From positions 1,488,001 to 1,552,000 of the forward strand of contig NZ_CP043427.1 of assembly GCF_008245005.1 (NCBI RefSeq): a stretch of 64,000 bases of DNA, written 5' to 3'. The translations under genes and the position numbers were made by a program. Source of the DNA: Campylobacter sputorum subsp. sputorum. GTDB taxonomy: Bacteria; Campylobacterota; Campylobacteria; Campylobacterales; Campylobacteraceae. Shown piece after piece: positions 1-64,000 of this stretch (its first letter is position 1; each line of letters begins with the position of its first letter). The notes beneath the pieces were generated by a model. It did not search any database and was not told the origin of the DNA. It was given only the letters and a program-made list of their open reading frames with translations.

Positions 1-104
1 TTTTAGTTGTTATTGTTATCGTATTTACAATGCCTTGGATGATGAATATGATGATAGACTTTACTACAAATATGTTTAACTTCATACCTAAGTTTATATT
101 TTGA
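1..104 (+). CDS. fliQ: Flagellar export protein FliQ, C-terminal end (partial)
   Basis: Only the last 33 codons are in the window (frame starts at base 3). The translated end has the hydrophobic TMPWMMNMMIDFT motif followed by FNFIPKF, typical of the second membrane helix and short tail of FliQ, a small inner-membrane subunit of the flagellar type III export gate. Its TGA stop (102-104) overlaps the TTG start of murB, the same fliQ-murB order known from C. jejuni. Partial at the left edge of the window. Confidence 0.8.
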   Translation, partial: LVVIVIVFTMPWMMNMMIDFTTNMFNFIPKFIF

Positions 105-868
105 AAAAAATAATCGACTTTTCTAAATTTAGCTCTGTTCGTATAGGCTCTACTTGCGAAGTTGAAATAGTAGATGAAAAATCTAAATTTAGCGGCATTA
201 TGATAGGCGGTGCAAATAATATTTTAGTATCGCCAAATCCACCAAAACTCGGAATTTTAGATAATAAATTTAATTTTATTAAATTTGAAAATGGTATTTT
301 AAGAATTGGAGCAAAAACCAAAAGTGCTAAAATTTACAATTTTACAAAACAACACAACATCAAAGGTTTTGAGTTTTTAGCTGGGATCCCTGGAACTCTT
401 GGCGGACTTCTTATAATGAATGCTGGACTTTGTGGATACAATATATCCGATAATCTAATAAATTTAAAAACAAATTTAAGCATTTTTAACAAAGATGATA
501 TCAAATTTGAATATAGAAAAAGCGATATAAAGGGTATCATTTTTGAAGCAAATTTTAATGCTATTAGTGGATTTGATAACGAAATTTGCAAAAATATAGC
601 ATCAAAAAGATCAAATCAACCAAAAGGATATAGTTTTGGAAGTTGTTTTAAAAATCCTCCAAACGATAGTGCAGGAAGACTGATAGAACTTTCTGGATTA
701 AAAGGCTATAGATACGGAAATTGCGGTTTTAGCGAAAAACACGCAAATTTTTTAATCAACTATGGTGGCGGATCGTATGAAGAAGCAATGCACCTTATCA
801 ATCTGGCAAAAAAGCTAACTTACGAGAAATTTGGTGTTTTGCTTCAAACAGAAGTTGTTATTATTTAG
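101..868 (+). CDS. murB: UDP-N-acetylenolpyruvoylglucosamine reductase MurB
   Basis: Cytoplasmic FAD enzyme that reduces UDP-GlcNAc-enolpyruvate to UDP-MurNAc in peptidoglycan synthesis. The 255-residue product has the FAD-binding stretches GGANNILVS (about 36-44) and AGIPGTLGG (94-102), the GSCFKNP motif (180-186) carrying the catalytic serine, and a C-terminal substrate-binding part with KHANFLIN (213-220). The length fits the short epsilonproteobacterial MurB. The start is a TTG overlapping the fliQ stop by four bases; the residues after it (MKKIIDFSKFSSVRIG) match how the family begins. The stop (866-868) overlaps the stop of the convergent transporter gene, so there is no room for a separate terminator. 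Confidence 0.92.
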   Translation: MKKIIDFSKFSSVRIGSTCEVEIVDEKSKFSGIMIGGANNILVSPNPPKLGILDNKFNFIKFENGILRIGAKTKSAKIYNFTKQHNIKGFEFLAGIPGTLGGLLIMNAGLCGYNISDNLINLKTNLSIFNKDDIKFEYRKSDIKGIIFEANFNAISGFDNEICKNIASKRSNQPKGYSFGSCFKNPPNDSAGRLIELSGLKGYRYGNCGFSEKHANFLINYGGGSYEEAMHLINLAKKLTYEKFGVLLQTEVVII

Positions 869-2205
869 CTAAAAAATATCTGTTTTACAACTATAACAAC
901 AACGCAAACTGGTGCAATATATCTTAAAAAGTTATACCAAATTTTAAACCAAAATCCACTCATATCTTTTTTATATAGATTATAAATTTTATTTTTATCC
1001 ATTATATAGCCAACAAAAATTGCAGTTAAAAATGCACCCAAAGGTAGCATTAAATTTGAACTAACAAAATCCAAAATATCAAAGAAACTTTTATCAAAAA
1101 ATGTAAATTTAGCACCAAAAGAAGAGTGCATAGATAAAATACACAAAGTGCTTAAAAATATAATCAAAACACCACAAAAACTTAAAGCTTTAAGGCGAGA
1201 AATTTTATATTCGTTTATTAGATAAAACACAAACGGCTCTATCATAGAAACTGCACTTGTGATTCCTGCAAAATACAATGACACGAAAAAAGTTACCGCT
1301 AAGACATTTCCAATTATGCCAATTTTTGCAAAAAGTGTCATCAAACTAACAAAAACAAGTCCCGCACCCTGAGTAGATGGATCTGCGTTAAATTCAAAAA
1401 CAAATGTAAAAACTATAAGCCCCATCATAAGACCGATTAAAATATTTATAAAAACTATACTAATGGAACTTTTTACTAAATTTGTATCATCTTCTAGAGA
1501 AGCTGCGTAAGTTGTAATACATCCGATGCCAACACAAAGTGTAAAAAACGCAAGTCCAAGAGCCGTCAAAACGACATCAAAAGTTATTTTAGAAAAATCT
1601 GGCTTAAAAAGAAAAACAAAAGCCTTGCTAAAACCTTCCATACTAAATGAGTAAATAAGCATTGCTAAAAGCAGTATAAAAAGAGTTGGCATTACATAAA
1701 CATTTAGTTTTTCTATGCCGCTTTTTATACCTTTTGAAACTACTGCTAAAGTGCTAAAAAAGGCTAAAAAATAAAAAAACAAATTTCCATTCAAATCATT
1801 TGTTATAAAATTGCCAAAAAGTTTGCCAGATGTCTCTATATCTTGAGGTAGGGCACTAAAAGATATAAAAATGTATCTTATGACCCATCCCATTATCACA
1901 AGATAAAAAGACAAAACAAAAATTCCACCAAGCATTGTAAAACCGGCATATTTCCAGTTTTTTAAATGCGACGGAGCTAAGTTTTTATACGAATTTACCG
2001 GATCTTTTCCGCTAAGCCTTCCCATAGCCATTTCTGCTAAAAATATACTAAAACCTATGCTCAAAGTAAGCACAAGATATAACAATACAAAGGCAAAACC
2101 GCCGTTTTGTCCTACTAAAGTTGGAAATTTCCAAGCATTGCCAAGTCCTACAGCACCGCCTGCAACTGAGAGTATAAAACCTAAACGAGTAAATTTATCA
2201 TTCAT
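865..2205 (-). CDS. Sodium-dependent transporter, NSS/SNF family (third of three tandem copies)
   Basis: A 446-residue inner-membrane protein of the neurotransmitter:sodium symporter family. The start MNDKFTRLGFILSVAGGAVGL.. and GNAWKFPTLVGQNGG is the unwound first-helix sodium/substrate site shared by LeuT-like proteins. Most of the chain is hydrophobic, fitting the 11-helix bacterial short form. The substrate cannot be read from the sequence; amino acids are usual for the family. It is last in a three-gene minus-strand array; it begins 2 bases after the stop of the preceding copy, so the genes are surely cotranscribed. It is as different from its neighbours as they are from each other in the loops, so the duplication is old. 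Confidence 0.88.
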   Translation of the reverse strand: MNDKFTRLGFILSVAGGAVGLGNAWKFPTLVGQNGGFAFVLLYLVLTLSIGFSIFLAEMAMGRLSGKDPVNSYKNLAPSHLKNWKYAGFTMLGGIFVLSFYLVIMGWVIRYIFISFSALPQDIETSGKLFGNFITNDLNGNLFFYFLAFFSTLAVVSKGIKSGIEKLNVYVMPTLFILLLAMLIYSFSMEGFSKAFVFLFKPDFSKITFDVVLTALGLAFFTLCVGIGCITTYAASLEDDTNLVKSSISIVFINILIGLMMGLIVFTFVFEFNADPSTQGAGLVFVSLMTLFAKIGIIGNVLAVTFFVSLYFAGITSAVSMIEPFVFYLINEYKISRLKALSFCGVLIIFLSTLCILSMHSSFGAKFTFFDKSFFDILDFVSSNLMLPLGAFLTAIFVGYIMDKNKIYNLYKKDMSGFWFKIWYNFLRYIAPVCVVVIVVKQIFFS

Positions 2206-2207
2206 GG

Positions 2208-3548
2208 CTAAGAAAAAAACACTTGATTTATCATTATAACAAGCACTGCAAAGGGTGCAACATATCTAAGCAAAACATACCAAATATTAAAAAGTTTTTT
2301 TCCCATATAAGGTCTTAACAAAATCTCAATCGGACCTTTTTTCATTACAAATCCAACAAATATAGAAGTTACTATGCCGCTTAATGGCATCATGATATTT
2401 GATGTTAAATAATCTAATATATCAAAAAAACTCTTTCCAAATAAGCTAAAAACATCAGCCGTTTTACTATAATACCCTAAAATACAAAAAACACCCAAAA
2501 TATATGTAAATATAAAAATAGCAATAATTGCATTTTTACGCGTCATATTGTGAGAATTTACAAGATAATATATGCTTGGCTCTATCATCGATATAGCAGA
2601 AGTTATAGCAGCAAAAAGCAAAGAAAGGAAAAATGCAAAAGCTAAAATATTTCCAATTATTCCAAGTTTTGCAAAAAGCACGGTCAAAGAGATGAAAATA
2701 AGTCCAGGACCTTGTTGCGATGGATCTGCATTAAACTCAAATATAAATGTAAAAACAACAAGTCCCATCATTATACCTATTAAAATGTTTATAAAAACTA
2801 TACTCAAACTCGATGTTAATATATTTGTTTTTTCTGGCAAACTTGCAGCGTATGTTATTATCGTTGTTACGCCAAGAGAAAGTGTAAAAAATGCAAGTCC
2901 AAGTGCAGATAAAACACTATCTTTATTTAAAGCCGAAAAATCTGGAACCAACAAAAATGACAAGCTTTTTAAAAATCCATCATAACTAAGCGAATAAGCA
3001 ACCATAAGCAAAAGCAATATAAAAAGTGCTGGCATCATCCAAACATTTAGTTTTTCTATGCCATTTTTTACACCTTTTGAAACTATATAAAATGAAACCA
3101 AAGAGCAAATCGTAAAGCATATAAAAGATACAAAAAAATCATTACCAAGTAAAGCATTAAATGTAGCCCCACTCTCATCGATATTTTTTGGCAAATAAAC
3201 TACGATAGTAACTGTGTATTTTAAAATCCAGCCCATAACAACCGAATAAAAAGAGTAAATAAGCAAAGCCCCTATCATAAAAAATCCAGCAAATTTCCAT
3301 TTTTCCTTATTGTTTGGAGCTAGTTTTCTAAATGCATTTACTGCATCGCTTTCTGATAATCTACCTATTACAATTTCTGCTAAAAATATCACAAAACTCA
3401 CACTAAGCGTTAAGATAAGATACAAAAGTATAAATGCACTTCCGCCGTTTTGTCCGACCAAAGTTGGAAATTTCCAAGCATTTCCAAGTCCTACAGCACT
3501 TCCTGCAACAGCTAAAATAAACCCTATGCGACTAAATTTCTCATTCAT
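2208..3548 (-). CDS. Sodium-dependent transporter, NSS/SNF family (second of three)
   Basis: Paralogue of the flanking genes, also 446 residues, with the same N-terminal signature (MNEKFSRIGFILAVAGSAVG, then GNAWKFPTLVGQNGG) and the conserved NILIGIMMGLVVFTFIFEFNAD segment in the second half. It is predicted to sit in the inner membrane and to couple solute uptake to Na+ entry. Substrate unknown. The gaps to the neighbouring copies are 2-3 bases, so the three form one transcript. As in its neighbours the C-terminus ends in an aromatic-rich helix (INQVFFS). Confidence 0.88.
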   Translation of the reverse strand: MNEKFSRIGFILAVAGSAVGLGNAWKFPTLVGQNGGSAFILLYLILTLSVSFVIFLAEIVIGRLSESDAVNAFRKLAPNNKEKWKFAGFFMIGALLIYSFYSVVMGWILKYTVTIVVYLPKNIDESGATFNALLGNDFFVSFICFTICSLVSFYIVSKGVKNGIEKLNVWMMPALFILLLLMVAYSLSYDGFLKSLSFLLVPDFSALNKDSVLSALGLAFFTLSLGVTTIITYAASLPEKTNILTSSLSIVFINILIGIMMGLVVFTFIFEFNADPSQQGPGLIFISLTVLFAKLGIIGNILAFAFFLSLLFAAITSAISMIEPSIYYLVNSHNMTRKNAIIAIFIFTYILGVFCILGYYSKTADVFSLFGKSFFDILDYLTSNIMMPLSGIVTSIFVGFVMKKGPIEILLRPYMGKKLFNIWYVLLRYVAPFAVLVIMINQVFFS

Positions 3549-3551
3549 ATT

Positions 3552-4898
3552 TTATCCTATCATTTTTTTGAAAAACAGCTCATAAGCCATTATCACAATA
3601 ACAGCAAAAGGCGAAACAAATCTTAAAAAGAAATACCAAATTTCAAAATACACACCTTTTAAGTATTTTCCCAAAAATTTCTTTATTGTATCTCTTTTGA
3701 TAACATAACCTACAAAAATCGCAGCGAAAAATCCACCAAGAGGCATTATTATATTAGACGCTAAATAATCCAAAATATCAAAAAAACTCATATCAAAAAA
3801 GCTAAATTTATCACTCGTAGCGGTATAATAAGACAAAATACACATACTAGAAAGCAAATAAACTATGAGACCTATTAAAATAAGTGCATTTTTTCTTTGC
3901 ATTTTGTAAGTATTAATAAGATAAAAAGCAAATGGTTCTACCATAGAAACAGCACTTGTTAATCCAGCAAAAAACAGTGCTATAAAAAACATTATCGCTA
4001 AAATATTTCCAATTATCCCAAGTTTTGCAAAAAGCGTAGTTAAAGATATAAATATAAGTCCTGGACCTTGTGAAACATCGGCATTAAACTCAAAAATGAA
4101 AGTAAATACAACAAGCCCCATCATAAGACCGATTAAAATATTTATAAGTATAATGTATAAAGTGCTAGAAACGAAATTTGTATTATCATTCAAACTAGCA
4201 CTATAAGTTATAACAGAACCTGCACCTATAGAAAGGCTAAAAAATGCTAGACCCAAAGCTTGTAAAACAGCACTCACGCCAAGTTTGCTAAAATCTGGTA
4301 AAAACAGAAATTTAAAAGCATCCATAAATCCATTCATTGTAAATGAGTAAATTAGCATTAAGACAAGTATGATAAAAAGTGTTGGCATCATCCAAACATT
4401 TAATTTTTCTATGCCGTTTTTTACACCTCTTGAAACAACAAGAAAAATGCAAACAAAAACTATACTAAAACTAATAAATTGAGAAAATAAGCCATTTGTA
4501 AGTAAATTTTCAAAAACAATTTTGCTGCTTTGTATATCGCTTGGAAGCGAAAAAAAACTCAAATACACATAATAAACAGTCCAACCGATAATAATACTAT
4601 AAAAACTAACTATCAAAATCGCACCAAGCATACTAAAGCCAACAAATTTCCAAGAACTTTTTTCACTGCTTAAAGCCTTATATGCATTTACGGGATCTTT
4701 CCCGCTTAATTTTCCAATGCTAAGCTCTGCTAAAAATATAACAAATCCAACGCAAAGTGTAAGCAAAAGATACAAGCACACAAATGCACTTCCGCCGTTT
4801 TGTCCAACCAATGTCGGAAATTTCCAAGCATTTCCAAGCCCTACAGCACTTCCAGCAACAGCTAAAATAAACCCTATGCGACTAAATTTATCATTCAT
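3552..4898 (-). CDS. Sodium-dependent transporter, NSS/SNF family (first of three)
   Basis: First gene of the tandem NSS array, 448 residues. The ATG at 4898 was chosen because it gives MNDKFSRIGFILAVAGSAVG, aligned with both paralogues; a TTG two codons upstream is possible. It carries the same GNAWKFPTLVGQNGG Na+/substrate-site helix. It ends in FFKKMIG. It is probably transcribed from the AT-rich stretch at 4905-5040, which separates it from pdxS. The three neighbouring copies may differ in substrate (for example different amino acids), but that is inference. Confidence 0.88.
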   Translation of the reverse strand: MNDKFSRIGFILAVAGSAVGLGNAWKFPTLVGQNGGSAFVCLYLLLTLCVGFVIFLAELSIGKLSGKDPVNAYKALSSEKSSWKFVGFSMLGAILIVSFYSIIIGWTVYYVYLSFFSLPSDIQSSKIVFENLLTNGLFSQFISFSIVFVCIFLVVSRGVKNGIEKLNVWMMPTLFIILVLMLIYSFTMNGFMDAFKFLFLPDFSKLGVSAVLQALGLAFFSLSIGAGSVITYSASLNDNTNFVSSTLYIILINILIGLMMGLVVFTFIFEFNADVSQGPGLIFISLTTLFAKLGIIGNILAIMFFIALFFAGLTSAVSMVEPFAFYLINTYKMQRKNALILIGLIVYLLSSMCILSYYTATSDKFSFFDMSFFDILDYLASNIIMPLGGFFAAIFVGYVIKRDTIKKFLGKYLKGVYFEIWYFFLRFVSPFAVIVIMAYELFFKKMIG

Positions 4899-5049
4899 AA
4901 ACAAATATCCATATTTTTTAAAATTAAAAGTTTAATGTTATCAAAACAAAGCTTAAATAATATAATTTTAAGCTTAAAAAATCAAATACATTAAAATTCA
5001 TCATGTAAAAGTATTTTAATTGTAGTTATTATTTATAATTTAGTATTTT

Positions 5050-5080
5050 AAACAAAAATTATGCAAGCCTAAGCTTGCAT
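5050..5080 (-). terminator. Intrinsic terminator after pdxS
   Basis: Read on the minus strand: perfect 8-bp stem ATGCAAGC / GCTTGCAT with a 4-base loop (5061-5080), followed by AATTTTTGTTT. It lies 5 bases past the pdxS stop. Confidence 0.75.
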
Positions 5081-5085
5081 GATAA

Positions 5086-5928
5086 TTATCTTAAAGACAT
5101 AATAGTCTTAATTTCTTCCTCGTTTATGCCAACCATAGCTTCACCAAGTTCCTTAGAAACTTCCAGTATAACGTCTGGATTATTATAATTCGCCACAGCT
5201 TTAACTATAGCATTTGCCCTTTTTGCAGGATTACCTGATTTAAATATACCGCTTCCTACAAATACGCCCTCTGCCCCAAGTTGTCTCATAAGTGCAGCAT
5301 CTGCTGGAGTTGCAACACCGCCTGCTGAAAAATTTAAAACTGGAAGTTTTTTATTTTCATAAACATATCTAATAAGCTCTATACTAGCACCATACTCTTT
5401 TGCAGCACTATATAATTCATCCTCACTCAAGGCAGCTACATGCGATATTTCGCCCATTATTTGTCTTAAGTGTTTAACAGCTTGGACAACATCACCTGTT
5501 CCAGCTTCACCTTTTGTTCGTATCATTTTAGCACCTTCACTAACACGCCTTAATGCTTCGCCTAAATTTCTAGCACCACAAACAAAAGGTGTTTTAAATA
5601 TTTTTTTATCTATATGATTAGCATCATCAGCGGGACTTAAAACCTCAGACTCATCTATAAAATCTATACCCAAACTCTCTAAAACTTGAGCTTCTACAAA
5701 ATGACCTATCCTAACTTTTGCCATCACTGGAATGCTTACAGCTTTCATGATATCTTCTATCATTTTTGGATCACTCATCCTAGATACACCGCCAGCTGCT
5801 CTTATATCAGCAGGAACTCTTTCAAGTGCCATAACAGCAACAGCACCAGCATCTTGTGCTATTTTTGCTTGCTGTACATCTGTAACATCCATTATAACTC
5901 CACCAAGAAGCTTACTATAAATATCCAT
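5086..5928 (-). CDS. pdxS: Pyridoxal 5'-phosphate synthase subunit PdxS (lone, shortened ends)
   Basis: PdxS (Pdx1/SNZ) condenses ribose 5-phosphate, glyceraldehyde 3-phosphate and ammonia to pyridoxal 5'-phosphate in the cytoplasm. The start at 5928 is chosen because it has GGAGAAAAAGT just upstream. The 280-residue product keeps the catalytic set: MDV with D14, AKVRIGHF with K71 and [11 protein letters not shown] with K139, all exactly 10 below the B. subtilis numbering (D24, K81, K149). So the N-terminal helix that docks the glutaminase PdxT is about 10 residues shorter, and the C-terminal tail is also short. No pdxT is in the window. C. jejuni makes PLP by the PdxA/PdxJ route, so a PdxS here is unusual and may be used with free ammonia. 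Confidence 0.9.
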
Positions 5929-6016
5929 ACTTTTTCTCCAAAATAGTTTTATTTTTATAAAATTTATCACAAGTTATGATAATAACCATATAAAACTTAA
6001 ATTTAAATATAAATAA

Positions 6017-7108
6017 TTATTTTCTTACTTTTTTAACTGCATTTAAAAGCATTTCAAATCCAACTTTACTTGAATTTTCAACATCTTCCATAATCTTTAT
6101 ACCCTCTTCCTTATTTTTAGATGCCTCGTTTGCAAATATATTTACAGCCTTTAAAAGACCATTATGGACATTTTCGTGTTGGAATGCTACTTTTTTTACT
6201 ATGTCATGATTATCTTTTAATATAGCTCTAACTTGTTCGCCAAACCATTTTCCAAATTTACAGCTTGTATGGTCCGGAATCTGTTGTATATCGTTGTATA
6301 AAAACGCTTTATAAGCACTAAGTTTTAAGTTGATATGATCTATCTTGCCATTACTTATACTAATCTCATTAGTAATATTTGTAGCTTTATTTATAGTATC
6401 GTTTGTGTTGTTATTTACATCTTCTATATTTTTATGAAACTCATCAAGTCTTTGAGTAACATTTCCAGAAAGCTCTCTAAATTTCTCACTCATCTCATAC
6501 ATTGTATTAGAGTTTTGTTTTAGTTGATTTATATTCACTTCAACTTCACCGGTTGCTTTTTGTGTTCTTTCAGCTAGTTTTCTAACTTCATCAGCAACCA
6601 CAGCAAATCCTCTACCATGTTCACCAGCTCTTGCTGCTTCGATGGCAGCATTTAGTGCAAGAAGGTTTGTTTGATCGGATATATCTTTTATCAAATTTAT
6701 AATCTCTACTATGGCACCAACGCTTTCGTTTAATGAATGAGAGCTATTTTGAAGCTCGCCACTAGTTGCTTCAACTTTTTGCATAGACTCATTTATATAA
6801 CTTATTTCCTCTGTAAGAATTTTAGTTTTACTAAAAGTTTCGTTGTTTAACTCATTCATACTATTTAACATAACAAGATTTTCTTCCATGGTTCCTTGTA
6901 AGAAATTTATACCATCTGAGTAACTTGCTATAAGGAGATCTAATGCCTTTTGTTTAGTGTTATCTACTACTTTTGTACTATCTTTATTTGTCTCGCAACT
7001 ATTTAGTTTATATTTCAAATTTTCTATTTCAGTTTTTAGTAAATCATTTTCTTTTTTTAACAGTTCTAACTCGGTGGAATTTTGAGATTTTTTAGAATTC
7101 AAAAACAT
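6017..7108 (-). CDS. Soluble methyl-accepting chemotaxis protein with C-terminal CZB zinc domain
   Basis: A 363-residue chemoreceptor without any membrane segment. Order: N-terminal coiled coil (about 1-50), helical region, the conserved CheA/CheW-binding hairpin ([20 protein letters not shown], about 146-165, then [19 protein letters not shown]), and a C-terminal chemoreceptor zinc-binding (CZB) domain from about 250. All four expected zinc ligands are visible: H258 in IDHINLK, C283 in [10 protein letters not shown], and H311/H315 in QHENVH. Known CZB receptors sense cytoplasmic zinc or hypochlorite-type oxidants. Size and layout resemble cytosolic Tlp-type receptors of C. jejuni. Monocistronic between pdxS and the porin gene. 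Confidence 0.88.
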
Positions 7109-7220
7109 AAATATCCTTTTATTAAATTATTTTTATAATTATATCATATTTTTATTGTTAAAATTTTATGTTTTTGTTGGCTAGTATTGTAAAAAATGAA
7201 AGAAAAAGTTTAGAAATTTA

Positions 7221-7251
7221 AGAAAAAAAGATGAGCGAAAGTTCGCTCATC
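7221..7251 (-). terminator. Intrinsic terminator after the porin gene
   Basis: Minus-strand hairpin GATGAGCGAA / TTCGCTCATC (7230-7251) followed by CTTTTTTTCTT. It sits just past the porin stop. Confidence 0.8.
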
Positions 7252-7257
7252 ATAAAA

Positions 7258-8439
7258 TTAAAATGAGTATTTAGCCTCAAATCTAAATCTATTATCATCG
7301 TAATCTACACCGCGTCCATCGTAATTAACTTGTGAGTACCATGTTTTAAATTTAAGATTTTTACTATACTTGTAATCAGCTCTAGCAACCCATTCAGTTT
7401 GATCTTGATCGCCTACATTTGTTTCGTTTTTACCATCTATATACTCTCCACCAATTCTAAACTTATCAAAGAATGTATATCCAGCTGTAACAAACCAGAA
7501 TTGATTTTCACCAGAAATTAAAGTATAATCAAGTAGCTCTTCACCTGGGCTTATAAATGAGCCTTGATCTTCATAAGAGATTACGCCAACTTTATCTTTT
7601 GAATCTGCTTCATAATATATATAACCAGCACTTGCATCAAAGCCAGCTACTTCTACAGTTAACTCACCAGCATAGAATTGACCGTCATCAGCAGCTCCAT
7701 TTGTTAAGTTTTCTAAATCACCGTCAACTGATGAGAAAGCGTATTGTGCTTTTATACCAAGTGTTACTGGGTCTAAATCAAAGTTAAGTGCTAACTCAGC
7801 TGCAAAAAGATCAGCTACATCTATAAGTGATGCATACCATAGTTGGAATGCAACAGGATCATAAGAACCTATCGCTGCTACACCATACAAATTGTGTTCA
7901 TTAGTTTTATAATCTAAAGTTCCAATATCATCATCATTATCTAGGTTATCAAATGCAATAGCTGCAAGAGTTAAGCCTTCTATGTCTTGGTTAAGAATTT
8001 TGATACCATCGCCTATCATATCATCAGTGAAAAATGCACCAACTTCTTGACGACCAGCCATGATAGTAGTATTGCCTATTGTATATCCTAACAATGCTTG
8101 TCTAACTCTAAATTCATTATTACCATTATCATCGCTTTGAGCATTCCAGTTATTTTGATCATGTTGATCACCAGAACCATCTTTAGATAGATACTGCAAA
8201 CCAACAACTGCAAAGAAATTATCATCTAAAGCAGCTTTAAAGTTTACGATTGCTTTATATTCATGAGTACCTGTTGATTGATCTTCAGAATGTTCTTCAT
8301 CATCATGTGTATAACGATATCTTAAATATCCGCTAACATCAACATCTTTTATAGCATCTTCTAGTGGGATAGCTGAAGCTGATACAGAAAATGCACCTAG
8401 TGCAATCATAACCGCTAAACTAAGTTTAGTTAATTTCAT
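7258..8439 (-). CDS. porA: Major outer-membrane porin (Campylobacter MOMP family)
   Basis: A 393-residue outer-membrane beta-barrel. It has a clear Sec signal peptide (MKLTKLSLAVMIALGAFSVS, cleavage expected after ASA near residue 23), then alternating amphipathic strands with acidic loops (many Asp/Asn/Gly stretches such as DGSGDQHDQNN), and ends in the FRFEAKYSF strand with the C-terminal phenylalanine needed for BAM assembly. This is the trimeric cation-selective general porin of Campylobacter. A strong Shine-Dalgarno (AAGGAG) precedes the ATG, and the gene has its own promoter-like region and terminator, fitting a highly expressed single gene. Codon and amino-acid use (very few Cys/Trp) are usual for the family. 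Confidence 0.9.
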   Translation of the reverse strand: MKLTKLSLAVMIALGAFSVSASAIPLEDAIKDVDVSGYLRYRYTHDDEEHSEDQSTGTHEYKAIVNFKAALDDNFFAVVGLQYLSKDGSGDQHDQNNWNAQSDDNGNNEFRVRQALLGYTIGNTTIMAGRQEVGAFFTDDMIGDGIKILNQDIEGLTLAAIAFDNLDNDDDIGTLDYKTNEHNLYGVAAIGSYDPVAFQLWYASLIDVADLFAAELALNFDLDPVTLGIKAQYAFSSVDGDLENLTNGAADDGQFYAGELTVEVAGFDASAGYIYYEADSKDKVGVISYEDQGSFISPGEELLDYTLISGENQFWFVTAGYTFFDKFRIGGEYIDGKNETNVGDQDQTEWVARADYKYSKNLKFKTWYSQVNYDGRGVDYDDNRFRFEAKYSF

Positions 8440-8477
8440 AGAAATCTCCTTAAAAAATTTTTTGGTAAATGAATGAT

Positions 8478-8506
8478 AACATAAAAAATCATTTTTTATG
8501 CTTAAA
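8478..8506 (-). promoter_or_regulatory. Possible sigma70 promoter of porA
   Basis: Minus strand: TTTAAG (8501-8506), 17 bases, then TATGTT (8478-8483), preceded by a T-rich stretch, as in Campylobacter housekeeping promoters. The spacing fits, but the -10 is imperfect. Confidence 0.35.
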
Positions 8507-8652
8507 ATTTTATAAATTTATATGTAAAGATTAACAAATAAAAATAAATTTGTAATTTTAAATTTATGAATTTTTATTTACTTTGTGTGAAAAATATTTA
8601 TTTAAAAATAAAAGCACTATTTATAAAGCTAAATAGTGCTATAAATTTAATT

Positions 8653-8982
8653 TTATCTACTTTTTTGTAGTTTTATGTAAAATTTTGTCGGATTTTTTGC
8701 TAACTTTTTTTTGTCCTTTTTTGTTTTTTTATCTATTTTTTTATGTTTGTTTGAAGCTTTTTTATCAACAACATTATTTTTTATATTTAAAATACTTTGT
8801 TCTCCAACGCCTTTTACATTTTTAAGCTCATTGATGTTTTTAATCCCACCTTTTTCTTGTCTATATTTAACTATAGCTTCTGCTTTTTCTTTGCTTATAC
8901 CTTTTATCTTTTCTAAATCCTCCACACTTGCTTTGTTTATATCAAGTGCAAATAAACTTATAGCCGAAACCAAAGTAGCCAA
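8653..8982 (-). CDS. Helix-hairpin-helix (ComEA-like) DNA-binding protein, doubtful start
   Basis: The product has one ComEA-type (HhH)2 unit: LDINKASVEDLEKIKGIS, then KAEAIVKYRQEKGG and INELKNVKGVG. A very basic, lysine-rich tail of about 40 residues follows. Such proteins bind DNA at the cell surface or periplasm and C. jejuni has a similar small one (Cj0011c). The annotated start is a TTG at 8982 with no Shine-Dalgarno, giving ATLVSAISLFA before the mature-looking LDINKA. The frame stays open six codons further upstream (NIFFLV), which would complete a normal signal peptide, but a TGA precedes it and no ATG is in frame. An ATG at 9006 is in another frame. Either a non-standard start is used or the 5' end is damaged. 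Confidence 0.7.
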   Translation of the reverse strand: MATLVSAISLFALDINKASVEDLEKIKGISKEKAEAIVKYRQEKGGIKNINELKNVKGVGEQSILNIKNNVVDKKASNKHKKIDKKTKKDKKKLAKNPTKFYIKLQKSR

Positions 8983-9721
8983 TACTAAAAAGAAAATATT
9001 TCAGACATTATGAAAAAATGCTTAAAAAACCATAAAAAATATTTACATAAATTTATAACAAACAAAGTGCGTAATATCGGTATATTTATAAAAATAAATT
9101 CAAATGACACTTCATAATTTCCACACTAAAAACATATAAAGAAATATAATACCACATCCCAACACACTACCAACTATAAATTTACACTATAAACAACAAC
9201 ACTAATTTTAAAATTTATTTTTATACAAACACCAAGATAAAATATATGTATGAAAAAGATTTTAATAAAAAGATAAAATAATCTAAATTTAAAAAGATAT
9301 TTTATAAATGTTTTTGTAGGAGTAATCATACAAGATAAAATAATACATATAGTTTTATAATGACAAAGATATAAAACTTTAAACTTTACAATAAAGCACT
9401 AATAAAAATATATAAACTTAAAAGATTAAATTTATTTTAATTTATATTTTTATTAAAAACTATTGTTTTGTTTTGATGGGTATTTATGTGGTTTTTACTT
9501 GTAATTACTCTTATATAAACAAACTTTTATAAAAATACCTATAATTTTATTATATATTTAGACTAATTTATATGTAGATTTAAAAACGCATTAAATGGAA
9601 TATATTCCTCATTTTAAATGTCGCTATATATTATGAATAAAAAAGATATATCACTAGCAAGATATTTTTATAGTGGTTCTTAAAAGATTAAATTTATACT
9701 AATTGATTTTACTAAAAATAA

Positions 9722-9785
9722 CAACTATTTTATATCATATATTTAAATTTAATATATTAGTAATTAAATACTATAAATAAATTTA
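9722..9785. repeat. AT-rich direct repeat, copy 1
   Basis: A 64-base unit starting CAACTATTTTATATCATAT and ending AAATACTATAAATAAATTTA. It recurs 101 bases downstream with two single-base length differences (one T, one A). Confidence 0.85.
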
Positions 9786-9822
9786 TTATACAAGAATAAT
9801 GCATTTATAAAAAATATCCAAC

Positions 9823-9884
9823 CAACTATTTATATCATATATTTAAATTTAATATATTAGTATTAAATACTATAAATAAATTTA
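9823..9884. repeat. AT-rich direct repeat, copy 2
   Basis: The 62-base second copy of the unit at 9722, differing only by loss of one T and one A. Function unknown; the shared stretch contains the near-palindrome ATATTTAAATTTAATAT. Confidence 0.85.
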
Positions 9885-10107
9885 AAGTTATAAATACTAT
9901 AAAAGATAATTATAAATTTATAAATATTATATAATTTATAATTATTTATAATCAATAAAACAATCTTGAAACAAACAGTAATAAAAGTAAATTATATTTA
10001 ATTTAAATACGAATTATCATATAAAGAAATATTAAATTCATTTAATCATTTTAATATAAATAAATGTGGATAAAATTAAGAAATATTTGTAGAATAATTA
10101 TTAACAC

Positions 10108-10227
10108 GCTTTGCAGCGACTTACTTTTCCACATCCCAGTAAGGGAGAGTATCATCAGCCATGATATGCTTAGCTTCTTGGTTCGAGATGGGGCAAGGCG
10201 TTTCCATATCTGTATAGCCACAAAGCA
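10108..10227 (-). rRNA. rrf: 5S ribosomal RNA
   Basis: The minus strand has the conserved 5S core CCGAACC-like CTCGAACCAAGAAGCTAAGC, GATGATACTCTCCC and TACTGGGATG, with complementary ends (GCTTTG.. / ..CAAAGC). Length is about 120 nt. It is the last gene of the rRNA operon. Ends are estimated from pairing and are good to a few bases. Confidence 0.92.
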
Positions 10228-10809
10228 GTGTTAAATAAAAATACTTTCTCTTTTTAATTTATACTTACATCAAGCTCATAAAAAACTCATTCACATACGC
10301 TATAAAGTATGCTCATTTATTTTTATTATTCGCTTTCCTTATCTAAATTAAAAATAGTCGTATATAATATAGACTATTAAAGTATTCTTATTAAACACTG
10401 TTAAATAAATTGTTAAAAGTCTAAGTTTTAATATGTAAAACTTTTTACTTATTAAGGATTAAAAGATATTTCACTTCTATATCTTTCTAGTATAACTTGA
10501 TTTGTGATTAGATGTAAGGCTTATAAAATGTTGATTAGTTTTAAGTGAGTTACCTTAATGGTAATGAATGCAAAAATCTAATCAAGCTTTTATACAATTG
10601 TTCTTACACTAAGCTAAATCATTATTAAATTTTATCCTTAACAAGGAAGTGATGCTTAATTTTAACTATTTATTTGTATAGTTATTATGTATTTTTGGAG
10701 GTATTTTTTCGCTAAACAAGGAAGACAAATAAGTTCAAGGGAGTTACCATAAAGGTAATGACCGCAGAACGATCTGACGCCGTTTAGTAGAAAAAAGACA
10801 AACAAAAAT
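10228..10809 (-). other. 23S-5S spacer
   Basis: A long (about 580 nt) spacer with no tRNA or ORF. It contains one arm of a 23S processing stem (10638-10655) and two related 26-nt hairpin units, GAGTTACC-TTAAT/ATAAA-GGTAATGA..GCA, at 10547-10572 and 10741-10766. Most 23S-5S spacers in the genus are shorter, so this is somewhat unusual. Confidence 0.6.
10638..10655. repeat. Inverted repeat flanking 23S (3' arm)
   Basis: TTAACAAGGAAGTGATGC on the plus strand is the exact reverse complement of 13919-13936 on the far side of the 23S gene. In the transcript the two would pair to close a stem around pre-23S, the usual RNase III processing substrate. Confidence 0.8.
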
Positions 10810-13705
<2,896 letters not shown>

Positions 13706-13754
13706 TTTATTACTTTGACTTCGAAGAGCAACAAAGCTGCTCTTTACGAAAGGA

Positions 13755-13834
13755 AGTGTAAACACTCCCTTGACCCACCTAAAGTTATAAAGATTTATTA
13801 AAAGCTACGCTTTAAATAAATCATAAATTAAGGT
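13755..13834. repeat. 80-bp direct repeat ahead of 23S (copy A)
   Basis: The stretch from AGTGTAAACACTCCCTTGAC through CGCTTTAAATAAATCATA to AATTAAGGT is repeated at 16860-16940, with one extra A in the other copy. Both copies lie immediately upstream (in transcription sense) of a large rRNA: this one about 50 nt before 23S. The near-perfect identity suggests a shared processing or antitermination role, or gene conversion. Confidence 0.9.
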
Positions 13835-13918
13835 GTATTCGCAAATAATTTTATTAATAATTTATGTTTTATTGCTCTTGCAAAGTATTTTTAGAATTTT
13901 GTTTTTATATTCTAATTT

Positions 13919-13936
13919 GCATCACTTCCTTGTTAA
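13919..13936. repeat. Inverted repeat flanking 23S (5' arm)
   Basis: GCATCACTTCCTTGTTAA is the exact complement of 10638-10655; see that entry. It lies about 215 nt upstream of the mature 23S 5' end. Confidence 0.8.
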
Positions 13937-14470
13937 AGATAAAATAGTTATATTAATACTTTTCTACTTTTTTGTAAAAAGATTTAAATTTGATTTTATA
14001 GTTAATATCTTAATTTAAAACTTTATCTATTAATTAAATAGCAAAGCTTAAATTTAATTATTTTACAATGTTTAATTATATATGATTTAAGACGGAAAGA
14101 GATTAATAATATATAAAGATAAGTTTTAACTCTTTATATACCGTGACATAATCTTTAAACTTTTAAATTTAGATAACAGATAAATCTAAAAGCTTGCTTT
14201 TTTGTAATCAATATAATTAAAGCTTTAACAAGGTCCTGTAAAATTGTTTTATTTTATTAAAACTTGTTTGTGACTTTTAACAATGGTAAATTAAATAACA
14301 TTTAGATTATAAAATCTAAAATAAACTTACTTGATAAAAACCATAATGTTTTAGCTAATGACTTATGTATTTAAGCTCTTAACTAAAAGTAAGCTTAGTT
14401 TAAATTTATATTTATTATGATAAACATTTTTATTACAACAATGCACTAAAAAAATTAATTAATGATATAA

Positions 14471-14547
14471 TGGTGGGCCTAATAAGACTTGAACTTATGA
14501 CCTCACCCTTATCAGGGGTGCACTCTAACCAGCTGAGCTATAGGCCC
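14471..14547 (-). tRNA. tRNA-Ile(GAT)
   Basis: On the minus strand GGGCCTATAGCTCAGCTGG begins a full cloverleaf. The anticodon loop is CTGATAA (anticodon GAT), the T loop is GTTCAAGTC, and the acceptor stem GGGCCTA pairs with TAGGCCC followed by an encoded ACCA. It is in the 16S-23S spacer, the normal place. Confidence 0.97.
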
Positions 14548-14587
14548 TTTACGGATAACGGATATTTGATTAATTATGTTATCTGAA

Positions 14588-14663
14588 TGGTGGAGAATAG
14601 CGGGATCGAACCGCTGACCTCCTGCGTGCAAAGCAGGCGCTCTCCCAGCTGAGCTAATTCCCC
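14588..14663 (-). tRNA. tRNA-Ala(TGC)
   Basis: On the minus strand GGGGAATTAGCTCAGCTGGG starts a cloverleaf with anticodon loop TTTGCAC (anticodon TGC), T loop GTTCGATCC and acceptor ending ACCA. It lies between 16S and tRNA-Ile. A broken copy of its 5' half lies 111 bases away. Confidence 0.97.
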
Positions 14664-14774
14664 GTCTTTATATATATTATTATGCAAATAAACTAAATTG
14701 CACGCAGTATGCTTACTGGTTCGCTCTGCTCACAACAGTAATCACTTAAAAAGCAAAGCAGTTTGCTTTTTATT

Positions 14775-14812
14775 GTGCAAAGCCCACACTCTCCCAGCTG
14801 AGCTAATTCCCC
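14775..14812 (-). pseudogene. Truncated tRNA-Ala copy (5' half)
   Basis: On the minus strand it reads GGGGAATTAGCTCAGCTGGG AGAG then diverges, and regains GGGC/GCTTTGCAC up to the anticodon loop. About 33 of 38 bases equal the 5' half of the tRNA-Ala gene. The 3' half is absent and replaced by a 10-bp hairpin, and the anticodon stem can no longer pair. It cannot make a working tRNA. Confidence 0.85.
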
Positions 14813-14972
14813 AATACATATTATGCAAAACTGAGAATAGATAACGGAATAAAGCTCACATATTCTGTTTTAGATAGCTTTAAACAATAAAATAAATTAT
14901 TCTTTTATTTTTTATTTAAGTAAAATCTAAATTATATAATTTCTTTTTAGCACTATATATCTTTATTAACAT

Positions 14973-15004
14973 CAATCTCTGAAAACTAAACAAGGATGAT
15001 TGAG
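14973..15004. repeat. Inverted repeat flanking 16S (3' arm)
   Basis: CAATCTCTGAAAACTAAACA.. is, with a few mismatches and a 2-base gap, the reverse complement of 17101-17134 upstream of 16S. The pair would close a stem around pre-16S, the RNase III processing site. Confidence 0.8.
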
Positions 15005-15077
15005 TAGATTAGTTTATATACTAATCTAAAATTTTCCTTTGATGAATATTTTGTGAGAAATATTCATTGTACTCTAG

Positions 15078-16821
<1,744 letters not shown>

Positions 16822-16859
16822 TACTTCGCAGATTAGCAAAGCTAATCTTTGCGACAGGG

Positions 16860-16940
16860 AGTGTAAACACTCCCTTGACCCACCTAAAGTTATAAAGATT
16901 TATTAAAAGCTACGCTTTAAATAAATCATAAAATTAAGGT
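16860..16940. repeat. 80-bp direct repeat ahead of 16S (copy B)
   Basis: Second copy of the unit at 13755-13834, beginning about 40 nt before the mature 16S 5' end. In this copy the hairpin GGGAGTG-TAAA-CACTCCC is perfect (7 bp); copy A has one mismatch in it. Confidence 0.9.
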
Positions 16941-17100
16941 TTAATTAAACCTAACAACTTTAAGTAAATCACTAACTATAACTATGAAGTTTTAATCTAA
17001 AAACTTTTTATTTTTTAATAATTTGATTTTTAATCTTTATTATTAATAATTATATTTTTTACTACTTTTTACTTTCCAAAGAAAGCCTAAAAGTAGATGG

Positions 17101-17134
17101 CTCAATCGATCACTTGTTTAGATTTCAAAGATTG
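17101..17134. repeat. Inverted repeat flanking 16S (5' arm)
   Basis: CTCAATCGATCACTTGTTTA.. complements 14973-15004, forming the putative RNase III stem of pre-16S. It lies about 280 nt upstream of the mature 16S end. Confidence 0.8.
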
Positions 17135-17230
17135 ACTAAAAATGTTTAACAATATTAATTTAAAAAACACACTTAACAACAAAAAAAGATCTTTTAGGAT
17201 TAAAAGGTTTTTCTGTGAAGCGGAAATTGA

Positions 17231-17255
17231 ATTGTATAGAAATATTGCTTAAAGG
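17231..17255 (-). promoter_or_regulatory. Probable promoter of the rRNA operon
   Basis: Minus strand: TTTAAGCAAT followed by ATTTC and TATACAAT, close to the Campylobacter sigma70 pattern (TTTAAGTNTT, T-rich, TATAAT). It lies in the 570-nt leader (16822-17394) upstream of the 16S processing stem; the rest of the leader holds no gene. Confidence 0.5.
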
Positions 17256-17394
17256 GAGCTGAAAAAAGTAGAGAAATTATAAATTTATAAAATTATTGTT
17301 GAAAAATGTAGAAAATTTGTATTTTAAAATTTTTTAAAATACAAATTTATATTTAATTTATTATACATATCTGCATAATTTTAAACTCTCAACA

Positions 17395-18024
17395 TTAAAC
17401 AATGCTTAAAATTTCATCTTTACTTCTACGAATTTTTGGTTTTTGTTGATTTAGTCTATATCCAAAAGTAAGCAACATAGCTATACGCCTATCTTTTGAG
17501 TTATTGTTTAAAATTTTATGTAAATTTTCTTCACTAAACCAACCTTCTATCGGGCAACTATCTATGCCCAAGGTTGCTGCCATTAACATCATATTTTCAC
17601 ACGCAAGAAAACACTGGGCTTTGCTCCAAGCAAATATTTTATCATCGCTAAGACCAACATTGCTTTTTATAAAACCTTCAATTTTAGTTATATATTGTTC
17701 GTGTTGTTCTCTGTTTTTATCAACTCTTCTTGAAATCATATCTTTTATATATTCACTTCCTGGTTTGAGATCTGAAATTTTTGCATAAACTACCAGTAGA
17801 TGCGAAGCAGTTGTAATCTGAGCTTGATTCCAGCATTCAATTTTTAATTTTTCCCTGATTTCTTTATTTTCAACTAGCAATAAATCCCAGTGTTCCATCC
17901 CCAAAGAAGATGGACTAAGTCTTGCTGATTCTATTATAGAATCAAAATCCTCAGCTTTTATCTTTTTATTTTCATCAAAAATTTTACAAGCATGTCTAAA
18001 TTTTATAGCATTTTTTATATCCAT
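17395..18024 (-). CDS. NfsB/RdxA-type nitroreductase family protein
   Basis: A 209-residue FMN-dependent NAD(P)H oxidoreductase of the nitroreductase fold. Features: FRHACKIFDENK (8-19) with the FMN phosphate-binding arginine, ARLSPSSLGMEHW (34-46) as in RdxA/NfsB, and the later MLMAATLGIDSCPIEGW stretch for the second half of the FMN site. The HACKxFD motif is the form found in H. pylori RdxA and the Campylobacter homologues, which activate metronidazole. Length fits. The physiological substrate is unknown. It is monocistronic, between the rRNA promoter and a divergent unknown gene. Confidence 0.85.
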   Translation of the reverse strand: MDIKNAIKFRHACKIFDENKKIKAEDFDSIIESARLSPSSLGMEHWDLLLVENKEIREKLKIECWNQAQITTASHLLVVYAKISDLKPGSEYIKDMISRRVDKNREQHEQYITKIEGFIKSNVGLSDDKIFAWSKAQCFLACENMMLMAATLGIDSCPIEGWFSEENLHKILNNNSKDRRIAMLLTFGYRLNQQKPKIRRSKDEILSIV

Positions 18025-18137
18025 AACAAGCTCCTTATTAATTAGATTTTATTTGATTTTATCATTTATTTATAAATATAATTTCAAACAAATTTAATGA
18101 CATATCTTGTAAAATTATTAAATCTTTAAGGAATAAA

Positions 18138-18614
18138 ATGTTAAAAATCACAATAGCACCAAATAATTTTCTAAATGGATATATATTAAATACAGAATTT
18201 TCAAAGATAGCCAACATATCATCAAATGCTTATCTTTTTTGGAAAAATATAGTGGTAGGAAAATTTGAAAACTCAAGAGTTTCTTTTTTACTAAAAGAGA
18301 GTATACCGCAAAAATACATAAGTGCGGTACAAAAATGCACAAATTTAGATGGGCTTGTGCTTTCTAGTACATTTTGTTCTTTTACTGGATTGCCAAGTTC
18401 TCATTTAACAAAATCAAATGGATCTAAAATTTATGATATGCTTGAAATATCCGAAATATCTGGAATTAAATTTGTAAATTTAAAAAAATTTTATGATGAT
18501 TTAAATTTAAACTATAACTTCATAATATACATAGAAAAATGCAAATTTTTCTCACCTACTCCATTTGAAAAGCGTATCAAAATTTCAGATACTTTGTGCT
18601 TGGGATACTATTAA
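18138..18614 (+). CDS. Protein of unknown function, 158 residues
   Basis: I do not recognise this family. The ORF has a good Shine-Dalgarno (TTTAAGGAATAAA before ATG) and Campylobacter codon use, so it is probably real. The product is soluble, without signal peptide or membrane helix, with five cysteines (CTNLD, TFCSF, EKCKFF, TLCLGYY) and an aromatic-rich C-terminus. Its last four bases overlap the end of the convergent CorC-type gene. It is divergent from the nitroreductase. Confidence 0.6.
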   Translation: MLKITIAPNNFLNGYILNTEFSKIANISSNAYLFWKNIVVGKFENSRVSFLLKESIPQKYISAVQKCTNLDGLVLSSTFCSFTGLPSSHLTKSNGSKIYDMLEISEISGIKFVNLKKFYDDLNLNYNFIIYIEKCKFFSPTPFEKRIKISDTLCLGYY

Positions 18615-19939
18615 TTATCCTCATCATCTTCATAAATTTTTTTAGTAACTTTTACAGTTTTTACGCTGTTTTGTTCCATTTTTGTTATCTCATACATACA
18701 ATTAATATCTTCTATTTTATCACCAACCATAGGCAATCTTTCAAATAAGCTTGTTACATATCCGCCTATCGTAAGTTGTTCTAAATCATCATCAAACTTA
18801 ATATCTAGCAACTCTTCTATATCTTCAATCTCATATCTTCCGTTAAATTCATAAATCTCATCGCTAATTTTTTTATAATTTAAATTTTTATCATCATGCT
18901 CATCGTTTATATCGCCAACTAACTCTTCAATAATATCTTCCATTGTAAGAAGCCCAGCAGTTCCGCCATACTCATCGATAACTAAAGATGCCGAAATTCT
19001 TTCTTTATTCATCATAACTAAAATTTTTGATATAGATGAGCTTTCTGGAACGATAAGAAATTTTCTAACTATAGAATCAAAGTCAATTTTATTGTTTGGA
19101 ATGATGCCTTTTTGCAAAATATCTCTAACATGTATCATTCCCAAAACTACATCTTTGCTACCATCTATATATGGATAGCGAGTGTATTTAAACTCAGCTA
19201 TTGCCTTTAAATTTTCTTCATAGCTTTTCTGTTTATTTAAACAAACCATATCTTTTCTAGGCGTCATTATCTCCTTTGCAACAGTATCACTAAAATCAAA
19301 CGCATTTTTTATAATCTCGCTCTCCATTGAGTCTATAACACCGCCTTTAAAACTCTCACTAACGATACTTTTTATCTCTTCTTCAGAATGTGCTATTTCA
19401 TTTTCTTTTGGTCTTCTAACGCCAAGAATTCTAAGTATAACACTAGAGCAAAAATCAAAAATTTTGATAACAGGAGAAAAAACAATCCAAAACATATGTA
19501 GAGGTTTTGCAACAAACAAAGTAGCTTTTTCTGCTTGTGCTATTGCTATTGATTTTGGAACAAGTTCGCCAAGAACTACATGGCAAAGTGTGATAAATGT
19601 AAATGCGATAATAAAAGAAGCGCTATGAACCACCACGCCTTCTAATCCAAAATATTCCTTAAGAGGTCCTTCTATAAGTCTTGAAACTGCTGGTTCACCA
19701 ATCCAACCTAAGGCAAGTGAGCTAAGAGTAATACCAAGCTGCGTAGCACTTAAATATGTATCTAAAGATCTAGTTATTTCATAGGCAAGTTTTGCATTTG
19801 AGTTTTTGTTTTTTATAAGTTCTTCTAAGCGTGTTTTACGAACTTTTACTATAGCAAACTCAGAAAGAACAAAAAAAGCATTCATAAGTATGAATACTCC
19901 AGCTAATATTAACATTAAAACCGAGTGTTCGGGGTCCAA
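18611..19939 (-). CDS. CNNM / CorC-HlyC family membrane protein with CBS domains
   Basis: A 442-residue inner-membrane protein of the CNNM-CBS-CorC architecture. The N-terminal DUF21/CNNM transmembrane domain (about 5-190) has the LGWIGEPAVSRL and LGELVPKSIAIA motifs. A CBS pair follows (about 210-330: AKEIMTPRKDMVCL, and SLVIDEYGGTAGLLTMEDIIEELVG), then a C-terminal CorC_HlyC (TerC-associated) domain with EFNGRYEIEDIEELLD. Relatives export Mg2+ or resist cobalt; old names call them haemolysins. It corresponds to C. jejuni Cj0183 in type. In C. jejuni this gene is next to the sbmA-like Cj0182, but here 10 kb with the hydrogenase operon separates them. Confidence 0.88.
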   Translation of the reverse strand: MDPEHSVLMLILAGVFILMNAFFVLSEFAIVKVRKTRLEELIKNKNSNAKLAYEITRSLDTYLSATQLGITLSSLALGWIGEPAVSRLIEGPLKEYFGLEGVVVHSASFIIAFTFITLCHVVLGELVPKSIAIAQAEKATLFVAKPLHMFWIVFSPVIKIFDFCSSVILRILGVRRPKENEIAHSEEEIKSIVSESFKGGVIDSMESEIIKNAFDFSDTVAKEIMTPRKDMVCLNKQKSYEENLKAIAEFKYTRYPYIDGSKDVVLGMIHVRDILQKGIIPNNKIDFDSIVRKFLIVPESSSISKILVMMNKERISASLVIDEYGGTAGLLTMEDIIEELVGDINDEHDDKNLNYKKISDEIYEFNGRYEIEDIEELLDIKFDDDLEQLTIGGYVTSLFERLPMVGDKIEDINCMYEITKMEQNSVKTVKVTKKIYEDDEDN

Positions 19940-20031
19940 TTAAACATCCTTTTTGAAAAAATTTCGACTATTATATCAAATTTTTTATAATTTATACTTA
20001 TTTTAGAAATTTAAAACAAAATATTTAGCAA

Positions 20032-20406
20032 TTAAAAACCAGAATTTGTATGTTTTATACCAACAAAATCTTTTCTTAAAACCAAATAACCTTCATGTAA
20101 ATTTGATAAAATTTCTTTAAATTTACAATCTATCATATTTTCAACAAGTCTTTTAGCATGTTCAGGAAAAATTTCAATTTCAAAATATCTACTTAAATTT
20201 CCTATCTTAAATTTAATGTATTCATTTGGCGAATTTAAAATTTTTTCATATTCCTCATCGCTTATTTCTAAAATTTTTTCACTAAAATCTATAGTTCCAA
20301 CACCATGTCCTATGCATGTAGAAAAAATTTTTATCTGAGAAGCTTTACTAGTATTTATCTTTTCTCCATCAAGATGTCTTTTTGTAAGTTTATGAACTTC
20401 TACCAT
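20032..20406 (-). CDS. hyfJ: HycH/HyfJ-like hydrogenase assembly protein
   Basis: A 124-residue soluble protein, last gene of the hydrogenase operon; it overlaps the upstream small-subunit gene by 7 bases. Length, position after the HyfI gene and segments such as FSTCIGHGVGTIDFSEKIL fit the HycH/HyfJ family, thought to help mature the large subunit of formate-hydrogenlyase type hydrogenases. There is no metal motif to identify it independently, so the call leans on context. No peptidase (HycI type) gene follows, although the large subunit has a C-terminal extension that should be cleaved. Confidence 0.7.
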   Translation of the reverse strand: MVEVHKLTKRHLDGEKINTSKASQIKIFSTCIGHGVGTIDFSEKILEISDEEYEKILNSPNEYIKFKIGNLSRYFEIEIFPEHAKRLVENMIDCKFKEILSNLHEGYLVLRKDFVGIKHTNSGF

Positions 20407-21227
20407 TTTTCTGCACCAAATGCACTATTTAGCTCTATTTTGTCTTCATCTTCGCAAGATATGTATTTTATATAAACTTCATTGTGCAATATACCCAAGC
20501 ACTCAGCATATCTAGGATCTTCTTCGTTTTGCATTGCTTTTATGATAGATTTTTTTGTTTCTTTTGGATCTTTTGGGTCTTTACTATCTTTTATAGCATC
20601 TAAATACTTATCATAAAGCTTTCTACCAAAAATATAACTCATCAACCTTTTTGCATGAACCAACAAATCTCTTTCAAAAAGTATATTATCAAGCACAGAA
20701 TCTTCAACAATTAAAGGCATTTTTTCTTCTTTTTCAAAACTAATTTTTTTTAGTTTTTGATCCATTACACCAAGAGCCGAAGTTAAGCCATAAATAATAC
20801 TAGCAGGATGTGGCGGACAGCCTGGTATATAAACATCAACAGGAATTATCTTATCAACGCCGCTTAAAACACTATAACAATCATAAAATATACCGCCACT
20901 TGAACCACAAGCACCAAGAGCGACTACAAGTTTTGGATCAGGAGCAGCCTCATAAGCTCGCAAAAGCGGGTAATACATCTGCCTTGTAACAGGACCAGAA
21001 CATAGCAAAATATCTGCATGTCTTGGATTTGCAACTAGCTTAAAACCAAATCTCTCAGGATCCCACATAGGCGTAATTGCAGCAAATGTTTCTATTTCAC
21101 AGCCATTGCAACTACCACAATCTATCCTAAAAACGCTAAAACTTCTACCAATTATTTTAAGAAGTTTTAATTTATCTTCAAGAGCATTTGCATCTTTTAT
21201 ATTTTGAGGAACTTCATAAATTTTCAT
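20400..21227 (-). CDS. hyfI: Group 4 [NiFe]-hydrogenase small subunit (HyfI/HycG)
   Basis: A 275-residue NuoB-like subunit carrying the proximal [4Fe-4S] cluster on the cytoplasmic side of the membrane complex. Visible ligands: CGSCNGC (C37, C40, C43), ALGACGSSGG, and PGCPPHP, which is the pattern of the N2/proximal cluster. The C-terminal part after about residue 165 (KDSKDPKDPKETKK and beyond) is an extra charged tail not found in Complex I NuoB but present in Hyc/Hyf relatives. Start and stop overlap the neighbouring genes by 4 and 7 bases. Confidence 0.9.
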   Translation of the reverse strand: MKIYEVPQNIKDANALEDKLKLLKIIGRSFSVFRIDCGSCNGCEIETFAAITPMWDPERFGFKLVANPRHADILLCSGPVTRQMYYPLLRAYEAAPDPKLVVALGACGSSGGIFYDCYSVLSGVDKIIPVDVYIPGCPPHPASIIYGLTSALGVMDQKLKKISFEKEEKMPLIVEDSVLDNILFERDLLVHAKRLMSYIFGRKLYDKYLDAIKDSKDPKDPKETKKSIIKAMQNEEDPRYAECLGILHNEVYIKYISCEDEDKIELNSAFGAEKW

Positions 21228-21763
21228 TTTACCTCTGCTCCATTTGTTTTAGTAAAATTATCAACAGTCATATTTTTTTTACATTCTGGACATATGTGTA
21301 AATACATTTTTGCATCTTCTAACCTTTTTGGTGTTAAATTTGCTTTACTAAGTCTTAAAAAACTATACTCAACAAGTCTTTTTGTGCTAAAAACTTTACC
21401 GCATTTTTCACAACACTCTACTTCAAGTTCACCTCTTTGAATTAAAGCTGATTTATCAAATTTAACAGCCAATTCAAACTCATCACTAAGCCTTATAGCT
21501 CCAGTTGGACAAACCTCATCGCAACGACCACAAAATATACACCTAGCACAATTAAATTCCCATATCAATTTTGTTTTATCATTATTGAGTTTTATGGTTA
21601 TAGCATTTGGCGGACAAGCTATACCGCAAGCTGCACAACCTATGCAAATCTCATACTTATAAAGCGGTCTTCCGCGAAAATTATTTGCTACTTCATATGG
21701 TTCAAATGGATATTTATGAGTGCTTTTTCCATATTTTTCTGTTATATCAAGAAGTTTCATCAT
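21224..21763 (-). CDS. hyfH: Hydrogenase ferredoxin-like subunit (HyfH/HycF)
   Basis: A 179-residue NuoI-like electron-transfer subunit. Two [4Fe-4S] motifs are clear: CIGCAACGIACP and CARCIFCGRCDEVCP. After them there is a zinc-ribbon-like part with ECCEKCGKVF and HICPECKKN, also seen in HycF/HyfH. It should pass electrons between the small subunit and the four-cluster HyfA protein. Overlaps both neighbours by 4 bases (ATGA-type coupling). Confidence 0.9.
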   Translation of the reverse strand: MMKLLDITEKYGKSTHKYPFEPYEVANNFRGRPLYKYEICIGCAACGIACPPNAITIKLNNDKTKLIWEFNCARCIFCGRCDEVCPTGAIRLSDEFELAVKFDKSALIQRGELEVECCEKCGKVFSTKRLVEYSFLRLSKANLTPKRLEDAKMYLHICPECKKNMTVDNFTKTNGAEVK

Positions 21764-23502
21764 CTTAAATCCTTTAAAGGATTATTTTTTAAAGTTTTAC
21801 AAAATTCTTTTAAATCTTTGTTTGTCAAAATCTTTGTTTTATGTGTTTTTATATCTACTAAAGTTATTCTTTCTGTGCAAGAATAACAAGGATCCAAACT
21901 ACAGACTATAAGAGCAGCATCTGCTATTGTATTCCCATGAAACTGAAATCTCAAACTTGGCCAATTGTTATAAGTTGCAGCCCTACATCTCCAACGATAC
22001 ACCTTTTGAGCACTTCCTTGCATAATCCAATGAACATTTTCACCCCTTGGTGCCTCAACATAAGCTAGTGCATAATTTTCAGGTTTTATTCTAAGTTTAG
22101 GATCTTCAATAATAGCAGTTTGCGGCATTAGCTCAAAACACTGGCGTATTATACTAACTGAGCTTTTTAGCTCTTTATATCTAACAGTAAGCCTTGAAAG
22201 AACATCTCCACCATGCTCAACTGCTACATCAAATTTAATTTTCTTAAAAAAATCATATGGATGATCGTATCTGGTGTCTCTTTTTATGCCACTTCCTCTT
22301 ATATTTGGACCAACTGCTGAAAAATCTCTTGCTATTTGCTTATCAAGTATACCAACACCTTTCCAGCGTTTTATCTGCCTTTTATCATCCATTACAGCAT
22401 CCCAAATTTCATCAACTTGAGTATCTATGGTTTGTAAAATTTTAAGGCTTTCTTTTATTTCTACACCAGTTATGTCGCGTCTTAAACCACCCATTACAAC
22501 ACTACCATAAGTTTTTCTACCGCCAGTTACAAGTTCTGCTAATTTCATAGAATACTCACGAATTCTAAATATATGCATAAAAGCCGTATAGTTTCCTGTT
22601 ACCTCACAGGCTAAGCCTATATTTAAAAGATGAGAATGAAGTCTTTCTATCTCAGAACATATAACTCTTATAGCTTGAGCACGAGCTGGAATTTCTAAAT
22701 TTATAGCTTTTTCAGCAGCTTCAATACACGCTATTGCATGTGCGTAACCACAAATTCCACAAACTCTCTCGGCAAGATAACCCATTTGATCATAATTCAT
22801 TCTATTTTCTGCTAGTTTTTCCATACCGCGATGTTGATAAAACAACCTATAATCAGCATCTACTATCATATCTCCATCACAAAAAAGTCTAAAATGCCCT
22901 GGTTCATCAGCCGTAACATGAAGCGGACCAAGAGGAATATCAGTAACATTTGCACCTTGTGGTCTTAAAAACTCGTATTCTGGTTCATTTTGATGTTCCA
23001 ACATATCAGGTCTGTATCTATAATCCATAGAATCTTTTCTAAGCGGAAAAAGATCATTTGGCCAATCATCGCTTAAAACAAGTCTTCTTTTATCAGGAAG
23101 TCCCTCGGCAACAAGCCCAAACATATCATAAGCTTCTCTTTCATACCAAACACAAGCTGGAACAAATGGAGTTACACTTGGATAAGTTGGATTTTCAGGT
23201 GGCACTAAAGCTTTTATAGTTACAAAACATTTCTCATCTTGTGCTATTTCGTCTTCATCGCTCATTTTTCCGCCCTCGATAGAAAGAGCATAATATAAAG
23301 CGTAGTTTTTGTTTATAGACCTCTCATCATTTGCAACCATTGTTGAAAGATAACCGCCCATATCATAATACATAAATCTAACAGCTTCTGGCAAATCATT
23401 AAGTTCTACCAAAGCAGTAACTTGATCTTCGCATTGTCTTGTTACCTCTAAAATTTTTACTCTTGTTTCTAGTGCTTGTATAAATTTATCACATTTCATC
23501 AA
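21760..23502 (-). CDS. hyfG: Group 4 [NiFe]-hydrogenase large subunit (HyfG/HycE)
   Basis: Catalytic subunit, 580 residues. The N-terminal ~170 residues form a NuoC-like domain (ACVWYEREAYDMFGL, LPDKRRLVLSDDWP); the rest is NuoD/large-subunit like. The Ni-Fe ligands are present: ERVCGICGYAH (C248, C251) and DPCYSC (C539, C542). A 35-residue tail follows R545, as in HycE/HyfG precursors that are cut by an endopeptidase after metal insertion. This marks an active hydrogenase, not a Complex I subunit. No hyp genes or protease are in the window, so maturation factors must lie elsewhere. Confidence 0.93.
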   Translation of the reverse strand: MMKCDKFIQALETRVKILEVTRQCEDQVTALVELNDLPEAVRFMYYDMGGYLSTMVANDERSINKNYALYYALSIEGGKMSDEDEIAQDEKCFVTIKALVPPENPTYPSVTPFVPACVWYEREAYDMFGLVAEGLPDKRRLVLSDDWPNDLFPLRKDSMDYRYRPDMLEHQNEPEYEFLRPQGANVTDIPLGPLHVTADEPGHFRLFCDGDMIVDADYRLFYQHRGMEKLAENRMNYDQMGYLAERVCGICGYAHAIACIEAAEKAINLEIPARAQAIRVICSEIERLHSHLLNIGLACEVTGNYTAFMHIFRIREYSMKLAELVTGGRKTYGSVVMGGLRRDITGVEIKESLKILQTIDTQVDEIWDAVMDDKRQIKRWKGVGILDKQIARDFSAVGPNIRGSGIKRDTRYDHPYDFFKKIKFDVAVEHGGDVLSRLTVRYKELKSSVSIIRQCFELMPQTAIIEDPKLRIKPENYALAYVEAPRGENVHWIMQGSAQKVYRWRCRAATYNNWPSLRFQFHGNTIADAALIVCSLDPCYSCTERITLVDIKTHKTKILTNKDLKEFCKTLKNNPLKDLR

Positions 23503-23508
23503 ATTTCC

Positions 23509-24975
23509 TTAACGCATTATTATTTTTACGCTGTTATTTATTAGTTCTATAAAAACATCGAACTGCCATATACCAAAAGATATTACTAGCAAAGCAAGTA
23601 AAATAAGTGGTAAATTTTCAGCCAATGTCATCTCTTTTGCATATTTTACCTCGCCATTTACCTTACCAAAACTAGCTAGAAAAAAGTGCGAAAAATCTGC
23701 AATAAAAATAATAGCTAAAGCAATCGCAAAAAGAATCATTAAAATGTATTGCGAATTTAAAGCAGCTGCTTTAAATATCCAAAACTCACTAACAAAAATA
23801 GCAAATCCTGGTACACCAACCAAAGAGCATATTGATATACCAAACAAAACAGTTGTAAGTGGAGCTATTTTTATCATCGAGCCCATCTTAGTCATATCTT
23901 TTGTTCCATAAATTTTTGCCATATTTCCAGTTACGCAAAACGCTAAAGCCTTTGTAAAACTATGTGCCATGCAGTGAAAAATAGCTGCAAATATACCTAT
24001 AAAACTACCCACTCCAAGACCAAATGCGATAACGCCCATATGAACTATAGAGTGATAAGCAAACATTCTTTTTACATCGTGTTGACGTATAAGAAAAAAT
24101 CCTGCAACAAAAAGTGTAATAAGACCAGAAACAACCATTATAGTTTGCACGAAATCAAATCCAATGCCTTTTCCAACAATTGCATAATACTTTATGAGAC
24201 CAAGCATTGCACATTTTAATAAAATTCCAGATAACAAAGCAGAAGTTGGTGCAGGCCCTTGTGCATGGACATCTGGAAGCCAAGTATGAGTTGGGACAAG
24301 ACCGGCTTTTGTTCCAAAGCCAATTAATGCAAATATAAAAATAAGTTTAAGTGCGTCTTGATTTAAATTTTCAGCATTTTCAAGTAAATTTGTAAAAAGC
24401 ATACTATCGCCGCTAATGTTATTGTTGCCAGCACAATAAAGCAAAATTGTCGCATAAAGTGCAAATGCTAGTCCTATACTGCATATTACTATGTATTTAT
24501 ATCCACTTTCAGTTGATTTTTTATCTTTATTTACAGCAACTAAAAATACAGAAGATAGAGTTGTTGCCTCAATAGCTGCCCACATAAATGCGATATTGTT
24601 ACAAACTACACTTAAAGTCATTGTGAAAGTAAAAATAAAAGTAAGTGAAAAGTAGTTTTTTAACTGGCGTAATGTTATATGCTCAGCTTCAATCTCCCAT
24701 TTCATATATGAGCTCATGTAAAGATTAACTAAAAAGCCAGTTATTGCAATCAAAGATAAAAATATAGCTCCAAGAGAATCTAAAAATAAAAACTCATTAA
24801 AATAAGAAATATAGTCATTTTTTACAACAAGTCCAACCGCACATAATAAAAAAGCCGATATCAAAGTATTAAATGCTATATGTAAATTTTGTAAAACTTT
24901 AAAATTTAAAGGCGAAAAAAACATAGTTACACCAAATATCACTGGTAAAATCAAAATCAAAACTAAAATATTCAT
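23509..24975 (-). CDS. hyfF: Hydrogenase membrane subunit, proton-pump type (HyfF)
   Basis: A 488-residue polytopic protein of the Mrp/NuoL-M-N antiporter family (about 14 helices). It has the family core with conserved charged residues in helices, e.g. AAIEATTLSSVFLV, KAGLVPTHTWLPDVHAQGPAPTSALLSG and RMFAYHSIVHMGVIAFG. It likely couples hydrogenase electron flow to proton or sodium movement. It is the only such protein here besides HyfB; E. coli hyf has a third, HyfD, which is missing. Seven bases separate it from hyfG. Confidence 0.88.
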   Translation of the reverse strand: MNILVLILILPVIFGVTMFFSPLNFKVLQNLHIAFNTLISAFLLCAVGLVVKNDYISYFNEFLFLDSLGAIFLSLIAITGFLVNLYMSSYMKWEIEAEHITLRQLKNYFSLTFIFTFTMTLSVVCNNIAFMWAAIEATTLSSVFLVAVNKDKKSTESGYKYIVICSIGLAFALYATILLYCAGNNNISGDSMLFTNLLENAENLNQDALKLIFIFALIGFGTKAGLVPTHTWLPDVHAQGPAPTSALLSGILLKCAMLGLIKYYAIVGKGIGFDFVQTIMVVSGLITLFVAGFFLIRQHDVKRMFAYHSIVHMGVIAFGLGVGSFIGIFAAIFHCMAHSFTKALAFCVTGNMAKIYGTKDMTKMGSMIKIAPLTTVLFGISICSLVGVPGFAIFVSEFWIFKAAALNSQYILMILFAIALAIIFIADFSHFFLASFGKVNGEVKYAKEMTLAENLPLILLALLVISFGIWQFDVFIELINNSVKIIMR

Positions 24976-24978
24976 TTA

Positions 24979-25626
24979 TCAACCTTTTAAATTTATAGCT
25001 TTAGATGTATCAAGCGTTTCATATATTTTGTAATACCTCTTAGCCAAAATTCCCATTATTACGACTGCAAATACAGCATCTGTTAAAATCCCAACTTCAA
25101 CTATCTCATGGGCATTATACGCCATAAGCGCTAGACTAAGATGAATTCCATTTTCAAATAAACAATAAGACAAAATCTGCTTTATAAAAGAATTTCTTAG
25201 TATAAAACCAAAAACGCCTATCATAAATATAAAAGATGCTCCAAACATAGAAATACTTTCTTTAAATATAGAAAACTCCATGAAAACCTTATATAACATC
25301 ATAGAAACTGCCAAAGAAAAACTAAGAGCGATGATTGGCGATATAAAAAATCCACCCACTGGCTCAACTTCATTTATAACGCCAATTCTTTTAACAAGTC
25401 TTAGTAAAAACCATGGAACAAAAACTACTTTTATAAAAAATGCTGTTATTGCCCATATTATAAGTTCTTTTGCATCGTATTTAAAATATAAACATACAAA
25501 TATACTAACAAGTATAAGCGTTTGAAAAGCATACATTTTTATACTTTGATTATATTTTCTTAAGCTAAATACACAAAAGCTCGTTATCATCATTAATATG
25601 GCTAAAATATTTATTAAATTTACCAT
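24979..25626 (-). CDS. hyfE: Hydrogenase membrane subunit HyfE
   Basis: A 215-residue hydrophobic protein; the NuoK-like part (INEVEPVGGFFISPIIALSFS, then NSFIKQILSYCLFENGIHL) lies in the second half, as in HyfE. The start at 25626 is chosen for its GGAG element just before the hyfC stop; the stop of hyfC lies two bases upstream of this ATG. HyfE is part of the extra membrane arm that separates Hyf (hydrogenase-4) from the simpler Hyc complex. Confidence 0.85.
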   Translation of the reverse strand: MVNLINILAILMMITSFCVFSLRKYNQSIKMYAFQTLILVSIFVCLYFKYDAKELIIWAITAFFIKVVFVPWFLLRLVKRIGVINEVEPVGGFFISPIIALSFSLAVSMMLYKVFMEFSIFKESISMFGASFIFMIGVFGFILRNSFIKQILSYCLFENGIHLSLALMAYNAHEIVEVGILTDAVFAVVIMGILAKRYYKIYETLDTSKAINLKG

Positions 25627-25627
25627 T

Positions 25628-26545
25628 CTAAACTCCAAGTATAAAACAAAAAATAGCACTACAAGCTATCGCAAATGGAAAAATAAGAGTTTTTCTCACA
25701 CCCTTACTCATAGTAAATCTTGGTCCAAAGTTATCTATAAAAACAACTAAAACATATAAAATTCCAATCTCCAATATAAAAACTATCAGAGCTAATATCG
25801 GATTATCAAAATTCCAAGGCTCAAAAATAACAAGAAAAAGCCCGAGCATACTAAACTGCTTAAGCATTAAAGAAAGTCCCATTATAGAAAGGTCTTTTCC
25901 GCTGTATTCGCCTAAAACTCCTTCTTGAAGTTCTTGCTCTGCTTCTGCTAAATCATAAGGTTTTCTGCCTGTTTCAACATACATCATCCATATAAATGCA
26001 GTTGAAGCTATAGCAAAAGATGGTATGAAATATCCATACTCACCAGCTCTAATCGCATTTGAAATTTCTACTAAATTTGAAGTTCCAATGCCAAGCATTA
26101 CAACAATAAGACACATTATAACTATGCATTCAGAATATACCCCAATGGTAGCTTCTCTGCTTGAACCAACTGCCCCAAAAGCATTTCCAGTATCTATACC
26201 AGATATTATAAAAATAAATCTAAACATAGCTGCAAGATATATAAAAAGCAAAACATCTGAAATACGGGCAAAATATGAATCAGCTCCATAAGTAACAGGC
26301 AATAAACAAAACATCATTGCGCTTGATAAAAAGAGTAAATATGGTGAAATTTGATATATCAAACTTGAGCATTCTGGTTTTGTTCTGCCCCTTTTTGCCA
26401 ACTTTAAAATATCATAATATGTTTGAAAGATATTTGGTCCTATACGGGATTGAAATTTAGCCCTAAGTTTCCTAGCTATTCCATCAAATAAAGGCGCTAC
26501 TAAAAATGCACTAAAAAGTTGTAAAAGTATTAATAAAAAATCCAT
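25628..26545 (-). CDS. hyfC: Hydrogenase membrane anchor subunit HyfC/HycD (NuoH-like)
   Basis: A 305-residue NuoH-type protein that anchors the hydrophilic arm in the inner membrane. Motifs: GIARKLRAKFQSRIGPN (about 21-37) and the acidic, quinone-site-like GRKPYDLAEAEQELQEGVLGEYSG. The start at 26545 has AAGGAAAAAT upstream and gives MDFLLILLQLF; an in-frame ATG 15 codons further upstream overlaps hyfB and is less likely. Confidence 0.9.
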   Translation of the reverse strand: MDFLLILLQLFSAFLVAPLFDGIARKLRAKFQSRIGPNIFQTYYDILKLAKRGRTKPECSSLIYQISPYLLFLSSAMMFCLLPVTYGADSYFARISDVLLFIYLAAMFRFIFIISGIDTGNAFGAVGSSREATIGVYSECIVIMCLIVVMLGIGTSNLVEISNAIRAGEYGYFIPSFAIASTAFIWMMYVETGRKPYDLAEAEQELQEGVLGEYSGKDLSIMGLSLMLKQFSMLGLFLVIFEPWNFDNPILALIVFILEIGILYVLVVFIDNFGPRFTMSKGVRKTLIFPFAIACSAIFCFILGV

Positions 26546-26553
26546 ATTTTTCC

Positions 26554-28500
26554 TTACAAATAGTGATACACAAAAACAACCATCAAACAAAGATACAAGA
26601 GTATATAAACAGCATATAAATTTGTTCTGCCATTTTGAAATATACCGATCTTATCAGCTACTAATACACAAAATTTAATAACAGGATTATATGCATTATC
26701 CCATATTAAATCATACATTTTACTTGTGTATTTAACCCTAGAAAAGTATCCGTCCATCTCAATTTCACGCTTATTTTTAAATAAAAATCTAAGTGCTTTT
26801 TTAAGATCTCCTGTAAATGAATCTGAGTTTGTTTGCATTGATTTATTATAAATAAAACCACAAGCCCATGGTTTGCATATTCTATGTGGGGAATTGTTTG
26901 CTTTTAATATCACAAAAAGCAAAAATGGGATTATGCAAAATATAGATAATACTACTAAAAATAGCGGCAATAATACAAAATCTTTTGTTGATAAATTTTC
27001 TACACCTAAATTTATACTAAAATCCACAACATCTAAAAGTATTTTTACAACATCTATCATAAATACACCTAGACAAATCGCTATAATGGCTAAAAGTATA
27101 AGCGGAAAAAGCATTATCTTGCCAACTTCTCTTGCATTTTGAGCTATATTTTCATTTCTGGCATACCCTAAAAATATCACTCCAAAAGTTTTAGAAAATG
27201 CCATTATAGCAAGTGCTCCAGCAATACCCAATCCAACTATACCAAGCATTGAGAAAAACCTAACTCCAATGCCATTATTTGCACCGCTTGCTATAAAACT
27301 TTTATATATTATCCACTCACTTGCAAAGCCATTAAATGGCGGCACTGCACAAACACAAAGTGTGGCTATAAAAAACAGTGTTGCACTAACTGGCATTTTT
27401 TTACCAAGACCGCCAAGATCATTCATATCTTTTGAATGCGTTGCATGGTAGATATTTCCACAAAGCATAAATATAAGTGACTTAAAAACACTATGGTTTA
27501 ATATATGAAAAAGCACACCTATCAAACCAATCAAAGTTACATAAGGTAAATTTTGGCTAATCCCATAATAACTTACCCCAATACCTAGAAAAATTATACC
27601 GATATTTTCTGATGAACTATAAGCAGTAACTACTTTATAATAGTTTGAAAATACAGCATATAATACACTAAAAACAGCGCCTATGGCTCCAAAAAATATT
27701 AACATATATGCAAAATAAGTTGATATAGGAAGCATTAATGTAAATTTAATAAATGCAAAAAGCGGAACTTTTATCATAATTCCGCTCATTAAAGCAGAGA
27801 TGTTTGATGGTGCTGCTGGATGAGCTAAAGGAAGCCAAACATGAAAAGGCCAAAGACCGGCTTTTGAAGCACATCCTATAAAAAGTAAAATAAAAATACC
27901 AAAACAAGAAAAAGTTGATAATTCTAAATTTCCAAATTTAGAAAACTCGAAAGTTCCAGCCAAACTTCCCATTATAATAAGTGCCATCATCAAACAAAAT
28001 GCACCTATTTGAGATATACCAAGATATATCATAACACTTCTTGAAGAATCTTTTTGTTCATTTATCATAATCAAAAATGCAGAAATCAGCGTCATTAGCT
28101 CCCATAAAAGCATAAATGAAAAAACTCCATCACTGGCTACAACCAAAAGCATTGATAACACAAAAGCACTATATAAAGATGTAAATACCGCTAAATTTGC
28201 TTTTTTTACATAACTTTTAGCATATTCTATACTATATAACGATACAGCAAAAGATATCAAGCATATAACAAAACTAAAGAAATTTCCAAGCGGTTCTAGT
28301 CTAAATTTGGGATTTGATATGAATTTTCCACAAAGTTCGAAACTCATAACTTGATTTAAATTTATAAAAAAATATATCGCACCATACAGTGTTACTAAAG
28401 CTGTTGCAAAAAAGCCTATTTTTTGAGATAATAATGGTTTTTTATATAGTAAAATCGATACTATAGAAATACAAAAAAGTAGTAAATATATATTTTGCAT
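26554..28500 (-). CDS. hyfB: Hydrogenase membrane subunit HyfB/HycC (NuoL-like)
   Basis: A 648-residue polytopic protein of the antiporter family with the conserved LLLWELMTLISAFL, KAGLWPFHVWLPLAHPAAPSNISALMSG and ENIGIIFLGIG elements. A long C-terminal cytoplasmic/amphipathic stretch with CKPWACGFIYNKSMQTNSDSFT is typical of HycC/HyfB. It takes part in proton translocation. Its start codon shares a base with the hyfA stop. Confidence 0.88.
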   Translation of the reverse strand: MQNIYLLLFCISIVSILLYKKPLLSQKIGFFATALVTLYGAIYFFINLNQVMSFELCGKFISNPKFRLEPLGNFFSFVICLISFAVSLYSIEYAKSYVKKANLAVFTSLYSAFVLSMLLVVASDGVFSFMLLWELMTLISAFLIMINEQKDSSRSVMIYLGISQIGAFCLMMALIIMGSLAGTFEFSKFGNLELSTFSCFGIFILLFIGCASKAGLWPFHVWLPLAHPAAPSNISALMSGIMIKVPLFAFIKFTLMLPISTYFAYMLIFFGAIGAVFSVLYAVFSNYYKVVTAYSSSENIGIIFLGIGVSYYGISQNLPYVTLIGLIGVLFHILNHSVFKSLIFMLCGNIYHATHSKDMNDLGGLGKKMPVSATLFFIATLCVCAVPPFNGFASEWIIYKSFIASGANNGIGVRFFSMLGIVGLGIAGALAIMAFSKTFGVIFLGYARNENIAQNAREVGKIMLFPLILLAIIAICLGVFMIDVVKILLDVVDFSINLGVENLSTKDFVLLPLFLVVLSIFCIIPFLLFVILKANNSPHRICKPWACGFIYNKSMQTNSDSFTGDLKKALRFLFKNKREIEMDGYFSRVKYTSKMYDLIWDNAYNPVIKFCVLVADKIGIFQNGRTNLYAVYILLYLCLMVVFVYHYL

Positions 28501-29162
28501 TAGTTTTCTCCATTATTGTTTTTAGTAGGCTCTTCTGGTTTATTTTCAGTTGCTTCTTTTACAACCTTAGGCTTTTTTGGCTCTACCACTGGTATATTTT
28601 GTATATCAATATCCGGAAGTATTTTCTTTAAAAACCCACTCATATCGGCTTTTAATTTTTTACCAAATTTGGCCTCAGCGTTTATAGGATCTACAAAAAC
28701 TAAAGCCCCTTTTGGACAAATTTCCACACACGCTGGACCATCATCTCTTCCACTACACAAATCACATTTTAAAGCTATACTTTTTAAACCACTAACACAG
28801 CCAACTTCCAAATTTACCTCTGCCTCATCTTTGATAGATGGCTGAATTTCGCCATTTATTTCTATAGCCCCATAAGGACAGGCTATAGTACAAAGCTTAC
28901 AACCTATACAAAGTTCTTCATGAACCTCAACGCAGTTATTTACTATGCGAAGAGTTGAAGTTGGGCATACATTTGCACATGGTGCATCATCACACTGCCT
29001 ACATTGATTTGGCATTTTCCCACTATCAAGCGTTAAAACATCTAATCTACTTTTAGCTAGTCTTCCTCTGATATAAGCATTTTTTACGCAAGTTTTCATA
29101 CAAGCATTACAAGCTACACATAACTCTGGGTTTGTTATAACAAATTTATTTATTTTTGACAT
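28500..29162 (-). CDS. hyfA: Hydrogenase polyferredoxin subunit HyfA/HycB
   Basis: A 220-residue iron-sulfur protein with four [4Fe-4S] motifs: CVACNACMKTC, CRQCDDAPCANVCP, CIGCKLCTIACP and CDLCSGRDDGPACVEICP. It is the electron entry/exit subunit of the complex and normally contacts a formate dehydrogenase (FdhF) in formate hydrogenlyase. A Pro/Lys/Glu-rich tail (VVEPKKPKVVKEATENKPEE) follows the clusters. It is first of the hydrogenase genes and starts 4 bases after the stop of the M48 lipoprotein gene, so the operon may be read through from there. Confidence 0.9.
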   Translation of the reverse strand: MSKINKFVITNPELCVACNACMKTCVKNAYIRGRLAKSRLDVLTLDSGKMPNQCRQCDDAPCANVCPTSTLRIVNNCVEVHEELCIGCKLCTIACPYGAIEINGEIQPSIKDEAEVNLEVGCVSGLKSIALKCDLCSGRDDGPACVEICPKGALVFVDPINAEAKFGKKLKADMSGFLKKILPDIDIQNIPVVEPKKPKVVKEATENKPEEPTKNNNGEN

Positions 29163-29166
29163 ATTA

Positions 29167-29958
29167 TCATCTTTTATTAGCCTTATAAATTGGCTCTATT
29201 TTTTTAGCTATTATTTTTAAATCCTCTATCCTGCTTTGCGGAGATGGATGAGTTGATAAAAACTCTGGCTGAGATGAGCTACTAGCCGCAACCATTTTTT
29301 GCCACAACCTAACAGCACCATTTGGATCATATCCAGCCCTTGCAGCAAGTTCTATGCCCATTCTATCGGCTTCAACTTCATTTTCCCTTGAAAAAGGTAA
29401 GACAAAAGTATACTGGGCTGCAACATTTGCTAAATTTCCGCCAATTCCACTAAATTGAGATATAGCAAAAATTCCAAGTTGTTTTATCCTATCCCTGCTT
29501 GCTTGTTCTCTACTATGTTCTCTTAGTGCATGAGACATCTCATGACCTATAATTGCAGCAAGTTCATCATCATCCAAATTTAGCTTTGTAATGATTCCAT
29601 CATAAACAACTATTTTTCCACCAGGCATACACCATGCATTTAAAATCGGTTGATTTATAACATTTACTTGCCAATCCCAATTTAACGCATCTTTCCTAAA
29701 AACTCCAACTTGAGATATTAAATTATTTGCTATACCTCTTACTCTTTTTGTTGTAAGATTATTATTGTTCAATACATTTTTTGATTTTGCATCTTGAAGA
29801 ACTTTTGAGTAAGCTTGATTAGCACCTTGATTCATCTCATTTTCGCTTATTAAAAATAACTGTTTTCTATCACTACCAACCATTCCAGCACTGGTAGAAC
29901 TACTGCATCCGACAAATAATAAAATCAAAAATGGCAAAACAATGATAAGTTTTTTCAT
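29167..29958 (-). CDS. M48-family metallopeptidase lipoprotein (LoiP/YggG-like)
   Basis: A 263-residue exported zinc protease. The lipoprotein signal is clear (MKKLIIVLPFLILLFVGC, lipobox FVGC, Cys18). The gluzincin motif HEMSH lies in IIGHEMSHALREHS with the third ligand Glu in ENEVEADRMG; DPNGAVRLWQKM and LSTHPSPQSRIEDL are typical of the M48 Ste24/LoiP group. It should sit in the periplasm, anchored to a membrane, and remove misfolded envelope proteins. The gene lies upstream of, and almost touches, hyfA. Confidence 0.9.
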   Translation of the reverse strand: MKKLIIVLPFLILLFVGCSSSTSAGMVGSDRKQLFLISENEMNQGANQAYSKVLQDAKSKNVLNNNNLTTKRVRGIANNLISQVGVFRKDALNWDWQVNVINQPILNAWCMPGGKIVVYDGIITKLNLDDDELAAIIGHEMSHALREHSREQASRDRIKQLGIFAISQFSGIGGNLANVAAQYTFVLPFSRENEVEADRMGIELAARAGYDPNGAVRLWQKMVAASSSSQPEFLSTHPSPQSRIEDLKIIAKKIEPIYKANKR

Positions 29959-30030
29959 AATTTTGTTCCTAAAATTTTCAAATTTTCATATTTTAACATT
30001 TTAAAGCTTTAGCAAATATTTTTTATTAAA

Positions 30031-30999
30031 TTATCGTTTATAATTGATATTATACTCAAATTCTTTAAGCCTTTTATGAATTGACCTTAATTCTGTTATA
30101 GTTGTCCAATTTCTTACTAATATAGAAAAACTTTCTCTAACTTGCGAAAACGCATTTGAAACTTGTATCAAAATACCAAGAGTTATAGCACCGCTAAAAA
30201 GCGAAGTTCCCATAAAAAGATGTGGAACTATAACCATGAATTGCTCAAAAGAATAAAGCCAAATATTAAAATATCCATAATGCAAAAATAACCTATGGTA
30301 ATTAAATCTAAGTCCGGTAAAAAGCTCGGTTAATGTGCTTATATCTCCATAATTTTTCTTATCATCTTCTGCATAAACAAGCTCTTTTCTAAATGCTGCT
30401 TCTACTTTTTGGTTATTATATTCAAGTCCTGGAAGTTTGATACCAACAAACCAAGATACGACTATACCGCCAATTGAGACAATCAAAGCAAGCCAAACCA
30501 AAGAACCTTTTGTATCTCCAAATATGGGAAGATTAAGTCCATCGCTTAAATGCCAAAGTATAGGCAAAAAAGCTATTAAAGTCATAACAGCTTTTATAAA
30601 AATAAGACCTAAGCTTTCTACAATTTTTGCAAATCTATAAATATCTTCTTGAATACGCTGTGATGAGCCTTCTATATCTTTTTTTATACCCCTCCACTCA
30701 TTTATATAATCAAATGTCATAGCTTCACGCCACTTAAAAGTGTATATGCTTGTAAAATACTGAGTCAAAGTAGCGATTATAACATACGGCATTGCAATAT
30801 ACAAAAACCTTCTAACCTGTGCCCAATACTCATCAATAGTATGTTTAGAGATATTTTGCATCATATCATAAAAGTCTTTATACCATTCATTTATCATTAC
30901 ATTACACTGAACTTGTGCATAAAGAAGAATTACAAGCAATAATCCACCGCCATAAGACCAGAATAACCACTTTTTATTTGCAAAAAACGAACGAAACAT
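30031..30999 (-). CDS. sbmA: SbmA/BacA-like peptide transporter
   Basis: A 322-residue inner-membrane protein of the SbmA/BacA family, which imports antimicrobial peptides and modified peptides using the proton gradient. Signs: INEWYKDFYDMMQ (37-49), WREAMTFDYINEWR, RIQEDIYRFA and the C-terminal helical end TTITELRSIHKRLKEFE. It is shorter than E. coli SbmA (406) but like the Campylobacter form (Cj0182). It is divergent from nrfH with a 175-base shared control region. Confidence 0.88.
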   Translation of the reverse strand: MFRSFFANKKWLFWSYGGGLLLVILLYAQVQCNVMINEWYKDFYDMMQNISKHTIDEYWAQVRRFLYIAMPYVIIATLTQYFTSIYTFKWREAMTFDYINEWRGIKKDIEGSSQRIQEDIYRFAKIVESLGLIFIKAVMTLIAFLPILWHLSDGLNLPIFGDTKGSLVWLALIVSIGGIVVSWFVGIKLPGLEYNNQKVEAAFRKELVYAEDDKKNYGDISTLTELFTGLRFNYHRLFLHYGYFNIWLYSFEQFMVIVPHLFMGTSLFSGAITLGILIQVSNAFSQVRESFSILVRNWTTITELRSIHKRLKEFEYNINYKR

Positions 31000-31099
31000 T
31001 AAATTCCTTAAAAATAAAAACTATAATTTTACAATTTTTGTTATAAATATTGTATTTAATCGCAAATTTACATTGTTAGTTGTTTAAATTTAAAAAATA

Positions 31100-31136
31100 T
31101 TGATTAATATCAATTAATTTTATAATAAATTATAAT
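31100..31136 (+). promoter_or_regulatory. nrfHA promoter with perfect FNR-type box
   Basis: TTGATTAATATCAA (31100-31113) is a perfect TTGAT-N4-ATCAA palindrome, the consensus of FNR-class regulators. TATAAT elements follow at 31121-31126 and 31131-31136, which puts the box roughly 36-41 bases before the expected start, a class II activator position. This suggests oxygen- or nitrogen-oxide-responsive control by a Crp/Fnr protein. Confidence 0.7.
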
Positions 31137-31174
31137 ACAATACAAAATTAATAAAAATCTACAAAGGAGGTTTT

Positions 31175-31672
31175 TTGAGTATAGTAGAAAAAATCAAAAA
31201 CTGCCCATCTTTTTTTGCCATTTTAATTCTTGTTATAAGTTTTGGAGTGGTTATAGGACATGGGCTTTTTACATTTGTGTATGCCAAAGGATTTTCATAT
31301 ATGAGTAATGATCCAGCAGCCTGTAAAAACTGCCATGTTATGAATCAAGTATATGAAAGCTGGATGAAAGGTGGACATCAACATGTCGCAACCTGTAATG
31401 ATTGTCATGTTCCGCATGATTTCATAGGAAAATGGATGATGAAAGCAGAAAGTGGGCTTCATCACGGATACGCTGTTACATTTAAAGATAATCCTGTTTC
31501 TTTTAGTGCAACACCAAAAAGCAAGAAAATCATACAAAACAACTGTATGTCATGTCACAAAGAGTATGCCGCACATTCTATAGATGCAACTATGAAAGCA
31601 GATGCTCCTGGAAATGAGCCGCTTAACTGCGTAAGTTGCCATAGATCAGCTGGTCATGCACACAATTACTAA
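31175..31672 (+). CDS. nrfH: Cytochrome c nitrite reductase small subunit NrfH
   Basis: A 165-residue membrane-anchored tetrahaem cytochrome of the NapC/NirT family; it takes electrons from menaquinol and passes them to NrfA in the periplasm. There is one N-terminal helix (about 12-35) and four haem motifs: CKNCH, CNDCH, CMSCH and CVSCH, the last followed by RSAGH. The start is TTG with a very strong Shine-Dalgarno (AAAGGAGG). nrfA follows after 20 bases. Confidence 0.95.
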   Translation: MSIVEKIKNCPSFFAILILVISFGVVIGHGLFTFVYAKGFSYMSNDPAACKNCHVMNQVYESWMKGGHQHVATCNDCHVPHDFIGKWMMKAESGLHHGYAVTFKDNPVSFSATPKSKKIIQNNCMSCHKEYAAHSIDATMKADAPGNEPLNCVSCHRSAGHAHNY

Positions 31673-31692
31673 TAAAAAATTTAGGAGATAAA

Positions 31693-33375
31693 ATGAAAAA
31701 AAATGGAATACTTTTTACAATTGCGTTTTTAATCGCAGTTATATTAGGCGGTGCTATGTTTGCTCTTTTTGCAGATATTGGCGAGAAAAAAGCAGAAGAA
31801 AGACAATACCCTATGATGCTTCATAAAGTTAGCGACTTAGATCCAGATATAGAAAAATGGGGCAAAAATTTTCCTTCACAATTTGATAGTTTTATAGCTA
31901 TGAGAGATATCAACTTTGAGACACCGTTTGCCGGTTCTATGCCATATAGCAAACTTATAAGATGGCCAGCTGCAACTGTTTTTTGGGATGGATATGCTTT
32001 TGCAGTTGATTACAATAGACCAAGATTGCATTACTACTCACAAATAGATCAAATAGAAACAAAAAGAAACGATAAAGGGTATTTAAACTCTCATGGTCTT
32101 CCTAAATTTAAAGGGCAGCCAGGCGCCTGTGTTAACTGTCATACAGGACATTTAACAGCTATCATAAATGACCCTGATTATCATTTAAGTGAAAATCCGG
32201 TTGAAGCAGCAAATAGACCAATGGGCTTTTTTGATGTAGATAAAGAAAATGGTGCGATAAAAAAAGCAGCTTGGACAAAAATGAACTCAATGCCATACTT
32301 TGATGTTATGAAAATGGTTGCAAACAAACACGGCGAAGATGCAATCAAAGGCTCACATTTAGGAAGTAGCTGTGCTGATTGTCATAATCCTGATGATATG
32401 AGTTTAAGGGTTACAAGACCTGCATTTGTAAATGCAATGGTTCAAAGAGGCTATGAAGCTGATGTAAAAACCGGCTTAAAAGCAACCAGGGCTGAGATGA
32501 GAAGCTATGTTTGTATGCAATGTCATGTCGAATACTACTTCCAAGGAAAAGACTCAACTCTAACTTTCCCATGGTCAAAATGGCCAAAAGACAAACCATT
32601 TAAAATAGAAATGTTTGATGAATACTATGATGAAGCTTTTGAAAATGGAAGTTTTAAATTTGATTATAAACACAAACAAACAGATGCATCTATAATAAAA
32701 ATGCAACATCCTGAAGCAGAACTTAGCTCATCAGGAATTCACGCAAGAAATGGCGTAAGTTGTGCAGATTGCCATATGCCTTATGAAAGAGTTGGTGCTA
32801 TGAAAGTTACAAATCACACGGTTCAAACCCCTTATGCAAATATCACAGCAAGCTGTAAAACTTGTCATATGCAAGATGAAAAAGAGCTTATTAGTAGAAT
32901 TGAATTTATACAAAATCGCCACGCTCATGAATTAAGAAATTGCGAAAACTCTCTTTTATCACTTATTGCAGACATTAAAACAGGTAGAGGGGAACTTGCT
33001 AAACATTCTGAATTTGTAAATTTAAATCCAGATGAGCAAAAAGCTGCTATTAGTGAAGTATTAAAAGATGCGCTAAAAATGCATAGAAAAGCTCACATCA
33101 GATGGGATTTTGCATTTAGTGAAAATAGTTATGGATTCCATGCACCAGAAGAAGCAGCTAGGATAATAGGTCAATGCCAAGAATACGCAAGACAAGGTCA
33201 AATTGATTTAGCAAACGCACTTTCAAAATATGGCGTAAGCATAAATTTAACAAAAATAGCTGATAAGCCTGCAACTCCTGAGCAAATTACTTCACATAAA
33301 GCTCCAACAGCTAGTAAGCCTTCTGCTGAATTATTAAAAATAGATGAAAAAGTTAAAAATTTAAATTTTGACTAA
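31693..33375 (+). CDS. nrfA: Periplasmic nitrite reductase NrfA, all-CXXCH form
   Basis: Pentahaem enzyme reducing nitrite to ammonia with six electrons. The 560-residue product has an N-terminal signal/anchor helix and haem motifs CVNCH (146-150), CADCH, CMQCH, CADCH and CKTCH. The first, catalytic haem is CXXCH instead of the CXXCK of E. coli and Wolinella; this variant is known from C. jejuni. The C-terminal helical part (HRKAHIRWDFAFSENSYGFHAPEEA) is normal for the family. It supports anaerobic nitrite respiration and nitrosative-stress defence. A hairpin follows the stop. Confidence 0.95.
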   Translation: MKKNGILFTIAFLIAVILGGAMFALFADIGEKKAEERQYPMMLHKVSDLDPDIEKWGKNFPSQFDSFIAMRDINFETPFAGSMPYSKLIRWPAATVFWDGYAFAVDYNRPRLHYYSQIDQIETKRNDKGYLNSHGLPKFKGQPGACVNCHTGHLTAIINDPDYHLSENPVEAANRPMGFFDVDKENGAIKKAAWTKMNSMPYFDVMKMVANKHGEDAIKGSHLGSSCADCHNPDDMSLRVTRPAFVNAMVQRGYEADVKTGLKATRAEMRSYVCMQCHVEYYFQGKDSTLTFPWSKWPKDKPFKIEMFDEYYDEAFENGSFKFDYKHKQTDASIIKMQHPEAELSSSGIHARNGVSCADCHMPYERVGAMKVTNHTVQTPYANITASCKTCHMQDEKELISRIEFIQNRHAHELRNCENSLLSLIADIKTGRGELAKHSEFVNLNPDEQKAAISEVLKDALKMHRKAHIRWDFAFSENSYGFHAPEEAARIIGQCQEYARQGQIDLANALSKYGVSINLTKIADKPATPEQITSHKAPTASKPSAELLKIDEKVKNLNFD

Positions 33376-33388
33376 ACTGCCTTTTAAA

Positions 33389-33415
33389 CTAATTACCCAA
33401 AATTTGGGTAATTAG
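33389..33415 (+). terminator. Hairpin after nrfA
   Basis: A perfect 13-bp inverted repeat CTAATTACCCAAA / TTTGGGTAATTAG, 14 bases past the nrfA stop. The run after it (TATTTAAAAT) is only weakly T-rich. Confidence 0.55.
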
Positions 33416-33594
33416 TATTTAAAATATCTACAAAATTACTTATAAATATTATGTTTATTTTAAGCATATTAATTGTATTGTTATAAAAAATTATAATATT
33501 TTCTTCTATCATAGTTCTAAATTTAGAATTTACATACGATTATAATACTGTTACTTTCTTATAAAATCTTAAATAATTCAAATCAATTCTTTAA

Positions 33595-33623
33595 TTTTAT
33601 ATTTATATTTTATGATGTATAAT
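33595..33623 (+). promoter_or_regulatory. Promoter of aspA
   Basis: TATAAT (33618-33623) preceded by a T-rich stretch (TTATATTTTATG), the usual Campylobacter -16/-10 layout. A Shine-Dalgarno AAGGAG lies before the GTG start at 33659. Confidence 0.55.
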
Positions 33624-33658
33624 TCACACATAAACAAAACTAATACAAGGAGAAAACC

Positions 33659-35068
33659 GTGGCAACAAGAAAAGAGCACGATTTCATAGGTGAACTAGAA
33701 ATCGATGACAAGTTTTATTATGGAGTTCAAACTTTTAGAGCAGTTGATAACTTCCATATGACAGGAAGAACATTTGGAGATTATCCATTTTTTGTAAAAG
33801 CTTTTGCTCAAATTAAAAAAGCAGCAGCTTTAGCAAATAAAGAAGTTGGAGTCTTAGATGCCAATAAAGCCGATGCGATAGCTAAAGCTGCAGATAGAAT
33901 AATAGCTGGTGAATTTAGTGATCAATTCGTAGTTGATATGATTCAAGGTGGAGCTGGAACCTCTACAAATATGAATGCCAATGAAGTTATCACAAATGTT
34001 GCACTAGAAAGTATGGGACATAAAAAAGGTGAGTATAAATATCTTCATCCAAACGATCATACAAACTTAGGTCAAAGCACAAACGATACTTATCCAAGCT
34101 CCATAAAAGTAGCAGCTTATGCAAAATTAACAGATCTTCTTAATGCTATGAAACATTTGCAAGACGAACTAGATAAAAAAGCAAAAGATTATAAAGATAT
34201 GATTAAGATGGGAAGAACAGAGCTAGAAGACGCTGTTCCTACAACTCTTGGCAATACATTTAACGCATTTTCAACTTACATAAAAAGTAGTATAGAACAA
34301 ATCACAAAAGCAAGAGAGTATATGTCATACTTAAATATGGGTGCAACGGCTATAGGAACAGGTATTAACTGCCATCCTGATTATAAAAAAGTAGTTCATA
34401 AAAAACTAACTGAAATAGTAGGAAGCGAATTTAAACCGGCTGATGATTTCATAGCTGCTACACAAGATACAGCAGATTTTGTACAAGTAAGTGGGGCTTT
34501 AAAAACAGCTGCGGTTAGACTAAGCAAAATTGCAAACGACTTAAGATTAATGAACTCAGGTCCAAGATGCGGATTAGGTGAAATTGAGCTTCCAAAAATG
34601 CAACCAGGTAGTTCAATTATGCCAGGAAAGGTAAATCCTGTAATTTGTGAAGTTGTAGGCGAAGCTTGCTATGAAGTTATAGGAAACGATGTAACTATAA
34701 TGCTTTGCTCTGAAAGAGGTGAATTTGAGTTAAATGCATTTGAGCCTGGTATTGCTTATGGATTGTTTAACTCTATAACAATACTTGAAAATGCTATGAA
34801 TACACTTGCTGATAAAGCAATCAAACACTTAGAAGCTAAACCAGAAGCTTGCTTAAAATCAGTTCTTGGATCAGTTGGTATAGTAACAGCATTTAATCCG
34901 GTTATTGGTTATGAAAACTCAGCAAGTATTGCAAAAGAAGCATTGAAAACAGGAAAATCTGTTGGAGATATTGCGATTGAAAGAGGACTTTTAACAAAAG
35001 AGGAAGTTGATAAACTTTTAGATCCAAAAAGTATGTTAAATCCACATATGGATCATACAGGTAAATAA
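33659..35068 (+). CDS. aspA: Aspartate ammonia-lyase AspA
   Basis: Converts L-aspartate to fumarate and ammonia, the main entry of amino acids into fumarate respiration and the TCA cycle in Campylobacter. The 469-residue product belongs to the fumarase/aspartase fold: TSTNMNANEVITN, the substrate loop signature GSSIMPGKVNP (about 317-327), and the C-terminal helical part ENSASIAKEALKTG. Starts with GTG after AAGGAGAAAACC. A terminator separates it from dcuA, which encodes its usual partner antiporter. Confidence 0.95.
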   Translation: MATRKEHDFIGELEIDDKFYYGVQTFRAVDNFHMTGRTFGDYPFFVKAFAQIKKAAALANKEVGVLDANKADAIAKAADRIIAGEFSDQFVVDMIQGGAGTSTNMNANEVITNVALESMGHKKGEYKYLHPNDHTNLGQSTNDTYPSSIKVAAYAKLTDLLNAMKHLQDELDKKAKDYKDMIKMGRTELEDAVPTTLGNTFNAFSTYIKSSIEQITKAREYMSYLNMGATAIGTGINCHPDYKKVVHKKLTEIVGSEFKPADDFIAATQDTADFVQVSGALKTAAVRLSKIANDLRLMNSGPRCGLGEIELPKMQPGSSIMPGKVNPVICEVVGEACYEVIGNDVTIMLCSERGEFELNAFEPGIAYGLFNSITILENAMNTLADKAIKHLEAKPEACLKSVLGSVGIVTAFNPVIGYENSASIAKEALKTGKSVGDIAIERGLLTKEEVDKLLDPKSMLNPHMDHTGK

Positions 35069-35081
35069 TTATTAATATATG

Positions 35082-35107
35082 GCACGAAATTTAAATTTCG
35101 TGCTTTT
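35082..35107 (+). terminator. Terminator/attenuator between aspA and dcuA
   Basis: A perfect 22-base palindrome GCACGAAATTTAAATTTCGTGC followed by TTTT. It probably lowers dcuA expression relative to aspA. Confidence 0.75.
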
Positions 35108-35124
35108 AAAAGGAGAAATAAATA

Positions 35125-36470
35125 ATGGATGTTTCACTTATTTTAGAAATTATCGTCTTACTTGGAGCGATATTTTAGGTGTAAAACTTGGAGGAATAGG
35201 CATAGGTTATGCTGGCGGAATTGGCGTTATAATTTTATCAGTTGGGCTTGGATTAAAAGCTGGAAGTATTCCTTGGGATGTTATTTTAATCATAGCTTCT
35301 GTTATCTCAGCAATTGGTGCTATGCAAGTTGCCGGGGGTTTAGACTATTTGGTTCAAATAGCTGAGAAAATTTTGCGTAAAAATCCAAAATATATAAATT
35401 TTTTAGCACCGACAGTTACATACTTTTTGACAATCTTTGCTGGAACTGGACACACTGCATTTTCTATGATACCAGTTATTACAGAAGTTGCTAAAGGTCA
35501 AAATATTAAACCATCTGTTCCACTTAGCATTGGCGTTGTTGCTTCACAAATTGCCATCACTGCAAGTCCAGTGTCTGCCGCTGTTATATTTATGGCTGGA
35601 GATAAAGCACTTGGTGGACTAGGAATTTCATATCCTATTTTACTTGCAATTTGGATTCCTACAACATTTTTAGGTTGCATGGTAACTGCACTTATAATGA
35701 ACTTATTTTGGAATTTAAAACTTGATAGTGATCCGGTTTATCTTGATAGGTTAAACAAAGGCTTAATAGAAGCTCCTAAAATGGAAGGAAGCTATAAAGA
35801 ACTTCCAAAAGGTGCAAAAACATCCGTAATTATTTTCTTAATTGGTGTTATTGTAGTTGTTTTTTATGCATCAGCCATTAGCCCGCAATTTGCATTGATA
35901 GAAAATGTTAAATTACCAAGAGATGGTGCTATTATGAGTATAATGCTAACAATTGGTGCATTAATTGTTATGTTTTGTAAGATTGACATCAACAAAGTTC
36001 CTCTTCAAAGCACATTTAGAAGTGGTATGACTGCTTGCATTTGTGTTCTTGGAGTTGCATGGCTTGGCGATACTTTTGTTTCAAATCACACACAAGAGAT
36101 AAAGGACTTTGCTGGAAACTTAGTTAAAGAGTATCCTGCTTTACTATCTGTTGCGCTATTTTTTGCTAGTATGCTTTTATACTCACAAGCAGCAACTGCA
36201 AAAGCGTTAATCCCAACAGTAATTGTCGCTCTTGGAATGAGTGCTACAAATAACGGAGATGCTTACATATTAGTAGCTTCATTTGCTGCTGTTTCAGCTT
36301 TGTTTGTTTTGCCGACATACCCTACACTTTTAGGTGCTGTTCAAATGGATGATACTGGAACAACAAGAATTGGTAAATATGTATTTAATCACCCATTCTT
36401 CTTACCTGGTATTTTAGCCATTGCATTTTCTGTTGCATTTGGTTTTATACTAGCACCTGTTTTACTTTAA
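35125..36470 (+). pseudogene. dcuA: C4-dicarboxylate transporter DcuA, frameshifted near the N-terminus
   Basis: DcuA exchanges aspartate or fumarate for succinate across the inner membrane. The proper start (35125, after AAAAGGAG) gives MDVSLILEIIVLLGAIF and then hits TAG at 35176. Adding one T to the TTTT run at 35173-35176 restores LGVKLGGIGIGYAGG and a full 448-residue DcuA. The downstream frame is intact through the C-terminus (FGFILAPVLL), with TFLTIFAGTGHTAFSMIPVI and other family motifs. So one base was lost in a short T run: recent inactivation, slippage, or a sequencing error. A shorter in-frame ORF from 35079 has an unnatural N-terminus. Confidence 0.88.
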
Positions 36471-36471
36471 A

Positions 36472-36499
36472 ATTTAAGGGGAGGTAACTCTCCCTTAAA
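36472..36499 (+). terminator. Hairpin between dcuA and the racemase gene
   Basis: ATTTAAGGGGAGG / CTCCCTTAAA stem with a short loop, followed by AAGTTC. No T run on the plus strand, so it is weak or an mRNA-stabilising hairpin. Confidence 0.5.
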
Positions 36500-36511
36500 A
36501 AGTTCATTAAA

Positions 36512-37195
36512 ATGAAACGAATTGGTATCATCGGTGGCATGGGGCCACTTGCAACGATAGATATTTATGAAAAGATAGTTAAGCTAACAAACGCTAACAA
36601 AGATCAAGATAATATCCCAATCGTTATAGATAATTACCCTCAAATTCCAGATAGAACTGCATACATACTTGATAACAAAGAAAATCCATACCCATATCTA
36701 AAAGAAAGCGCATTGAGACTAAAACAAGCTGGGTGCGAAGCTATATGTATGGCTTGTAATACCGCTCATTTTTTTGCAAAAAAATTAGTAGATGAAACTG
36801 GTATAAATTTAGTCCACATCGCAAAAAATGCAGTAGATTCTATAAAGGTTGAATTTCCAAATGCTAAAAAAATAGCAGTTATTGCCACAACAGGCACAAC
36901 AAAGGCTAAAATTTATGAAGATAATCTAATTTCTGCTGGATATGAATGTGTTAAAATAAGTAATGAAAATATGCAAAATATAATGGATTGTATATATAAA
37001 GGCGTAAAAGCAAATAAAACTACTGAGTATGTTAAACTTTTTAATGATACTATTGATTGCATACAAGCAGATGTATATATTGCGGCTTGTACCGAAATAC
37101 CTCTACTTCTACCATATTGCAAGAAAAAAGATTTATTTGTAGATGCAACACTTGATCTTGCTAAAACAATGGTAAAATTTAGCCTAGGAAAATAG
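36512..37195 (+). CDS. Aspartate/glutamate racemase family protein (probable aspartate racemase)
   Basis: A 227-residue cofactor-free racemase. Start MKRIGIIGGMGPLATIDIY and both catalytic cysteines are present, C82 in CMACNT and about C193 in AACTEIP, so it should be active. The family interconverts D- and L-aspartate. Placed after aspA and dcuA it would feed D-aspartate into aspartase, or make D-Asp. There is no good Shine-Dalgarno directly before the ATG, which may mean low expression or coupling to upstream sequences. Confidence 0.87.
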   Translation: MKRIGIIGGMGPLATIDIYEKIVKLTNANKDQDNIPIVIDNYPQIPDRTAYILDNKENPYPYLKESALRLKQAGCEAICMACNTAHFFAKKLVDETGINLVHIAKNAVDSIKVEFPNAKKIAVIATTGTTKAKIYEDNLISAGYECVKISNENMQNIMDCIYKGVKANKTTEYVKLFNDTIDCIQADVYIAACTEIPLLLPYCKKKDLFVDATLDLAKTMVKFSLGK

Positions 37196-37229
37196 ATTTT
37201 ATATTACATTAAAGAAAAAGAGATAAAAA

Positions 37230-38495
37230 TTAACCATGAGTTTTTTCTTCTACCATTTGATTATAAAGTTTAAATATTTCGCTATTTAGAGCTTCAACTT
37301 TTTCAAATTTATCTACAAACATATTTATGTTTTTATCACTATATCCGTTTTTAGCATCATTTAAATTTTGATCTATTAAAGAGATAAAATTCTCTATAGG
37401 AGTTTGTAGTTTTACATAAGTTTCAGTATTACCAAATTTATCTTTACAATCTTGAAAATACCACGCTTTTATGCTATTAGAAATGCTTTGTAATTCATCT
37501 AATTTATCTGATTCATTTACTACACTAGAATACGCCTTTACCTTATAAATTATGTGAGAAATTTTTGCTATTATACTAAGAATCTTATCCTCGACATATC
37601 TTGAATTTTTCGATGTTTTGTTAGCATCTACATTGAATTTATCCATCGTGTCTTTAAATTTACCAACACTTTCATTAGCATTTTGTGCTATTTTATCTAT
37701 CTTAGAGGCATTTTCATTTAAACCATTTGTTTTTTCTTGCAACTCTTTTATACTAGAACCAATCTCGACTATAGCATTTTGAGTATTTTCAGCTAATTTT
37801 CTAACCTCATCAGCAACCACAGCAAATCCTCTACCAGCCTCACCTGCTCTTGCAGCTTCAATGGCAGCATTTAAAGATAGTAAATTTGTCTGTTCTGCGA
37901 TATCTTGTATCAGCTCTATGATAGTTGAAATTTCATTTGTTTTAGTTGCCAAAGCGCGTATTTCTTGAGTAGAGTTATTTATAAGATCTGTAAGAGAGAT
38001 TACATTTTTATTTAAGCTATCTAAATCAACCATAGTTTTATTTGCATTATTTGCAGTATCATCGGCTATATTTGCCATATCGCTAAGCTCTTTTATACTT
38101 AAATTTAAATCTTTTTGAATATCATCTATTCCTTTATTTCCATTTCCAAGTTGCTCAAATTTCTCAGATAAAATGCCCCTAGTTTTACCTTTTATACCAG
38201 CAGTAATTCCATCAATTCCATCTTTCATAAAAATGGCATTTTTCTTAAAAAGTCCCCTAAATCCATCTTGAAAAATATTTCTATATGTTATACCCTTATT
38301 TGCGTGATCTACGCAAGTTGACATCTCTCTTTGCAAAGCTTCCATTTGATCTAAAACATCATTTATTCCATTTGCTATCTTTGCCATTGGTTCTTTTTGA
38401 TCAATACCTGTTATCCTAGGCTCTAAAATGCCATTTCTAGCTGATTCTATAACATTTAAAATTTCACCATAATAAGGTATTTTCTTAAAAAACAT
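37230..38495 (-). CDS. Soluble chemoreceptor of the CetA/aerotaxis type with degenerate CZB domain
   Basis: A 421-residue methyl-accepting protein without membrane helices. Layout: HAMP-like helices (about 8-70), linker, signalling hairpin ([20 protein letters not shown], about 201-220), then a C-terminal region that follows the CZB pattern ([36 protein letters not shown]). Only the first zinc ligand, H314, is kept; the expected Cys and two later His are replaced, so it should not bind zinc in the usual way. The gene follows the PAS protein gene by 9 bases, a bipartite sensor/transducer pair like C. jejuni CetB/CetA, although CetA is membrane-anchored. Confidence 0.85.
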
Positions 38496-38504
38496 ATTTT
38501 TCCT

Positions 38505-39017
38505 TTATAGTCTTTGTAGGTTATTTACAAACTCATCATAGTTTAATTTTTTTTGTGCAAGTATGCTATCCAAAAGCTTTTGCGATTCTTCCATTCCGCC
38601 AGATTTTTCAGCATTTAAAAGCTCTTTATAAAGAGGAATTATGATATCTAATGCTTTTTTGTTTGGCTTTCTTCTAACAGAGTAATAACCTATAGTTTTT
38701 CCACTTTGATCAACTGAGGCTGTGATATTTGCAAAAACCCAGTAATAAGAATTATCAAAACTTCTATTTTTGACATAAGCAAAAACTTCATTTTGCTTTG
38801 TTATATGCTCCCACAAAATTTTAAAAACAACTCTTGGCATATCTGGGTGTCTTATTATGTTGTGAGGTTTGCCAAGCAAATTTTTCTCAGTTGTTGCAAC
38901 TATCTTTAAAAAAGGCTCATTGCAATATGTTATGCGACCTTGTGTATCAGTTTTTGAAACTAAAAAAGCATTTTCATCAACCTCTTTTTGGAAAGCTGTA
39001 GTATCTAAATTTGCCAT
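38505..39017 (-). CDS. PAS-domain redox/energy-taxis sensor (CetB/Aer-like)
   Basis: A 170-residue soluble protein with one PAS domain (about 15-125) of the FAD-binding Aer type: GRITYCNEPFLKI, GKPHNIIRHPDMP and the core strand YWVFANITASVD. The C-terminal part is a helical linker. It is the likely sensor that signals to the receptor encoded 9 bases downstream, giving taxis to favourable redox conditions. The pair is similar to, but not the same as, the C. jejuni CetAB pair. Confidence 0.87.
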   Translation of the reverse strand: MANLDTTAFQKEVDENAFLVSKTDTQGRITYCNEPFLKIVATTEKNLLGKPHNIIRHPDMPRVVFKILWEHITKQNEVFAYVKNRSFDNSYYWVFANITASVDQSGKTIGYYSVRRKPNKKALDIIIPLYKELLNAEKSGGMEESQKLLDSILAQKKLNYDEFVNNLQRL

Positions 39018-39152
39018 TTATTCTCCTAGTAAATTTAAATATATAATTATACCAAATTTATACAAATTTAGCAAATTTACTAGGAAACAAAAATATAACA
39101 ATATTTAAACATTATTTTATAAATTTAATAATTTCATTATAAATAATAAATT

Positions 39153-40376
39153 TTATCCATTAGCAGCTAACTTTACAATCTCTTTTATAACTTCACTAGC
39201 CATTTTTAGAGAATTTACAGGTAAATACTCGTAAATAGAGTGAAAATTATGTCCGCCTGTAAATAAATTTGGAGTAGCAATTCCTTTTTGAGAAATTACA
39301 GCACCATCATATCCACCACGCATAGGCTTTATCTTTGGCGATATTCCTAAATTTTTAAAAGCTTGAAGCGGCAAATTTATAGCCATATGATCTAAACTTA
39401 GATAATTAAAAACATTTTTGTATCTATCATTTAAAGTAATTTTTACTCTATTGTCATAAATTTTGTTAAAATAATCAGCCATAGTTTGCAAAAATTGCAT
39501 TCTTTGATAATACTTGGCTTCATCAAACTCTCTAATATCTAATTTTAAAATAGTTTTGGCACTATTCCCACTTAACCCTTTTACCCAAAAATACCCTTCT
39601 TTATTTTGCGTATATTCTGGTGCTTCCCCACTTGGTAAAAGTGAAATAAACTTGTGAGCCATCAAAAGAGAGTTTATGAGCTTACCTTTGGCATTCATTG
39701 GATGAGCTGAAACACCAGTAAATTCTATCTCGCAATCCCCGGCATTCCAGTTTTCATATATAAACTCGCCTATTTCGCAACAATCCAAACAATAACCGAA
39801 ATCAGCACCGATATCTTTTGCATCAAGAGCTTTTGCCCCTCTTAAGCCCTGCTCTTCATCTGGTAAAAAGCATATTACTATCTCTCCATGCTCTATATCT
39901 TGATTTAAGCAAAAATACTCAGCCATATCCACAATAGCAGCAATAGCCGCCTTATCGTCAGCTCCAAGCAAACTAGTGCCATCAGTTGTTATGATGTCAT
40001 CTCCGATATAATTTTTTAGTTCAGCATTTTCACTTACCTTTAAACTGATTTTATCATTTAAAGCTATATCGCCACCTTGATAATTTGAAACTATCTTTGC
40101 TTTTGTATCTCCGCTTTGTTCTGCACTGGTATCAAGATGAGCAAAAAATGCGATGCTTGGCAGAGATTTTTTAGAATTTGTTGGGATTTTTGCTATCAAA
40201 ATAGATTTTTCATTTAAGCTAATATTTTTTATACCCAAATTCTCTAATTCACTTTTTATAAGCTTAGCAAGTTCTAGTTCAGCAAGATTAGATGGCATTA
40301 CGCCATCTGCACCATTTTGTCTATTTGTAGTAGTATTTATCTTTGTATAGTTCAAAAATCTCTGCACTATATCCAA
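39153..40376 (-). CDS. pepT: Tripeptidase PepT
   Basis: A 407-residue cytoplasmic zinc aminotripeptidase of M20B type. Metal-site motifs are visible: FFAHLDTSAE, GADDKAAIAAI, LPDEEQG and the C-terminal GGHNFHS. The N-terminal VQRFLNYTKINTTTN matches PepT. It releases N-terminal residues from tripeptides. It is last in a minus-strand run abgA-like, pepE, dcuC, pepT, with only 12 bases to dcuC, so it works in peptide/Asp catabolism. Confidence 0.92.
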   Translation of the reverse strand: MDIVQRFLNYTKINTTTNRQNGADGVMPSNLAELELAKLIKSELENLGIKNISLNEKSILIAKIPTNSKKSLPSIAFFAHLDTSAEQSGDTKAKIVSNYQGGDIALNDKISLKVSENAELKNYIGDDIITTDGTSLLGADDKAAIAAIVDMAEYFCLNQDIEHGEIVICFLPDEEQGLRGAKALDAKDIGADFGYCLDCCEIGEFIYENWNAGDCEIEFTGVSAHPMNAKGKLINSLLMAHKFISLLPSGEAPEYTQNKEGYFWVKGLSGNSAKTILKLDIREFDEAKYYQRMQFLQTMADYFNKIYDNRVKITLNDRYKNVFNYLSLDHMAINLPLQAFKNLGISPKIKPMRGGYDGAVISQKGIATPNLFTGGHNFHSIYEYLPVNSLKMASEVIKEIVKLAANG

Positions 40377-40388
40377 AATTTATCCTTT

Positions 40389-41693
40389 TTAAAGTATAAA
40401 AAATGCTATAACAGCTGTTGAAATAAGCATTCCTAAAAATGTTCTTTTTGCAAGTTCGACTGGATTTGCCATTGCAATTCCTGCACAAACTATACAAGCT
40501 CCAGCTATCGGAGAAGCGCTTCTTCCAAGGCTTCCTGCTATCTCAGCTGCCATTCCGAGTTTATCTTGTGCAAAACCAAGATCAGCTGCATGAACTGTAA
40601 TGGCGGTATTAAACGCCATAGTTGCAGCATCACCTGATCCTGTAACAACACCCATGATAAATGGTATAAAAGTTCCACCAAATTTAACATAAGTTTGTTC
40701 ATGTTTTAAAAACTCTATAACCCAATCTATAGCTCCACAAGCCTTAAGTCCAGCAACAAAAACACCAGCAGCTATAATAATACCCATTATTTCCGCATAT
40801 GCACTTCCCATACCATTAAAAAACTCTTTTGTGATTTTTTGAGGATCTGTCCATGTAGCAAAAATAGATATAATAGCACCCAAAATCATTGCTTCAGCAA
40901 CGCCCATCTTTGTCCATTTTAAAAACTGAGTATCACTTAAGTCTGTTCCACCAATTACCAAAATTGCAAGTGGAATTATAGGCATCAAAGCATAAAGAGG
41001 ATTAGCTTTATTAATTGCATCGTCTTTACCATTAGTTTTAATTGTATAATCTTTGGTTTTATCATAATCTTTTAAAATTATCGCCATTAAAGAAATACAA
41101 ATAACAACTATTACAAGAGAAACAAAGGCATTAGGCATCTGAACCTTTATAACATCTTGAACTGTATAAGCTGCATTCCCAGACTTTACAACCAAATCCG
41201 TTACATAAATATTATGTGAAGCTCCTGGACTTAAAACTGAACCAAAAGTTCCAGCAAGAACTGAAGCTGCAGCCATAGAAGGGCGAACGCCTGAAGCCAT
41301 CAAAAGCGGTATCAAAGTTGCACCAACAGCAGCAGAACACCCAGCAGCTGATGGAATGGCAATATTTATAAAATATGTCAAAATTGTAGCTAATGGAATT
41401 AAAAAAAATCCCAAGTTTTTAATAGGTTTTGTAAGAACAGCCACTAAATGCTGATCGCATTTTGTAACTTTCATAACATAGGCAAAACCCATACTAGCAC
41501 ATATTGCCTTTATCAAATTTGCATTTGTCATTGATTTTGTAAAAGCCGCAAATGCGCTCATTGGCTGCAAACAAATCACACAAAGTATCAATCCAACACC
41601 TATTAAAACAGTCTTTGTATCGCGTTTTTTAATAAGCAGGAAAACAACTGCAAATATACCAACAAGCGATAAAAATAGTTTTAAAGACTCCAT
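40389..41693 (-). CDS. dcuC: C4-dicarboxylate transporter DcuC
   Basis: A 434-residue polytopic inner-membrane protein of the DcuC family (anaerobic C4-dicarboxylate carriers, mainly succinate efflux). Motifs: INIAIPSAAGCSAAVGATLIP, SVLSPGASHNIYV, and MGVVTGSGDAATMAFNTAIT near the C-terminal half. It lies between peptidase genes and would export succinate produced by fumarate respiration on aspartate, or take up dicarboxylates. Confidence 0.9.
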   Translation of the reverse strand: MESLKLFLSLVGIFAVVFLLIKKRDTKTVLIGVGLILCVICLQPMSAFAAFTKSMTNANLIKAICASMGFAYVMKVTKCDQHLVAVLTKPIKNLGFFLIPLATILTYFINIAIPSAAGCSAAVGATLIPLLMASGVRPSMAAASVLAGTFGSVLSPGASHNIYVTDLVVKSGNAAYTVQDVIKVQMPNAFVSLVIVVICISLMAIILKDYDKTKDYTIKTNGKDDAINKANPLYALMPIIPLAILVIGGTDLSDTQFLKWTKMGVAEAMILGAIISIFATWTDPQKITKEFFNGMGSAYAEIMGIIIAAGVFVAGLKACGAIDWVIEFLKHEQTYVKFGGTFIPFIMGVVTGSGDAATMAFNTAITVHAADLGFAQDKLGMAAEIAGSLGRSASPIAGACIVCAGIAMANPVELAKRTFLGMLISTAVIAFFIL

Positions 41694-41717
41694 AAAAACT
41701 CCTTTTATTTTAAATTA

Positions 41718-42419
41718 TTAAATTTTAAATTTCTCACCAACTTTTAAAATTTGAACATCTTTTTGATACTCAAATTTATAAATTTCTTCTGCTAAACCAC
41801 AAATTTTACACTCACCATTATTTATCTCAAGCCAAGTTCCTTCCGGTAAAGCATAGATTATCTCGCTAGGATTTGCTATCAAAAACTCTTCCAACCTTTC
41901 TTCTCTGCTTTCTCCATTGTGTCCAGAAATTTTGCCGCTTATGAAATGCGGATTTATCTGATATGGAAAAATTCCTAGTGTATCAAAGCTTTTTGGCATA
42001 ATTATAGGCATATCATTTGTCGTCATCATAGTTTTTCCAGCTATATTTGCACCGGCTGACCAACCAAAATAATTTGCCCCATTTTCCACAGCGTCTCTTA
42101 TCTCATCAAGTAAATCAAATTTATAAAGCTCATGCATAAGCATAAAGGTATTTCCACCACCAACTGCGATAGTTTTAGCCCCTCTTATGGCTGCTTTTTT
42201 ATCCTCATAGCGGTGAATAGACTTAATATTTTTAGTTTTTAATCTATCTATTACCTTTTCTTCATACTCATCATTTGTCCTTCTAACACCAGCATATGGG
42301 ATAAAAAGAATCTCTTCTTTATAATCATCGCCTAAAAAATCTTTTATAGGATTTTTACAATGCCTGAGATATCCGCTATCTTGGTAACTTGAAGCACTAA
42401 AAAGCAAAGCTCTTTTCAT
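41718..42419 (-). CDS. pepE: Alpha-aspartyl dipeptidase PepE
   Basis: A 233-residue S51-family serine peptidase that specifically splits dipeptides with N-terminal Asp. The nucleophile is S121 in GWSAGAN, and the family's His is in NPHFIS, with GGGNTF ahead (88-92). Length agrees with E. coli PepE (229). In the middle of the dcuC/abgA cluster, its release of free aspartate fits the neighbouring aspartate pathway. Confidence 0.92.
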   Translation of the reverse strand: MKRALLFSASSYQDSGYLRHCKNPIKDFLGDDYKEEILFIPYAGVRRTNDEYEEKVIDRLKTKNIKSIHRYEDKKAAIRGAKTIAVGGGNTFMLMHELYKFDLLDEIRDAVENGANYFGWSAGANIAGKTMMTTNDMPIIMPKSFDTLGIFPYQINPHFISGKISGHNGESREERLEEFLIANPSEIIYALPEGTWLEINNGECKICGLAEEIYKFEYQKDVQILKVGEKFKI

Positions 42420-42429
42420 AATGTTTCCC

Positions 42430-43740
42430 TTATTTTGAATTTAGCTTATAACTAGCTCTTAAAAACATATCAACTCCAGCAAGCATAGAGTCTTCATTTA
42501 TATCAAATTTAGAGTTATGATGACCCGCTTTAAGATCTGTTCCTATCATCATATATCCACTTTTTCCACCATTTTTTTGAACACTATGCATAAAATGAGC
42601 AAAATCTTCACAAGCACCAAAATCTTTTTCTTTTATAATCTCTCCAGTGATAAAAGGCGAAGTTTTAGCAAGTTCATAAATCATACTACTTACTTCTTTA
42701 TCTGTATCGCCACCTGCTGTGCCACCTGTGATTTTTATATCACTGCTAACTCCATAAATTTCACTTACACCCTTTATGATATCTTTACATCTAGCAAACA
42801 TAAATTCATTAAGTTCAGTTGTTTCGCCCCTTGTTTCACAAGCTAAATACCCGTTTGGCGCTATTACATTTCTACCTTCTCCTGCACGCAAAACACCGAC
42901 ATTTACACGAGTTACACCGCTAGAATGACGAGTAATTCCGTGCATATTAAGGGCCATCTGTGAAGCTGCAAGAAGAGCGTTTTTACCATCTTGTGGTGCT
43001 CCTGCTGCGTGAGCAGAAACTCCATTTATCGTTACATCAAATTTAGTTGTAGCTAGAAGTTTATTGCCGCCACAAATTATAGATCCTATTTTATCGGCTT
43101 GAAATCCCATATGAGCACCAAGTAAGAAATCTATGCCATCACAAACACCAGCTTTTTCCATAGCTACAGCTCCTCTTGTGCCCTCTTCTGCTGTTTGGAA
43201 AATAAACCTAAATTTACCGCTAAAATCATCTAAATTCTCAGCTATTAATTTTGCTAAAGTTAGTCCCATAGTAATGTGAGAATCATGACCGCAAGCATGA
43301 GTAATTCCTTTTATATCAGAACAAAAACCTTCTTTAAATGGTCTATGATTATCATCGTTACTTTCAGTAACATCAACGCCATCTATATCAAATCTAAATG
43401 CGACAAGTTTTCCACTTCTGCCAGTATCAATCTCAGCCACTAAGCCAGTTAAACCATCTTCCATAACATCTAGGTATTTGATTTGATTATCGTTTAGCAA
43501 ATTTTTTGCTCTTTTTATAGCTTCTTTGCATGCCTCTTTTGTGCCAAGACCTTGCCTAGCATCAGGCTTTACAACCTCTCTACCCATTTTTAGTTTATAA
43601 CCAAGTTTGCTTAACTTATCTGCAATAACAGCTGTAGTAAAAAAAGTAAAAAAACCAGTCTCTGGATGTGAATGAAAAAATCTACGAGTTTTAATCATTT
43701 CATCTTTTAAACTTAAAACCATATTTGCAATCTTATCCAT
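42430..43740 (-). CDS. M20 amidohydrolase, AbgA-like (aminobenzoyl-glutamate or similar N-acyl amino acid hydrolase)
   Basis: A 436-residue zinc amidohydrolase of peptidase family M20D. It has RRFFHSHPETGFFTFFT (19-35), FRFDIDGVD, THACGHDSHI, QTAEEGTRGA with the catalytic Glu, and a lid domain with SAHAAGAPQDGKNAL. The long insert early on (REVVKPDARQGLGTKEACKE) is the form of AbgA. The AbgA partner AbgB is not next to it, so the substrate may be another N-acyl-glutamate or aspartate. First gene of the four-gene peptide operon; divergent from the asparaginase. Confidence 0.82.
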   Translation of the reverse strand: MDKIANMVLSLKDEMIKTRRFFHSHPETGFFTFFTTAVIADKLSKLGYKLKMGREVVKPDARQGLGTKEACKEAIKRAKNLLNDNQIKYLDVMEDGLTGLVAEIDTGRSGKLVAFRFDIDGVDVTESNDDNHRPFKEGFCSDIKGITHACGHDSHITMGLTLAKLIAENLDDFSGKFRFIFQTAEEGTRGAVAMEKAGVCDGIDFLLGAHMGFQADKIGSIICGGNKLLATTKFDVTINGVSAHAAGAPQDGKNALLAASQMALNMHGITRHSSGVTRVNVGVLRAGEGRNVIAPNGYLACETRGETTELNEFMFARCKDIIKGVSEIYGVSSDIKITGGTAGGDTDKEVSSMIYELAKTSPFITGEIIKEKDFGACEDFAHFMHSVQKNGGKSGYMMIGTDLKAGHHNSKFDINEDSMLAGVDMFLRASYKLNSK

Positions 43741-43887
43741 CTCATTCCTCCTTTTTTATTGACTATTTAACTCATTATATAGTTTTAAATCTTAAATAAA
43801 AGTAATATTTTTAAAATTAAGATTTTTTTAATTTTTATATAATATAATCCAACCATATGCTATAACATAAAAACAAAAGGATGACAA

Positions 43888-44922
43888 ATGCGTAAATTTC
43901 TACTTATTTTATTATTATGCGTTGGTGGTTTTGCAAAACCAAATGTCTATATACTAGCAACTGGTGGCACTATAGCAGGAGTTGCTAAAAGCAATACCGA
44001 CAAAGAATACAAAGCCGGAACCATAGGCGTAGAACAGCTAATAAGTGCCGTTCCTGAAATAAAAAATTTAGCAAATGTAAAAGGTGAACAATTTATAAAT
44101 ATACCATCTACAAATATGAATCCAGAAATTTGGCTAAATCTTGCTAAAAAAATAAATACACTACTAAATAGAGACGATGTTGATGGGATTGTGGTAACTC
44201 ACGGAACAGATACTATGGAAGAAACGGCGTATTTTTTAAATTTAACAATAAAAAGCAAAAAACCTGTTGTATTGGTTGGTGCTATGAGACCAGCAACAGC
44301 CATGAGTGCTGATGGGGTTTTAAATTTATACAATGCTGTTGGTGTTGCAAGCGATAAAAATAGTTTTGCAAGAGGAGTTATGGTTGTTATGAATAATGAA
44401 ATTCACCAAGCTAGGGATGTTACCAAAACAAATACAAGCGATGTTGCAACTTTTAAATCACTGAATTTTGGTAAAATAGGCTCAGTTAATTACGCAAAAG
44501 TAGAATTTACAAGCGAATTTAATAAAAAACATACAATAAATTCAGATTTTGACATTATGAAACTAGATAAACTACCACAAGTTGATATCATCTATGCTTA
44601 CGCAGGAGATAGTGATAAATTTATAAAAACTGCAATTGATAGCGGATCAAAGGGTATAATTCTTGCTGGTATGGGAAATGGAAATCCATCAAAAATAGTT
44701 TGGGATGCTTTAGCTAAAGCTAGCAAAAACGCAATAGCAGTCGTAAGAAGCTCAAGGGTTGGAAGTGGTTCAACTAGTCAAAACTCGGTAATTAATGATA
44801 AAAAATTTAACTTTATTACAGCTGATAACCTTAATCCGCAAAAAGCACGAGTATTGCTAATGCTAGCATTAAGCAAAACTCAAAACACAAATGAAATTCA
44901 AAAAATTTTTGATACTCATTAA
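43888..44922 (+). CDS. ansA: Periplasmic (type II) L-asparaginase
   Basis: A 344-residue enzyme hydrolysing asparagine (and often glutamine) to aspartate and ammonia. It has a signal peptide (MRKFLLILLLCVGGFAKPN), the first catalytic threonine in ILATGGTIAG (T28) and the second in VVTHGTDTMEET (T107, D108). Periplasmic location lets the cell use external Asn and import Asp through Dcu carriers; this is a colonisation trait in some Campylobacter strains. Divergent from the peptide operon and close to aspA functions. Confidence 0.93.
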   Translation: MRKFLLILLLCVGGFAKPNVYILATGGTIAGVAKSNTDKEYKAGTIGVEQLISAVPEIKNLANVKGEQFINIPSTNMNPEIWLNLAKKINTLLNRDDVDGIVVTHGTDTMEETAYFLNLTIKSKKPVVLVGAMRPATAMSADGVLNLYNAVGVASDKNSFARGVMVVMNNEIHQARDVTKTNTSDVATFKSLNFGKIGSVNYAKVEFTSEFNKKHTINSDFDIMKLDKLPQVDIIYAYAGDSDKFIKTAIDSGSKGIILAGMGNGNPSKIVWDALAKASKNAIAVVRSSRVGSGSTSQNSVINDKKFNFITADNLNPQKARVLLMLALSKTQNTNEIQKIFDTH

Positions 44923-44933
44923 AACTATAGCTA

Positions 44934-44972
44934 TATAATATTTGTAACTTTAAATGATATTAAAGTTACAAA
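44934..44972 (+). promoter_or_regulatory. Promoter and palindromic operator ahead of the small TA-like gene
   Basis: TATAAT (44934-44939) is followed directly by a perfect 13-bp inverted repeat TTTGTAACTTTAA / TTAAAGTTACAAA with a 6-base loop (44941-44972). The repeat would cover the transcription start, as operators of autoregulated toxin-antitoxin modules do. There is no T run after it, so a terminator for the asparaginase gene is less likely. Confidence 0.5.
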
Positions 44973-44989
44973 AATATTAAGGAGTATTT

Positions 44990-45193
44990 GTGAATACAAC
45001 AACTTTTCATTTTGAATTACCAAATGATAGGGAAGATTTGATTGAAATAGCTCAAATTTTATTAAAAACCGCTAATAATCTTAAATCAAAAATGGCAAGT
45101 AAAGATGTCCTTGATAAATTATATCAAGAAAGTTTGCAAGAATTAAAAGATCCAGAAATTAGGGCTGTCTTTAAAAGACTAAAAGATAAATAA
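44990..45193 (+). CDS. Small protein preceding the Fic/Doc gene, possible antitoxin
   Basis: A 67-residue, charged, helical protein (MNTTTFHFELPND.., ending EIRAVFKRLKDK). Its TAA stop overlaps the ATG of the Fic/Doc gene by one base, the tight order of antitoxin and toxin. I see no S-x-x-x-E-G/N anti-Fic motif, so it would not be a standard class I Fic inhibitor. The N-terminal half could be a short DNA-binding region, but I cannot assign a fold. The partner toxin is broken. Confidence 0.6.
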   Translation: MNTTTFHFELPNDREDLIEIAQILLKTANNLKSKMASKDVLDKLYQESLQELKDPEIRAVFKRLKDK

Positions 45194-45586
45194 TGCAATA
45201 TTTTGACATTTATTTTGTAGAAAAAATTCATAATTCAATCATTGATGAAATTGGCGGCATAAAAGGATATAACAAACAAAGCATTAGTTATTTAATTTCG
45301 GCATTAGATTAAATTCAAAATGATGATTTTCATCCAAATTTTATAGACAAAATTACACATTTAATTTTTGCTTGTGTAAAATTTCATCCATTTTTAGATG
45401 GAAATAAAAGAACAGCAATTCATATAAGTTATGTATTTTGCTAAATTAAATGGAATTAACTTTAATAAAGATTATTTTAAAAAAATGGAAAACATCGTTA
45501 TAAAACTTGCAGAAAATAGTTTATCAAAAGAAGGTTTAAAAGAGTTTTTAAGAATAGAATTTTTAAACAATGAAATAAAATATTAA
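45193..45586 (+). pseudogene. Fic/Doc (death-on-curing) toxin, broken
   Basis: The translation starts MQYFDIYFVEKIHNSIIDEI and contains the Fic/Doc active-site motif HPFLDGNKRTA, of the GNKR (Doc) subtype. Two lesions break it: an in-frame TAA at 45310 between SALD and IQNDDFHPNF, and a +1 shift in the TTTT run at about 45437-45440, after which the old frame goes on as AKLNGINFNKDYFKKMENI to TAA at 45584. Without lesions it would be about 130 residues, normal for Doc-type toxins. So the toxin is surely inactive while the putative antitoxin stays open. Confidence 0.85.
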
Positions 45587-45682
45587 ATTATTCAAAAATT
45601 CTAAAAATAATATTTAAAATAAAATTGCAAAAACTATGAAATATTATATAATATTTACAATCAAATTTTATAAAACACAATT

Positions 45683-46918
45683 TCACTCACTAGCTAGATC
45701 TAACATTGTTTTTTCTAGTATTTTTGCCCCTTTTATAGCATCTTCAAAATTTATGCTCTCATTTATGTTATGACTTATACCATCTTTACAAGGAACAAAA
45801 ATCATTCCAACACTCTTTGCAATGCCTTTTAAATGCATAGCATCATGCCCTGCTCCACTTGGCATTTTAAGCGAATTTATTTCTAAGTTTTTTGCATTTT
45901 CATAAAGTAAATTTATCATATCATCATCAAGTTTTACAGGTTTGTCATATGCTAATTCTTTGATATCATAACTAAAATTTAACTCTTTAGACAAACTTTT
46001 TATATAAGCTCTTAAATTTTCATTTACCAAGCCTAATGTTAATTCGTCTATATCTCTAATGTCAACACCCATTACAACTTCTCCTGGAACTACATTTAAA
46101 GCCCCAGGAATTACTCTTATATATCCAACAGTCGCTACTGCTGTTTTTTCTTTTTTTGCAAGTTCTTGTGCTTTTAAAATGATATGACTAGCCGCAATTA
46201 AAGCATCATTTCTCATATCCATAGGTGTTGCACCACTATGATCGGCTCTTGCTTTTATATTTAGCTCAAAACGAATCGGTGCTGCTATACCAGTAACTAT
46301 GCCAACACTAAAACCTTTTTGCTCAAGCACTCTACCTTGCTCTATATGAAGTTCTATATAACTTTTATATGTGTTATCTTTTAAAATAGATTTTTGTAAA
46401 TTTTCAGGCATTAAACCGAAATTTTTCATAGCTTGAAAAACTGAAATTTCATTATCATCTTTTAATTCTTTAACTCTATCAAGACTAAGTTTTCCACTTA
46501 CTATTTTACTTCCAATTGTTGCCATTTTAAATCTACTCGATTCTTCACAAACAAAAACTATAAGCTCAAGTGGTCTTTTAATTTTAATGCCACTTTCTTT
46601 TATACTCATAATAGCCTCAAGTCCTGCCATAACGCCCAAAGTTCCATCATAAAATCCACCCTTTGGAACACTATCTATATGCGATCCAACGCTTACTGCA
46701 GGTAAATTTGGATCTATAACATTATCAAATTTAGCAAAAATATTTCCAACTGTATCTATCCTTACTTTTAATCCAGCATTTTTCATCAAATTTATTAAAA
46801 ATTCTCTTGCATTTTTATCCTCATTACTAAAAGCAAGTCTAGTTAAACCGCCACCATCTAAAGCACCAAATTTAGAAATTTCATCAAAATTCTCTTTAAA
46901 TCTTTTTTCATTTATCAT
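45683..46918 (-). CDS. M20 N-carbamoyl-L-amino-acid hydrolase / allantoate amidohydrolase family
   Basis: A 411-residue zinc enzyme of the HyuC/AllC type. Motifs: GSHIDSVPKGGFYDG (metal site), FVCEESSRF, ELHIEQGRVLE, ADHSGATPMDMRNDAL (dimerisation domain) and a C-terminal PSGAGHDAMHL with the last ligand. The start at 46918 is taken for its AAGGATTAACT upstream. Members split carbamoyl groups from N-carbamoyl amino acids or ureido compounds. It stands alone and divergent from pyrB, whose product is itself an N-carbamoyl amino acid (carbamoyl-aspartate), which suggests but does not prove a link. Confidence 0.87.
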   Translation of the reverse strand: MINEKRFKENFDEISKFGALDGGGLTRLAFSNEDKNAREFLINLMKNAGLKVRIDTVGNIFAKFDNVIDPNLPAVSVGSHIDSVPKGGFYDGTLGVMAGLEAIMSIKESGIKIKRPLELIVFVCEESSRFKMATIGSKIVSGKLSLDRVKELKDDNEISVFQAMKNFGLMPENLQKSILKDNTYKSYIELHIEQGRVLEQKGFSVGIVTGIAAPIRFELNIKARADHSGATPMDMRNDALIAASHIILKAQELAKKEKTAVATVGYIRVIPGALNVVPGEVVMGVDIRDIDELTLGLVNENLRAYIKSLSKELNFSYDIKELAYDKPVKLDDDMINLLYENAKNLEINSLKMPSGAGHDAMHLKGIAKSVGMIFVPCKDGISHNINESINFEDAIKGAKILEKTMLDLASE

Positions 46919-46996
46919 AGTTAATCCTTTTAGTAAATTTAAATTTATCAATTAGTTTAATTGTATCAAATTTAATAAATTTATAAACTTAAAATT

Positions 46997-47016
46997 TTTT
47001 TAAGCAGAAATATAAT
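46997..47016 (+). promoter_or_regulatory. Promoter of pyrBC
   Basis: TTTTTTAAGCAGAAA then TATAAT (47011-47016), a good Campylobacter sigma70 match, 33 bases before the pyrB ATG. Confidence 0.6.
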
Positions 47017-47048
47017 AAAATTGCTAAATCCATTTTACGAGGTTAAAA

Positions 47049-47987
47049 ATGACCTACACACAAAAAGATCTCATAAGCACACAAAACCTTACAAAAGAAG
47101 ATATATTTTCTTTTTTAAATTTAGCTGATAAATTTAAAAATTTAAACAAACAACCAAATAAAAAAGATAATTTGCTTGTTGGAAAAACAGTTATAAATGT
47201 TTTTTTTGAAAACTCAACGCGAACTAGAACCTCTTTTGAAATAGCCGCGAAAAGACTTGGAGCGGACGCTATAAATTTCGTAGGCTCAAATAGTAGCACC
47301 AAAAAGGGTGAAACACTAATTGATACTATAAAAAACCTTGAAGCTATGAGAAGTGATATTTTCGTAGTGCGTCATGATTGCTCTGGCGTAGCTAAGTTTA
47401 TAGCAGAAAATACCGATGTTTGCGTAGTAAATGCAGGAGATGGATTAAACGAACACCCATCACAAGCACTTCTTGATCTTTATACTATAAGAGAACAAAG
47501 AGGAAATTTAGATAATTTAACAGTAGCCATAATAGGCGATGTTTTCCATAGTAGAGTTGCAAGATCAAACATTTGGGCGATGCAAACACTTGGCATAAAA
47601 TTAAAAATTTTCGCCCCTCCTATAATGATGCCTCAAGGCATGGAAGCACTAGGCTGCCAAATTTGCAAAAGTATGGAAGAAGCTATTGAGAGAAGCGATG
47701 TTTTAATAATGCTTAGAATTCAGCTCGAAAGACAAGATGGAAGTGCTAAATTTCCATCCATTAGAGAGTATTCAAAATATTTTGGATTAACAAAGAAAAA
47801 AATGCAACACGCAAAAGATGGTCTTATGATACTTCATCCAGGACCGATAAACCGCGGCGTTGAAGTTGATAGCAATGTAGCCGATGATAAAAGATTTTCA
47901 CATATTTTAAACCAAGTTGAAAACGGCGTTGCTATAAGAATGGCTATACTTAGCACACTTGATCAAAACAGATACAAAGGCAAATGA
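47049..47987 (+). CDS. pyrB: Aspartate carbamoyltransferase catalytic subunit
   Basis: Second step of pyrimidine synthesis: carbamoyl phosphate plus aspartate to N-carbamoyl-aspartate. The 312-residue product has the carbamoyl-phosphate motif FENSTRTRTSFE, the HPSQALLDL element and the C-terminal HPGPINRGVE loop. No regulatory pyrI is present, as usual in Campylobacter. Its stop overlaps the pyrC start (ATGATGA), so they are translationally coupled. Confidence 0.95.
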   Translation: MTYTQKDLISTQNLTKEDIFSFLNLADKFKNLNKQPNKKDNLLVGKTVINVFFENSTRTRTSFEIAAKRLGADAINFVGSNSSTKKGETLIDTIKNLEAMRSDIFVVRHDCSGVAKFIAENTDVCVVNAGDGLNEHPSQALLDLYTIREQRGNLDNLTVAIIGDVFHSRVARSNIWAMQTLGIKLKIFAPPIMMPQGMEALGCQICKSMEEAIERSDVLIMLRIQLERQDGSAKFPSIREYSKYFGLTKKKMQHAKDGLMILHPGPINRGVEVDSNVADDKRFSHILNQVENGVAIRMAILSTLDQNRYKGK

Positions 47988-49267
47988 TGAAAACCCTTAT
48001 AAAAAATGCAGTTATAGTAAATAGCGATGAGACAATAAAAGCCAATATATTACTAGAAGACGAGATTATATCTCAAATCACAAATGAAGAAAAAATAGCT
48101 GATAAAACCATAGACGCAAGCGGACTTTTTGTTGTGCCTGGGCTAATTGATATGCATACTCATTTTAGAGACCCCGGGCAGGAATACAAAGACGACATTA
48201 TAAGTTGCTCTGAAACAGCTATTGCTGGTGGCGTAACTACGGCTATGTGTATGGCAAACACAACGCCCATAAATGACAACGCATCCATTACAAGACAAAT
48301 GATAGCAAAAGCTAAAGCAAGAGGACTCATAGACTTGCTTCCAATAGGCGCCATATCAAAAGGTTTTAATGGCGATGCGATAGTAGAAATGGGCGATATG
48401 ATAGAAGCTGGAGCGGTTGCATTTAGCGACGATGGATTGCCGGTTAGCAGTAGCTTAGTTATGCGCTCAGCTCTTGAATACTCGGCGCACTTTGGATCTT
48501 TTGTCATAAATCACTCTGAAGATTGCTCACTTTGTAGGCATGGCGTTATGAATGAAGGCAAAGTTGCAGCTAAACTTGGATTAAAAGGTATGCCAAAAGA
48601 GCAAGAAGAGATAATGATATCAAGGGATTTGCTTCTTGCAAAATTAACAGGCGGTCATATCCATGTGGCTCATGTGAGTTCTGCTTGGTCGCTAAAACTT
48701 ATACAAATGGCTAAAAATGAGGGTATAAATGTAACCTGTGAAGTTACACCTCATCACTTTACTTTTAGTGAAGAAGAGCTTTACGACTATAATACTGCCT
48801 TTAAAATGTCTCCTCCACTTCGCACAAATGAAGATATAATTAGTATTAAAAATGGTTTAAAAAGTGGCTTGATAGATGTCATAGCAACAGATCACGCACC
48901 ACATAGTTGGGACGATAAATTTATAGAATTTGATAAAGCTCCTTTTGGCATACTTGGGCTTCAAACGCTAATTCCGCTTACTTTAAAATTAGTTGAAGAA
49001 GGTGTGATTAGTATGCAAAAATTTGTAGAGCTTACTAGCACTAATGCTGCTAAAATTTTGCGTATAAAAAACAAAGGGAAAATAGCTCCAAATTTCTTAG
49101 CCGATATTACTATAATAGATCCAAATTTAGAATATATCTATGATGAAAATTTAAACAAATCAAAATCTACAAATTCTCCTCTTTTTGGCAAAAAATTAAA
49201 AGGTAGTGCAGTTAAAACTATAAAAAATGGCAAAATAGTATTTGATTTTCCAAATGTTATAGAATAA
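47984..49267 (+). CDS. pyrC: Dihydroorotase
   Basis: Third step of pyrimidine synthesis, cyclising carbamoyl-aspartate. The 427-residue amidohydrolase is the class I (PyrC-2/AllB-like) form: metal motif DMHTHFRDPGQE, HVAHVSSAWS, CEVTPHHFTF, and the catalytic Asp in ATDHAPHSW. It ends with an allantoinase-type beta domain (LFGKKLKGSAVKTIKNGKIVF). Coupled to pyrB. Confidence 0.94.
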   Translation: MMKTLIKNAVIVNSDETIKANILLEDEIISQITNEEKIADKTIDASGLFVVPGLIDMHTHFRDPGQEYKDDIISCSETAIAGGVTTAMCMANTTPINDNASITRQMIAKAKARGLIDLLPIGAISKGFNGDAIVEMGDMIEAGAVAFSDDGLPVSSSLVMRSALEYSAHFGSFVINHSEDCSLCRHGVMNEGKVAAKLGLKGMPKEQEEIMISRDLLLAKLTGGHIHVAHVSSAWSLKLIQMAKNEGINVTCEVTPHHFTFSEEELYDYNTAFKMSPPLRTNEDIISIKNGLKSGLIDVIATDHAPHSWDDKFIEFDKAPFGILGLQTLIPLTLKLVEEGVISMQKFVELTSTNAAKILRIKNKGKIAPNFLADITIIDPNLEYIYDENLNKSKSTNSPLFGKKLKGSAVKTIKNGKIVFDFPNVIE

Positions 49268-49336
49268 GAATTTGCATTATATGCTTATTTTTTGCTATAA
49301 TAAAATATTGTAATAATCATTAAAAAAGGGTTTTAA

Positions 49337-51216
49337 ATGGGTTTCAAACAAAAAATTTATGCCACTATAAGCGTTTTACTTATACTTGGCTATGGAATAT
49401 TTAGTTTTCTTAGCTATTCAAATACAAAAGAACATATGACAGCAAATAACTAAATTCAAATGTTCTTACTCGTATTAATGAGCTTGATGATTGGTTAGGT
49501 TCTATAAGCAATACAACACAAGCTCTTGCTAAGCAAATAGCTAAATTTGATAGTAATCAAACAGATGAGATTATGAGATTTTTAAATGCAGGCATGGATG
49601 CAACAGGCTCACACGATGTGTATGCTGCTTATGAAAATAACAAGATGATTGATGGCTCTGGTTGGATTCCTGATGAAAGTTATAAACCAGCCCAAAAAGC
49701 TTGGTATACAAAAACCAAATCAGCAAATAAATCAATAATAATAGACCCATATATTGATGAAGAATTAAATGTTTTTGTGATATCAATAACAGCTCCTATA
49801 ATAAAAGATGGTAAATTTATAGGCGTTGTTGGAACAGATATAAAACTCGATAGATTAGTAAAAATTTCTAAAGAAAATAAAATAGAAGGCGGTGGGCTGT
49901 ATTTCTTAGATAAAAATGGTTTAGTTTTGGGCTATCCTGATGAAAAAGTGGTTGGCAAAAAACTAGCACAAACTTATCCTGAGCTAAAATCAACCATAAA
50001 TGAGATATATGCAAATAGTAAAGGTATAATTCATTATTCTCTAGCTAATCAAGAAAAAATTATGGTATATAATACACTAGAAAAAACAGGATGGAAAGTT
50101 GCTGCTGCAATATCTGAAAAGACGGCTTATAAAGAAATAGATGCAACATTTAGAAGCTTACTTATATTAAGTGTTGTGTTTATAATTATATCTTTAGCTG
50201 TAATTATATTTTTATTATTTATTCTTTTCAAACCCCTAAACCGCTTAGGACTAATGATAAAAGATTTAGCAGTTGGAGAGGGTGATTTAACAAAAAGAGT
50301 TAATATAACAGGAAAAGATGAAATAGCTAAGATTGGCAAAGATGTAAATACATTTATACAAAAAATTCAAACACTCATAGTAAATTCAAAAGCAACAAGT
50401 TCTGAAAACGCTTCTGTTGCAAATGAACTATCTCAAACTTCACTTGCAGTTGGTAAAAAAGTTGAAGAAGAGAGTGCTGTAGTAAATAACGTAACAAAAG
50501 ATGGCGAAAAGATAATACAAGATATTAGTGTATCAGTTGAAAATGCTGAAACAAATTCAAAAGAGTTATCAAAAGCAAATGATAGTCTTGAATCTATAAA
50601 AAATGATATGGTAAAACTAAACTATATATTAAGCGGTATTGCTCAAAAAGAAATTGAACTATCTCAAAAACTAAATCAAACAAGTAGAAACACTGAAGAA
50701 GTTAAAACTGTTTTAACTGTTATAAATGATATATCAGATCAAACAAATCTTTTAGCATTAAATGCTGCTATTGAAGCTGCAAGAGCAGGAGAAGCAGGAA
50801 GAGGATTTGCTGTAGTTGCTGATGAAGTTAGAAAACTGGCAGAAAAAACTCAAAAGAGTTTAGATGAGATAAATACAACTATAAATTTAGTAGTTCAATC
50901 AGTTAATGATGCAAGCTCTCAAATGGAAGAATCTACTAAAAATATAACAGATGTTTCTGAAAATGCTAAAAGCTTAGAAGATGTAGTAAGTAAAAATACT
51001 ATTATCATTCAAGAAAGCATTAACTCTAACTTAAATAGTATAAAAGAGTATAAAGAAGTTTCTGATAGTATTAAAAAGATTATGGATAAAGTAAAAGAAG
51101 TTGATTCAATTGCTAGTGCAAATGCTAGAAGTGTTGAAGAGATAGCAAGTGCTAGTGAACATCTATCAAATATGACTTCTAAACTTGATAATGAGCTTGG
51201 GAAATTTAAGGTTTAG
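49337..51216 (+). pseudogene. Transmembrane chemoreceptor with dCache domain, frameshifted after the first helix
   Basis: Without its lesion this is a 626-residue Tlp-type receptor. The start at 49337 (after AAAAAAGGG) gives a cytoplasmic tip and helix MGFKQKIYATISVLLILGYG, then stops at TAA 49451. Dropping back one base (frame from 49450) resumes [19 protein letters not shown] and reads on to 51216. It carries a periplasmic dCache sensor ([51 protein letters not shown]), a second helix ([20 protein letters not shown]), HAMP, and the signalling hairpin ([20 protein letters not shown]). The end [18 protein letters not shown] is shared with other Campylobacter Tlps. The second half alone could not reach the membrane properly, so it is probably non-functional or a sequence error. 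Confidence 0.85.
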
Positions 51217-51240
51217 AAATTTGATCAACAATGCAAAATA

Positions 51241-51273
51241 AACAATGAAAGTATGATTATAACTTTCATTGTT
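51241..51273 (+). terminator. Terminator after the chemoreceptor gene
   Basis: A perfect 12-bp stem AACAATGAAAGT / ACTTTCATTGTT with a 9-base loop, then TGTTGATTTTT. Confidence 0.75.
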
Positions 51274-51326
51274 TGTTGATTTTTAACAAATTTTCGATTT
51301 AATTTCAATAAAAAAAGTTAATTTAA

Positions 51327-51573
51327 ATGAGTGATGACAGAAAATATAATTGGGAATTTTTAAAAATTAAACTAGATTTTATTAAACCGTTTTTAACAAC
51401 TTTAATAATTTTAAATGCTGGTTTGATTGGTTATGTTTTTTGTAAATTTTGATAAAAATAGTGGCTTTGGAAATTTTTCAATTTCTTTGGCTATAATTAT
51501 TTTGGCTATTATTTTTATGTGTTTATTGGTTCATTCTGTTATTATTTTGAAACAAATGAAAGGAATGCTATAA
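51327..51573 (+). pseudogene. Small two-helix membrane protein, frameshifted
   Basis: The start MSDDRKYNWEFLKIKLDFIK leads into a first helix (TTLIILNAGLIGYVF) and then to TGA after CKF. Removing one T from the TTTTTT run near 51437 (GTTTTTTGTA) continues as VNFDKNSGFGNFSISLAIII and a second helix, ending KGMLstop at 51573: an 81-residue protein. The stop overlaps the ATG of the next mini-gene (TAATG), so the pair looks like a coupled operon of tiny membrane proteins. Family not recognised. Confidence 0.65.
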
Positions 51574-51653
51574 TGTTATATGTATCTCTAATTTTGCTAA
51601 TCGGTTTTGCTGCTGTGATAGCTTGGGGTGGTATTCAAATCGCTAAAGTTTAG
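51573..51653 (+). CDS. 26-residue single-helix membrane mini-protein
   Basis: The ORF reads MLYVSLILLIGFAAVIAWGG followed by IQIAKV. It is one hydrophobic helix with a short basic end. Its ATG overlaps the stop of the preceding small membrane gene and that gene's end (AAAGGAATG) supplies a Shine-Dalgarno. Too short for homology by eye; I believe it because of the coupling and the clean helix. Possibly a small subunit or regulator of a membrane complex, but no function can be given. Confidence 0.5.
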   Translation: MLYVSLILLIGFAAVIAWGGIQIAKV

Positions 51654-51676
51654 TTTGTTTTTGCGTTGGGTTAAAA

Positions 51677-52369
51677 ATGAATGTATGTATAATCCCTGCT
51701 AGGGGCGGAAGCAAGCGGATACCAAAGAAAAATATTAAAAATTTTCACGGACAGCCTATCATTGCTTATAGTATAAAAAACGCCATAAACTCAAAACTTT
51801 TTGATGAGGTAATAGTCTCTACAGACGATAAAGAAATTTCACAAGTTGCCATAAATTTCGGTGCAAGTGTGCCTTTTATGCGTCCAAAAGAATTAAGCGA
51901 TGATTTTACACCATCAGGATATGCTACAACACACGCCTTAAATTTCTTAAAACAACAGGGGAAAAATGTGGATTTTGTCTGCACAATGTATGCAACAACG
52001 CCATTTTTACAACTAAAATATCTTAAAATTGCTTATGAAAAACTCAAAAATTCCGACGCTTGTAGTGCGTTTTCATGCACTTCTATGCCTTTTCCAATTC
52101 AGCGAACATTTAAAATAACACAAGATGAGAGATGTGAAATGTTTTTTAAAGAGTATTTTAGCTCACGAAGTCAGGATTTAGAACCAGCTTATCAAGATGC
52201 TGGACAATTTTACTGGACTAACCTTAAGAAAACCTCATCAGATATTTTCTTTGGAAAAGATAGCATTCCTATCATCTTACCACGCTATCTCGTGCAAGAT
52301 ATCGATACTATGGAAGATTGGGTTAGAGCTGAGATAATGTATGAAGTTATACAAAGAGCAGGAATATGA
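51677..52369 (+). CDS. pseF: CMP-pseudaminic acid synthetase-like cytidylyltransferase (PseF/NeuA family)
   Basis: A 230-residue enzyme activating a nonulosonic acid with CTP. It begins NVCIIPARGGSKRIPKKNIK, the CTP-binding motif, and has SRSQDLEPAYQDAGQFYW and DIDTMEDW, which follow the order of the PseF/NeuA family; SRSQDL..AYxDAGxFY is closest to PseF. In Campylobacter this activates pseudaminic acid for O-glycosylation of flagellin. It opens the glycan region. The promoter of the next operon lies between it and the following gene, so it is probably a separate transcript. Confidence 0.85.
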   Translation: MNVCIIPARGGSKRIPKKNIKNFHGQPIIAYSIKNAINSKLFDEVIVSTDDKEISQVAINFGASVPFMRPKELSDDFTPSGYATTHALNFLKQQGKNVDFVCTMYATTPFLQLKYLKIAYEKLKNSDACSAFSCTSMPFPIQRTFKITQDERCEMFFKEYFSSRSQDLEPAYQDAGQFYWTNLKKTSSDIFFGKDSIPIILPRYLVQDIDTMEDWVRAEIMYEVIQRAGI

Positions 52370-52404
52370 AAAATAAAATTAATTTTTATTTTTTCTTAAA
52401 TAAT

Positions 52405-52429
52405 TAAAGTATTTTTATTTTTTAACGAT
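52405..52429 (+). promoter_or_regulatory. Sigma28 (FliA)-like promoter ahead of the glycan operon
   Basis: TAAA (52405-52408), 17 bases, CGAT (52426-52429) followed by ATT. This equals the FliA layout TAAA-N15-GCCGATAA without the GC, and CGATAT is the -10 used by Campylobacter sigma28. A possible sigma70 -10 (CATAAT, 52441-52446) overlaps downstream, so both may work. Confidence 0.45.
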
Positions 52430-52469
52430 ATTGTTTTAGCATAATGCAATAAAAATTTAAAGGTTATTT

Positions 52470-53915
52470 TTGTTTCAAAATAAAAAAATTTATATATCTC
52501 CGTATTCAAAAACAAGTGATGTTTTACGAAAAAAACTATTAGACAAATATAAAAATGCAGAATTTTTAGGCTTTATAGATAAAAATCAAATAGGTAAAGA
52601 TATATTTAAATTTGATGATATTAAAAATAGTAAATTTGATTATATTTTGATACATTCTCCAAATCATTTTGAAGATATATACAAAGACTATAAAAGCGTA
52701 AAAAAAAGAATTCTAAAAGTTAAAAATATAGATAATGAGTATGTTTTCTTAAATTACTTTAAAATTAAATTTGAAAAAATATCCCATTTAAGTCAATTTT
52801 TTAGAGAATTTATTTTCAAAAACTTAGCTAAATTTTATGATAATTTTTCAAGACGTAGTTATGTATTTATATCTAAAAATTTTATTAATGGAAATAATAA
52901 ATTTCTTTATCTTACAATGTGTGATAAAAACATTGATTGCTTTATGCTCTCAAATAACAAAAGCCAGATATATGAGTTAAAACAAAAAGGATTTAAAGCA
53001 TTAAAACTAGATAGTATGCAAGCATATATAAAACTTGCAAAAGCAAAATTTATCATAGTTGATCAAGGCAATAACTCGCATATATTAAATTTAAAATCAA
53101 AAAACCAAAAAACACTGCAAATGTGGCATGGAATCCCATTAGAACATATGAATTTACTAACAGATATCACATACGATTATTTTTTATCGACAAGCGAATT
53201 TGTAAGCAAAACCGGTTTTAGTAAAGTTTTTTTAGCAAAAAATTTTTTAGATTTAGGATATCCTAGAAATGACATTTTATTAAAAGAAAAATATGATGAA
53301 AAAGATCTTATATTTACAGACAAAAAACTATTTAATTTTATAAAAGAAACAAAACAAAATAATAAAAAAATCATCATATATATGCCAACTTGGAGAGAAA
53401 GCGATTTTAACTCACAAAAAACACAGATTGAAAATTTAAATCTTGACTTTGATTTATTAGATAGTTTTTTAATAAAAAATGATATATTTTTCATCATTAA
53501 ATTTCATCCGTTTGTATATTCGCATTGTGATGAGTTTTTAAAAAGTGCTAAATTTCATCATATTTTATTTCATGACGCACAAGGAGATATATATCCATTA
53601 CTTAAATTTGCAGATATTTTGGCAGGGGATTACTCTTCTGTTTATTATGATTTTTTACTTTTAAACAAACCGCTTTTATTTTATCTTTATGACCATGGAA
53701 AATGCTCAAAAATGGCTCACGGATATATTTATGAGTTTGATGATTACAGCCCTGGAGAAAAAGCTTTTAATCAAATAGAGCTACACGAAAAAATAATTAA
53801 AACATTAAACGGCAATGATGATTTTAAAGATAAGAGAAAAATTTTGGCAGATAAATTGTTTAAATTTAAAGATGACAAATCTAGTCAAAGGATTATAGAG
53901 GTATTAAAACAATGA
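52470..53915 (+). CDS. CDP-glycerol glycerophosphotransferase (TagF/TagB)-like transferase with extra N-terminal domain, copy 1
   Basis: A 481-residue cytoplasmic/peripheral protein. The first ~90 residues (NKKIYISPYSKTSDVLRKK, EFLGFIDKNQIGKDI, FDYILIHSPNH) form a small Rossmann-like domain. The rest is a Glyphos_transf (PF04464-type) GT-B domain: LQMWHGIPLEHMNLL, GYPRNDILLK, KFHPF, ADILAGDYSSVYYDFLLLNKPLLFY. These enzymes move a phospho-alcohol from a CDP carrier onto a glycan or polyol. There is no teichoic acid in this Gram-negative, so a glycan decoration is likely. Start is TTG after AAAGG. It overlaps the next gene by 4 bases and has a full-length relative at 57499. Confidence 0.82.
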   Translation: MFQNKKIYISPYSKTSDVLRKKLLDKYKNAEFLGFIDKNQIGKDIFKFDDIKNSKFDYILIHSPNHFEDIYKDYKSVKKRILKVKNIDNEYVFLNYFKIKFEKISHLSQFFREFIFKNLAKFYDNFSRRSYVFISKNFINGNNKFLYLTMCDKNIDCFMLSNNKSQIYELKQKGFKALKLDSMQAYIKLAKAKFIIVDQGNNSHILNLKSKNQKTLQMWHGIPLEHMNLLTDITYDYFLSTSEFVSKTGFSKVFLAKNFLDLGYPRNDILLKEKYDEKDLIFTDKKLFNFIKETKQNNKKIIIYMPTWRESDFNSQKTQIENLNLDFDLLDSFLIKNDIFFIIKFHPFVYSHCDEFLKSAKFHHILFHDAQGDIYPLLKFADILAGDYSSVYYDFLLLNKPLLFYLYDHGKCSKMAHGYIYEFDDYSPGEKAFNQIELHEKIIKTLNGNDDFKDKRKILADKLFKFKDDKSSQRIIEVLKQ

Positions 53916-54970
53916 AAAAACTACTTTTTACACCAGGTCCCGTAATGATGAGCAAAAAAGTGTTAAAAATAGGTTCGACTCAACCAATGTATTTTAGAAA
54001 TGGCGAATTTTCAAAAATTATGTTTGAATGCAAAAAACTGATTTTAAAATTACTAAATGCTCCAAATGGCAGTGATGTTGTGTTTATAGGTGGTAGCGGT
54101 ACTTTGGGCATGGAAGCAACACTCATAAATATAATAGAGAAAAACCAAAAAGCCTCTATAATAAACGGTGGTGGATTTGGCGAACGATTTGCCAAAATTT
54201 GCAAACAAAAAAGTATAAATTTCAGTGAGATTAAATTAAGATTAGATGAAAATATAAATTTTGATACAATAGATAAAAATTGTAAAGCATTATTTACAAA
54301 TGCTCACGAAACTACTATAGGTAGAGCATATGATCTAAAAAGCATTGGTGAGTTTTGCAAAAAAAATAAAATGCTTTTTTGCGTAGATGCAATATCTGCA
54401 TTTATGGCAGATGAAATAGATATGACAAAACAGCAAATAGATGCCATTATCATAAGCTCTAACAAAGGTTTAGCACTACCTCCTGGGCTTTGTATAATCA
54501 TACTTAGCAAAAATTATATAGAAAATTTAATACCTTGCGATAGCTTTTATATGGATTTTAAAAATTATCTAAACGATATAAAACGAGGTCAAACTCCATT
54601 TACTCCGCCTATTTGTATTATTTATCAGCTACTTGAAAGATTAAGAGAGATAGATAAAAAAGGTATATTGTATTTTAATAAAAAAGCTAGTAATTTAGCT
54701 AAGTATTTTAGAAATCATATAAAAGATTTACCACTAAAACTTTACTCTAAATTTCCATCAAATGCAATGAGTGCAGTAGAAATAACTAATCAAGAAAGTG
54801 CTTTTGAATTTGTTAAAAAATTTGAAAAACTATATAATGTAACTCTTACACCAAGTGGAGGAAATTTAAAAGAAAAATTAATAAGAGTTGGACATTTAGG
54901 AAATTTAAGTAAAAAAGATATGAAATTTTTAATCGAATGCTTAAATGAATATTTTAAAGGAAAAAAATGA
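53912..54970 (+). CDS. 2-aminoethylphosphonate:pyruvate transaminase-like class V aminotransferase
   Basis: A 352-residue PLP enzyme of the PhnW/alanine-glyoxylate group. Motifs follow PhnW in order: LFTPGPVMMS (5-14), GGSGTLGMEA (60-69) for cofactor phosphate binding, TNAHETTIGRAYDL, CVDAISAF with D159, and SSNKGLALPPG with the Schiff-base K185. PhnW interconverts phosphonoacetaldehyde plus alanine with 2-aminoethylphosphonate (AEP) plus pyruvate. It is followed immediately by a LicC/PntC-like cytidylyltransferase; this AEPT+PntC pairing is the known way to make CMP-AEP. PEP mutase and phosphonopyruvate decarboxylase, needed to supply the aldehyde, are not in the window, so another amino-phospho compound is possible. 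Confidence 0.82.
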   Translation: MKKLLFTPGPVMMSKKVLKIGSTQPMYFRNGEFSKIMFECKKLILKLLNAPNGSDVVFIGGSGTLGMEATLINIIEKNQKASIINGGGFGERFAKICKQKSINFSEIKLRLDENINFDTIDKNCKALFTNAHETTIGRAYDLKSIGEFCKKNKMLFCVDAISAFMADEIDMTKQQIDAIIISSNKGLALPPGLCIIILSKNYIENLIPCDSFYMDFKNYLNDIKRGQTPFTPPICIIYQLLERLREIDKKGILYFNKKASNLAKYFRNHIKDLPLKLYSKFPSNAMSAVEITNQESAFEFVKKFEKLYNVTLTPSGGNLKEKLIRVGHLGNLSKKDMKFLIECLNEYFKGKK

Positions 54971-55680
54971 GAGTTTTACTTATGGCAGCAGGCATTGGAA
55001 GTAGAATTTCAAGGCATTTAAGCGGACAGCCAAAATGTTGTGTTTATATCAAAAACAAACCACTAATACGCTACACTTTTGAATTGTTAAATAAACTTGA
55101 TATAAAAGATATTGGCATTGTTACAGGATACGCACAAAATTATATTTTAAAAGCACTTGATGGATTTAAATTTACTCATTTTAAAAATAATTTTTATGAT
55201 ATCACAAATTCAATAGCTTCTGCATATTTTGCAAAGGATTTTTTAGATGAAAACGATGATTTGATTTTGATGAATGCTGATGTTTTTATAGAGAAAAAAG
55301 GACTAGAAATTTTACTTAACAGCGATGAAAGTCCGCTTTTCTTAGCTGATTCTACGCGTATTAAAGAAGCTGATTATAAATTTGCTTGGCAAGATGGTAA
55401 GCTAACAAAATATGGCAAAGAATTAAATGAAGATGAAACTAGTGGCGAATATGTAGGTATTGCAAAAATTTCAAAAAAAGATATATGTTTTTTCAAGCAA
55501 AATTTAGATAAACTCATAAGCGAACAAAAACACGGTTATTGGTGGGAAGATGTGTTTTATAGAAATATAAATAAAAAACCGGTTTTTATCAAGGATATTA
55601 AGGGTGTATTTTGGGCAGAAGTTGATTATATAGAAGATTATGAAAGAATTCAAAACTATTTAAAGGACAAAAATGGATAA
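54967..55680 (+). CDS. LicC/PntC-like nucleotidyltransferase
   Basis: A 237-residue NTP transferase. The start RVLLMAAGIGSRISRHL followed by QPKCCVYI is the nucleotide-binding and catalytic PKC loop. LMNADVFI holds the metal-binding Asp, and ADYKFAWQDGKLTKYGKELN, GEYVGIAKIS and the C-terminal WAEVDYIEDYERI follow phosphocholine/AEP cytidylyltransferases. It should join a phosphonate or phospho-alcohol to CMP. It overlaps the transaminase gene by 4 bases (ATGA) and the methyltransferase gene by 8. Substrate choice (AEP, phosphocholine, phosphoethanolamine or a relative) cannot be told from sequence alone. Confidence 0.82.
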   Translation: MRVLLMAAGIGSRISRHLSGQPKCCVYIKNKPLIRYTFELLNKLDIKDIGIVTGYAQNYILKALDGFKFTHFKNNFYDITNSIASAYFAKDFLDENDDLILMNADVFIEKKGLEILLNSDESPLFLADSTRIKEADYKFAWQDGKLTKYGKELNEDETSGEYVGIAKISKKDICFFKQNLDKLISEQKHGYWWEDVFYRNINKKPVFIKDIKGVFWAEVDYIEDYERIQNYLKDKNG

Positions 55681-56631
55681 GCTAAATCAAGAACTAATAA
55701 ATAAAATCGAACTTAGTTTTAAAATAGATGAATTAATAGAAAATTTTACTAAAAACAGTGATATTTCAAACGAAGTTATAGAAATTTTAGATGAAAATTT
55801 AAAAGATAAAGAGAAAATTTTAGAAAGATTGAAAGATAAAAAAACTGCTTTAATTGATGAAATTCATCTTTATCTAGATAGTATTTATGATACAGATGAG
55901 TGTGAAAACTACATAATAAATAGATATTGGCAAAATTCTTATAAAAACAAAACTCCAACATATTTTCAAAAAGCTTATAAGCTTTATTACGAAATATTTT
56001 TTCCAAAAATTTTGCAAAAATATTGCAATAACTTTGATACTGCTCTTGAGATAGGTTGCGGAAATGGGATCATTACAGAAATTTTAGCTAAAAAATTTAA
56101 AAATGTAATTGGTATTGATTTATCAAAAAATGGCGTAAATGTTGCAAATAAAAATAACAAATTGAAAAATGTTAAATACTTTTGCGATGATGCAAAAAAT
56201 GCTAAAAAATATATAAGCGGCTCCGGATATAATCTAGTTTTTGCAAGTGACATTATGATGTATTCTCAAGATAAAAATTTAAAAGCTATTTTCGAAGGAT
56301 TTTTAAGTATTATAAATCCGGGGGGGGGGTATTGCTTATGAGAGAAAGCGTGAAAAATAGCGGTAAAGAGTATCACAAATCAAGACATTATGTAGCGTAT
56401 TATAGAAATAAAGATTTCTACACACGAGGAATTTTTAAAGACTTTTTTGTAGGAAAATTTCGTTCTCATAGCTATTTGCTTTACTATAGAAAAAAACTTT
56501 TCAATGCATTTCCACAACTCCAAGAAGAGTTTTTAAAAAATCCATTACTAATAGAAAAATATAGCAAAAATTTTCCACTTCACGAGCAAAGATCTCAATA
56601 TATTTATATATACGGACAAAATAATGGATAA
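55673..56631 (+). CDS. Phase-variable SAM methyltransferase 1, OFF (G10)
   Basis: Coiled N-terminus (1-65), then a class I SAM methyltransferase: TALEIGCGNGIITEILA (motif I), NVIGIDLSKN, LVFASDIMMYS, then NPGGG. The reading frame passes a run of ten G (56320-56329) and ends at TGA 56341 (..GGGYCL). One more G (11) or two fewer (8) gives ..GGVLLMRESVKNSG and joins the second ORF at 56332-56631, a 319-residue protein. The paralogue at 56624 has the same LLMREST junction in frame, confirming the repair. So the gene is switched OFF in this sequence. It probably methylates a glycan or its precursor. Confidence 0.88.
56320..56329 (+). repeat. Phase-variation tract G10 in methyltransferase 1
   Basis: Ten G after AATCC. 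G10 leads to a stop after four further codons (OFF); G11 or G8 joins the frames (ON). Confidence 0.93.
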
Positions 56632-57502
56632 TATAAATAAAGAACTAATAGAAGCAAAAAAGCGAATAGATGAGATAGATGAGTTAAAAAAATCTCTAGA
56701 TAGCGAATACAAGACATTACAAGATAAAATTCATCTATATTTTGATAGCCAAACAATAGATACAACAGAAACGGAGAAATTTATAATAAATAGTTTTTGG
56801 CAAAAAGCTTATGAAAACTACGCCGATGGTGGATATATTACAGATGATGTAAAAATACGCGAACTTAGATTTCCATATGAATGCAAACTTATTAAAAATA
56901 TAATAAATAAACATTGCAAAAACAAAAATACAGCCTTAGAACTTGGTTGTGGAAATGGCGATACTAGTAGATTTTTAGCAAGTATTTTTAAAAGCGTAAA
57001 GGGTGTAGATATGTCTAAAAAGTGCATAGAAAAAAATATCGCCGAAAATAAGACAAAAAACTTAAAATTTGAGCGCAAAAACGCTTTTGAAGAAAACCAA
57101 AAATATGACTTTGTTTTTGCAAGTGATATGTTTATGTATTCACCAGAATGCGATGTTGAGCTAATGTTTGAAAAGCTCTTAAATTTGCTAAATGGGGGGG
57201 GGTATTTGTTAATGCGTGAAAGCACTAAAATTATTGGCGAAGAGGATTATAAATCCAAAAACTATGTGGCATATTATAGAAATTTTAAGTTTTACGAAAC
57301 TGGAATTTTTAAACCTTATTTTATAAAATCATACAGAAATTACGGCTATAATATGTATCATTTAAATAAGTTTTTTAACGTATTTGGAGATAAAAAAAGA
57401 GATGAAATCAAGGCAAATCCTATGCTTTTAGATGAAATTGTAAAAAAATTTGTCGATGTGAGTTTAAAAACTTGCCATTTCTTTGTTTATAAAAAACAAT
57501 GA
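56624..57502 (+). CDS. Phase-variable SAM methyltransferase 2, ON (G9)
   Basis: A 292-residue paralogue of the preceding gene with the same coiled N-terminus, TALELGCGNGDTSRFLA (motif I), KGVDMSKKCIE, FDFVFASDMFMYS and NGGGYLLMREST. Its nine-G run (57194-57202) codes for the three glycines of the motif and keeps the frame, so it is ON; other lengths would not, except multiples of three. The end FFVYKKQ resembles copy 1. It overlaps both neighbours (8 and 4 bases). Substrate unknown; the product is likely a methylated unit of the nearby transferases. Confidence 0.88.
   Translation: MDNINKELIEAKKRIDEIDELKKSLDSEYKTLQDKIHLYFDSQTIDTTETEKFIINSFWQKAYENYADGGYITDDVKIRELRFPYECKLIKNIINKHCKNKNTALELGCGNGDTSRFLASIFKSVKGVDMSKKCIEKNIAENKTKNLKFERKNAFEENQKYDFVFASDMFMYSPECDVELMFEKLLNLLNGGGYLLMRESTKIIGEEDYKSKNYVAYYRNFKFYETGIFKPYFIKSYRNYGYNMYHLNKFFNVFGDKKRDEIKANPMLLDEIVKKFVDVSLKTCHFFVYKKQ
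57194..57202 (+). repeat. Phase-variation tract G9 in methyltransferase 2
   Basis: Nine G coding for GGG in NGGGYLLM, in frame (ON) as sequenced. Confidence 0.92.
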
Positions 57503-58923
57503 TAAATTTAAACAGTCTAAAAAATAAAAAAATATACATTTATCCACTTTCTGATTCTAGTATAGCATTTAAAAGTTATTTAAAAATAGAAAACGTTGAG
57601 ATTTTGGGATTCATAGATACAAGTAAAAAGTGCTTACATGGGATTTCTAGCATAAATTTAGATGATGTAAAAGAATTTGATTATATTGTGATTTATTCAT
57701 CTAATCACGAAAAAGAAATATATGACTATTGTATACATAAAATTTCAAAAGATAAAATTTTATGTGCATATTTAAACAAGTATAAAGAATACAAGCTTAA
57801 TAGCACGCCACAAGAGCTACCATTTGTGCGTGTATCAAAAATTTTAGATGAAAAAATACCAAAATTAAAAGATGAAATTTTATTTATAGGTTTTCAATTC
57901 ATTGATTTAAATATCAAATATTTATATTTATATTTTCTACAAAACTCACACTTAAAAATCCATTTAGCCACCTATAACAAAAGAGATTATGAGTTGTATA
58001 AAAAAGCAGGATTTGATGTAATATGGTGCGATAGTGAAGAATTTGTAGAACAAGCTCTTAGTTGTAAAGTCAAAGTGATAGATCAAACACCTACAGCTCC
58101 GTTTCTTATAAAAGCACTGAAAATAGGAAAATGTGTTCAGTTATGGCATGGTATTACTATAGAAACATTAGGAATTTTAGCGGATTATAAAGTTATAAAA
58201 TACTCTTTAATGCTTTCTACTTCACATTTTGTAAGTAAATATAGCTTTTCAAAATTTTATAATTATGAAAAAATAATAACTTCTGGATACCCTAGAAATG
58301 ATATTTTAAGAAAGTTTAAATGTGAAATTTTCAATGTAGATTTAAATTTACTAAATGACATTAAAACTCATAAGTTTAGATATATCATATACACCCCAAC
58401 GCACAGAGCAAATACTTTTAATAAAAACCCGCTTGATTATGAAATTCTTGATAAATTTTGCAAATTAGAAAATATAAAATTTATCATAAAAATGCACCCG
58501 TTTATAGCAGAAAAATTACGAGATGATTTAAATACATACAAAGCAAAAGATAGGAATTTTGAAAATATTATTATTTATCCAGCAAATATGGATATTTATC
58601 CAATAATGCCATATTGTGATATGATGATTGCTGATTATAGTTCTATGTATTTTGACTTTTTGTTTGTAGATAAACCAATTGTATTTTTTCCATATGATTA
58701 CGATGAATGGGTTTTAAGCGAAGGTGGAACTTGCTTGGACTACTTTTCTTATTCTCCGGGTGATAAAGCATATAATCAAGTTGAATTAGAAGAACTAATA
58801 CTTAAAAATTTACAAAATGACGGGTATAAAAAAGAAAGAGAGAAAATTAAAAAAATAATGTTTGAAAATTTAAAATATAATTCGTGTAAATTAATAGAAA
58901 AAGAGATAGAAAAATTATTATGA
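57499..58923 (+). CDS. CDP-glycerol glycerophosphotransferase (TagF/TagB)-like transferase, copy 2
   Basis: A 474-residue paralogue of the gene at 52470 with the same design: N-terminal domain (KNKKIYIYPLSDSSIAFKSY, EILGFIDTSKK, FDYIVIYSSNH) and Glyphos_transf domain (VQLWHGITIETLGI, SGYPRNDILRK, IIKMHPF, MMIADYSSMYFDFLFVDKPI). The shared extra domain in two copies suggests both work on, or bind to, the same carrier or partner. Overlaps neighbours by 4 bases each. Likely transfers the CMP-activated group made by the upstream genes, possibly to a different position than copy 1. Confidence 0.82.
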   Translation: MINLNSLKNKKIYIYPLSDSSIAFKSYLKIENVEILGFIDTSKKCLHGISSINLDDVKEFDYIVIYSSNHEKEIYDYCIHKISKDKILCAYLNKYKEYKLNSTPQELPFVRVSKILDEKIPKLKDEILFIGFQFIDLNIKYLYLYFLQNSHLKIHLATYNKRDYELYKKAGFDVIWCDSEEFVEQALSCKVKVIDQTPTAPFLIKALKIGKCVQLWHGITIETLGILADYKVIKYSLMLSTSHFVSKYSFSKFYNYEKIITSGYPRNDILRKFKCEIFNVDLNLLNDIKTHKFRYIIYTPTHRANTFNKNPLDYEILDKFCKLENIKFIIKMHPFIAEKLRDDLNTYKAKDRNFENIIIYPANMDIYPIMPYCDMMIADYSSMYFDFLFVDKPIVFFPYDYDEWVLSEGGTCLDYFSYSPGDKAYNQVELEELILKNLQNDGYKKEREKIKKIMFENLKYNSCKLIEKEIEKLL

Positions 58924-60251
58924 AGCAAACAATACTTTTTTGTTTCCATCCCGATAGAATAAAAAATTTCTATCCGCTCATAAAATTTCTATCAAAAGAG
59001 TTTGAAATTTTAATCCTTACAACATCCAAAAATTTCAAAAAAATAGAGCAAACCGATACGCAAAGCTTTGCTAAAATATATTTTGCCGATAAAGCAAATT
59101 TGAGCTTTAAAATACTATCAAAAATGCAAACCTTTTTATCAAAATATGTAAAATTTAGCTTAGCTCAAATAGCATTAAAATATGTTCATATCGGCTATTT
59201 TATAAATGAGCATAAAATCACCTCTAAAATCTATAAAAAGCATCATTTCAAAGCGTTAATACCGCATGATGATAGAACCTTTCGCTACTTTATAGGTAGC
59301 ATAATTTTTGCTAAAAAGCATAATATTCCTATAATTTTACCATATCTATATCTTTCAGGATATTACACTTTGCCAATGTTTCATAATTCAAAATATTGGG
59401 AAAAATCGAATCTTTGTAAATATCAAAACTATACTTTCAAAAAATTTTCAAACTACGGTACACAAAAATATGAAGAGCATTTTTATTTTCCAGCTTTTAT
59501 CATTCAAGCTCAATACTCATATCATAAATTTCTTAGTAAAAATCCATTTTTTACAGGATGTGGCACGAATGATATTGTAATCTTGGATAATGAAATTACC
59601 AAATTTCACTACTCAAAAGTAAAAGAAATTGATATGAAAAAAGTTGAAATTTTAGGCGATATCAATTTGGATAATCTCCATAAATCTTACCAAAACAGAT
59701 TTACCATCAAAGAGAAATTTAAGCAAAAATATCATCTTGATGATAGAAAAATTGCCATTTTCGCAGCTCAACAACTTTATGAGCATGGTTGCTCTAGTTT
59801 TGATGAATGTTTGGCTGATAATGAGTTTATTATCAACTCAATTATTCAAAACAATATCCAACTCATCATCTCTCTACATCCTGTGATGAATATTGCAAAT
59901 TACGCACATTGGCAGCAGAAATTTCCTTGTGTAATTGCTGATGAAAATTTGATGGACTTTTTACCAATTGGCGATATTTTTATACATGGCAATTCAAGCA
60001 CGGCTATTTGGGCGATTTTTTGTGGAGTAAAAACCTTGAATTTATGGTTTTGGGGCGATGACAGTATTGAGTTTTTTAAGCTGTATAAATCAATGTGGAA
60101 TTTATATGATAGAAATTTAACCAAAGAAACCATTAAAAAATTAATCGACACAAATATCGATTTTAGCGATGATTGGAACAAAATGGCAAGAGATAAAGTT
60201 TTTGATGGTAAAACAAAACAGCGATATTTAAAACTTTTAAAATCGCTATGA
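58920..60251 (+). CDS. Third GT-B fold transferase (glycosyl/glycerophosphotransferase-like)
   Basis: A 443-residue soluble protein, last of the plus-strand operon. It starts KQTILFCFHPDRIKNFYPLI and has GT-B features in its C-terminal half: IQLIISLHPVMNIANYAHW, DFLPIGDIFIHGNSSTAIWA, and FCGVKTLNLWFWG, which resemble the nucleotide-binding half of glycerophosphotransferases and UDP-sugar 2-epimerase-like folds. It lacks the N-terminal domain of copies 1 and 2. Probably a glycosyl- or phospho-alcohol transferase finishing the structure. I cannot name the donor. Confidence 0.6.
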   Translation: MKQTILFCFHPDRIKNFYPLIKFLSKEFEILILTTSKNFKKIEQTDTQSFAKIYFADKANLSFKILSKMQTFLSKYVKFSLAQIALKYVHIGYFINEHKITSKIYKKHHFKALIPHDDRTFRYFIGSIIFAKKHNIPIILPYLYLSGYYTLPMFHNSKYWEKSNLCKYQNYTFKKFSNYGTQKYEEHFYFPAFIIQAQYSYHKFLSKNPFFTGCGTNDIVILDNEITKFHYSKVKEIDMKKVEILGDINLDNLHKSYQNRFTIKEKFKQKYHLDDRKIAIFAAQQLYEHGCSSFDECLADNEFIINSIIQNNIQLIISLHPVMNIANYAHWQQKFPCVIADENLMDFLPIGDIFIHGNSSTAIWAIFCGVKTLNLWFWGDDSIEFFKLYKSMWNLYDRNLTKETIKKLIDTNIDFSDDWNKMARDKVFDGKTKQRYLKLLKSL

Positions 60252-60292
60252 AATTTATATGAATTTCATTAAATTTCCATAAATTAAAAAAG

Positions 60293-60316
60293 CTTTAAAA
60301 ATTTAAATTTTTAAAG
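60293..60316. terminator. Bidirectional AT palindrome between convergent operons
   Basis: CTTTAAAAATTTAAATTTTTAAAG is a perfect 24-base palindrome between the plus operon and the minus ptmA operon. AT-only stem, so moderate strength. Confidence 0.45.
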
Positions 60317-60383
60317 TTCACACTTTTGAAAGCAGAATAAATCGTCATAAAATCAGCTAAATTTCAACACCTTTTACAACTTC

Positions 60384-61190
60384 TTACAATCCCCAGCCAT
60401 CATCAACTATGATTGTTTGACCGCTCACAAACTCACTTAAATCACTTAAAAGATATATTAGCGTTCCGCATAAATCCTTTGCATCAAGCATACCTTTGCT
60501 AACACAACATTTCCTATACGCCTTTAAAAAGCTCTCAGGCTGATTTTCTAAAATTCCCCCGGGAGCTATCACATTTGAGCGAATTCCTGTATCTTTTAAA
60601 AACTTCCCCAAATATCTGCTCATATGAATAATTCCCGCTTTTATGACACTATATTCGATTGGACTTTGCATATTTGTGCCAATATAGTTTTCAAATTTCG
60701 GCGCATAAACACCCATAATCGACGAAATGGAAACAATATTGCCAAAGCCTTGATTCTTAAAATATCTTGCAAATTCTTGCGAAGTTAAAATATATCCACC
60801 CAAATGCATACTCAAATTTTTTGCAATATCATCATAATCTAGCTCAAAAAACGCTTTTTTGCCCCAATTTTTCGTTCTTGGATAAGCATTATTGACCAAT
60901 GCATCAATCTTCTTATATTTATTATGCAATGTTTCAATAGCTAGATTCAAACTATCTTTTGAAGTTATATCAAGCTTTATTGTGTCAATTTTAGCAGTTT
61001 TTGGCTCTGTTTTACTATCATTTTTCACATTTTCAATCTCTTTTAAAATGTTATTTTTTACATTGATTGCCAAATTTTCGTCAATATCAGCAATAATTGC
61101 CACTGCTTCATTCATCGCAACAGATTTTACAAATTCTTTTCCAAGCTTTCCTGCTCCGCCTGTTATTACTATAACTTTATCTTTTAACAT
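60384..61190 (-). CDS. ptmA: Flagellin-modification short-chain dehydrogenase PtmA
   Basis: A 268-residue SDR oxidoreductase: cofactor motif VITGGAGKLGKE (8-19), NNAYPRTKNWGKKAFFELD, ISSIMGVYAPKFENY, the YxxxK active site in EYSVIKAG, and SGQTIIVDDGWGL at the end. This string of features, above all NAYPRTKNWG and the VDDGW end, is the PtmA family found in Campylobacter flagellar glycan loci, where it works on legionaminic/nonulosonic acid precursors. It is the last gene of the minus-strand run (aminotransferase, methyltransferase, FemAB-like, GNAT, ptmA). Only 5 bases separate it from the GNAT gene. Confidence 0.85.
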   Translation of the reverse strand: MLKDKVIVITGGAGKLGKEFVKSVAMNEAVAIIADIDENLAINVKNNILKEIENVKNDSKTEPKTAKIDTIKLDITSKDSLNLAIETLHNKYKKIDALVNNAYPRTKNWGKKAFFELDYDDIAKNLSMHLGGYILTSQEFARYFKNQGFGNIVSISSIMGVYAPKFENYIGTNMQSPIEYSVIKAGIIHMSRYLGKFLKDTGIRSNVIAPGGILENQPESFLKAYRKCCVSKGMLDAKDLCGTLIYLLSDLSEFVSGQTIIVDDGWGL

Positions 61191-61195
61191 TTTTC

Positions 61196-61759
61196 CTACC
61201 CAAACCAGATATTTTTTAATGCTTCATACTCATTTTCAAGTATTGAATATTTATTATTACTAACAAAATTATCATTGATAATCACAACATCCCTTAACAA
61301 TCCATCATGTTTAAAACCCAGTTTTTCAAAGACTCTTTTCATTCTAGCATTGATTTCAAGCGTTGCAGCTGAGACGCAGTGGAGTTTTAAGTTTTCAAAT
61401 GCATATCGTGTAGCAATTTTAAATGCCTTTGTTCCAATCCCCTGCCCCCAAAGATTTTTCTCTCCTATCATTATACCAATATCTGAATATCTATTTTTAA
61501 AATCAACCGAAACTCGCACAGTTCCTACAAATTCATCACTATTTTTGACAAAAAATCCTTGACACTCTTTTTTTGTAAATCGCTCAAACGAAGCATTCAT
61601 TAACGCTTCTTTGCTTTCATAACTATTTAAATTATGAGAGCCAAAAAAAATATTCACATCACTATCCATAAGCCACGAGTAATATTTATCTCTAAGACTA
61701 ATATTATTTATCTCTTCATCATAGCTTATAAGTGTTACATTATCATACTCTAAAATCAT
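61196..61759 (-). CDS. GNAT N-acetyltransferase (RimJ/PseH-like)
   Basis: A 187-residue acetyltransferase. The acetyl-CoA loop is visible in GEKNLWGQGIGTKAFKIATRYA (motif Q/RxxGxG/A), followed by NLKLHCVSAATLEINARMKRVFEKLGFKHDG, typical for the RimJ/PF13302 group. In flagellin glycan loci such enzymes (as PseH does) acetylate an amino sugar precursor. Overlaps the upstream gene by 4 bases. Substrate unknown. Confidence 0.83.
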   Translation of the reverse strand: MILEYDNVTLISYDEEINNISLRDKYYSWLMDSDVNIFFGSHNLNSYESKEALMNASFERFTKKECQGFFVKNSDEFVGTVRVSVDFKNRYSDIGIMIGEKNLWGQGIGTKAFKIATRYAFENLKLHCVSAATLEINARMKRVFEKLGFKHDGLLRDVVIINDNFVSNNKYSILENEYEALKNIWFG

Positions 61760-62816
61760 TCAACTCCTTTTGCGACAATATTTTTGAAATTTTCAATATC
61801 ATTTAATAGTAAATTTTGATCAAAATATTTGATTGCCTTGTAAAAACTTACCATTTTTGCACCCATTCCACGCTTAAAATATCCTATATTTGTCTGCTTT
61901 GTATCGCAATAATTCATAAATCCTACAATCTCGCTATATTCGCAAGGCTGGCCAAATTCCATAACCTTATATCCAAGCTTTGAAAAATACTCATTCGCAC
62001 TCCATAAAATCGGATGATAAATGGTAAGTTTTTTATCATTATAATCTGGATCATCGGCACCGCTAAAATATACAACGCTATCAAAATGGTGCATAAAATA
62101 GCACATTCCAATAAATTTCCCTTTAAATTTCAAAGCAATTATAGTCGCAAATCCATCTTTTAAAAGCTCATATTGTCTATCAAAACTCATTTTACCTCTG
62201 GTTTGTCTACCTGAACATTTCTCATGAAGCAGTCTGTAATTTTCATGAATTGCGTAATCTTGGTTTTTATCATTCATTATAACAATTTCAAAATCGCTAT
62301 TTTTTAAAACCCTGTTGATTAAAGTTTTGTAATTTCCTTTTATCTCTCGCCAACGATTTTCTTTGCTTTCATCAAGTTTTGCCACGCAAGTATTGGCACT
62401 TGTGTCTATAAATCCATATTTTATAAGCAAATTAAAACGCATCGTATAAGCAAGCATATCAATGCAAAACATAATCTTACTCACATTTAATCTCTTTGAA
62501 ATTTCAAAAATTTCAGCGAAGATAAGATCATAAATTTTCTTTGATTCTCCAAGTGGTGCAAAACTAAAGCCCCCCCCAGGGAAATTTGAATCAAGTTTTG
62601 ATTTTTTTCTATCGGTAAAAAGCAAATTCCCGCACAGCTATTGTTTTGTATCACTACGAAGCTTTCATCACGAATAAGCAAATTTGAAGCAAATTTCAAA
62701 ATTTCAATATATTTTGGCATAAATTTTACGCTACAATGATGGCTATTTAAATACTCATTCCACCTTATAAAAAACAATTTTTCATCATCTTTTAGCCGTA
62801 TGATTTCTATGCTCAA
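61756..62816 (-). CDS. Phase-variable FemAB/GNAT-fold acyltransferase, OFF (C8)
   Basis: Two frames belong to one gene. The start at 62816 gives MSIEIIRLKDDEKLFFIRWN.. to IQISLGG, then a run of eight C on the plus strand (62570-62577, eight G in sense) shifts it to a stop near 62487. One more G (9) gives SLGGGFSFAPLGESKKIYD and the rest of a 353-residue protein to 61756. The C-terminal half (FIGMCYFMHHFDSVVYFSGA, YHPILWSANEYFSKLGYKV, MEFGQP, GYFKRGMGAKM) has the FemAB/BioF2-like acyl-transfer fold. OFF as sequenced. It may put an acyl or aminoacyl group on a glycan sugar. Confidence 0.83.
62570..62577 (-). repeat. Phase-variation tract C8 (G8 in sense) in the FemAB-like gene
   Basis: Eight C; nine would keep the frame (ON). 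Short for a phase tract but placed exactly at the frame break. Confidence 0.85.
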
Positions 62817-62833
62817 TTTGCCTCCTTAATCTA

Positions 62834-63596
62834 CTATTTTTGAATTTCTAAAATTCCCCAATTCATCAGCATTCCACCCGAAATTTGTATCCTTTGAACA
62901 CTTTTGTTTTTTAAAATTTTTTCACAAAAAGTCCCAAGACCTCTGCCTTTGTAGTCAAAATCTACATTTGTATCAAATTTATGCACCTTAAAATGGCTCA
63001 CTTTATTTTCAAGCCAATTAGAAATTGTTTTAAGAGAATATGTGTTGTAGTTACAATAAACATTTTCTCTACCTGCTGGTGTCGTGTGATCCAAACATCT
63101 TGAATATATATCAACATCAAAATCTACATTAAAAAGCGAACTAATATATATAAATCCACCATCTTTGGTTATATCGATAAGCTCATTTAAAGCTTTTTCG
63201 GCTCTATCCAAACACATTAAAGCTTGCCAACAAAATACAAAATCAAATTTTTTATCAATCTTTAAGTCATATATATTTCCAACATAAAAAGAAAATCTAT
63301 CCGAATTTTCACGGTTTATCTCTTTTGATATGGATATTGCATCCTCTAAATAATCGACCAATGTGAAATTTGATAATGCGTTTTTCTTGCTAAGCCAATA
63401 ACTCAAACTCCCCCCCCCCCCCCCCACAAGCAATATCCGCTATCTCTAACTTGCCTGAAAAATGCTTGTTATTTGATAGTAACTTTTCTAAAAATTTTTG
63501 TTGCTCCGTTTTTGTGATAGCTGATTTTCTATAATACAAATCATTCTGCTTTGCATTAGCTTTCAAAAATTTTTGATACTCGTCAAAATGTTGCAT
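62834..63596 (-). CDS. Phase-variable SAM methyltransferase 3, OFF (C16)
   Basis: Start at 63596 with AAAGGAGAAAAT gives MQHFDEYQKFLKANAKQND, then KLEIADIACGGG, where the motif I glycines are coded by sixteen G (sense). At 16 the frame ends soon after (EFELLA stop). At 15 (or 12, 18) it reads GGGSLSYWLSKK, TLVDYLEDAI, FDFVFCWQALMCL and GGFIYISSL to a 253-residue protein ending GILEIQK. So the tract sits inside the SAM-binding loop itself, and the gene is OFF here. It is unlike methyltransferases 1 and 2 and lies in the minus-strand operon. Confidence 0.86.
63410..63425 (-). repeat. Phase-variation tract C16 (G16 in sense) in methyltransferase 3
   Basis: Sixteen C, the longest homopolymer in the window; a multiple of three restores the frame. 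It codes for the glycine loop of the SAM site, so even ON variants would differ in glycine number. Confidence 0.92.
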
Positions 63597-63606
63597 ATTT
63601 TCTCCT

Positions 63607-64000
63607 TTAATTAAATTTTCTAAACACAGGCTTAATTGCTTCACCCATAAGATATTTTTCATAACCCTCATTTAACGCTTTTTTGTAAATTTCAAGCGCT
63701 TTTATCGCAGCGTTTTCGGTGATTTCTAACTCTTTTTCGCCGTGCGAATGTGATAATGCTATGTATGGCATTAAAACCTTTGATTTTATCATCTCTTGAA
63801 TGAAAATGGTTCTAAGCTCCAAGGAAATTTCGCCCTTTCTATCAAATGTCAAAAAATATGGACTGCACTCAATTCCACTTACTACAAAATTTTTCTCTAA
63901 ACCGAAATCTTTTGATAAAGCGTTTAACATATCCATAAGCTTTTTACCAAATTTCCACATATGATCGATTACATTATCTTTTTTTAAAATTTTCATCGTT
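63607..64000 (-). CDS. Class III aminotransferase, glutamate-1-semialdehyde aminomutase-like (C-terminal part)
   Basis: The open frame runs to the window's right edge; only the last ~130 residues are visible. VVSGIECSPYFLTFDRKGEI, then SLELRTIFIQEMIKSKVLMP, SHSHGEKELEIT and ALEIYKKAL follow the C-terminal small domain of HemL-like class III aminotransferases. The PLP lysine would be outside the window. In Campylobacter glycan loci such an enzyme may aminate a sugar precursor rather than make haem, and the downstream neighbours (methyltransferase 3 etc.) favour that. The ATG at 63996 is internal, not the start. Confidence 0.72.
   Translation of the reverse strand, partial: TMKILKKDNVIDHMWKFGKKLMDMLNALSKDFGLEKNFVVSGIECSPYFLTFDRKGEISLELRTIFIQEMIKSKVLMPYIALSHSHGEKELEITENAAIKALEIYKKALNEGYEKYLMGEAIKPVFRKFN

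What the first reader, a model, noticed from the sequence alone, without database searches (positions are those of the whole stretch)
52470..60251. Candidate CMP-aminophosphonate (or phospho-aminoalcohol) glycan-decoration operon with TagF-like transferases
Seven overlapping genes join a PhnW-like transaminase (K185 intact), a LicC/PntC-like cytidylyltransferase, two TagF-like transferases, a third GT-B transferase and two methyltransferases. AEPT next to PntC is the known signature for CMP-2-aminoethylphosphonate. What looks new is the pairing with TagF-type (CDP-alcohol) transferases in a Campylobacter flagellar-type locus, plus two methyltransferases that could N- or O-methylate the group. 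PEP mutase and phosphonopyruvate decarboxylase are not in the window.
Basis: partly seen in the sequence, partly recalled or inferred. Interest (0 to 1): 0.85.

Follow-up and report, generated by a model that had tools for sequence, protein, structure and literature searches.

The report
Phase-variable amino-alcohol phosphate glycan operon
A Campylobacter-type bacterium carries a gene set that appears to build a small amino-alcohol phosphate, load it onto the nucleotide CDP and attach it to surface sugars; it does not look like the phosphonate pathway first proposed, and its two core enzymes occur as a neighbouring pair in many unrelated microbes.

Summary
One gene is out of frame at G10, the other open at G9, the usual sign of Campylobacter phase variation. 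The nucleotidyltransferase is of the LicC/PntC kind by sequence and fold. The phosphonate reading fails: the complete genome has no PEP mutase match and no phosphonopyruvate decarboxylase over cut-off, and the aminotransferase scores 159 bits against a cut-off of 360.8. Aminotransferase and nucleotidyltransferase are direct neighbours in 60 of 82 loci, from Campylobacterota to Clostridia, Treponema and one archaeal assembly. PEP mutase is near in 2 of 82, each time with its own cytidylyltransferase. The pair often sits beside LicD, TagF or CDP-alcohol transferases, which use CDP-linked donors. Best explanation: transamination of a common phosphorylated carbonyl, best guess dihydroxyacetone phosphate to serinol phosphate, then CDP-serinol, then TagF-type transfer to a pseudaminic/legionaminic glycan, with switchable methylation. 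It works like the C. difficile type A and P. aeruginosa b-type flagellin decorations but with a different amine source. The substrate is inferred, not shown.

The parts
51677..52369 (+). pseF, CMP-pseudaminic acid synthetase (context)
   Evidence: TIGR03584 318.8 bits, cut-off 205.7
52470..53915 (+). TagF-like CDP-linked phosphotransferase A (TTG start)
   Evidence: PF04464 2.1e-56; TagF 3l7i 1.2e-15; 72% identical in G001
53912..54970 (+). class V aminotransferase of the pair, PLP lysine K185
   Evidence: PF00266 6.6e-24; PDB 3f0h 7.7e-72; AF2 pLDDT 95.8
54967..55680 (+). LicC/PntC-type cytidylyltransferase of the pair
55673..56341 (+). SAM methyltransferase 1, first piece, interrupted
   Evidence: PF13649 8.6e-15; 37% identical to methyltransferase 2
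56320..56329 (+). poly-G tract of 10, place of the frame interruption
   Evidence: sequence
56332..56631 (+). methyltransferase 1, remaining piece in another frame
   Evidence: sequence; no Pfam match alone
56624..57502 (+). SAM methyltransferase 2, open
   Evidence: PF13847 6.6e-14
57194..57202 (+). poly-G tract of 9 inside methyltransferase 2
   Evidence: sequence
57499..58923 (+). TagF-like phosphotransferase B
   Evidence: PF04464 5.5e-41; 35% identical to A
58920..60251 (+). predicted surface-carbohydrate transferase, class unknown, matched only in this genome among 150 searched
   Evidence: TIGR04396 20.7 bits, below cut-off
60384..61190 (-). ptmA-like oxidoreductase of flagellin modification (context)
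   Evidence: NF050062 352.4 bits, cut-off 350

Best explanation
The operon makes and attaches a phosphorylated small amino-alcohol. Step 1 (inferred): the class V aminotransferase aminates a phosphorylated carbonyl of central metabolism, best guess dihydroxyacetone phosphate to serinol phosphate (2-amino-1,3-propanediol phosphate). Step 2 (reaction class supported by family and fold, substrate inferred): the LicC/PntC-type enzyme couples it to CMP, giving CDP-serinol. Step 3 (family shown, acceptor inferred): the two TagF-like enzymes transfer serinol phosphate from CDP to a surface glycan, most likely a pseudaminic or legionaminic acid glycan, since pseF, ptmA and leg genes flank the operon. 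Step 4 (inferred): the two methyltransferases methylate the amine or the sugar, and poly-G tracts switch each of them on or off. My confidence in the general scheme (CDP-amino-alcohol made by the pair and used by TagF-type enzymes) is about 0.75; in serinol in particular about 0.4.
For: LicC/PntC family and fold. Of the residues that mutagenesis of T. denticola PntC found important (R15, K25, K153; PMC6697681 Results read), R13 and K23 match; K151 is the likely match of K153, though two alignments differ by two columns. Aminotransferase directly upstream of the NTP transferase in 60 of 82 loci, 38 of these 60 with a 4-base overlap, and somewhere in the locus in 68 of 82; distances of the two proteins correlate, r 0.81 over 64 loci, largest of 500 shuffles 0.143 (shared species history contributes). 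Neighbours are CDP-donor enzymes: LicD or TagF-like in 46 of 82 by iterated HMM (44 without the doubtful L102 and L103), CDP-alcohol phosphotransferase-like in 5. No PepM in the genome and none over cut-off in 46 of 51 genomes with the pair (12 of these 46 have a match under the cut-off). By eye on one member of each of the 40 largest neighbour clusters, no other substrate-making gene recurs beside the pair, which points to a common metabolite. Serinol: C. jejuni Cj1437 forms serinol phosphate from dihydroxyacetone, as the paper words it (PMC12409886 passages), PSAT1 slowly makes it from DHAP (PMC9283133 passages), and in two selenomonad-type loci a HisC-like PLP enzyme stands near the NTP transferase where no class V enzyme was seen (L092, L098). 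Phase variation.
Confidence: 0.5

Rival explanations
1. CMP-2-aminoethylphosphonate operon: the aminotransferase makes AEP from phosphonoacetaldehyde and a PntC activates it.
For: Best fold match of the NTP transferase is T. denticola PntC; PntC-AEPT is also among the best folds for the aminotransferase; E194 matches PntC E196.
Against: No PepM and no Ppd over cut-off in a complete genome, so no source of phosphonoacetaldehyde. Aminotransferase far under the AEPT cut-offs. N103 instead of E104. In the two loci with PepM nearby, the phosphonate genes have their own cytidylyltransferase plus their own AEPT (L057) or an Fe-ADH (L082).
Confidence: 0.04
2. CDP-ethanolamine operon: the aminotransferase makes phosphoethanolamine from glycolaldehyde phosphate, and TagF-like enzymes add phosphoethanolamine.
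For: LicC-type enzyme and CDP-alcohol transferases beside the pair; phosphoethanolamine is a common surface decoration (recalled).
Against: Glycolaldehyde phosphate is not a main metabolite (recalled); no choline/ethanolamine kinase match in the genome; LicC prefers phosphocholine 2700-fold over phosphoethanolamine (PMC6697681), though this is another enzyme.
Confidence: 0.15
3. CDP-amino acid operon like the C. difficile type A cassette (CDP-threonine) or a CDP-serine analogue: the aminotransferase makes a phosphorylated amino acid such as phosphoserine.
For: Same enzyme kinds (LicC-like, TagF-like, methyltransferase) as cd0242-cd0244 (PMC10714395 passages); the aminotransferase matches phosphoserine aminotransferase models weakly (TIGR01364 59 bits); conserved R131 could hold a carboxylate (inference).
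Against: No ThrH/phosphoserine-phosphatase-like gene in the operon, which both known cassettes have; phosphoserine would not need a dedicated aminotransferase beside SerC (inference; SerC itself was not searched for).
Confidence: 0.13
4. CDP-activated other amino-polyol (for example 3-amino-1,2-propanediol phosphate from glyceraldehyde phosphate, or a C4/C5 amino sugar alcohol).
For: Same logic as the best explanation with another common phosphorylated carbonyl; a strongly conserved polar set (N103 79, D128 81, R131 81, D136 81 of 82 rows).
Against: I know of no glycan or enzyme precedent and made no search for one; serinol has one in C. jejuni.
Confidence: 0.18

Closest known systems
C. difficile type A flagellin glycan cassette (cd0241-cd0244) and P. 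aeruginosa b-type (pa1088-pa1091)
   Same: LicC-like nucleotidyltransferase, TagF-like transferase and SAM methyltransferase decorating a flagellin glycan with a methylated amino compound through a phosphodiester.
   Different: Those have a ThrH/PSP-like enzyme (CD0241, PA1089) and use phosphothreonine; here a class V aminotransferase takes that place, there are two TagF-like enzymes, and the methyltransferases carry poly-G tracts.
T. denticola PntC-AEPT (Tde1415) phosphonyl tailoring pathway
   Different: No PepM, no Ppd over cut-off; not fused; 22-24% identity; N103 in place of E104; aminotransferase outside the AEPT models. L057 holds both systems in one locus.
S. pneumoniae LicC / lic1 phosphocholine pathway
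   Same: Cytidylyltransferase family (best sequence match) and, in related loci, LicD transferases.
   Different: No choline kinase match in the genome; residues that touch the amine are N103/E194, not D105/D192; an aminotransferase stands where a kinase would.
C. jejuni Cj1436/Cj1437 (ethanolamine phosphate and serinol phosphate for capsule amides)
   Same: Enzymes that make a small amino-alcohol phosphate for a surface glycan in a relative.
   Different: There the phosphate is removed by Cj1435 after amide formation and no CDP donor is described in the passages read; the enzymes are of another PLP class (HisC-like, recalled).

Membership tests
PntC/AEPT phosphonate tailoring (CMP-AEP) | PEP mutase in the genome | tested here: not met
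   TIGR02320 and PF13714: 0 matches in the complete genome
PntC/AEPT phosphonate tailoring (CMP-AEP) | phosphonopyruvate decarboxylase in the genome | tested here: not met
   TIGR03297 best 30.9 bits, cut-off 312.5
PntC/AEPT phosphonate tailoring (CMP-AEP) | aminotransferase passes an AEPT model | tested here: not met
   159 of 360.8 bits (TIGR03301), 109.9 of 400.8 (TIGR02326), 118.8 of 296 (NF010006)
PntC/AEPT phosphonate tailoring (CMP-AEP) | LicC/PntC fold and nucleotidyltransferase motif GxG(S/T)R...PK | tested here: met
PntC/AEPT phosphonate tailoring (CMP-AEP) | amine contacts E104 and E196 | tested here: not met
   N103 and E194 by the alignment: one of two
LicC phosphocholine pathway | choline kinase to supply phosphocholine | tested here: not met
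   PF01633: 0 matches in the genome; other kinase families not tested
LicC phosphocholine pathway | D105/D192 in the choline pocket | tested here: not met
   N103/E194
C. difficile type A / P. aeruginosa b-type cassette | LicC-like enzyme, TagF-like enzyme and methyltransferase in one operon | tested here: met
C. difficile type A / P. aeruginosa b-type cassette | ThrH/PSP-like HAD enzyme in the operon | tested here: not met
   none among the operon's frames; a HAD-like frame lies about 13 kb downstream at L031 4453-5109, read by eye only
PF04464 TagF-like transferases | match over the curated cut-off | tested here: met
   191.9 and 141.2 bits, cut-off 22.1
CDP-serinol pathway (proposed) | aminotransferase uses DHAP and cytidylyltransferase uses serinol phosphate | not testable with these tools
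   needs enzyme assay
Poly-G phase-variable genes of Campylobacter | G tract of 7 or more in the frame, length differing between copies or isolates | tested here: inconclusive
   tracts of 10 and 9 present; 0.01 G9 matches expected by chance in the window; no second isolate of the species was compared

The most novel reading that the evidence does not exclude
The aminotransferase/cytidylyltransferase pair is an unrecognised, widespread pathway for a new activated building block (CDP-serinol or a close amino-polyol), feeding several transferase superfamilies (TagF, LicD, CDP-alcohol phosphotransferases and perhaps Fic enzymes) that put a positively charged phosphodiester on surface glycans, lipids or proteins; in this genome its methylation state is switched by poly-G tracts.
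Probability: 0.4. Interest if true: 0.78.

Novelty: new variant of a known kind. Interest (0 to 1): 0.6.

Why it matters
If right, a set of LicC/PntC-like enzymes that would be read as phosphocholine or phosphonate enzymes makes something else, and loci across Clostridia, Treponema, Campylobacterota, Gammaproteobacteria and at least one Fusobacterium get a testable product. Genome scans for phosphonates that count an AEPT-like gene beside a PntC-like gene would overcount. In flagellated Campylobacterota it would add a switchable, charged decoration to the known pseudaminic and legionaminic glycans, which bears on motility, phage binding and immune recognition.

Tried and rejected
CMP-AEP: rejected on PepM/Ppd absence and on the natural controls L057 and L082. 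Phosphocholine: no choline kinase match. Sugar-1-phosphate NTP transferase: sequence and fold rank below LicC/PntC. Looked for the pair in named records with a known glycan: E. coli genomes, no match (DNA search with one Shewanella pair only); plasmid collection, one close match (50% identity), Fusobacterium vincentii SB055 in an LPS-core-type locus with LicD, but the LPS paper read (PMC8048906, passages, another strain) left the core uninvestigated; phages, one 26.9% match named CTP:phosphoglutamine cytidylyltransferase; viral contigs, none. The third transferase could not be classed. Tree of the cytidylyltransferases puts 82 pair rows on one side (SH-aLRT 94) of 5 others, but two of the 5 have very long branches, so I lean on residues instead. 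Residue caution: the search that found the 80 loci used the peptides QKH[GN][YF]WW and FWAEVDY, so conservation at 187-193 and 215-221 is partly built in; R16, N103, D128, R131 and D136 were not in those patterns. Literature: in a search that included CDP-serinol, 12 papers held at least one of the four terms and none of the 11 listed held that one; searches for the gene combination gave, by title, only the PntC paper as relevant. That library is open-access PMC only.
Full report
WHAT IS THERE. The operon runs 52470-60251 on the + strand: TagF-like A, class V aminotransferase (AT), NTP transferase (NTPt), methyltransferase 1, methyltransferase 2, TagF-like B, and a transferase of unknown class; neighbours overlap by 4 or 8 bases. 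pseF lies 100 bases upstream and a ptmA-like gene follows on the other strand, both over their curated cut-offs. G+C is 25-27% across 52-60 kb against 29-34% in the neighbouring 2-kb windows. Of the 150 genomes searched (its own included) only one other of the same genus (G001, NTPt 77%) and one of another family (G098, 68%) have a close NTPt; the next best is E 1.8e-19. That patchiness and the composition suggest a horizontally acquired island (inference).

Methyltransferase 1 carries ten Gs at 56320-56329 and ends in a stop shortly after; its remaining part is in another frame. Methyltransferase 2 carries nine Gs at 57194-57202 at the matching place and is open. The first piece of 1 is 37% identical to 2. 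G9 matches are expected 0.01 times in the window; three tracts are there, the third at 63410-63425. The genome has 16 separate tracts of 8 or more Gs (counted by me from the list), 6 of them within 24 kb from 1544320 to 1567965. Poly-G tracts, flagellin-modification genes among them, are the main form of phase variation in Campylobacter (PMC6321876, passages read). Variation itself was not observed here, since one genome was read.

THE AMINOTRANSFERASE. Best structure match is 3f0h, an aminotransferase of Eubacterium rectale named only as such (7.7e-72; Foldseek 2.8e-44, TM 0.96). It scores far below the AEPT models. It has no second copy in the genome at E 0.001.

THE PAIR. A scan of one genome for each of 84,980 species with the NTPt alignment gave 80 loci (80 is also the cap per call). 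With the window, L032 and L034, and without L115 (no NTPt over 80 bits), there are 82. AT lies directly upstream in 60 of 82, elsewhere in the locus in 8, and is not seen in 14 (3 of which begin at a contig end). The AT is in loci of Campylobacterota, Gammaproteobacteria, Clostridia, Treponema, selenomonad-type bacteria, an Opitutae assembly and one methanogen-related assembly (L074); the four other archaeal loci (L100-L103) have the NTPt without it. Many are metagenome assemblies. Protein distances of AT and NTPt correlate at r 0.81 over 64 loci, shuffled maximum 0.143. NTPt signature R16, N103, D128, R131, W192, W193: all six in 73 of 77 rows that have letters at all six (82 rows in all); misses are L097, L099, L104 and L106. 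Of 5 outgroup cytidylyltransferases none has the set. W192 and W193 are partly built in by the search peptides.

WHY NOT A PHOSPHONATE. PepM: no match with TIGR02320 or PF13714 in the complete genome. The controls ring only under the cut-off; the positive control is, where 5 of 51 genomes with the pair pass it. Twelve more of the 51 have a match under the cut-off, G098 among them (121.6 bits); most of the 51 are drafts or metagenome assemblies, so absences there are soft; G001 (one contig) has no match. The 51 are G001, G098 and the genomes of 49 of the 80 loci. Ppd: 30.9 bits against 312.5 in the window's genome. PepM is near the pair in 2 of 82 loci. In L057, PepM and Ppd stand with a PntC-AEPT fusion (612 aa) that scores 75 (NTPt) and 166 (AT) bits with the pair's HMMs, while the separate pair in the same locus scores 372 and 516 (the HMMs were built with that pair included, so its own scores are raised). 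In L082, PepM is fused to its own NTPt and accompanied by Ppd and an iron alcohol dehydrogenase, which I read as a hydroxyethylphosphonate-type set, again with the pair as separate genes. In the genomes of L073 and L076 PepM is likewise fused to its own NTPt domain. These are natural controls that the pair does another job.

WHAT THE PAIR FEEDS. By iterated HMMs LicD-like genes occur in 38 loci, TagF-like in 10, CDP-alcohol-phosphotransferase-like in 5; LicD or TagF in 46 of 82. I regard the LicD hits in L102 and L103 as doubtful (44 without them), and L034's LicD hit had no Pfam match. Pfam confirms LicD in L085 and L037, PF04464 in L054 and L057, PF01066 in L082; the rest were not checked one by one. 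Nine loci have a protein strongly similar to the L038 protein, which joins a Fic-like part (22.2 bits, under its cut-off of 24; motif HPFPDGNSR) and a Mur-ligase domain; in L049, the other one scanned, only the Mur-ligase part was recognised. What these superfamilies share is use of CDP-linked donors (TagF: CDP-glycerol; LicD: CDP-choline; CDP-OH family by name; one Fic enzyme, AnkX, uses CDP-choline; recalled). So the pair's product is most likely a CDP-amino-alcohol.

WHICH AMINE. By eye on one member of each of the 40 largest neighbour clusters, no further substrate-making gene recurs, so the carbonyl should be a common metabolite. DHAP is the simplest: C. jejuni Cj1437 makes serinol phosphate and Cj1436 ethanolamine phosphate (PMC12409886 passages), and PSAT1 makes serinol phosphate slowly from DHAP (PMC9283133 passages). 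In L092 and L098 a HisC-like PLP enzyme stands near the NTPt, with LicD nearby, where no class V AT was seen. This fits replacement by an enzyme of the Cj1436/Cj1437 type, but I did not compare it with those two proteins. Serinol is therefore my best guess, not a result.

ACCEPTOR AND SETTING. The operon sits between pseF and ptmA, with LegC, NeuB and NeuC homologues (over cut-off) and an O-methyl-phosphoramidate-type gene set 1-20 kb past the window end. In G098 (L034) and in Catenovulum (L037) the cassette also lies beside genes that I read by eye as pse genes. Flagellin matches are at about 95, 187, 683 and 709 kb of the genome, against 1540-1548 kb for the operon. A nonulosonate glycan on flagellin is the likeliest acceptor; LOS or capsule are not excluded.

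WHAT IT IS LIKE. C. difficile cd0241-cd0244 and P. aeruginosa pa1088-pa1091 build a phosphodiester-linked methylated threonine on flagellin with a LicC-like enzyme, a TagF-like enzyme or domain and a methyltransferase (PMC10714395 and PMC11833859, passages read). This operon works like those but lacks their ThrH/PSP-like enzyme and has the AT instead, so it is not filed as a member. Verdict: a new variant of a known kind, with a wider conserved pair that I did not find described in the library searched.

Noticed in passing
L031 (genome 1552001-1572000), 11287-19715: Genes like the C. jejuni O-methyl phosphoramidate set (PRK05849 1004.6 bits and PRK05541 235.6 bits over cut-off; gamma-glutamyl-CDP-amidate hydrolase 177.7 under its cut-off of 250) stand next to legionaminic acid genes (the C. 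jejuni gene names are recalled).
   Followed up: partly
window 63410-63425 (- strand): A G16 tract, the longest in the genome list, where two short frames meet; one of them (62834-63433) is methyltransferase-like. A G8 tract lies at about 62570.
   Followed up: partly
L038 2921-5851, L049 3061-6174, L045, L047, L050, L051, L052, L109, L114: A Fic-like plus Mur-ligase type protein in the loci of the pair in 9 of 82 (Campylobacteraceae, Methylococcaceae and others); it might transfer the CDP-linked group to a protein or peptide.
   Followed up: partly
L040 6572-9004, L042 6575-9004, L053 6575-9004: The aminotransferase is fused behind about 450 residues that look like an alpha/beta hydrolase by eye; Pfam gave only UPF0227 under its cut-off in L040.
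   Followed up: no
L100-L103: Methanogen-related assemblies with the cytidylyltransferase but no class V aminotransferase; an ATP-grasp-like gene precedes it in L101, L102 and L103 (Pfam run on L101 only).
   Followed up: no
L125 12107-14738: Fusobacterium vincentii SB055: LicD, aminotransferase and cytidylyltransferase in what I read as an LPS-core locus; the 2.1 Mb record is labelled a plasmid.
   Followed up: partly
L032 13315-14634 versus window 58920-60251: The gene after TagF-like B differs between the two genomes of the genus: a PF05159 protein in G001, an unclassed one here.
   Followed up: partly
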